The notes below the pieces were generated by a model. That model was not told the DNA's origin, did not search any database, and saw only the letters and a program-made list of their open reading frames with translations. Shown here in pieces: positions 1 through 37,306 of a DNA stretch of 37,306 bases. The stretch comes from Lachnospiraceae bacterium (lineage in GTDB: Bacteria > Bacillota > Clostridia > Lachnospirales > Lachnospiraceae). The stretch is taken from positions 1-37,306 of the forward strand of contig JAILCW010000079.1 in NCBI GenBank assembly GCA_024690265.1, given 5' to 3'. Numbering within the stretch: the stretch's first letter is position 1; each line of letters begins with the position of its first letter. Both the position numbers and the translations under genes were made by a program.

Positions 1-806
1 CCTTTTTTGGGTACTTTGTATATGCCGAAGTATCCGATATTCAGCATACGAGAGAACTAGAACAGCGTGCCAAAGAGGCGAGAGAGAAGCAGGAACAGGA
101 AGCTGCCAAAGCAGAGATAGAAGAGGGTAATGACATAACGACGGACGATGTTACGGTTACAGAAGAGGTCCAGGGGGAAGAGGATCCATTTGCAAGAACC
201 AATTTAGTTGACGCATCTACCCTCCAAATTCTTCCGGAGTATGCGGACTTTGTAGCACAGAATCCGGATATGGTGGGGTGGCTTTCTATTCAGGGAACCA
301 AGGTAGAGTATCCGGTGGTGCAGAAGCCGGAGGACAATGATTTCTATCTGGATCATGATTTTGATCAGTCTGAGAATTCTGCCGGTTCTATTTTTGCGGA
401 TTATCGCAGTGATATTGTGAATCCAACTACCAATACCATTCTGTATGGTCACAACATGAAGAATGGTACCATGTTTGGCAGTTTGAAGAATTATTTGGAT
501 GAGAGTTTCTTCAAGGAGTATCGCTATATCCAGTTTGATACCATTTATGAGCATCGCCTGTATCAGGTGGTATCCGTAGGCCTGTCAGAGGTGGCTTATC
601 AGGATGAGGATAGTTACCGTTATTATGATTTCATCCAGGCCAACAACATGGAGGAATGGCAGGCCTTTGTGAACAATATTAACTCCATGACAATTTATCA
701 GAGCGATATTACGTTAGAGCCTTCCGACGAGATTTTGACCCTATCAACCTGTAACAGTTATACCGAAGATGGAAGATTGTTCATTATTGCTAAGAGAATT
801 CAATAA
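1..806 (+). CDS. Class B sortase, 5'-truncated by the window edge (frame is open from position 3; the listed ORF start at 270 is internal)
   Basis: Translation has VGWLSIQGTKVEYPVVQ, TNTILYGHNMKNGTMFGSL (catalytic His region), ILTLSTCNSYTEDGRLFIIAKR (TLSTC catalytic Cys motif). Reading frame continues upstream of 270 with no stop. Confidence 0.9.
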   Translation, partial: FFGYFVYAEVSDIQHTRELEQRAKEAREKQEQEAAKAEIEEGNDITTDDVTVTEEVQGEEDPFARTNLVDASTLQILPEYADFVAQNPDMVGWLSIQGTKVEYPVVQKPEDNDFYLDHDFDQSENSAGSIFADYRSDIVNPTTNTILYGHNMKNGTMFGSLKNYLDESFFKEYRYIQFDTIYEHRLYQVVSVGLSEVAYQDEDSYRYYDFIQANNMEEWQAFVNNINSMTIYQSDITLEPSDEILTLSTCNSYTEDGRLFIIAKRIQ

Positions 807-841
807 ATATGTAGCCAAATAGGGAAAAGAATGCTAAAATA

Positions 842-855
842 CACTATATATAGTG
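842..855. promoter_or_regulatory. Perfect 14-bp palindrome CACTATATATAGTG just downstream of a possible extended -10 (TGCTAAAAT, 832-840)
   Basis: Direct reading of the sequence; lies in the intergenic region upstream of the LRR surface protein. Confidence 0.45.
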
Positions 856-913
856 CCCTTTTATGGAAAGGACTACCTTTATTTTGAATTCGTGAAAAGA
901 TAGGGGATGCAAA

Positions 914-2860
914 ATGAGAAGAGGAACGAAAATTGGATGGCTGTTGATTGCAGTTTCCATTATGTTGTCAGTGTGGGTGATTATCAGCACCAGCGCAGTT
1001 GCAGATAGCACAGATTATGTGCTTGATGGAACAACCCTGAAGGGGATACCGTCAGATGCGACGACAATTGATATACCGAATGGAGTGACTACCATTGCGC
1101 CTGACTTGTTCAAGAACAATGCGAATATCACAACAGTGAATATTCCGGATAGCGTCACTGATTTGGGAACCGGATTTAACGGATGTACTGGATTACAGAC
1201 CGTAACCATTGGAACAGGTATTACCACTATTGGGTCCGATATTTTTTATAACTGTACGTCATTAAACACTGTGAACTTCCCATCAACACTTACCACCATT
1301 AGTGCGAATGCATTCCGTGGATGTACCGGTCTGAAGACCATTACCATTCCCTCCGGTTGTACCAGCGTTGACCCGGATGCGTTTAATGGATGTATCGCCA
1401 TGGTAGGATTTACCGGAGGCAGCAGTGCATACTCCGTTAGTGCAGATAACTGTCTGTATAGTGCAGATGGAACTACACTTGTGAATGTTCCGGATGGCAA
1501 GACGAGTATCACGATTCCTTCTACCTGCAAGGCTATCGCTGATGGCGCATTTAATGGCAGCCAGGTAACGTCATTGACCATCCCGGCATCGGTTACCTCC
1601 ATTGGTACACAGAGTACTGATTGGTCAGATGCGGTGGAAGAGATTTGGGGCGAGAGCGGCTCTGCAGCATACGAATATGCAATGACTCATGATATCACTT
1701 TCCGTACAATCGGTAATGATGGTGGTGATGATGATAACGGAGACAACGGCAACGGCGATAACGGTGGCGGCAACGACGGTTCCTCCTATGCTATTACAGC
1801 CGGTGCGAACCAGAGCTTTGTTAAGGGCAGCGGCAATGCCATTACGGTTACAGGCAGTGGCGCTTATGATAATTTTAGTGCCGTTCAGATTGATGGAACT
1901 GCGATTTCTTCTGATTATTATTCTGTAGCAAGCGGTTCTACCGTTGTTACTTTGAATGCAGGTTATCTTGAGAGCTTGAGCGAAGGTGCTCATACCATTA
2001 CCATCGTATGGAATGATGGTGTAGCAAGCACCACACTGAATGTAAAGCCGGCAGGAAGCAAGCCGGATGACAAGCCGGATACCAAAGAGTACAAGATTAC
2101 AGCAGGCGCTGATGCTACTTGGGCAAAGGGTAGCAAGACAACCCTAAGCTTTACCGGTAGCGGCGATATTTCCGAGTTGGCAGGGGTTAAGATTGATGGA
2201 ACTACAACATCTTCTGCAACCTATTCTGCAACCGGATCACCAACCGTAATCACTTTGACAGCGACTACATTGGAGAGCCTTACCCTTGGTAATCATACAA
2301 TTACAATTGTATGGACCGGAGGAAGCGCATCCTGTAACTTTACCGTAGCAAGTGCAAGCACAGGATATACCATTACTTCTGGAGCGAACTCCACATGGAC
2401 CAAGGGAAGCGGAACAACACTGAGCTTCACCGGAAGCGGCCCATTAGCTGAGTTTGCCGGCATCAAGATGGATGGAACCACCGTTGGAGCAAGCAATTAC
2501 TCCACAACGACTTCTCCGACAATCATTACACTTTCTAATGCTTACTTGGAGAGTTTGAGTGTTGGAACACATAGCATGACAGTGGTTTGGACCGGTGGTA
2601 CTGCAACAGCAAACTTTACCATTGCTGCAGCAGGTAATAACTCCACAGGAAGTACTTCCAAGACAACCACAACGACAACCACTAAGACTTCTACCGGAAC
2701 CGGTACAACCCATGCCAAGGACAATACACCGAAGACGGCAGATGGCAAGCTGGATCCTCGTTACTTCTTAGCATTCGCAATTATGTTGAGTGGTATCGCA
2801 ATTGTAATCAATGGACGTGGTAAGCAGATTAACTACGTCAATGATAAACGTAATCAGTAA
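914..2860 (+). CDS. Secreted, cell wall-anchored surface protein: signal peptide, BspA-type leucine-rich repeats, Asp/Asn/Gly linker, three X2-like/Ig-like repeats, Thr-rich stalk, TPKTAD-TM-basic tail sorting signal
   Basis: N-terminal hydrophobic signal; LRR_5-like repeats (ITTVNIPDSVTDLG..FNGCTGLQTVTIGTGITTIGSDIFYNCTSLNTVNFPSTLTTI); C-terminal NTPKTADGKLDPRYFLAFAIMLSGIAIVINGRGKQ resembles a sortase sorting signal; RBS aggggatgcaaaATG. Confidence 0.85.
   Translation: MRRGTKIGWLLIAVSIMLSVWVIISTSAVADSTDYVLDGTTLKGIPSDATTIDIPNGVTTIAPDLFKNNANITTVNIPDSVTDLGTGFNGCTGLQTVTIGTGITTIGSDIFYNCTSLNTVNFPSTLTTISANAFRGCTGLKTITIPSGCTSVDPDAFNGCIAMVGFTGGSSAYSVSADNCLYSADGTTLVNVPDGKTSITIPSTCKAIADGAFNGSQVTSLTIPASVTSIGTQSTDWSDAVEEIWGESGSAAYEYAMTHDITFRTIGNDGGDDDNGDNGNGDNGGGNDGSSYAITAGANQSFVKGSGNAITVTGSGAYDNFSAVQIDGTAISSDYYSVASGSTVVTLNAGYLESLSEGAHTITIVWNDGVASTTLNVKPAGSKPDDKPDTKEYKITAGADATWAKGSKTTLSFTGSGDISELAGVKIDGTTTSSATYSATGSPTVITLTATTLESLTLGNHTITIVWTGGSASCNFTVASASTGYTITSGANSTWTKGSGTTLSFTGSGPLAEFAGIKMDGTTVGASNYSTTTSPTIITLSNAYLESLSVGTHSMTVVWTGGTATANFTIAAAGNNSTGSTSKTTTTTTTKTSTGTGTTHAKDNTPKTADGKLDPRYFLAFAIMLSGIAIVINGRGKQINYVNDKRNQ
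1787..2632 (+). repeat. Three tandem ~90-aa protein repeats (starting near 1787, 2090, 2366)
   Basis: Each begins Y(A/K/T)IT(A/S)GA(N/D)..(W/F)(V/A/T)KGS and ends with ..LESL(S/T).G(A/N/T)H(T/S)(I/M)T(I/V)VW..G.A... Confidence 0.85.
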
Positions 2861-2866
2861 TCAACA

Positions 2867-2895
2867 AGAGACCTCATTTTGAGGTCTCTTTTCTT
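2867..2895 (+). terminator. Rho-independent terminator after the surface protein gene
   Basis: AGAGACCTCA-ttt-TGAGGTCTCT followed by TTTCTTT. Confidence 0.85.
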
Positions 2896-2921
2896 TACAT
2901 TTATAGTCAGTGTGATAGAAT
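2894..2921 (+). promoter_or_regulatory. Candidate sigma-A promoter for the ThiT-like gene
   Basis: TTTACA (2894-2899), 16-bp spacer, TAGAAT (2916-2921) with an upstream TG. Confidence 0.5.
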
Positions 2922-2948
2922 ACGAATGGAAAAAAGGAGGCGTTATAT

Positions 2949-3632
2949 ATGTCATTATTATTTAAAGAAGTAGTAGATGATTGGGGTACGTCCTATCAAT
3001 TAACCGGTGCAGGCTATAGCTTGATGGTGATTTTGATGTTGGCGTTGGTTGTTGTAGGTGCTGCATTATTTGGTGACCGTAAGACCAATAAGACTTCAAC
3101 CAAGCAGATTGCATTTTCAGCCATGGCAATCGCATTAGCTATGGTAGCATCCATGATTAAGATTGTTCATCTTCCTATGGGTGGCTCTGCTACATTGTTT
3201 TCTATGTTATTTATTGTATTAATTGGATATTGGTTTGGACTGGGTGCGGGACTAACCGCAGCAGTAGCATATGGTATCTTACAGTTAATCATTGATCCTT
3301 ATATTGTAAGTTTGCCTCAGATGCTGGTAGATTATTTCTTTGCTTTTGGAGCATTAGGATTGTCCGGTATATTCAGCAAATCCAAGAATGGACTTATTAA
3401 GGGCTATATAGTGGCTGTGCTGGGTAGATACTTCTTTGCTATTCTATCCGGTGTTATCTTCTTTGCATCTTACGCACCGGATACAGGTATCCTATCCAAT
3501 CCGTTCTTATATTCTGCAGCCTACAACGGAGCGTATCTGGCAACCGAGGCTGTCATTACATTGGTAGTTATTTTTATTCCAGCCGTTAATAAAGCACTGA
3601 CATCGGTTAGAGAGTTAGCTCTGGAGAAATAA
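2949..3632 (+). CDS. ECF transporter S component, ThiT (thiamine)-like
   Basis: Multi-TM protein with KIVHLPMGGSATLFSMLFIVLIGYWFGLGAGLTAAVAYGILQLIIDPYIVSLPQMLVDYFFAFGALGLSG, typical of the ThiT/YuaJ family; RBS aaaaggaggcgttatatATG. Confidence 0.75.
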   Translation: MSLLFKEVVDDWGTSYQLTGAGYSLMVILMLALVVVGAALFGDRKTNKTSTKQIAFSAMAIALAMVASMIKIVHLPMGGSATLFSMLFIVLIGYWFGLGAGLTAAVAYGILQLIIDPYIVSLPQMLVDYFFAFGALGLSGIFSKSKNGLIKGYIVAVLGRYFFAILSGVIFFASYAPDTGILSNPFLYSAAYNGAYLATEAVITLVVIFIPAVNKALTSVRELALEK

Positions 3633-3633
3633 T

Positions 3634-3667
3634 AAAAGCTTGTCGGGAAATCCCGACAAGCTTTTTT
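3634..3667. terminator. Bidirectional terminator between convergent genes
   Basis: AAAAGCTTGTCGGGA-aa-TCCCGACAAGCTTTT flanked by A and T runs; overlaps the stop codon of the minus-strand gene. Confidence 0.9.
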
Positions 3668-5846
3668 AGTCTTCTGTCTTTTCTTCTGTTTCAATCATGG
3701 AATCGGCAGTGTCATTGGTTGTACTCTCCGGAACATAATCTGGTGAGTAGTATACAACTGCGTTGGACGAACGGAAGATGGTGGAGGAGGAACCAACCTG
3801 GTTCACTACAATGGTATCGCCATCTTTGACTGCATTCTCATCAATGGTGAGGCACTGTCCGCTCTGATAAGAGGTAGAAACCTTCTCGTCATTGACGTAA
3901 ACACGACTCCACTTGGTAAACTGGTCACCGTATAAGTAGAGCTTGTTGTTAAAGTGATAAATACGATCCAGCTTGATATCTTTGGTACCCATAACAATAT
4001 CGGAAGCAGGATATCCATCCTCGCCATCATATACATAGCGATCACCGTACAGGATATCGTACTGAAGCATCTCTAATCCGTCTATGTAGCTATGGGACTT
4101 GGCAGAAATACCTGCCGCGGTCTTAGCTTGGTTGTAATTGGTAACTGTACCGCCATGAATACCTAAACGGTTCATATAGGTTGGAACCAGCTGATAGGAG
4201 GTCAAATCCTGATCAATCTTCTCCATACCGAAGTTGTTCCAGGTCCAATACTTGGTCTGATACAAGTCCTTCTGCTTAACTTCTTCCGCATTCAGACCCA
4301 TGGTAGGCAAGTGGTCACCAAACATAATTACCAATGTTGGCTCGCCACGCTGCTCAAACATTTCTGTGTACTTCTTAATAAAATCATCAACATTATAAAT
4401 ACGGTTGATGTAGTAGGTCCATTGATTGGTCTTGGCCTGATCCTTGCCTTTGCATTTCACTTTGACTACCGGATTCTCTTCGACGACTTCTGTAGGATAG
4501 TCACCATGGGCTTCTACTGTAATGGTATAAACAAAATCAGCTCCCGGTGTGGTATCTAATGCATCTGCAGTAGAATCAATCAGAATATCATCAATTGGCC
4601 AGGTGCCAAGTGGGGTGTATTCTGTAATATCTAACATCTCCTTGGAGGTGAAACTGTCAAAGCCCATCATGGAGAAAGCATTGCGTCGACTGTAGAAGTT
4701 ACCGCCGTTATTGTGAACAACGTGGGTTCCATAGCCGGTTTCTTTGAAGACATCAGCAACACTCTCACAGTCTGTCTCCTTCAGAATGGTCTTCTGAGGG
4801 TATTCACCAGGTCCAAAGAACTGACAACTCATACCTGTAAGCACTTCAAACTCGGAGTTACAGGTGCCGGCACCAACAACCGGAACTGTTAAGTGTCCAT
4901 AGGAGAAGTTCTCCTCCAGGTAGTGAAGGTAAGGAATCGGGTCCTCGGAAGTCTCGATAAAATCAGCTTCCGACACATCAAACATGGATTCCAAAAGAAT
5001 AACAACAACATTGACCGGCTGGTCGGTAGTGAGTGAAGTCTCACCCATATCGGTTTCTTTGAGGATGTTCTTAATGGTGGCGTCATTGTAATCACGAGGC
5101 TGACGCATACCAAGGTCTAACATACTCGTGGCAAAACCGTAGAGATAACCATAATCCAGATATCCTTGAGCCAGATTGCCAAAATAGGAAGCCATCAGAC
5201 CGGTTTCCTGCATACCGTAGGTAGTAAGCGGCATGGAAATCCATGCAACCGCGATCAGGGCAGCTCTAGGAATCAGCTTCAGGCGTGGGGTCTGAACCTT
5301 GCCCTTGAAAAAAAGCAGCACCATGAGTCCTAGGTAAATGGCAATGGCAATCACGCAAACAGTAGCCTGATCCTTGGTAAAGTAATTGGTGTTCTGCATG
5401 GTAAGCAAATCACCAATCATGGTAATGTCTGTAAAACCAAATGGTGAAACGCGGTTCAGAAGGACAATACAGTTAATAATACCGAAAACCAAGAAAACAA
5501 ATACTATCATCATACGCATAAAGGTACGTCTCTTCGGGAGAAATACCAGCGTAAAGATACAGAATATGATGTAGGAATTGTATAAAAATGGAATGGTATG
5601 GTATCGAACAAATCCACAAGCGTCTATAAAAGAATGCCGTGACAGCCATTCCAGTAAAAAGCAAAATCCAAAAGCTAACGGAATATGAAATAGTAATGCG
5701 AATTTATTTAAGAAAGAAATAAAAGCTTGGTATCGCGAAGAATTCCGAAGCTTTATGATGAATTTAGGGGTTGGAATATGCAATTTTTTCAAAAAGGAAG
5801 GGATTCGCTTCAAACCACTTCCGATTTTTGATAAGAGTTTTTTCAA
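3666..5846 (-). CDS. LTA synthase family protein (membrane sulfatase-fold phosphoglycerol transferase)
   Basis: N-terminal TM bundle then VNVVVILLESMFDVSEADF, VVGAGTCNSEFEVLTGMSCQFF, GTHVVHNNGGNFYSRRNAFSMMGFDSF, VIMFGDHLPTMG. Likely TTG start at 5846 behind taggaggctcgacaTTG, rather than the ATG at 5867. Confidence 0.88.
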   Translation of the reverse strand: MKKLLSKIGSGLKRIPSFLKKLHIPTPKFIIKLRNSSRYQAFISFLNKFALLFHIPLAFGFCFLLEWLSRHSFIDACGFVRYHTIPFLYNSYIIFCIFTLVFLPKRRTFMRMMIVFVFLVFGIINCIVLLNRVSPFGFTDITMIGDLLTMQNTNYFTKDQATVCVIAIAIYLGLMVLLFFKGKVQTPRLKLIPRAALIAVAWISMPLTTYGMQETGLMASYFGNLAQGYLDYGYLYGFATSMLDLGMRQPRDYNDATIKNILKETDMGETSLTTDQPVNVVVILLESMFDVSEADFIETSEDPIPYLHYLEENFSYGHLTVPVVGAGTCNSEFEVLTGMSCQFFGPGEYPQKTILKETDCESVADVFKETGYGTHVVHNNGGNFYSRRNAFSMMGFDSFTSKEMLDITEYTPLGTWPIDDILIDSTADALDTTPGADFVYTITVEAHGDYPTEVVEENPVVKVKCKGKDQAKTNQWTYYINRIYNVDDFIKKYTEMFEQRGEPTLVIMFGDHLPTMGLNAEEVKQKDLYQTKYWTWNNFGMEKIDQDLTSYQLVPTYMNRLGIHGGTVTNYNQAKTAAGISAKSHSYIDGLEMLQYDILYGDRYVYDGEDGYPASDIVMGTKDIKLDRIYHFNNKLYLYGDQFTKWSRVYVNDEKVSTSYQSGQCLTIDENAVKDGDTIVVNQVGSSSTIFRSSNAVVYYSPDYVPESTTNDTADSMIETEEKTED

Positions 5847-5894
5847 TGTCGAGCCTCCTAGGTACATTGATTCAAGGAATCCGATGGGATATAA

Positions 5895-6287
5895 TCATTT
5901 AATGAATTTGTCAATCGCATCCTTGAGGTCTTCGAGAATCTGGTCATCTCCGGTCTGGACAGCGTCCACCACAGAATGGCTGATGTGATCCTCGAGAATG
6001 ATCTTGCCGATGTTATTAATAGCAGAGCGAACGGCAGCAATCTGAATCAGAATCTCACTGCAATCACGTCCGTCTTCGACCATGCGCTTAACGGACTCCA
6101 TATGACCAATTGCACGATTCATACGATTAATAACAGCCTTGGTCTGTTCGTGTGAATGTGTATGGGTATAAGTATGCTCCACGCCATGCTCATCGATGAT
6201 GGTATGTGTATGGGTCTTGCCCAAAGAATCGCCATCATTGTAGGCATGTAGATGTGGATGTTCATGAATATGATTATCAGTAGACAT
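5895..6287 (-). CDS. CsoR/FrmR/RcnR (DUF156) family metal- or aldehyde-responsive repressor with a His-rich N-terminal extension
   Basis: KAVINRMNRAIGHMESVKRMVEDGRDCSEILIQIAAVRSAINNIGKIILEDHISHSVV; N-terminus HIHEHPHLH...THTHTIIDEHGVEHTYTHTHSHE. GGAGG at 7-nt spacing supports the ATG at 6287 over 6305. Confidence 0.88.
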   Translation of the reverse strand: MSTDNHIHEHPHLHAYNDGDSLGKTHTHTIIDEHGVEHTYTHTHSHEQTKAVINRMNRAIGHMESVKRMVEDGRDCSEILIQIAAVRSAINNIGKIILEDHISHSVVDAVQTGDDQILEDLKDAIDKFIK

Positions 6288-6387
6288 ATGATTGCCTCCG
6301 AGCACGTTTGCTTTAATATCCCGTGAATTATATCACGATAGTTTTTTGATTGCAAATAACCAAAAAATGTAACATAGGAGAGTAGAA

Positions 6388-8949
6388 TTGCAGTTATCAT
6401 TCCGTGAAAAAGGTCTGTCCAAAGAAACAAAGCGACGGATTCTTGTGCTGACTTTCATATTTATATTGGCGCTGATATTTTTTGGTGTGGTGTTGAATTT
6501 CCGAGATTCGGAAGAGGTATCCAAGATGAGTGGGGCTACCATGCCAACCATTTCGATGCATGCTTTAGATACCAAGGTGAATGAGCTCCATGGGTATGTG
6601 ATGGAGATGGATGCATGTTATATGCGTGATTCCGTAATACCGCTGGAGGAGAATCGTGTTCTTCCTATGACCATTCATACTTATGGCGCGGAAGTTAGTG
6701 AAATCTCCTATGAGATTCGAAGTCTGGACACGGAGCGTAAGATTGCGGATACGACCATTTCCGACTTTTCCGTAGACGGAGACGAGATTCACGTAGAGCC
6801 GGTATTGGAGAATTTGATTGATGAGGGGACGGAGTATCTCTTAGTGCTGAAGCTCACATGCGAGGAGCGACCACTATATTACTATACGCGAATATTGATA
6901 CCGGTAGAAGCTCATGCTAAAGAGTGCCTGGATTTTGCCAAGGACTTTCATGAGACCAGCATGAATGGAGATTTGGACTCCCTGGCGGTCTATATGGAGA
7001 CATCAGAGTATTCCAACAAGGATACCCTGCAGCATGTAACCATTGAGTCCTCTCTTAGCCAGATTGGATGGAAGACCTTCGATGGTGAGCAGGTTGGTGA
7101 ACCGGTTGTTGAACTGAAGGATATCAGTAGTAATTACAATGTAATCGTATTCTATTATCAGATGAGCCGCAATGGAACCGGTGGTCAGACGGAATACTAT
7201 AATGTAGAAGAATATTTTAAAATACGATATGGTGAAGACCACATGTATCTGTTGGATTATCATCGTGATATGGAGCAGATTCTTATGCCTTCTTTGGTCA
7301 AGGTGGAGGATAATCTAATCACCGTAGGTGTGGCAGATTCTTCTATGAATTATATGTCTAATGAGACCGGCTCCATCGTTGCCTTTGTACAGGCCGGAAG
7401 CTTGTATGAGTATAACCAGAATGCCAAGGAGCTGACAGAAGTCTTCTCCTTCCGAGGATCGGATTTGACGGATTCTCGTACCAATTATGGAGAGCATAAC
7501 ATTCAGATTCTTCATATTGATGAAAGTGGTACCTTGGATTTTGTAGTGTATGGATATATGAATTCCGGAAGCCATGAGGGATTGTGTGGTATTAATTTGT
7601 ACCATTATGACAGTACCGAAAAGCTGGCCAAGGAGCAGGCATTTATTGCATCTACCAAGTCTTATCAGATTTTAAACGCAGGATTTAGTGAACTACTGTA
7701 TCAGTCAACCGATGGTAAGTTCTTCATTATGATGGATGGAACCTTAATCCAGGTAGATTTGATGACGTTAGAAAATAACGAATTGCTATCCAATATGGCG
7801 GATCAGCAATACGCGGTATCCGCATCCGGACGATATATTGCCTGGATGGATGATGCTCAGATATCTACATCCATTCACGTGCGAGACTTGGAGACCGGAC
7901 ATATATACGATGTACATTCCAATGCCGGAGAACTACTTAAGCCGCTGGCATTCATGGAAGATGATTTGGTCTACGGATTGGTTCGGGAAAGTGATATTGA
8001 TGCCGATGCAGCCGGTACGCAGATTTATCCGATGTATCAGGTGCGTATTATTGATATATCCGGTGGCGGCTCTGAAACGCTCAAGACCTATGAGAAGCCG
8101 GGGTATTATGTCACAGAGGTTACCAAGCAGTCTTATACATTGTATCTAGACCGTGTAACCTTGGAGGACGGTGTATATATGGATGCGCCGCAGGATACTA
8201 TCATGAATAGCTCCGGAGAGTTGAACAAAGCGGTAGGAATCCAGGTAGATACGGATGAGAAGCTGGGGGAAGTCATATCTCTGGTGATGGTACCGTTGGA
8301 TGGCAATGAGCATGTATACGTAGTCAAAAATGCGAAAGCAGGATTTGTATTGGAAGGAAGCGACCGAATCATATCCGTAGAAGCATCCAGTGCGCAGGAG
8401 AAATACTATGTATATGTAGGAAGTAGTGTAACCTTAGCTACCACCAATGTAACCAAAGCAATTGTTACCGCAGATGAAGAGATGGGTATCGTTGTGGACA
8501 ATACCCAGAAGTATATATGGAAACGTGGACGTAGTCTGTATCGCTCAGCGTTCCAGGATATTGCGGTAGGAAGCAGTGATGTGGATGCCGACTCCTCCTC
8601 TGCATGTATCAGTGCTATGCTGGTGCGAGAAGGTGAGAATGTAGAGGTTAATACATTGATTGCCCGCGGCGAGACCCCGATTACCGTACTGCAAAGTGCA
8701 TTGAAGGATTACTACATCCTAGATTTAACAGGATGTTCACTGTCCGAAGTTCTGTATTATGTCTCCATTGGCAATCCGGTATACGTTCGAACCGGAGATG
8801 GAGAGGCGCTTCTTATTATTGGATATGACGCAGTCAATATTGATGTGTTTGACCCGGTACAGAATCGTACTTATAAGATTGGGGCAGAAGATGCTCAAGA
8901 GCAGTTTGCGCAGCAGGGAAGCGTATATATCAGTTATATCAAAGAGTAA
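6388..8949 (+). CDS. Large membrane-anchored extracytoplasmic protein; beta-propeller-like middle region and C39-peptidase-like C-terminal region
   Basis: TTG start after taggag; N-terminal TM (RILVLTFIFILALIFFGVVLNF); C-terminus SSSACISAMLVREGENVEVNTLIARGETPITVLQSALKDYYILDLTGCSLSEVLYYVSIGNPVYVRTGDGEALLIIGYDAVNIDVFDP resembles C39-like domains. Confidence 0.7.
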   Translation: MQLSFREKGLSKETKRRILVLTFIFILALIFFGVVLNFRDSEEVSKMSGATMPTISMHALDTKVNELHGYVMEMDACYMRDSVIPLEENRVLPMTIHTYGAEVSEISYEIRSLDTERKIADTTISDFSVDGDEIHVEPVLENLIDEGTEYLLVLKLTCEERPLYYYTRILIPVEAHAKECLDFAKDFHETSMNGDLDSLAVYMETSEYSNKDTLQHVTIESSLSQIGWKTFDGEQVGEPVVELKDISSNYNVIVFYYQMSRNGTGGQTEYYNVEEYFKIRYGEDHMYLLDYHRDMEQILMPSLVKVEDNLITVGVADSSMNYMSNETGSIVAFVQAGSLYEYNQNAKELTEVFSFRGSDLTDSRTNYGEHNIQILHIDESGTLDFVVYGYMNSGSHEGLCGINLYHYDSTEKLAKEQAFIASTKSYQILNAGFSELLYQSTDGKFFIMMDGTLIQVDLMTLENNELLSNMADQQYAVSASGRYIAWMDDAQISTSIHVRDLETGHIYDVHSNAGELLKPLAFMEDDLVYGLVRESDIDADAAGTQIYPMYQVRIIDISGGGSETLKTYEKPGYYVTEVTKQSYTLYLDRVTLEDGVYMDAPQDTIMNSSGELNKAVGIQVDTDEKLGEVISLVMVPLDGNEHVYVVKNAKAGFVLEGSDRIISVEASSAQEKYYVYVGSSVTLATTNVTKAIVTADEEMGIVVDNTQKYIWKRGRSLYRSAFQDIAVGSSDVDADSSSACISAMLVREGENVEVNTLIARGETPITVLQSALKDYYILDLTGCSLSEVLYYVSIGNPVYVRTGDGEALLIIGYDAVNIDVFDPVQNRTYKIGAEDAQEQFAQQGSVYISYIKE

Positions 8950-8952
8950 AGA

Positions 8953-8990
8953 AAAGCCTGTCGGATGATCCGACAGGCTTTGTTATTGTT
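8953..8990. terminator. Bidirectional terminator between convergent genes
   Basis: AAAGCCTGTCGGA-tga-TCCGACAGGCTTT; T-rich tails on both strands. Confidence 0.8.
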
Positions 8991-8995
8991 CGTTA

Positions 8996-10177
8996 TTAAT
9001 ATTCGCCTTTGCGATACTTCTCTACCAAGGAATTGATACGCTCGTATGGATCCAATAAGGAAGCAATGGAGCAATCATGATTCAAAGTATCAATGATGTA
9101 AGCGATGTATTTGCTCATGTCGCAACTGATGTAGTAGTCGCGGCTTAAGAGCTCAGGTGTCTGGTAAGCTAAGTTGGTAGTAACTACACGATAGATTAGG
9201 CCTTCTTCAACAGCCTTATCAAAACTTGCCATACCATTGGTGAACAAACCGAAGGTTGCAACAGCAAAGATACGGTTTGCTTTACGCTTCTTCAACTCTC
9301 TGGCAACATCAATCATAGATTCGCCGGAAGAAATCATATCATCAACGATGATAACGTCCTTGCCCTCAACAGAAGAACCAAGGAACTCGTGAGCAACGAT
9401 TGGGTTACGTCCATCAACAATCTTGCTGTAGTCGCGACGCTTGTAGAACATACCCATGTCTACGCCTAAAACGCTGGCCATATAAACAGCACGGTTGGTA
9501 CCGCCTTCATCTGGGGAGATAATCATCAAGTGATCGTTATCTAACTGCAAATCCTTAACGTTCTTGCAGATGCCCTTAATAAACTGGTAGGTTGGTTGAA
9601 CGGTCTCAAATCCATGAAGTGGAATAGCATTCTGTACACGAGGATCATGTGCATCAAAGGTGATGATATTATCAACGCCCATTGCAACCAACTCCTGAAG
9701 TGCTAAAGCACAGTCCAAAGACTCACGAGCGGTACGGCGATGCTGACGTCCTTCATATAAGAATGGGATAATTACGGTAATGCGCTTACCCTTGCCACCT
9801 GCAGCAGCAATGATACGTTTCAAGTCAGAATAGATATCATCCGGAGACATGTGGTTGGTCTGACCACATACAGTATAAGTCAGGCTCCAGTTGGTGACAT
9901 CCACCATGATATATAAGTCCAAGCCACGAATAGACTGACTAAAGCTGCCCTTGGCTTCGCCGGAACCAAAACGCGGTGTATTCACCGGTACAAGATAGGA
10001 ACCACTCTGATAGGTGGTACGTTCGATATCGTCTAAGTGATCGGAAGCACGATTGGCTCTCCAATCAACGAGGTAATTGTCGACCTTGGTTCCAATTTTG
10101 GAAATGCTCTTGTGAGCAATTAAACCAACGGGAGCAATGGGTTTACGGGTTACTAACGTGTCATCATTGCGTGGCAT
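8996..10177 (-). CDS. prs: Ribose-phosphate pyrophosphokinase (PRPP synthase), extended Clostridia-type
   Basis: IIPFLYEGRQHRRTARESLDCALALQELVAMGVDNIITFDAHDPRVQNAIP, SPDEGGTNRAVYMA, KRRDYSKIVDGRNPI, VIIVDDMISSGESMIDVARELKKR. Confidence 0.9.
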   Translation of the reverse strand: MPRNDDTLVTRKPIAPVGLIAHKSISKIGTKVDNYLVDWRANRASDHLDDIERTTYQSGSYLVPVNTPRFGSGEAKGSFSQSIRGLDLYIMVDVTNWSLTYTVCGQTNHMSPDDIYSDLKRIIAAAGGKGKRITVIIPFLYEGRQHRRTARESLDCALALQELVAMGVDNIITFDAHDPRVQNAIPLHGFETVQPTYQFIKGICKNVKDLQLDNDHLMIISPDEGGTNRAVYMASVLGVDMGMFYKRRDYSKIVDGRNPIVAHEFLGSSVEGKDVIIVDDMISSGESMIDVARELKKRKANRIFAVATFGLFTNGMASFDKAVEEGLIYRVVTTNLAYQTPELLSRDYYISCDMSKYIAYIIDTLNHDCSIASLLDPYERINSLVEKYRKGEY

Positions 10178-10253
10178 GAATAGAATCCTCCATATAGGGT
10201 GTTATCGTTGCGGTATAGTTGTAACATAGAATGCGCCATCTTTCAAGAATGAA

Positions 10254-11264
10254 TTAGAATTCGGAAAGACTTTTCTGAACGCGAATGTCCTGACCAAATA
10301 AAGTTATCAAGGTATAGTGCTCAATGAAGCGGGATGAAATACGTTCACCATAAGTGTTTGCAATGTCACCAATTCGTAAGTTAGTAGAAATAACGGTGGA
10401 ACGCTTATGTAACAAGCGCTCATTGATGCATTGGAATAATTGAGAAGTAGTAAAGGAATTGGAAAACTCCGTTCCTAAATCATCAATAATAAGCAAATCA
10501 CAATCAAAAATATTCTTGTATGGAACTGTATCATCATCGGAAGCATCCTTCTTATGGAAGGTATTCTTCTCGAAAATCTCAAACAACTGGAATGCAGTAA
10601 GATAAATCACGGAATAGCCCTGATCTAATACAGCCTTGCCAATGCAATTGGAAAGGTAAGTCTTACCAACACCGGTATCTCCAAATAATAGAATATTGTC
10701 ATGTCTGGTGGAAAAATTGTGGACGAAATCCAATGCGTCCTCGTATGCCTTGTGAGCGTTCTCCTTGGCGGAGATGCCGGAACCAGACTTGTCATCGTAG
10801 TAATCATCCGCATAGTAATCGAAGGAGAAATGATCAAAGTTCTCAACTTCAAAAACTTTCTGGATGTGTTCCTGCGAATAAAGAAGATCAATGGCACGCT
10901 GTGTAAAGCAATGGCATGGACGATGGTCGATATAACCGGTATCCTTGCAGTCCGGACAGTGATATGGGGGATTGAGATAATCTACCCCATATCCGTGGGA
11001 CTGAAGTAAAGACAGCTTCTCCTGAATGAGCTCTTCGATTTTGCTGTGAAGATTGGAGGTGTCAACCGATCCAGTCAAGCCCCCCTCTATACTTGCCTGG
11101 ATCAAATCAACACTAGAAGTAGCTATCTCGTTGTCGATGGCTTGGAAACGAGGGATCTTGGCATAGATTTCCTCGCGTCGATTATGAATCAAAGACTCAC
11201 GGTCGGACCGCAAGATCTCATACTGGCGCATAATTTGATCATATTGATGATTTGTTAATGACAT
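10254..11264 (-). CDS. DnaI/DnaC-like helicase-loader AAA+ ATPase
   Basis: Cys cluster YHCPDCKDTGYIDHRPCHCF; Walker A LLFGDTGVGKTYLSNCIG; Walker B LLIIDDLGTEF; sensor region VISTNLRIGDI. Confidence 0.88.
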   Translation of the reverse strand: MSLTNHQYDQIMRQYEILRSDRESLIHNRREEIYAKIPRFQAIDNEIATSSVDLIQASIEGGLTGSVDTSNLHSKIEELIQEKLSLLQSHGYGVDYLNPPYHCPDCKDTGYIDHRPCHCFTQRAIDLLYSQEHIQKVFEVENFDHFSFDYYADDYYDDKSGSGISAKENAHKAYEDALDFVHNFSTRHDNILLFGDTGVGKTYLSNCIGKAVLDQGYSVIYLTAFQLFEIFEKNTFHKKDASDDDTVPYKNIFDCDLLIIDDLGTEFSNSFTTSQLFQCINERLLHKRSTVISTNLRIGDIANTYGERISSRFIEHYTLITLFGQDIRVQKSLSEF

Positions 11265-11281
11265 GATCTCTAGTTTTCTCC

Positions 11282-12388
11282 CTAACGACGTTTCTGTAGT
11301 AGCTTGGCTTCTAAGGCATCGTAGTCATATTCACGCTCGTCAAAATTACGGAAGCGGTTGGTACGAGCATTAGAAGCAGCGGTGGCATTCCGCGGTGCAG
11401 ATGTGGCCTTCTTGCGACGGTTGGCATCGAAGGTGGCATCTAAGGATTGAACATCTTCTAATGTATGAACCTTGGATTGATGCCACTTACGAAGAATGGA
11501 ATCCGCGTAATCGAAGCTCGGTTTCTGAATGGTAAGAATGGTACGATTCAGAGCTTCTTGAACGATGGCAATTGGGAATCCGTATTCTCGTTCCCATCGC
11601 TTTACGTAATCCATTTCCACATCTGTGAGATTCCGCCCCGATATACCAAAAGCTTTGGCAACAGCTCTGGTATACTCGGAACGTAACTCGTTTTCCCCTT
11701 TGGCTTGGCTGACGGTCTTAATACCTGCTTCGGCCCAATTAATAGCCACCTTGTTCATATAGTGAAAACTGGAATGATTCTTGCTGATACAATACTCTAC
11801 CAAGTATTCAATAAGTTCTACGGACATTTGCAATTCATCATACCAGAACATCAAGGTCTGTAGTTCGCTGCTCTTCAGAGGCTTGCCAATGTACATTTCA
11901 GTGACACGGGTGAATTCCTTCACCTCAGCCTGAGATGAAAAAATGGCTAACTCATCGGAAGAATAAGTTCGCTGCTGTGGAACGCTGGAGGTGACAGTCT
12001 TATCAGGTGCAATCTGAGTCACCATGGAAACCGTTGAAACAACCGGTGAAATCGGCTCCACAGGAGTAGAACTTTGCGGTACCGGTGTGGAGTACGGATC
12101 CAGTAGGCAAATCCCGATGAGATCACCTGCTTCGTCATATTCTAAACGAAGTAGATTCTGTCGTTCCCAATACTCAAGGGCGCGCTTGATATCACGCTGT
12201 GTATGGTCGAGCTTGTCTGCCATGGCTGAAATGGAAAAATCCATTCCTTCCTGTGACAAGCAACGAAGCATGTACAGGTAAATCTTGACGTACTCCCCGT
12301 TGGCGTCCTTCATGAAATTGTCAATAAACGTATTGGAAACACAAGTCACCTGGCGAGAGGTACTTGTGTGCAACATAATATCTGACAT
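11282..12388 (-). CDS. DnaD-domain primosome protein
   Basis: N-terminal wHTH-like region (MLRCLSQEGMDFSISAMADKLDHTQRDIKRALEYWERQNLLRLEYDE) and two DnaD-like segments (LMFWYDELQMSVELIEYLVEYCISKNHSSFHYMNKVAINW; VKRWEREYGFPIAIVQEALNRTILTIQKPSFDYADSILRKW). Confidence 0.85.
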   Translation of the reverse strand: MSDIMLHTSTSRQVTCVSNTFIDNFMKDANGEYVKIYLYMLRCLSQEGMDFSISAMADKLDHTQRDIKRALEYWERQNLLRLEYDEAGDLIGICLLDPYSTPVPQSSTPVEPISPVVSTVSMVTQIAPDKTVTSSVPQQRTYSSDELAIFSSQAEVKEFTRVTEMYIGKPLKSSELQTLMFWYDELQMSVELIEYLVEYCISKNHSSFHYMNKVAINWAEAGIKTVSQAKGENELRSEYTRAVAKAFGISGRNLTDVEMDYVKRWEREYGFPIAIVQEALNRTILTIQKPSFDYADSILRKWHQSKVHTLEDVQSLDATFDANRRKKATSAPRNATAASNARTNRFRNFDEREYDYDALEAKLLQKRR

Positions 12389-12420
12389 AGTTAATACTTC
12401 CCTCTCTCTAACCTAACGGA

Positions 12421-12448
12421 ATCATAGCATAACATTTTTGGATTGAAA
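12421..12448 (-). promoter_or_regulatory. Candidate sigma-A promoter for dnaD/dnaI-like operon
   Basis: On the minus strand: TTTCAA (12448-12443), 16-bp spacer, extended TGC-TATGAT (12426-12421). Confidence 0.4.
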
Positions 12449-12495
12449 AGAGGAAAAATTGGCGGAAACCCAGTAAAATCAAGGGTTTACGGGAA

Positions 12496-12600
12496 TGTGG
12501 ATAATGTGGATAAATCGGAAAAGTACCGATAAATGGGCAAAAGAAATCCACACAAGAATTGGTATAAAATCACCAGCTCCTGTGTGGATAATGTTGATAA
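12496..12600 (+). promoter_or_regulatory. DnaA-box cluster: TGTGGATAA at 12496-12504, 12505-12513, 12583-12591; TGTTGATAA at 12592-12600; weaker opposite-orientation AAATCCACA at 12544-12552
   Basis: Three perfect copies of the reverse complement of the DnaA consensus TTATCCACA plus one single-mismatch copy, arranged as two abutting pairs in the intergenic region upstream of dnaD. Confidence 0.75.
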
Positions 12601-12603
12601 CTT

Positions 12604-13980
12604 TTATTTTAAGAGGTTTTCTCCAATGGTATAGACGTTTCCGGCGCCCATAGTTATCAACAGATCACCGTTCATAGAATTTTCTTTTAAATATTCTTCT
12701 ATGTCGTCAAAACTTGAAAAATATTCACAAGGTGTACCTAACTCCAAAATCTTGGCCTGCAGGTCACGGGAGCTGATATTGTAAATATCCTTCTCACGAG
12801 CTGCATAGATATCAGCCAGTACTACCTGATCCGCCTGAGATAATACCTTGGCAAAGTCATCTAAGAACGCCAGCGTACGTGTATAGGTGTGTGGCTGGAA
12901 GCAAACAACCAAGCGGTCGTGTGGGTAGTTCTTCGCTGCTGCAAGGGATGCCGCAATCTCTGTTGGATGATGTGCGTAATCATCGATGATGGTAGCGCCC
13001 TTGAACGTGCCCTTGTACTCAAAACGACGATTGGCGCCGCCAAAGTCAGCCAGTCCCAACTGAATCTGTTCATAAGAAAGACCCATAGCGCGCGCAACGG
13101 CAACCACGGAAAGCGCGTTGGTAACGTTATGTAATCCCGGTACATGTAAGGTAATAGGTCCTAATGTTTCGCCAAACGCAACCGGCGTAAAGGTTGCACA
13201 ACCAAGCTCATCAAAGGTAATGTCCGTTGGATAGTAGTCGTAGGACTCAGAACGGCCAAAGGTAATAACCTGACAATCCAAGCCCTCTGTAATGGTATTC
13301 ACCTCTGGAATCTCACCATTGATAACAAGCGCGCCATCGCTGGAAGTGTTGGCAGCAAACTGATGGAAACTGTCGCGGATATCATCAATATCCTTGAAGA
13401 AATCCAAATGCTCTGCCTCAACATTTAGGATGATGCTGTACTTCGGGAAGAAGGACAGGAAACTATTGGTGTATTCACAAGCTTCGGTTAAGAAAAGATC
13501 AGAATCACCAACGTGGATGTTGCTGCCGATTGCCTTGAGGAAACCGCCGATGGAAATGGTAGGGTCTTCCTGGCCTCGTAACAGTACCTGACTCATCATG
13601 GAAGTAGTGGTTGTCTTGCCATGGGTACCTGCGACAGCAATTGAACGCTCGTACTGAGCCATAATCTGTCCCAACAAATCTGCACGGGTAAGCATTGGGA
13701 GATGCTTGGAAACAGCAGCTTTGAACTCCGGATTTTCCGGATGAATCGCTGCGGTATAAACGACAACGTCAATGTCGTCGGTAATATTCTCAGCACTTTG
13801 TGGATAAGAAATGTGGATGCCCTTCGCAGTCAATCCGTTTGTGACATCGCTCTCGCGCATGTCGGAGCCGGATACTACAAACTTCCAGTCCAAGAGGATT
13901 TCAGCCAATCCGCTCATGCTGATACCACCGATGCCAATAAAGTGCACGTGCATCGGTTTGGAAAAATCGATTTTGTACAT
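12604..13980 (-). CDS. murC: UDP-N-acetylmuramate--L-alanine ligase
   Basis: MHVHFIGIGGISMSGLAEILL, SIAVAGTHGKTTTTSMMSQVL, DDYAHHPTEIAASLAAAK, CFQPHTYTRTLAFLDDFA. Confidence 0.95.
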   Translation of the reverse strand: MYKIDFSKPMHVHFIGIGGISMSGLAEILLDWKFVVSGSDMRESDVTNGLTAKGIHISYPQSAENITDDIDVVVYTAAIHPENPEFKAAVSKHLPMLTRADLLGQIMAQYERSIAVAGTHGKTTTTSMMSQVLLRGQEDPTISIGGFLKAIGSNIHVGDSDLFLTEACEYTNSFLSFFPKYSIILNVEAEHLDFFKDIDDIRDSFHQFAANTSSDGALVINGEIPEVNTITEGLDCQVITFGRSESYDYYPTDITFDELGCATFTPVAFGETLGPITLHVPGLHNVTNALSVVAVARAMGLSYEQIQLGLADFGGANRRFEYKGTFKGATIIDDYAHHPTEIAASLAAAKNYPHDRLVVCFQPHTYTRTLAFLDDFAKVLSQADQVVLADIYAAREKDIYNISSRDLQAKILELGTPCEYFSSFDDIEEYLKENSMNGDLLITMGAGNVYTIGENLLK

Positions 13981-14127
13981 AAAATAAAGTCCCTTTCTTT
14001 ATAAAAGAAGTTGAGCCTTTACTTATTATAGTCGCCATTTTATTTTTTGCAATTGCCAAATGAAAGAAGAACGTCTAAAGACGGGAAGAAATCTTACCTT
14101 ATAGTATATATATTGTGTAAGTTGTTT

Positions 14128-14146
14128 TACATGTGTTCAACATGTA
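14128..14146. promoter_or_regulatory. Inverted repeat TACATGT-gttca-ACATGTA upstream of glgC
   Basis: Perfect 7-bp arms, 5-bp loop; lies ~50 bp upstream of the candidate glgC -35 element. Confidence 0.45.
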
Positions 14147-14195
14147 GTAAAACTATTGAAAATGACGGAAAATATAAGGAATTTCGGGATTGTTC

Positions 14196-14225
14196 TTGAA
14201 CAAATTTCTGACAATATGCTATACT
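14196..14225 (+). promoter_or_regulatory. Candidate sigma-A promoter for glgCD
   Basis: TTGAAC (14196-14201), 18-bp spacer, extended TGC-TATACT (14220-14225). Confidence 0.6.
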
Positions 14226-14293
14226 GATTCTATCGAAATCCTTGTAGTCTTGAGGGGAAACAGAGAAGAAGGAAATCGCGAGGTGACTAGAGT

Positions 14294-15568
14294 ATGGTGA
14301 AGAAAGAAATGATTGCTATGCTGTTAGCAGGTGGTCAGGGCAGCAGATTAGGAGTGCTGACTTCGGATGTGGCGAAGCCGGCCGTCGCCTTTGGTGGAAA
14401 ATATCGTATTATCGACTTTCCACTGAGTAATTGTATCAATTCCGGCATTGATACCGTTGGTGTTTTAACACAGTATCAGCCATTGGTCTTGAATACCCAT
14501 ATCGGAATTGGCATTCCGTGGGATTTGGACCGAAATAATGGGGGGGTTTCAGTTTTACCTCCGTACGAGAAGAGTGACAACAGTGAATGGTATTCTGGTA
14601 CGGCCAACGCAATCTATCAGAATCTCCGTTTCATGGAGAGTTACAATCCCGATTATGTTTTAATTTTATCCGGTGATCACATCTATAAGATGGATTATGA
14701 AGCGATGTTGGACTTCCATAAGGCTAACAATGCAGACGTAACAATTGCTGCATTGCCTGTTCCAATGGAAGAGGCCAGCCGTTTTGGCGTGGTTGTTACC
14801 GATGACAATAATCAGATTATTGAATTTGAAGAGAAGCCACCGAAGCCGAAGAGCAACTTGGCATCTATGGGTATTTATATCTTTAGTTGGTCGGTGTTGC
14901 GTGAGGCGTTGATTACATTGAAGGATCAGAGTAACTGCGACTTTGGTAAGCATGTCATCCCGTATTTGCATGACAACAAGAAGCGCATTTTTGCGTATGA
15001 GTTCAATGCATACTGGAAGGACGTTGGAACTTTGGGCTCCTATTGGGAAGCAAATATGGAGCTGATTGATCTGATTCCGGAGTTTAATCTATATGAAGAG
15101 TTCTGGAAGATTTATACCAGCCAGGACATGATTGAACCGCAGTATATCGGACCTAATGCAAAGGTTAGTAAGGCGATTGTGGGCGCAGGAGACCGCATCG
15201 AAGGCGAGGTTTGCAATTCCGTTTTGGGTGCAGGCGTTATTGTCGAAGAAGGCGCAGTCGTAAAAGACTCTATTATTATGAAGAATACGGTCATCCATAA
15301 GGGTGCATTCGTTGAAAAATCCATCATTGCAGAGAATTGTGAGGTTGGTGCGGATGCTAAGATTGGTATGGGTGAAGAAGCAGAGAGCAAGCTAAATGCA
15401 AGCATTTATGCTTTTGGATTGGCAACCATCGGAGATGGTTCTGTTATTCCTGCAGGCGTTACTATTGGTAAGAACACGGCAATCCGCGGTGTAACAACCA
15501 TTGAGGATTATCCGGGTAAGGAACTGGAGAGTGGCGGCTATATTATTAAGGCAGGTGAAGAAGCATGA
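14294..15568 (+). CDS. glgC: Glucose-1-phosphate adenylyltransferase
   Basis: [78 protein letters not shown]-terminal left-handed beta-helix. Confidence 0.95.
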
Positions 15569-16683
15569 AGGCATTAGGAATCATTTTAGCGGGCGGTAAT
15601 TCGAGCCGTATGAAAAACCTGTCGGATAAGCGAGCAATTGCTGCTATGCCGGTAGGATGTAGTTATCGAAGCATTGATTTTACACTAAGTAACATGACCA
15701 ACTCCCACATTCAGACAGTGGCTGTACTGAGTCAGTACAATGCCAGATCTTTGAATGAGCACTTGAATTCTTCGAAGTGGTGGAACTTTGGTCGTAAGCA
15801 GGGAGGACTTTTCCTCTTTACACCAACCGTTACCGCAGATAATAGCTGGTGGTATCGTGGTACTGCTGATGCAATGTGGCAGAACATTGACTTTTTAAAA
15901 CGTAGACACGAACCGTATGTAGTAATTGCTTCCGGCGATTGTGTTTACAAGATGGATTACAATCCGGTATTGGAATACCATATTGAGAAGCAGGCCGATA
16001 TTACTATGGTTTGTGCAAAGGCACCGGAGGGAGATGACCTTACCAGATTTGGTACGGTGAAGATGGATGCCGATGGTTTGGTAACCGATTTTGAGGAGAA
16101 GCCGATGGTGGCTCATTCCAATATCGTTTCCACCGGCGTATATGTCATTCGCAGACGTAAGCTGATTGAGCTTTTGGAACAGTGCAATCAGGAAGGCCGT
16201 TATAACTTTGTAACGGATATCTTGGTTCGCTACAAGGGCATGAAGAAGATTTACGGATACATGTTGGATACCTATTGGAACAACATAGCTACCGTAGAGG
16301 CATATTACAACACCAATATGGATTTCCTTAAACCGGAAGTGCGGAACTTCTTCTTCCGCGAAGAGCCAAAGATTTACTCCAAGGCTTACGATTTGCCACC
16401 TGCGAAGTTTAATCAGGGCAGCGATGTTCATAATTCCTTAATTGGTTCAGGAAGCATCATCAACAGTAAAGTTGAGAACTCCGTATTGTTTAAAAAGGTC
16501 TTTGTTGGTAATAATAGTGTCATCAAGAACTCTATTATTATGAATGGAGCATATATTGGGGATAACGTTAGAGTAGAAAACTGTATCGTCGAGAGTAACG
16601 AGACGTTACTATCCGATACGACGTACATCGGAGATGGTGAGATTCGCATCGTTTCCGAGAATAACAACCGTTACGGCATTTAA
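15565..16683 (+). CDS. glgD: Glucose-1-phosphate adenylyltransferase subunit GlgD
   Basis: GlgC paralogue with altered N-terminal motif ([40 protein letters not shown]); overlaps glgC by ATGA. Confidence 0.92.
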
Positions 16684-16734
16684 ACTACACAACGAGAAGC
16701 TGCGGGAGTTCCGACAGCCAAGGGGGTACACAAA

Positions 16735-17007
16735 ATGAAAATCACAGACATTCGCGTACGTAAAATTGACAATGGTGGTAAGATGAAGGCAGTAGTTTCC
16801 ATTACTATCGATGAGGAATTCGTAGTACATGATATTAAGATCATTGAGGGAGAAAAAGGTCTTTTTATAGCAATGCCTAGTCGTAAGACAAGTGATGGAG
16901 AGTTCAAGGATGTTGCTCATCCGATTAAGTCTTCTACCAGAGAAGAGTTGCAGCGCATTATCCTAGAGCGTTACGAAAAGGAAATGGCAGCACCGTCTGT
17001 TGAATAA
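16735..17007 (+). CDS. spoVG: SpoVG family regulatory protein
   Basis: [73 protein letters not shown] matches the SpoVG family. Confidence 0.95.
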
Positions 17008-17021
17008 CGTGTATGAATGGG

Positions 17022-17052
17022 AAGCCCGAAGCGAAATGCTTCGGGCTTTTTT
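17022..17052 (+). terminator. Rho-independent terminator after spoVG
   Basis: AAGCCCGAAGC-gaaat-GCTTCGGGCTT then TTTT. Confidence 0.9.
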
Positions 17053-17100
17053 ATGCCTTCGGTTCGTGGTAAGATTAAGGAAAATTGTAAAAAGGATGTA

Positions 17101-17667
17101 ATGATTATGTATATTATTGCAGGATTGGGCAATCCGGGATTGAAATATCGCCATACACGTCACAATGCAGGATTTGATGCCATTGATGTATTGGCAAAGC
17201 GCTATGGAATCAGTGTTAAGAAGATTGAGCGAGGTTCTCTGACCGGTCAGGGAAATATCAACGGCCAGAAGGTGCTTTTGGCAAAGCCCCAGACCTTTAT
17301 GAATAACAGCGGGGACAGCTTAGCAGACCTGGTGAACTTCTACAAGCTAGATCCAGAGAAGGAATTAATCATTCTCTCCGATGATGTAACCCTTGATCCG
17401 GGACGGATTCGCATTCGCTTGAAGGGATCTGCCGGCGGACATAATGGATTAAAGAGCATTATTGCACGCTGCGGCACCCAGAATTTTCAGCGTGTACGCG
17501 TGGGTGTTGGAATTCTACCGGAAGGTGGAGATATGGTGAATCATGTTTTAGGACATCTGAAACGTGATGAGAGAAAACTGTTGGAAGAAGCACTGGATCA
17601 TGCGGCAGATGCAGTAGAGCTGTTGATTCAGGGCAAGAGCGAGGAAGCAATGAACCGTTTTAACTAG
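17101..17667 (+). CDS. pth: Peptidyl-tRNA hydrolase (start 17101 or 17107)
   Basis: MYIIAGLGNPGLKYRHTRHNAGFDAIDVLAKRY, LLAKPQTFMNNSGDSL, GRIRIRLKGSAGGHNGLKSI. The ORF-track start at 17017 would translate through the spoVG terminator. Confidence 0.93.
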   Translation: MIMYIIAGLGNPGLKYRHTRHNAGFDAIDVLAKRYGISVKKIERGSLTGQGNINGQKVLLAKPQTFMNNSGDSLADLVNFYKLDPEKELIILSDDVTLDPGRIRIRLKGSAGGHNGLKSIIARCGTQNFQRVRVGVGILPEGGDMVNHVLGHLKRDERKLLEEALDHAADAVELLIQGKSEEAMNRFN

Positions 17668-17684
17668 TCGGTATTGAGGTGAAA

Positions 17685-20600
17685 ATGCAAGCGTTTTTAG
17701 AACCATTTCATGATCTGGCAGATATCGAAATGCTGCGAGATGCATTGAAAACAAAGGGACAATTGTATGAACTAACCGGTTGTATCGAGATAGGTAAAGC
17801 TCATGTCATATATGGTATTGGGCATGATTATCCCTGGAAGTTAGTAGTGGCAGAAGATGAACAAAAAGCACGCGCCATTTACGAGGAATACCAGTTTTAT
17901 GAGGATGACTGTGTCTATTATCCGGCCAAGGACATGCTGTTCTATCAGTCGGATATTCACAGCAACGAGTTAACCAAGGATCGTATCCGTGCCCTGAAGG
18001 CGTTAACGACTCAAGATCATGGAACCTTTATTACAACGGTAGAAGCCCTGATGAATCGAATTCCTTCTCAGGAGGCGCTCATGGAGAGCGTCATTCGTAT
18101 CAATATAGATTCCGAGGTGGATTTGCAGGAGCTTCGACAGAAGCTGACCAATTTCGGTTATGAGCAGGTGGCACAGGTGGAGACCTGGGGGCAGTTTGCG
18201 GTGCGCGGTGGAATATTTGACGTATTTCCTCTGACAGAGGATATGCCGCTTCGTGTGGAGCTTTGGGGCGATGATGTGGATTCCATGCGCCAGTTTGATC
18301 CCGGAACCCAGAAGTCTTTGGAAGATGTGGAGGAAGTTGCCATCTATCCGGCCATGGAGATGATTGTGGATTCCGAAGGATTGGCAGAGGGTCTTCGGAG
18401 GATGGAAGCGGACGCCGATGAGATGTACGAGCAGTACCGCAAGGAAATGAAGACAGAGGCGGCACACCGCATTCGTTCTTCCTATGAAGAGATTCGGGAC
18501 AAAATCGAGAATGGATGGGGCATCCAGGAGATTGAGAATCATCTGTTGTATTTTACAGATCAAACCTACAGCCTCATCGAATACCTTCCGAAGGATACAC
18601 TGGTATTCTTGGATGAGCCAAGTCACTTGGAGGCCAACGGCCATGTTTGCGAGCAGGAGTTTGCGGAGAGCATGTTGCATCGTGAGGCTTCCGGATATTC
18701 CCTCCCACAGCAGAAGCACATGCTATTTTCTGCAGATGAGGTATTGGGACGATGCGCCAACCATCCGGGTGTGCTGTTATCCATGATGGAGACGAAGAAG
18801 GGCAGCTTTAAGTCTAAGGCCAGATTCTATATACATATGACTTCCGTCACCAGCTATAGCAATAGCTTCGAACTATTATGCAAGGAACTGCGGAATTATC
18901 GCAATCATAAGTATCGTTCCGTGATTGTTTCTGCTTCACGAACACGTGCAAAGCGTCTGGCGGATGATCTGATGGATGAGGGCCTGAATGCATACTATAC
19001 AGAGAACGCCAATCAGCCGGTATATCCGGGAGAGGTCATGGTTACCGTGGGCGGGCTTCGCCGAGGCTTTGACTACCCAGATGCGAGATTTGTATATATT
19101 AGTGAGAATGATATCTTTGGTCAGAATCATCTGAAGAAGAAGCGTAAGAAAAAGAAGGCAGAGGACCACATTCGTTCTCTGCAGGAATTGTCTCCCGGAG
19201 ATTACGTGGTTCATGAGAATTACGGTTTGGGAATCTACCAGGGCATGGAGAAAATCGAAGTCGACCATGTCATGAAGGATTACATCAAGATTGCCTACGC
19301 AAAAAAGGCCAATCTGTACATCTTAGCGACCCAGATGGATATGATTTCCAAGTATGGTAATGCTGGAGATAAGAAGCCGAAGTTATCTACACTGGGAACC
19401 TTGGAATGGTCCAAGACCAAGAGCCGTGTAAAGACAGCAGTGACGGCAGTGGCCAAGGATCTGGTGGATCTCTATGCGTTGCGCCAGCAGAACAATGGGT
19501 TTGTTTATGGGCCGGATACGGTATGGCAGCAGGAGTTCGAAGAGAGCTTTCCTTATGATGAGACGGAGAGCCAGTTAGAGGCCATCGAAGATGTGAAGTC
19601 CGACATGATGAGTAACAAGATTATGGACCGACTCATCTGTGGTGATGTAGGATACGGCAAAACAGAGATTGCTATCCGTGCAGCCTTTAAGGCGGTGCAG
19701 GAGAACAAGCAGGTGGTGTATCTGGTACCTACCACAATCTTAGCGCAGCAGCACTATACAAACTTTGTGAACCGTATGAAGGAGTATCCGATCAATGTAG
19801 AGATGCTTTCTCGGTTTCGAACAACAGCAGAGAACAAGGAAACGGTAAAGCGCCTGAAGAAGGGTGAAGTAGATATTGTTATCGGAACCCATCGCGTTTT
19901 GTCCAAGGATGTTACTTTCAAGGATTTAGGCCTTTTGATTATCGACGAGGAACAGCGATTTGGCGTTACCCACAAGGAAAAAATCAAGCAGATGAAGAAG
20001 AACGTAGATGTATTATCTTTGTCTGCAACACCGATTCCACGAACGCTGCATATGAGTCTGGTCGGCATTCGAGATATGAGTGTCTTAGAGGAAGCACCGC
20101 TGGAGCGTACGCCAATTCAGACCTTTGTTTTTGAATATAATGAAGAAATGATTCGTGAAGCAATCCACCGTGAAATGGCTCGTGGTGGACAGGTTTACTA
20201 TGTCATTAACCGCGTCCGGGAAATTGCGGATGTGGCAGCTGTCATCCAGAAGCTGGTGCCGGAAGCGAACATCGCATATATCCATGGTCAGATGAAGGAG
20301 ACCGAAGTCGAAGAGATTATGACGGACTTCATCAACAAGGATATAGATGTTCTAGTGGCAACCACCATTATCGAAATTGGTTTGGATATTTCCAATGTTA
20401 ATACCATTATTATTCACGATGCAGATCAGTTGGGTCTTTCCCAGTTGTATCAGTTGCGCGGTCGTGTGGGCCGAAGCAATCGTACAGCCTTTGCATTTTT
20501 GATGTATCGAAGAAACAAAATGCTCAAAGAGGTGGCTGAGAAACGTTTGGCCGCGATTCGTGAATTTACGGACTTGGGAAGTGGATTCAAGATTGCCATG

Positions 20601-21215
20601 CGAGATTTGGAAATCCGCGGAGCAGGCAATATGCTTGGAGAAGCCCAGCATGGACATATGGAAGCAGTTGGATATGACCTGTACTGCAAGCTGCTTAATG
20701 AAGCGGTTCGTAAGGAAAAGGGTGAGAATGTCATGGAGGATTTCGAGACTTCAGTAGACATTGCAATGGATGCATTTATTCCACCGGTTTATATTGAAGA
20801 TGAAGAGCAGAAGTTAGAAATCTACAAGCGCATTGCAGGTGTAGAGACAGAAGAGGAGCAGCAGGAGATGATTGAGGAACTGATCGATCGTTTTGGAGAG
20901 CCACCCAAACCGGTACAGAACCTGCTCTTTGTTGCACGGTTGCGTTCCGATGCGCATCGGGCATATTTGTTGGAAATCAAACAAACGGATACCATGGTCC
21001 GTATGCCGATTTATCCTCACGCTGCCATTGACCCAAGTGGTATTCCTGGCCTGATTCAGAAGTATCAGCCATATTTGGAATTTGTGGCAGACAAAGAGGC
21101 ACCAGCCTTTTATCTACATTATAAAAAGAATAACCGATTCCCAGTGAAGGAACTGCCGGAGTATCTACATACCCTGGTACAAAAACTCCAAGGATTGGTT
21201 GATAACAATTCTTAA
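17685..21215 (+). CDS. mfd: Transcription-repair coupling factor
   Basis: DRLICGDVGYGKTEIAIRAAFKA, LLIIDEEQRFGVTHKEKIKQMK, LSLSATPIPRTLHMSLVGIRDMS, LRGRVGRSNRTAFAFLMY; ~1176 aa. ATG at 17685 has better RBS spacing than the GTG at 17679. Confidence 0.97.
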   Translation: MQAFLEPFHDLADIEMLRDALKTKGQLYELTGCIEIGKAHVIYGIGHDYPWKLVVAEDEQKARAIYEEYQFYEDDCVYYPAKDMLFYQSDIHSNELTKDRIRALKALTTQDHGTFITTVEALMNRIPSQEALMESVIRINIDSEVDLQELRQKLTNFGYEQVAQVETWGQFAVRGGIFDVFPLTEDMPLRVELWGDDVDSMRQFDPGTQKSLEDVEEVAIYPAMEMIVDSEGLAEGLRRMEADADEMYEQYRKEMKTEAAHRIRSSYEEIRDKIENGWGIQEIENHLLYFTDQTYSLIEYLPKDTLVFLDEPSHLEANGHVCEQEFAESMLHREASGYSLPQQKHMLFSADEVLGRCANHPGVLLSMMETKKGSFKSKARFYIHMTSVTSYSNSFELLCKELRNYRNHKYRSVIVSASRTRAKRLADDLMDEGLNAYYTENANQPVYPGEVMVTVGGLRRGFDYPDARFVYISENDIFGQNHLKKKRKKKKAEDHIRSLQELSPGDYVVHENYGLGIYQGMEKIEVDHVMKDYIKIAYAKKANLYILATQMDMISKYGNAGDKKPKLSTLGTLEWSKTKSRVKTAVTAVAKDLVDLYALRQQNNGFVYGPDTVWQQEFEESFPYDETESQLEAIEDVKSDMMSNKIMDRLICGDVGYGKTEIAIRAAFKAVQENKQVVYLVPTTILAQQHYTNFVNRMKEYPINVEMLSRFRTTAENKETVKRLKKGEVDIVIGTHRVLSKDVTFKDLGLLIIDEEQRFGVTHKEKIKQMKKNVDVLSLSATPIPRTLHMSLVGIRDMSVLEEAPLERTPIQTFVFEYNEEMIREAIHREMARGGQVYYVINRVREIADVAAVIQKLVPEANIAYIHGQMKETEVEEIMTDFINKDIDVLVATTIIEIGLDISNVNTIIIHDADQLGLSQLYQLRGRVGRSNRTAFAFLMYRRNKMLKEVAEKRLAAIREFTDLGSGFKIAMRDLEIRGAGNMLGEAQHGHMEAVGYDLYCKLLNEAVRKEKGENVMEDFETSVDIAMDAFIPPVYIEDEEQKLEIYKRIAGVETEEEQQEMIEELIDRFGEPPKPVQNLLFVARLRSDAHRAYLLEIKQTDTMVRMPIYPHAAIDPSGIPGLIQKYQPYLEFVADKEAPAFYLHYKKNNRFPVKELPEYLHTLVQKLQGLVDNNS

Positions 21216-21227
21216 AATCATTATAAT
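21199..21227 (+). promoter_or_regulatory. Candidate sigma-A promoter nested in the 3' end of mfd
   Basis: TTGATA (21199-21204), 17-bp spacer, TATAAT (21222-21227). Confidence 0.65.
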
Positions 21228-21234
21228 TGTGGAT

Positions 21235-21252
21235 TGTAGGTGGTTACCTACA
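21235..21252. promoter_or_regulatory. Hairpin/inverted repeat TGTAGGT-ggtt-ACCTACA at the predicted 5' end of the prsA-like mRNA
   Basis: Perfect 7-bp arms with 4-nt loop, about 8 bp downstream of TATAAT; no poly-T tail, so not a terminator. Confidence 0.5.
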
Positions 21253-21281
21253 GATTTGAATGGGAATAGGAGTTTTTTACA

Positions 21282-22325
21282 ATGACGAAGAAGTTTTTGG
21301 CTACATGTGTGTCTGCGTCTTTAGCAGCATCAATGCTTTTTACCGGATGTGGTTCTGATAAGTTGGATTCATCCGCTAGTTTGGTAACTGTTGGTAGTGA
21401 GACAATTGTTGATTTAGGATACGGTAATTTCGCTGCCAAGTTTAATCAGGCAGTATACGATCAGATTTATGTTTCCTACTTCGGATCCGTTATGTGGGAT
21501 CAGGAAATGGGTGAAGAAGGCACTATGGAAGATAGTGTGAAGAAGCAGATTTTGGACGATTTGGAAACCTATTATGTCAGCGGTTTACATGCAGCAGATT
21601 ATGATGTGGCATTGACCGAGGAGCAGGAGTCTTCCATTGCAGAAGCTGCTAAGACATTTATGGAGAAGAACACAGAAGAAGCTTTGACTCAGATGGGTGC
21701 AACCGAAGAGTACGCTGTTCGTTATATGAAGGAGCAGACCGTTGCAAACATGCTTCGCAAGAAGGTAGAAGCTGAGGCAGAGGTTAGTATCTCCGATGAA
21801 GAAGCAATTCAATCCAGTATTTCTTATGTACTGTACGAATCTACCAAGACAGATGACAGTGGTAATAGCGTAGATTTGTCTAAGGATGAGTTAGTTGCTC
21901 TTCGTACATCTGCAACTGCACTTGCTACCGCAGATGATTTTGATGCAGAAGCTGAGAATCAGGGTGTAACCGTTAGCACATATTCTTTCACCAAGGCAGC
22001 AGATGCCAGCGAAGATACCACTTTAGGCGAGACAGTTATTGCAGAAGCTAAGAAGTTATCCAACGGCCAGACCTCTCCGGTCATTGAAGTGGAGGGCAAA
22101 GGATTATACGTTGTTCGTATGGATTCCGTGGAAGACGATGAGGCTACAGCAACCAAGCGTGAAAACCTTGAGAAGGATGCACGTAGTAGCTACTACAACG
22201 ACAAGCTTAAGGAATGGAAAGATGCCATCGACTGGAAAGTAGATGACAAGCAGTGGAGCAAGGTAACATTCAAAAAGTACTTTACTTCTGTAGAGACTAC
22301 TGATGAGACGACCTCCGAAGAGTAA
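21282..22325 (+). CDS. PrsA/SurA-like foldase lipoprotein
   Basis: Signal peptide with lipobox (ASMLFTGC/G); helical SurA_N-like region and a degenerate PPIase-like C-terminal half; position after mfd. Confidence 0.75.
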   Translation: MTKKFLATCVSASLAASMLFTGCGSDKLDSSASLVTVGSETIVDLGYGNFAAKFNQAVYDQIYVSYFGSVMWDQEMGEEGTMEDSVKKQILDDLETYYVSGLHAADYDVALTEEQESSIAEAAKTFMEKNTEEALTQMGATEEYAVRYMKEQTVANMLRKKVEAEAEVSISDEEAIQSSISYVLYESTKTDDSGNSVDLSKDELVALRTSATALATADDFDAEAENQGVTVSTYSFTKAADASEDTTLGETVIAEAKKLSNGQTSPVIEVEGKGLYVVRMDSVEDDEATATKRENLEKDARSSYYNDKLKEWKDAIDWKVDDKQWSKVTFKKYFTSVETTDETTSEE

Positions 22326-22335
22326 ATAGAATGTC

Positions 22336-22366
22336 AGGCCTGCCCAACGTGGCGGGCCTTTTTTTT
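22336..22366 (+). terminator. Rho-independent terminator after the prsA-like gene
   Basis: AGGCCTGCC-caacgt-GGCGGGCCT then TTTTTTT. Confidence 0.9.
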
Positions 22367-22378
22367 GAGGATGTTATT

Positions 22379-24109
22379 ATGAAGTTTATTTATCAATACT
22401 TAAAAGCGTATAAGAAGGAAAGCATCCTGGCGCCGCTGTTTAAAATGCTAGAGGCCATCTTCGAGCTATTTGTTCCGTTGGTGGTGGCATCCATTATTGA
22501 TGTTGGAATTGCAACAGGGGATATCACTTATATTCGAAATCGGTGTCTGCTGTTACTGTTATTGGCCGCTGTTGGTTTGGTGGTTGCAATTACTGCTCAA
22601 TACTTTGCAGCCAAGGCAGCCATTCATTCTGCCTGCAAGATGCGGGAAGATTTGTTCTATCACATTCAGGATTTTTCCAATGCATCCATGGATGCCATTG
22701 GTAGTGCAACGCTGTTGACGCGAATCACCAACGATATTAATCAGGTGCAAAACGGTATCAATATGTTTTTGCGCCTATTTTTGCGCTCTCCATTTATCGT
22801 ACTGGGAGCCATGACAATGGCCTTCATTGTGGATGCACATGTGGCACTTATATTCGTAATTGTTATTCCGGTGCTTGGAGTCATTGTATATCTGGTTATG
22901 AAGTCAACCTTACCGATGTTTGGCAAGATTCAGCAGACGCTGGATCATGTGTTGCGTGTAGTAAGTGAGAATTTGGAAGGTATTCGTGTTATTCGTGCTT
23001 TTGGAAACGAAGGAAAGCAGGAAGATACCTTTACCAAGAAAACAGGGGAGTTGTATGACCGTCAGATTGGTGCCGGCAAAATACAGTCTCTCTTGAATCC
23101 GGCCACGTATATTATCGTTAATATGGCAGTGGTATGGATTCTGTGGATGTCCGGATTGCGTGTAGATTCCGGACAACTAACCACCGGTGCTGTAGTGGCA
23201 TTGGTGAATTATATGTCCCAGATTTTGGTGGAGCTGATCAAGCTTGCCAATCTTATTGTGTTATTGACCCGTGCTTATTCTTCTGTTACCCGTATTCAGG
23301 AAGTCATGGATATGCCGGCAGATGAGCGCCTTCATGATGGCATATTGACGAAGACCCTTGGTCAGGAGGTGTTAAGCCTTGTGGATGTGGATTTTGCTTA
23401 TCCGGATACGGTAGAAAACGTATTACATCATATTAGCTTTCATTTAAAGTCCGGTGAAGTGCTGGGCGTAATCGGTGGTACCGGCTCCGGTAAGAGCTCG
23501 CTGGTACATGCTATTTGTCATGATTATGATATTGCTGGTGGACAGATTCGCCTGGTAGGAGAAGATGTTCGCGGGATTTCTGACGAGCAGATTAGCAAAT
23601 TGGTTGGGGTTGTACCACAGCATGCAGAAGTATTTGCAGGAACCATCGCAGAGAATCTGCGAGTTGGCAATGGAGATGCCAGCGATGAAGAACTGTGGGA
23701 TGCGTTGGATGCGGCTTGTGCCCGAGAAGTGGTGGAAAGTAAAGCGGGCGGATTAGCGGCCAGTGTGGTAAAAGGTGGCCGTAATTTCTCCGGCGGACAG
23801 CGTCAGCGCTTAACCATCGCGCGCGCCCTTACAAAGCATCCGTGGATTCTGATATTGGACGATTCTGCGTCAGCATTGGATCTGGCTACGGAGGCTAGAC
23901 TGCGTAATAACATTCAACATCTTTCCTGGAAACCGGCGACGATTATTATTTCTCAGCGTGCTTCTTCTGTACGGGATGCGGATCGCATTCTTGTGCTGGA
24001 AAATGGCGAGATGGCCGGTCTGGGAACTCATGAGGAACTGATGCGAGATTGTGAGGTTTATCAGGAAATCTACTATTCACAGTTTCCGAGAGAGGAGGTG
24101 GGCGCATGA
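22379..24109 (+). CDS. ABC exporter half-transporter (permease-ATPase), degenerate ATP-site subunit
   Basis: Walker A GGTGSGKSSLVH; signature FSGGQRQRL; Walker B ILILDDSASALD (Asp in place of catalytic Glu); switch IIISQRAS (Gln instead of His). Start 22379 has an RBS (gagg); the ORF-track start 22331 precedes the terminator. Confidence 0.9.
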   Translation: MKFIYQYLKAYKKESILAPLFKMLEAIFELFVPLVVASIIDVGIATGDITYIRNRCLLLLLLAAVGLVVAITAQYFAAKAAIHSACKMREDLFYHIQDFSNASMDAIGSATLLTRITNDINQVQNGINMFLRLFLRSPFIVLGAMTMAFIVDAHVALIFVIVIPVLGVIVYLVMKSTLPMFGKIQQTLDHVLRVVSENLEGIRVIRAFGNEGKQEDTFTKKTGELYDRQIGAGKIQSLLNPATYIIVNMAVVWILWMSGLRVDSGQLTTGAVVALVNYMSQILVELIKLANLIVLLTRAYSSVTRIQEVMDMPADERLHDGILTKTLGQEVLSLVDVDFAYPDTVENVLHHISFHLKSGEVLGVIGGTGSGKSSLVHAICHDYDIAGGQIRLVGEDVRGISDEQISKLVGVVPQHAEVFAGTIAENLRVGNGDASDEELWDALDAACAREVVESKAGGLAASVVKGGRNFSGGQRQRLTIARALTKHPWILILDDSASALDLATEARLRNNIQHLSWKPATIIISQRASSVRDADRILVLENGEMAGLGTHEELMRDCEVYQEIYYSQFPREEVGA

Positions 24110-25836
24110 AGGACCAAACCTTAAAGCGGATTGGCAAAATGCTTGTACCTTATCTCCCGTATATTTTGTTGTCTTTGTTATGTGCTGCGGTTACGGTAAT
24201 TCTTACTTTGGAGATACCGATTCTTACCGGTCGTGGAATTGATTGTATCGTAGGGGTTCATCAGGTTGATTTTGATGGATTGATTGTTGTTATTCGAACC
24301 ATGAGTGCAGTGATATTTTTAACTGCGTTGTTCCAATGGTTAATGAATCGAATCAATAACTACATTACGTATTCTCTCACGATGGAGTTGCGACAGGCTG
24401 CATTTTCCAAGCTGTTGCATCTGCCGGTGGCCCATGTGGATGGACATTCCCACGGGGATTATGTGAGTCGAATTATTTCGGATGCGGATAGCTTTTCTGA
24501 TGGATTGCTGCTGGGATTTAGCCAGTTGTTTACCGGAGTTCTGACCATCCTTGGTACCATAGTATTTATGCTGCGTATTAATGTTCAGATTTCTCTGGTT
24601 GTTATTGTATTAACACCAATCTCCTTGCTGGTTGCGAAGTTTATCTCCTCTCGCACTTACCGAATGTTCAAGCAACAGGCTATGGATCGAGGGGATTTGA
24701 CGGAGTTAGCGTCGGAACGTATTGAACAGCAGAAGCTAGTTCGCGCATTCCATTATACCGATGTGACCAAGGAAGCCTTTACCCGGAAGAATGACGCGCT
24801 TCGTGAGAGTTCATTGAAGGCTACTTTCTATTCTTCCTTAACCAATCCGTCTACACGATTTGTTAATTCGTTAATCTATGGCGTGGTTTGCTATTTTGGC
24901 GCAACCATTGTTATGGGTGGTGGGATTACCGTTGGACAGTTAAGCAGTTTCCTCGGATATGCCAGCCAGTATTCGAAACCATTTAATGAGATTACCGGTG
25001 TGATTACCGAGATGCAAAACGCTATCGCATGTGCAGCGCGATTATTTGAATTGATGGATGCCGAGGCCGAGTTGGAAACCATCGATGCGTCTTTGCCTCA
25101 GCCGATTCAAGGAAGGATGTCCATTCAGGATGTGGCATTTTCCTATGTGCCGGATCAACCGCTGTTGCGTGGGTTGAATCTGGAAGTGCAACCGGGACAG
25201 AAGATTGCAATTGTTGGACCAACGGGTGCCGGCAAAACCACTATGATTAATCTTTTGATGCGGTTCTATGATGTAGATGCAGGTGCAATTTGTATTGATG
25301 GCATTAATATCAATCATATTTCCAGAGAAGAACTGCGCCGACAGTTCGGTATGGTATTGCAGGAAACCTGGTTGCAGGAGGGAACCATCCTTGAGAACCT
25401 TCGTATGGCCAAGCCAGATGCGACCCTAGAGGAAGTAGTGGAAGCCTGCAAGGCGTCCCATGCCCATAGCTTTATTAAGAAACTGCCCAATGGTTATGAG
25501 ACCTATCTGGGCGGAGATGGAGGCAGTCTGTCTCAGGGCCAGAAACAGTTATTGTGTATCGCTCGTGTTATGTTGAATTTGCCTCCGATGTTGATTTTGG
25601 ATGAGGCTACCAGTTCCATTGATACACGTACCGAAATGAAAATCCAGGAGGCCTTTGCTCGAATGATGGAAGGTCGAACCACATTTGTCGTAGCACATCG
25701 GTTATCCACCATTGTGAATTCGGACATTATTTTATACATGGAGCATGGTCAGGTGTTGGAACAAGGCTCCCATGAAGCACTGTTGCAGAAGAATGGCCGC
25801 TATGCAGCATTGTATTACAGCCAGTTCAAGATTTAG
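24106..25836 (+). CDS. ABC exporter half-transporter, partner subunit
   Basis: Walker A GPTGAGKTTMIN; signature LSQGQKQLL; Walker B MLILDEATSSID; switch FVVAHRLS. ATGA overlap with the preceding gene. Confidence 0.92.
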   Translation: MKDQTLKRIGKMLVPYLPYILLSLLCAAVTVILTLEIPILTGRGIDCIVGVHQVDFDGLIVVIRTMSAVIFLTALFQWLMNRINNYITYSLTMELRQAAFSKLLHLPVAHVDGHSHGDYVSRIISDADSFSDGLLLGFSQLFTGVLTILGTIVFMLRINVQISLVVIVLTPISLLVAKFISSRTYRMFKQQAMDRGDLTELASERIEQQKLVRAFHYTDVTKEAFTRKNDALRESSLKATFYSSLTNPSTRFVNSLIYGVVCYFGATIVMGGGITVGQLSSFLGYASQYSKPFNEITGVITEMQNAIACAARLFELMDAEAELETIDASLPQPIQGRMSIQDVAFSYVPDQPLLRGLNLEVQPGQKIAIVGPTGAGKTTMINLLMRFYDVDAGAICIDGININHISREELRRQFGMVLQETWLQEGTILENLRMAKPDATLEEVVEACKASHAHSFIKKLPNGYETYLGGDGGSLSQGQKQLLCIARVMLNLPPMLILDEATSSIDTRTEMKIQEAFARMMEGRTTFVVAHRLSTIVNSDIILYMEHGQVLEQGSHEALLQKNGRYAALYYSQFKI

Positions 25837-25886
25837 TACAAATCTATCTTAAGAAGCCTAGATGTGGTATACTAATATAGGTGAAG

Positions 25887-25914
25887 TTGACATAATTGAA
25901 AAAGGATTTATAAT
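25887..25914 (+). promoter_or_regulatory. Consensus sigma-A promoter upstream of murA
   Basis: TTGACA (25887-25892), 16-bp spacer, TATAAT (25909-25914). Confidence 0.7.
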
Positions 25915-25978
25915 GTAAATCTTGAGAGTAAATGAGATATAAGGAATCGCAAATTAGCGATGATTTGAGGATAGGAAG

Positions 25979-27277
25979 ATGGAGCAGTATGTAATCAAAG
26001 GCGGCAAGCCATTGCATGGTGAAGTAACCATCGGCGGCGCCAAGAACGCAGCTTTGGCTATATTGGCCGCAGCCATTATGACAGATGATACTGTTGTAAT
26101 TGATAATCTGCCGGATGTTCGAGATGTTAATGTTATGATTGGTGCTATGGAAGACATTGGTGCCAGCATTCAGCGTGTGGATCGCCACACTGTTCGCATT
26201 AACGGATCTACCATTGGACGTTTGAGTGTAGATTATGAATACATTAAGAAGATTCGTGCATCCTATTATTTGTTGGGGGCATTGCTTGGTAAGTATAAGT
26301 CTGCAGAGGTTGCACTCCCAGGTGGATGTGCTATCGGTAGCAGACCAATCGATTTGCATATTAAGGGATTTAAGGCTTTGGGCGCAGATGTAGATACCGG
26401 ATATGGTTTGATTTCTGCCAAGGCTGAAGAATTAGTGGGCAATCACATTTATCTGGATAAGGTATCAGTTGGTGCTACCATTAATATTCTGATGACAGCC
26501 ACCATGGCCAAGGGTAAGACCGTAATTGAGAACGCGGCCAAGGAGCCACATGTTGTTGATGTTGCGAACTTCCTTAATAGCATGGGCGCTAATATTCGTG
26601 GTGCCGGAACTGATGTGATTCGTGTAGAGGGAGTTGAGTCCCTGCACGGAACAGAGTATTCCGTTATCCCGGATCAGATTGAGGCCGGAACATTTATGTG
26701 TGCAGCAGCAGTTACACATGGTGATGTTTTAGTTAAGAACGTAGTGCCGAAGCATTTGGAGGCTACCACAGCAAAGTTGGTAGAGGCTGGATGCAAGGTG
26801 ATTGAATATGATGATGCGGTTCGTGTCATAGCAGAGGATATGCAGTTGCATCATACAGCAGTTACAACACTTCCATATCCTGGATTTCCGACGGATATGC
26901 AACCGCAAATGGCAGTTGTATTAGCAGTTGCCGAGGGAACTAGTACAGTAACTGAGAGTATTTGGGACAATCGTTTTAAGTACGTTGATGAGTTGGCACG
27001 TATGGGTGCTCAGGTTAAGATTGAAAGTAATATAGCGATTATTACCGGTATTGATCATTATACCGGAGCGAGAGTATCTGCGCCGGACTTGCGAGCAGGT
27101 GCAGCATTGGTAATCGCAGGACTTGCAGCCAAGGATGGAATCTCTATCGTTGACGATATTTATTACATTCAACGTGGTTATGAGGACTTCGAAATCAAGC
27201 TTCGGGGCTTGGGCGGCAACATCGAATTGGTTGATAATGACCACGATTTGCAGAAGTTCATTTTGAAAGTTTCATAA
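25979..27277 (+). CDS. murA: UDP-N-acetylglucosamine 1-carboxyvinyltransferase
   Basis: GGKPLHGEVTIGGAKNAALAILAAAI, ALPGGCAIGSRPIDLHIKGFKALGADV (active-site Cys), PYPGFPTDMQPQM. Confidence 0.94.
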   Translation: MEQYVIKGGKPLHGEVTIGGAKNAALAILAAAIMTDDTVVIDNLPDVRDVNVMIGAMEDIGASIQRVDRHTVRINGSTIGRLSVDYEYIKKIRASYYLLGALLGKYKSAEVALPGGCAIGSRPIDLHIKGFKALGADVDTGYGLISAKAEELVGNHIYLDKVSVGATINILMTATMAKGKTVIENAAKEPHVVDVANFLNSMGANIRGAGTDVIRVEGVESLHGTEYSVIPDQIEAGTFMCAAAVTHGDVLVKNVVPKHLEATTAKLVEAGCKVIEYDDAVRVIAEDMQLHHTAVTTLPYPGFPTDMQPQMAVVLAVAEGTSTVTESIWDNRFKYVDELARMGAQVKIESNIAIITGIDHYTGARVSAPDLRAGAALVIAGLAAKDGISIVDDIYYIQRGYEDFEIKLRGLGGNIELVDNDHDLQKFILKVS

Positions 27278-27286
27278 AGTATTTGT

Positions 27287-27314
27287 AAAATCACCGCAAT
27301 TGCGGTGATTTTTT
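27287..27314 (+). terminator. Rho-independent terminator after murA
   Basis: AAAATCACCGCA-at-TGCGGTGATTTT then TT. Confidence 0.9.
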
Positions 27315-27378
27315 GCATTATCAGACAAAAAGTATGTTATAATAACAGGCACAAGAGAGATATGAGGGGTTATTAACT

Positions 27379-29490
27379 ATGAAAAAGCATATGGGCATAT
27401 GGATGCGAGTGCTTACCATCGTGTGTGGTGTACTCGTTAATGCTAGTTTGTCTTATTTGATATTTCGATATCAGATACCGATGTACTTCGATACCATTGG
27501 TACCATAGGTGTGGCTGCGTTGGCCGGCGTCTTCCCAGGGTTCTTGACCGCGATGCTGACTAATGTTTTTTGCGGTCTTTTTAACCCGATGTCGATATAC
27601 TATTCTACTATAAATATTCTAATTGCCGCTGTGACGGCTTGTTTTGTGAGTTTCCATTTATTTGATAAGAAGAGAAATGTGCTCTGGTTTATTCTGATTC
27701 TGTCATTGCTTGGTGGCGGATTGGGGGGCTTGTTGCAGATTATGTTGCTGGGGCAGCCACAGTATTCTGAGATTACTTTGGCTTCAGAGTATATCGTCAC
27801 TAATATGAGCCTTAATTATTATTTGGCATTTCTGCTGGTTAACATCTGCTTGAATATCATTGATAAAGGTATTTCCGTAGGTATAGTTTTGGTCATTCTA
27901 CACTTGTTGCCGGAGAAGCTGAAGCAACGGTTATGGACGAGTGGGTGGAAACAGCGTCCGCTGACGGAAGAGGAGATTAAAAGGTTCCGGCATAAAAAGT
28001 ATAAGACAGCAAGCCTGCAGCATCGTGTGACTCGGATGTTGATATTCGCATCTTTGTCTATGACCATTATTATGGGCTTTATCAGCATGCGTTTGTACTT
28101 TAATAATACCAAGCAAGAGTATACCCAGAGTGCCCAAGGCGCTGCCAAAATTGCGGCATCCATCATTGATGCAGACATGATGGACGCCTATGTGAAGAAG
28201 GGGCATGATGCGCCGGGATACGACGAGACCGAAAAGGAATTATATAGAATCCGTGACAATTCTTTTGGTGTGCAGTTCCTTTATGCCATTGTGATTGATG
28301 AGGAAGGGTGCCATATGGCGTTTGATTGTGCCACCGAGGATGTGCCGGCCAATAAACCGGGGACGTTTGTTCCATTTGAGGAAGCCTTCGAACCATATGT
28401 GGACGATTTGTTGGCTGGACGGGAGATTCGTCCCATTGAATCCGATGATATCTCCGGATGGGTGCTTACGGTGTATGAGCCAATCAAAAATGCCGCGGGA
28501 ATTACCACCGGGTATGTTGGTGTCGATGTGTCCATGTCGTTCTTATCCGATTACGTAAGAGAGTATGCGTTAAAGGCCACATTAATCTTCTCCGGATTCC
28601 TTTTGTTGATATTATCTTATGGTCTATGGGCTGCACGTTACTACTTGATTCATCCAATCAATAGTATGGCCGGCATTACCAAGGGCTTCATGGAGGACCC
28701 GGACAATCAGGTGGTGTTGCAAGAGAATGTAAAAATCTTAAAGGCGTTGGATATTCAAACCGGCGACGAGATTCAAAACCTGTATCGTTCCTTGTGTAAG
28801 ATGATGGAATCTGCTGTAAACAAAATGAGCGATATTCGTCATCAAGGGAAACGTATCAACCAGATGCAGGCAGGACTGATTATTACCATGGCAGACATGG
28901 TAGAGTCTAGGGATTCGGATACCGGCTATCATATCCAGAAGACCGCGGATTATGTCAAGATTATTCTGCAGGGATTGCAGAAAAAAGGATATTACAAAGA
29001 GAAGATGACCCCAAAGTACATGGAAGATGTACAGATGTCGGCGCCGCTTCATGACATCGGAAAAATTAACATTCCCGATGCGGTATTGAACAAGCCGGGC
29101 AAGCTGACGGATGAGGAGTATGAGATTATGAAGCGCCATACCACCGAAGGCAAGAAGCTGATGGAGAAGGCGATTAGTACAGTACAAGGAGAGAGTTACT
29201 TAAAAGAAGCAAGAAATATGGCGGCATATCACCACGAGAAGTGGGATGGTTCGGGTTATCCGGAAGGACTAAAGGGGCCGGTAATTCCATTGTCAGCCAG
29301 AATAATGGCGGTTGCGGATGTGTTTGATGCCTTAACCGCACGGCGAGTATATAAGGAGCCAATGCCTTTTGATAAGGCAATGAGTATTATTGAGGAAGGC
29401 GCAGGAACACACTTTGATCCGAAGTGTGTGGAGGTCTTCTTAGAAGCAGAGCAAGAAGTTCGAAGAGTACAGAGGAAATATCAAGACTAG
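27379..29490 (+). CDS. Membrane HD-GYP domain protein (putative c-di-GMP phosphodiesterase) with ECF-S-like TM domain and Cache-like extracytoplasmic sensor
   Basis: HDIGKINIPDAVLNKPGKLTDEEYEIMKRHT, YHHEKWDGSGYPEGLKGPVIPLSARIMAVADVFDALTARRVYKEPM; N-terminal IPMYFDTIGTIGVAALAGVFPGFLTAMLTNV resembles ECF S components. Confidence 0.85.
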   Translation: MKKHMGIWMRVLTIVCGVLVNASLSYLIFRYQIPMYFDTIGTIGVAALAGVFPGFLTAMLTNVFCGLFNPMSIYYSTINILIAAVTACFVSFHLFDKKRNVLWFILILSLLGGGLGGLLQIMLLGQPQYSEITLASEYIVTNMSLNYYLAFLLVNICLNIIDKGISVGIVLVILHLLPEKLKQRLWTSGWKQRPLTEEEIKRFRHKKYKTASLQHRVTRMLIFASLSMTIIMGFISMRLYFNNTKQEYTQSAQGAAKIAASIIDADMMDAYVKKGHDAPGYDETEKELYRIRDNSFGVQFLYAIVIDEEGCHMAFDCATEDVPANKPGTFVPFEEAFEPYVDDLLAGREIRPIESDDISGWVLTVYEPIKNAAGITTGYVGVDVSMSFLSDYVREYALKATLIFSGFLLLILSYGLWAARYYLIHPINSMAGITKGFMEDPDNQVVLQENVKILKALDIQTGDEIQNLYRSLCKMMESAVNKMSDIRHQGKRINQMQAGLIITMADMVESRDSDTGYHIQKTADYVKIILQGLQKKGYYKEKMTPKYMEDVQMSAPLHDIGKINIPDAVLNKPGKLTDEEYEIMKRHTTEGKKLMEKAISTVQGESYLKEARNMAAYHHEKWDGSGYPEGLKGPVIPLSARIMAVADVFDALTARRVYKEPMPFDKAMSIIEEGAGTHFDPKCVEVFLEAEQEVRRVQRKYQD

Positions 29491-29514
29491 AATAAGTGTG
29501 GAGGCTTTTTCCAT

Positions 29515-32500
29515 ATGAGAAGCAAATGGATTTCTAACGTGATACTTTCGATCTCAATAATTGCATGCATGTTATCTCCGATGGTGGCGTATGCAACAGA
29601 GGAGAACACAGACGATTTGCAGGCGGAAGTGTCGGGGGACGCTAGAGCGAATGCAAACAAGGGCGGTGGATATGCGGTCAGTGGTCAGTTGGCAGAGATC
29701 GGATATTCCATGCAGATATACGATGAAAGCAATGGTCTTCCTACGTCTGACGCGAATTGTGTCCTGTCAGATAGTAAGGGTTATATGTGGATTGGTGGAT
29801 ATGCCGGCATCTTTCGATACGATGGCATATCCTTTGAACGACTGCCTTCTACCGAAGGTCTGACTAGTGGCAGAAGTCTGTTTGAAGACAGTAAGGGGAG
29901 AATCTGGGTCGGAACTAATGATAATGGTATTGTGGTCATTGATGGTGACAAGCAGACCCATATCACATACAAGGATGGCCTGAAGTCATCCACCATTCGT
30001 ACCTTTGTGGAGGATGATGCGGGAAGAATATTTGCGGGAACCTCTATGGGAGTTTGCCTCATTTCTGATGATTATCAGATTACAAACTTTACGGATGCTA
30101 CCTTAAAGGATGCCTATGTCCTTCATATGGTAAAGGCAAATAATGGGTATATTCTGGGCGTTACCAAGAATGGCGTGTTATTCCGAATCAAAGATGGCTG
30201 GTACGAATCCTGTATTGCCGGTGATAACCTGGGAATTGGTGCTATCACTGCGGTTTGTCCGGACCCAGAGAATCCGGAGTTTATGTACCTCGGTAATGAC
30301 GAGGGCAAAGTATATTACGGGGAATACGGGGATTATCAAACTAAGATGAAGGAGATTGACGTATCTCCTGCCATTAGCGTAAATTGGATGACCTATGCTT
30401 GCGGGCGCATATGGGTGGTGTCCGATGATACTGTGGGATATTTGGATGACCAAAAGGAGTACGTAAATCTTTCCAATCTTCCGCTTACCAGTGGAATTGA
30501 AATGTTGGTGGAGGATTATCAGGGGAATCTGTGGATGGCATCCAGCCGACAGGGCGTTGCCAAAGTAGTAGCCAATAACTTCCATTTTCTTTCAGAGCAG
30601 GCAGGCTTGGAAGAGCAAGTTGTAAATACAACATGCCTGTATAATGGAAAACTCTATATTGGTACGGATCATGGTCTTCAGATCATCGATGAAAACCAGC
30701 AAGGATATACGGATGAGTTGACGGAGTATTTGGCTGAAACCCGTATTCGATGCATCCGAAGAGATGGTGCGGGAAATCTGTGGATTGCATGCTACAACAA
30801 CGGAAAAGGTTTAACGAGATATTCGTCGGACGGTAGTATCTATAGCTTTACAGAAGAGAATGGTTTTATAACCAATTCTGTACGTTGCGTATATCCTATG
30901 TCAGATGGTTCTGTTATTGTAGGCACCAATAATGGTGCAGCAGTCATTAAGGGGGATCAGGTGATTCGGACCTATGGTCGTAGAGAGGGTATGGCGAACC
31001 TGGTTTGTCTTAGCGTAGAAGAAGGTCCGAATGGGGATATCATCATTGGAACCGATGGTGGTGGAATGTATGTAGCCAGCGGAAATGAATTCCGCCATTA
31101 TGGACGAGGAGATGGTATGACCTCAGACGTATTGATGCGTAGTTATTGGGATGAGACCCGAGGCATCTATTGGCTGGTTACATCTAACTCACTGCAATAT
31201 CTCAAAGATGGGTTGGTGTACGAGATTAAGACCTTCCCTTATGCAGATATTTTTGATGTATGTTTTGATAATCACGACAATTTGTGGGTGATTTCCGCTT
31301 ATGGATTGATTTGCCTCAAGGCAGATGATGTTTTGAATAAATCCGATTATAGCTACCAGGTCTATGACGGACGGTGTGGTTTGACGTCTGAGGCTACGGC
31401 CAATTCCTACATTGAAAAAGATGATGAAGGAAACATTTATCTGGCAGAACGATTGGGCGTTGATAAGGTTAATATTAATAATTTCTTCCAGCAGAATAAT
31501 GAGATTCGAATTGGGTTAAAGAACATTACCTGCAGTACCGGAGAAATCGTACCCCGCGAAGATGGGGTATACGAGATTCCATCGGATGCCGGTCGTATCC
31601 AGATTCATGCAAGTGTACTGAATTATTCTCTGTCGAACCCGACGATTCATATTTTCCTTGAAGGGGATGAAGAATCCGGCATCGAGGTAAATCAGAGAAA
31701 CATTACGGCTTTGGAGTACACCAACTTGCCTTATGGCAATTATACGTTGCATGTACAGATCGTAGATGAGGCAACTCGGGAAGTTTATAAGGATTCAACC
31801 TTTGCCATTGATAAGCGTCCGCGTGTTATGGAGTTATTTGTGGTAAAGCTGCTGCTGTTAGCACTGTTGGCTTTGGTGGGCGGCTTAATTGTATGGCGTA
31901 TTATGAGTGGAACGGTTATCCGTCGTCAATACAGGGAAATTGCGGCTGCAAAGGAAGAAGCAGATCGTGCAAATAGTGCCAAGTCTCGATTCCTGGCGAA
32001 TATGTCCCATGAGATTCGAACACCAATTAACACCATTCTCGGAATGAATGAGATGATATTACGAGAGGATCCAACGGGAGTGCCTAAGCCATATTTCCTT
32101 GCCATGATGAATTACTCCATCGATATTCGACAGGCATCAGAAGCCTTGCTTGGATTGATTAACGATATCTTGGATTTGTCCAAAATCGAATCCGGCAAGA
32201 TGCACCTTGTAGAGCAGGAGTATGATCCGGCAGAACAGATTCGCGGCATGATTAAGATGATTCGGGTGCGTAGCGACCAGAAGGATTTGAACTTTGACGT
32301 GGATGTAGACGAGAATCTTCCTCGCCGATTGTACGGTGATAGTGGCAAGATTAAGCAGGTGGTGCTGAATCTGTTGACCAACGCAGTAAAGTACACCAAG
32401 GAAGGTGGATTCACCTTGACGGTGAAAGTGTTGGAGAAGAGTCAGGAACGTTGCCGTGTGCTGTTTTCGGTGAAGGATACCGGAATCGGCGTTCGTCCGG

Positions 32501-33783
32501 AGGATATGGACAAATTGTTCTCTGCCTTTGAGCGACTGGATGAGAATAAAAACAGCGGCATTCAGGGAACCGGTTTGGGATTGGATATTTCCCGTCAGTT
32601 CGCGGAATTAATGAACGGCAAATTGACTTGCGATAGTGTCTATGGCGAAGGTTCAGACTTTCAGTTTGTTATAGAGCAAAAGATTATAGATGCGGCTCCA
32701 ATTGGTGTGTTCGATGAAGATGAGGAGCCGATGGCCAAGGGACCATACGTTCCAAAGTTTGTAGCACCGGATGCAGCTGTATTGGTGGTAGATGATAATC
32801 CGATGAATCTGACGGTTATCAAGAATCTTTTGGCTGCAACCAAAGTATTTGTTTCTACTGCAACCTCCGGGGAAGAGTGCTTGAATAAACTAAAGGAAGG
32901 TAGCTTTGATGTGATTCTGTTAGATCACATGATGCCGGGAATGGATGGAATAGAAACCTTAGAAAAGATTCGAGAACGATATAAAGATTTACCGGTTTAT
33001 GCCCTTACTGCAAATCTTGAATCGGATGGAGGAGAATTCTATAAGTCCAAAGGTTTTAATGGATACTTGTCCAAGCCGATTGATTCGGAGACCTTGGAGC
33101 TTACAATTCTTAAGCATCTTCCGGAGGAGAGTGTTATGATTCCGCAGGATGTTTCGGCTGGGAAGTCTATGGAATTGCCGCCGGAATACGATTGGGTACG
33201 GGCAATTGAGGGTATTGATCCAGAAGAAGGAATCAAAAACAGCGGTGGAGTAGATACCTATATTTACAGCTTGGGATTGTTCCACGATACTATCGAATCA
33301 AATGCTGCGGTGATTGAAAAGGCATGGAAAGATGGAGATATCAAGCTGTTTACCACCAAGGTACATGCACTTAAGAGTTCAGCGCGTATTATTGGTGAGA
33401 TTAACTTGTCGAAGTTGTCGTTGGAATTAGAGGAAGCTGGTAAGAAGGGGGATAAAGCTTTCATCGATGCGAATGCGCAGAATCTGTTGGATTTGTATCG
33501 ATCATATTTGGAGATATTTAAAAGAATTGCAGGCTCTAAGGAAGTGGAGCAACTGGGTGTAGAACGTCATGCAATTCCGAAAGAAGCTCTGGAAGATGCG
33601 GTTGTTGCACTGAAAGAATTAGTTCCGGCCATGGATTATGATGGCGTAGAGATGGTGTTGCAGGAAACCCAAAATTATCGGTTAGAAAAGGAAGATGCCG
33701 AGTGGTTCAGTGAGATGGAAAAGGCTTTACGCGTTATCGATTGGGATCACATGGAAGAACTGTTAGGAGCTAGAAAGAAATGA
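29515..33783 (+). CDS. Hybrid sensor histidine kinase: signal peptide, Reg_prop beta-propeller plus Y_Y_Y-like sensor, TM, HisKA-HATPase, REC, Hpt, conserved C-terminal tail
   Basis: Repeats such as DSKGYMWIGGYAGIFRYDG and DSKGRIWVGTNDNGIVVIDG; FLANMSHEIRTPINTILGM; GTGLGLDISRQF; AVLVVDDNPMNLTVIKNLL...DVILLDHMMPGMDG; VHALKSSARIIG. Confidence 0.92.
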   Translation: MRSKWISNVILSISIIACMLSPMVAYATEENTDDLQAEVSGDARANANKGGGYAVSGQLAEIGYSMQIYDESNGLPTSDANCVLSDSKGYMWIGGYAGIFRYDGISFERLPSTEGLTSGRSLFEDSKGRIWVGTNDNGIVVIDGDKQTHITYKDGLKSSTIRTFVEDDAGRIFAGTSMGVCLISDDYQITNFTDATLKDAYVLHMVKANNGYILGVTKNGVLFRIKDGWYESCIAGDNLGIGAITAVCPDPENPEFMYLGNDEGKVYYGEYGDYQTKMKEIDVSPAISVNWMTYACGRIWVVSDDTVGYLDDQKEYVNLSNLPLTSGIEMLVEDYQGNLWMASSRQGVAKVVANNFHFLSEQAGLEEQVVNTTCLYNGKLYIGTDHGLQIIDENQQGYTDELTEYLAETRIRCIRRDGAGNLWIACYNNGKGLTRYSSDGSIYSFTEENGFITNSVRCVYPMSDGSVIVGTNNGAAVIKGDQVIRTYGRREGMANLVCLSVEEGPNGDIIIGTDGGGMYVASGNEFRHYGRGDGMTSDVLMRSYWDETRGIYWLVTSNSLQYLKDGLVYEIKTFPYADIFDVCFDNHDNLWVISAYGLICLKADDVLNKSDYSYQVYDGRCGLTSEATANSYIEKDDEGNIYLAERLGVDKVNINNFFQQNNEIRIGLKNITCSTGEIVPREDGVYEIPSDAGRIQIHASVLNYSLSNPTIHIFLEGDEESGIEVNQRNITALEYTNLPYGNYTLHVQIVDEATREVYKDSTFAIDKRPRVMELFVVKLLLLALLALVGGLIVWRIMSGTVIRRQYREIAAAKEEADRANSAKSRFLANMSHEIRTPINTILGMNEMILREDPTGVPKPYFLAMMNYSIDIRQASEALLGLINDILDLSKIESGKMHLVEQEYDPAEQIRGMIKMIRVRSDQKDLNFDVDVDENLPRRLYGDSGKIKQVVLNLLTNAVKYTKEGGFTLTVKVLEKSQERCRVLFSVKDTGIGVRPEDMDKLFSAFERLDENKNSGIQGTGLGLDISRQFAELMNGKLTCDSVYGEGSDFQFVIEQKIIDAAPIGVFDEDEEPMAKGPYVPKFVAPDAAVLVVDDNPMNLTVIKNLLAATKVFVSTATSGEECLNKLKEGSFDVILLDHMMPGMDGIETLEKIRERYKDLPVYALTANLESDGGEFYKSKGFNGYLSKPIDSETLELTILKHLPEESVMIPQDVSAGKSMELPPEYDWVRAIEGIDPEEGIKNSGGVDTYIYSLGLFHDTIESNAAVIEKAWKDGDIKLFTTKVHALKSSARIIGEINLSKLSLELEEAGKKGDKAFIDANAQNLLDLYRSYLEIFKRIAGSKEVEQLGVERHAIPKEALEDAVVALKELVPAMDYDGVEMVLQETQNYRLEKEDAEWFSEMEKALRVIDWDHMEELLGARKK

Positions 33784-36287
33784 TGGAATTCTTGAGACAT
33801 TTTCAATTGAGCGTGGAATTGTTCCTTGCTGGTGGAAGTGGAGTCCTGATATTACTGACATTTTTTACCGAAACTATGTCAAAGGGAAGAAAACGGGCAA
33901 TGATTCTGCTGGAATTAGCGGGAATGCTACTGCTGATTTTTGACCGCTTAGCTTACTTGTACCATGGTGCTCCGGGGGAGGAAGGGTATTGGCTGGTACG
34001 CATTTGCAATTTCTTCACTTTCTTCTTTACGTTGACGGTGGTACATGCGTTCAATCTTTATCTAATGGATTTGTATCGGACGCCGGATAAGCTTGGCAGA
34101 ATACCCAAAGCGCTGTTGGCGAATGAAGTAATGTATTTCTGCGGCTTTACGATGTTGACGATTTCTCAGTTTACCGGATGGTATTACACATTTAATGCGC
34201 AAAATGAGTATCAGCGGGGACCTCTATTCTTGCTATGTTATTTATTCCCGGTCCTTATGACCGTCAGTGAGATTGTGGTGATGCTGATTTATCGGGACTG
34301 CCTCACCAGGCAGGAATTCATACCGGCATTTTTGTTTGGTTCCATTCCGCTTTTGGCTTCGATATTGCAGATATTCCTGTACGGATTATCGCTAACCAAC
34401 ATTGCGTTACAGGGCATGGTTGTGCTTTTGTATTTCTTCGAAATCAAGAATCTGAATGCGTTGGATGAAAAGCGACGTAAGGCAGAGGAAGCAAACACAG
34501 CCAAGTCCCGATTCCTGATTAACATCTCTCATGAGTTGCGTACGCCGATTAATACCATTATGGGTATGGATGAGATGATTCTTCGTGCTGATGCATCGGA
34601 AGTGCCACAGGATTATCATCAGGAGGTGACGAGGTATGCAAAGGATATTGCTGTTGCTTCGGATACCCTGTTGTCACTGGTAAATGATATCTTGGATATT
34701 TCTCAAATCGAATCCGGAAATATGTATCTGGGTGAGAAAGAGTATAACTTGAAGGAACTGCTACAGGAGTTGTCCTCGCTTACAAGAGCCAAATGCCAGG
34801 ACAAGGATTTGGGATTTGGAATTCATGTCGATGGAAAACTCCCGGAGGTTTTGTTTGGAGATTCCGATAAGATACATCGCATCGTGCAGACATTTCTGAA
34901 TAATAGTATCAAGTATACGGAAGAAGGTCAGATTGATTTCTATGTAACAATGGAGCAGCGTAAGCAGGATGAGGTGACCATTAAATTTGCTGTAGAAGAT
35001 ACCGGAGTTGGCCTAAAACAGGAGACTATCAATCAGATGTTTGCCGCCTTTGAGGATTTGGATCATGCCCATACTTCCAACCTGGCGGGGACCGGCCTGG
35101 GGCTGGATATTGCAAAACACTTTTCGGATATGATGGGCGGTAAAATTGGATGTACCAGTAATTATGGCCGAGGAAGTGTCTTTAGCTTTGTTGTGACTCA
35201 GCGCGCGGTTGATTCTGTAGAAATTGGAGATTTTACAGAGCAAGAGTCAGAAATCTCTACCGGAGCCTATGTTCCGCGATTCATCGCACCGGATATCAGT
35301 ATCCTGGCAGTGGATGATAATGCCATGAACCTGGCAGTCATTCAGGGATTGCTGGCGGCAACCAAGATGTATGTGGTTACTTCAGAATCCGGCGAGGATT
35401 GCCTGGAAAAGATGGAGGAGGGCCACTATGATTTGGTGCTCCTAGATCATATGATGCCGGGAATGGATGGTTTGGAAACTGTGGCAAAGATTCGGGAGCA
35501 TGGATGGAAGGTTCCGGTTATTGCACTGACGGCCAACTATATTTCCAATGGTGATGACTATTATACATCCAGAGGCTTTGATGGCTATCTGCCGAAGCCG
35601 GTGGATGGCGAGACATTAGAAAAAGTCATCCGCCAATTTTTGCCGGATGAAGTGGTTATGGATGCGGATGAAGCGGAACTTTCGCCGGAGGCTGCCTTGG
35701 GAGAGGAATATGGATGGTTGTACGACGTGGATGGAATCTCGGTAGAGGATGGTATGCGATATTCTGGTGGAGCGTCAGGTTTTGTTACATCCATTCAGTT
35801 ATTCTATGACACCATTAAAGAGCATGCGGCGGTGATTCAGAAAGCCTATGACGAAGGCGATTTGAAGTTCTTTACAGTAAAGGTTCATGCACTAAAAAGT
35901 TCGGCTCGTATCATTGGAGCGGCTGAATTATCAGAACAGGCGAAGCTGTTGGAAGATGCCGGCAAGAAGGGTGATTTGGAGTACATTGGAGCCCATGCCA
36001 AAGAAATGTTGGATCTGTATTTGTCTTACGAAGAAAAGCTACATCAATTGGTCAAAGAAGAATCTGACGAAGGAAAGGAGTTGATTCCAAGTACAGAGTT
36101 AGAGGATGCCTATGGCGCGCTGAAAGAGTTGGCGGCGCAGATGGACTATGATGCAATAGAGATGGTGCTTGGAACCGTTAAGGAATACCGGCTTCCGAAA
36201 GAAGATGCCGCATTATTCCGAGAGTTGGAAAAGGCATGGAAAACTTTTGATTGGGATCGAATGGAAGAAATATTACAGGAGAAGTAA
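33780..36287 (+). CDS. Hybrid sensor histidine kinase: ~7TM N-terminus, HisKA-HATPase, REC, Hpt, conserved C-terminal tail
   Basis: FLINISHELRTPINTIMGMDEMI; GTGLGLDIAKHFSDMMGGKIG; ILAVDDNAMNLAVIQGLLAATK...DLVLLDHMMPGMDG; VHALKSSARIIGAAELS. ATGA overlap with the upstream kinase. Confidence 0.92.
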   Translation: MMEFLRHFQLSVELFLAGGSGVLILLTFFTETMSKGRKRAMILLELAGMLLLIFDRLAYLYHGAPGEEGYWLVRICNFFTFFFTLTVVHAFNLYLMDLYRTPDKLGRIPKALLANEVMYFCGFTMLTISQFTGWYYTFNAQNEYQRGPLFLLCYLFPVLMTVSEIVVMLIYRDCLTRQEFIPAFLFGSIPLLASILQIFLYGLSLTNIALQGMVVLLYFFEIKNLNALDEKRRKAEEANTAKSRFLINISHELRTPINTIMGMDEMILRADASEVPQDYHQEVTRYAKDIAVASDTLLSLVNDILDISQIESGNMYLGEKEYNLKELLQELSSLTRAKCQDKDLGFGIHVDGKLPEVLFGDSDKIHRIVQTFLNNSIKYTEEGQIDFYVTMEQRKQDEVTIKFAVEDTGVGLKQETINQMFAAFEDLDHAHTSNLAGTGLGLDIAKHFSDMMGGKIGCTSNYGRGSVFSFVVTQRAVDSVEIGDFTEQESEISTGAYVPRFIAPDISILAVDDNAMNLAVIQGLLAATKMYVVTSESGEDCLEKMEEGHYDLVLLDHMMPGMDGLETVAKIREHGWKVPVIALTANYISNGDDYYTSRGFDGYLPKPVDGETLEKVIRQFLPDEVVMDADEAELSPEAALGEEYGWLYDVDGISVEDGMRYSGGASGFVTSIQLFYDTIKEHAAVIQKAYDEGDLKFFTVKVHALKSSARIIGAAELSEQAKLLEDAGKKGDLEYIGAHAKEMLDLYLSYEEKLHQLVKEESDEGKELIPSTELEDAYGALKELAAQMDYDAIEMVLGTVKEYRLPKEDAALFRELEKAWKTFDWDRMEEILQEK

Positions 36288-37055
36288 ATGGGTACGACAG
36301 AAAATGGAATCATGATACTTGGGGAAAAGGAAACGTTCATTATTCGTGTTCTGCTTAACAAACTGGCAGATGCAGGAATCGACGCGTACTTTGTGCCCTT
36401 GGATGTGGAGCAGATTAATGTGTTTTGGAAGACGACATCGTTGGTGACGTTTTACATGGAAGGCGAAGAAGAACTTCCCAAGGATGTTCGGGCGTATCTG
36501 GCAGATCACATGTGTGACGACGACAAGCAGTTAATGCTGATTGGAGAGCCGCGAGGGACAGAAAAAGTTAAGGAACAGTTGCCGGGTGAGTTGATTTATA
36601 AAGTGTTGCCGCGCCCATTGGACTATGAGGAATACATCTACAATGTGAACCAGTATCAAAAGAAAATGGGTACCGGAGAATTAAAAAAGAGTATTCTGAT
36701 TATCGATGATGATCCGAACTACATGAGTTTGGTGCGGGAGTGGTTGCATGATAGTTACAAAGTATCTATGGCAACTTCCGGTATGCGAGGTATCAAATGG
36801 TTGGGCAGCAACAGGGCAGATTTAATTCTTCTTGATTATGAAATGCCGGTAACAGATGGTCCTCAGGTGTTGGAAATGTTACGTGCAGACGAAGATACCA
36901 AAGATATTCCGGTAATTTTTCTGACGGGTAAGGATGATAAAGAAAGCGTTATGGCGGTTGTGTCCTTGAAGCCGGAAGGATATTTCCTAAAGACGATTGG
37001 TAAAGAAGATTTGTTGAACAAGTTAAAAGTATTCTTTTTATTCAAAGAAGAATAA
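36288..37055 (+). CDS. Two-receiver protein without output domain: N-terminal pseudo-REC, C-terminal canonical REC
   Basis: C-terminal ILIIDDDPNYMSLVREWL...DLILLDYEMPVTDGPQVLEML...VIFLTGKDDKESV; N-terminal half has REC-like length and a KVLPRPLD end but lacks the acidic pair and phospho-Asp. ATG immediately follows the upstream TAA. Confidence 0.85.
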   Translation: MGTTENGIMILGEKETFIIRVLLNKLADAGIDAYFVPLDVEQINVFWKTTSLVTFYMEGEEELPKDVRAYLADHMCDDDKQLMLIGEPRGTEKVKEQLPGELIYKVLPRPLDYEEYIYNVNQYQKKMGTGELKKSILIIDDDPNYMSLVREWLHDSYKVSMATSGMRGIKWLGSNRADLILLDYEMPVTDGPQVLEMLRADEDTKDIPVIFLTGKDDKESVMAVVSLKPEGYFLKTIGKEDLLNKLKVFFLFKEE

Positions 37056-37059
37056 AAGG

Positions 37060-37092
37060 AACCCCCGTGGTAATGTACCATGGGGGTTGTTT
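37060..37092 (+). terminator. Rho-independent terminator closing the signalling operon
   Basis: AACCCCCGTGGTA-atg-TACCATGGGGGTT then GTTTG. Confidence 0.8.
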
Positions 37093-37197
37093 GCTATAGG
37101 ATGGCAATAATATGTAAATCACTTACGGTATTCAAGTCTAAAACATTGCCATCATCGAACTGCACCATCGGACGCGCTAATGCACGAAGGATCCGCC

Positions 37198-37306
37198 ATG
37201 ACTAAGTTCCATGGATTAAAGAACTTCTCCTTCCCGAAGCAGGCCTTCGAGGAAGTAGCCGAAGCTCTCAAGACTTCTTCCGACCATAACGGCAGAGACT
37301 TCATGG
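37198..37306 (+). CDS. Possible start of an unidentified gene running off the window (MTKFHGLKNFSFPKQAFEEVAEALKTSSDHNGRDFM...)
   Basis: Open frame to the window end, with AAGGA six nt upstream of ATG 37198; too short to identify. Confidence 0.35.
   Translation, partial: MTKFHGLKNFSFPKQAFEEVAEALKTSSDHNGRDFM

Follow-up and report, generated by a model that had tools for sequence, protein, structure and literature searches.

We consider it probable that the intergenic gap between murC and a dnaD/dnaB-like gene of a Lachnospiraceae bacterium is a DnaA-responsive module, which would place the adjoining dnaB/dnaD-dnaI helicase-loader operon under transcriptional control by the replication initiator. 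DnaA is both an initiator and a transcription factor, and to our knowledge conserved DnaA targets beyond model species are poorly charted. The gap, which lies in a window of 37,306 nucleotides (the whole stretch of DNA analysed here), offers a candidate for such a target that is conserved across a dominant family of gut and rumen, constrained in its geometry, and located at the genes of DnaA's downstream partners, the helicase loaders. This arrangement points to a loop, feed-forward or feedback, in the control of initiation. The open literature that we searched, which covered few subscription papers, contained no paper on DnaA boxes in Lachnospiraceae, and we provisionally regard the array as previously undescribed in it.

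The box cluster and its genes

Four 9-mers of the TTATNCACA type lie closer together than expected by chance and form a DnaA-box cluster of two abutting pairs (Table 1), with coordinates, strand and spacing all as given in an earlier sequence-only reading of this DNA. Four boxes with at most one mismatch in 105 bp were not recovered in any of 1000 Markov-1 resamples of the window, and three boxes were recovered in 3 of 1000. The same resampling predicts 0.53 exact boxes per 37 kb, where four were found. The total of boxes with at most one mismatch in the whole window is ordinary (14 versus 12.6 expected), and only their clustering is unusual. Relatives in the genus carry an exact TTATCCACA at the place equivalent to the first box of pair 1, and one of them (G003) has the same TTATCCACATTATCCACA tandem pair beside dnaA, which supports the identity of the pair as a DnaA site.

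The cluster occupies a gap of 215 bp between the murC stop codon (12604-12606) and the dnaD start (12388), with both genes on the minus strand. The primosomal protein labelled "dnaD" by the sequence-only reading does not have the DnaD layout of a winged helix plus one DnaB_2 domain, since it contains two DnaB_2 domains; its N-terminal part has no significant match in Pfam. Two such domains are found in Bacillus subtilis DnaB and one in DnaD (PMC5295017), and the gene pair is therefore as close to the B. subtilis dnaB-dnaI operon as to dnaD. The product of the second gene of the pair scored under the cut-offs of both the DnaI and the DnaC models. At the far end of the window (29515-37055), two large hybrid sensor kinase genes are followed by a response-regulator gene, as judged from their translations.

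Table 1. Features of the murC-dnaD region, in coordinates of the window.
Feature	Position	Strand	Details
Ribose-phosphate pyrophosphokinase (PRPP synthetase) gene, next downstream	8996..10177	minus	NF005299, TIGR01251
dnaI/dnaC-like AAA+ helicase loader gene	10254..11264	minus	PF01695; NF005304 ATP-binding protein, 372 bits
dnaD/dnaB-like primosomal protein gene, two DnaB_2 domains	11282..12388	minus	PF07261 twice; DnaD of PDB 8ojj, E 1.5e-8
Candidate dnaD promoter	12421..12449	minus	TTTTCA, 17 bp, TATGAT with TG (extended -10); TTTTCA...TGTGCTATAAT conserved across the 103 regions compared
DnaA box 2 of pair 2	12496..12504	minus	TTATCCACA; 3' end 69 bp from -10 hexamer
DnaA box 1 of pair 2	12505..12513	minus	TTATCCACA
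Intrinsic murC terminator hairpin	12546..12589	minus	RNA fold -25.4 kcal/mol, z -4.37
DnaA box 2 of pair 1	12583..12591	minus	TTATCCACA; ATCCACA within it supplies the 5' base of the terminator stem of murC
DnaA box 1 of pair 1	12592..12600	minus	TTATCAACA; few bases past murC stop
murC, UDP-N-acetylmuramate--L-alanine ligase, upstream gene	12604..13980	minus	TIGR01082, 463 bits, above cut-off
Inverted DnaA box within murC codons	12654..12662	plus	TTATCAACA; minus strand CTG TTG ATA ACT = L-L-I-T

Two other clusters were seen in the same genome. Four exact boxes lie upstream of a stand-alone response-regulator-receiver gene (C28:18620-18712; L001, L031), with identical spacing in four species of the genus (also G001:C59, G002:C125 and G003:C9). 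Convergent box pairs (C147:8216-8330; L032) are flanked by a PucR-type regulator/ftsE-ftsX group on one side and an NlpC/P60 cell-wall hydrolase gene on the other, with counterparts in the genus (G003:C15, G002:C131 and G001:C222).

Family-wide conservation, the murC terminator and murC codons

Conservation of the boxes upstream of dnaD in relatives, which the sequence-only reading had named as its own test, proved to be strong. We compared 113 upstream regions from about 110 Lachnospiraceae genera (73 discovery and 40 held-out), of which 105 have at least three boxes within one mismatch and 83 at least two exact boxes. Exact boxes in the murC-dnaD gap of these 113 regions number 275 against 0.8 expected from shuffles, a comparison in which kinship is not weighed. 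As a guard against bias to close relatives we also picked the 30 genera whose DnaD is most divergent, and 25 of them still have at least three boxes; in three further species of the genus both tandem pairs are perfect and nearly equally far apart. Genome-wide, 62 of the 107 tandem-pair sites in 40 genomes are located within 600 bp of dnaD. Conserved boxes upstream of the promoter, one mark of a DnaA-regulated promoter, are accordingly a family-wide feature, with the array absent in some Lachnospiraceae genera (e.g. G018, G065, G048 and G213). In Clostridia outside the family it was found in none of 23 dnaD upstream regions and in none of the parsed murC ends; in two genomes from sister families of the order it is absent, at dnaD in one and at the murC end, with codons unparsed, in the other. 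The comparison gave no support to the possibility that the array tracks murC or dnaD singly through Clostridia, since neither gene end has it outside Lachnospiraceae.

Pair 1 reaches into an intrinsic terminator of murC, a GC-bearing hairpin with a covarying stem and a T run, in which the 3' base TGTGGAT (12546-12552) is followed by T-rich TTCTTTT (12539-12545). Across 78 regions, the eight inner-stem positions beside the box are paired at a mean of 5.96 of 8, compared with 3.73 (sd 0.13) when the arms were swapped among genera. Because pairing exceeds that of the arm-swap control, the stem is under selection as a stem, with the bases of the box doing double duty. A simple terminator scan detected nothing here, probably owing to stricter loop and stem rules, whereas folding and the covariation swap test did detect the hairpin; Rfam gave no match in this region. 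A recurrent word, GTTTACATAA, follows the terminator between the two pairs in about ten genera (e.g. L037, L038, L054, L055 and L060).

A further box runs in the opposite direction within murC itself. In 56 of the 68 discovery regions that could be parsed, and in 33 of 38 held-out ones, L-L-I-T is encoded by [CGT]TG TTG ATA AC, which makes an inverted TTATCAACA. Outgroup murC genes lack the inverted box; their codons differ and the second position is mostly V or I. The murC codons are, on this comparison, constrained by the inverted box. Such a codon constraint, together with a terminator made of DnaA boxes, is unusual and yields sharp mutational predictions. The inverted box, the role of the box at 12583-12591 as terminator base and the conservation across the family had all escaped the sequence-only reading. 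Box identity and conservation, terminator covariation and codon constraint, like the spacing and orientation described below, can be read directly from the sequences.

Promoter geometry and candidate DnaA control

The candidate dnaD promoter lies where the sequence-only reading had guessed it (12449-12421). Taking as reference the -10 element, chosen by a scoring rule that in a later version of the search disregards the -35, the tandem pair ends 66-70 bp upstream in 67 of 113 regions, and a pair at this distance is missing in about 40% of them. Side peaks are displaced by one 9-bp box (58-59 and 78-79 bp) with little elsewhere, and the 66-70 bp peak of the discovery set was seen again in the 40 held-out genera. 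With the start codon as anchor the peak is gone, and the distance between pairs 1 and 2 is variable. In regions of equal spacing, the 46-bp spacer between pair 2 and the -35 has a median identity of 37% versus 26% when shuffled, indicating that its length is more tightly kept than its sequence. Boxes in the pair-2 zone share the orientation of dnaD in 201 of 207 cases, and the core promoter is overlapped by a box in only 1 of 103 regions. A constrained geometry between boxes and promoter, as expected of a DnaA-regulated promoter, is thus observed.

Between pair 2 and the -35 there is also an inverted repeat, AAACCC-N11-GGGTTT (loop TTGATTTTACT; 12466-12488, minus strand), which is possibly the site of a second regulator. 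Kindred repeats with other loops occupy the same place in several genera, with the core reversed in one (L023). The repeat has a single site in its own genome within three mismatches, which rules it out as a mobile or repeat element.

We hypothesise that DnaA binds the two head-to-tail pairs and the inverted boxes cooperatively. Pair 2 would then span roughly positions -99 to -82, counted from the expected start site and centred near -90, ahead of a promoter whose -35 is poor and whose -10 is extended. Since the pair keeps a fixed distance and a single orientation, DnaA probably works from upstream and not by covering the promoter; it could act as an activator or within a loop with pair 1, the control being exerted by contact with RNA polymerase or by such a loop. 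Pair 1, inside the murC terminator, would divide the two transcription units, and the level or nucleotide state of DnaA would determine how much helicase-loading protein is available to oriC. We infer DnaA binding at the array, the sign of regulation and looping from sequence, and lean only weakly towards activation. The abutting boxes speak against DnaA control, being unlike the pairs 2-3 bp apart that Escherichia coli DnaA prefers (PMC11317965).

A narrower transcriptional variant, in which DnaA represses the operon or the array acts as a DnaA roadblock to murC read-through beside the terminator, overlaps with our main reading as a variant of its sign, and we hold it to be possible though somewhat unlikely. 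Pair 1 is indeed built into the covarying terminator that immediately follows the murC stop, transcription in E. coli can be terminated by DnaA bound within a transcribed stretch (reviewed in PMC11317965), and repression is the commoner direct mode among the B. subtilis targets of PMC4447404. However, a steric repressor should overlap the core promoter, which is box-free in 102 of 103 regions, and a roadblock would not account for the constant spacing between pair 2 and the -10.

Alternatively, the array could be a site of DnaA titration or inactivation near oriC, of the B. subtilis cluster or E. coli datA type, with its location at dnaD being incidental. Most tandem pairs of the sampled genomes sit here, purely titrating clusters near oriC could likewise be conserved, and clusters outside oriC delay initiation in B. 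subtilis (PMC5295017, PMC13220808). The position would also suit such a site: in seven of seven near-complete genomes the distance between dnaD and dnaA is 86-517 kb, no more than about 14% of the genome. Titration requires a number of boxes, but not a fixed promoter distance, a common orientation or linkage to one gene pair throughout a family, and with at least two other clusters in the genus the murC-dnaD array is not the sole possible DnaA buffer. We therefore regard this explanation as unlikely. Of the functions that the sequence-only reading had listed, transcriptional control is favoured because the distance between pair 2 and the promoter is fixed, whereas mere titration is disfavoured; some titration of DnaA is a probable by-product, as with the clusters near oriC in B. 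subtilis.

We think it quite doubtful that the gap is a DnaA-gated junction, in which DnaA occupancy and termination would affect each other through the bases common to boxes and terminator. DnaA state would in that case set both murC read-through into the helicase-loader operon and firing of the dnaD promoter, and so couple the synthesis of cell-wall precursors to helicase loading in Lachnospiraceae.

Chromosomal position and known systems

A role of the murC-dnaD gap as primary or secondary replication origin is very improbable, even though tandem boxes lie in intergenic DNA and the same pair motif adjoins dnaA. GC skew is positive throughout the window. In the single-contig genome G250 the skew reverses at dnaA (position 1) and again at about 1.5 Mb, and is negative on either side of dnaD (3.11 Mb). 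Neither skew inversion nor dnaA/dnaN linkage is found at murC-dnaD, and inspection by eye noticed no AT-rich unwinding stretch or DnaA-trio run beside the pairs. The view of the sequence-only reading that this is unlikely to be oriC is borne out, with no skew flip in the window and a complete relative in which the flip occurs at dnaA, 407 kb from dnaD. GC skew and the position of dnaA thus rule out an oriC, and together with the dnaD-dnaA distances given above they place the cluster in an origin-proximal part of the chromosome while excluding the origin itself. The assembly containing the window (2.13 Mb, 77% complete) lacks a dnaA gene. In all seven near-complete genomes (G282, G244, G250, G177, G215, G300 and G079) murC-dnaD runs against the expected fork direction; transcription against the fork is unusual for essential replication genes.

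It is scarcely credible that the boxes are by-products of an inverted repeat serving merely as terminator and of TTATCCACA copies arisen by chance or tandem duplication since, although the stem does include box 2 of pair 1, this leaves pair 2, the murC codon constraint and persistence over about 110 genera unexplained and is contradicted by the box counts.

Among known systems, the oriC of G003 (the dnaA-dnaN intergenic region) shares the TTATCCACATTATCCACA pair with the array, which differs in its locus and in its unchanged skew. The B. subtilis dnaB-dnaI operon resembles the genes described here in that a two-DnaB_2 protein and an AAA+ helicase loader are encoded side by side, whereas linkage to murC and prs distinguishes the latter. 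DnaA control of B. subtilis dnaB-dnaI, which the sequence-only reading had taken as known, was not found in the accessible texts, and the operon is missing from the direct DnaA targets listed in PMC4447404. That list includes sda, which is activated, and ywlC, vpr, trmE-noc and ywcI-sacT, which are repressed; DnaA-regulated genes of E. coli include nrdA, purH and others (PMC11317965). Such targets likewise have boxes upstream of the gene, and in E. coli also paired boxes and replication-linked genes, but here the target is a helicase-loader operon, with abutting 9-bp boxes in a fixed far-upstream position. In the DnaA/DnaA-box transcription block at E. coli asnC (cited in PMC11317965) a box is similarly located at the end of a transcription unit, whereas the box at murC belongs to an intrinsic terminator, as the base of its stem. 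In B. subtilis, initiation is advanced when the six DnaA-box clusters outside oriC are removed together (Okumura et al. 2012, reviewed in PMC5295017 and PMC13220808). Like these, the array is multi-box and lies away from oriC in the origin-proximal part of the chromosome; unlike them, it is tied to one gene pair throughout a family, keeps a fixed distance from a promoter and includes a box in coding sequence.
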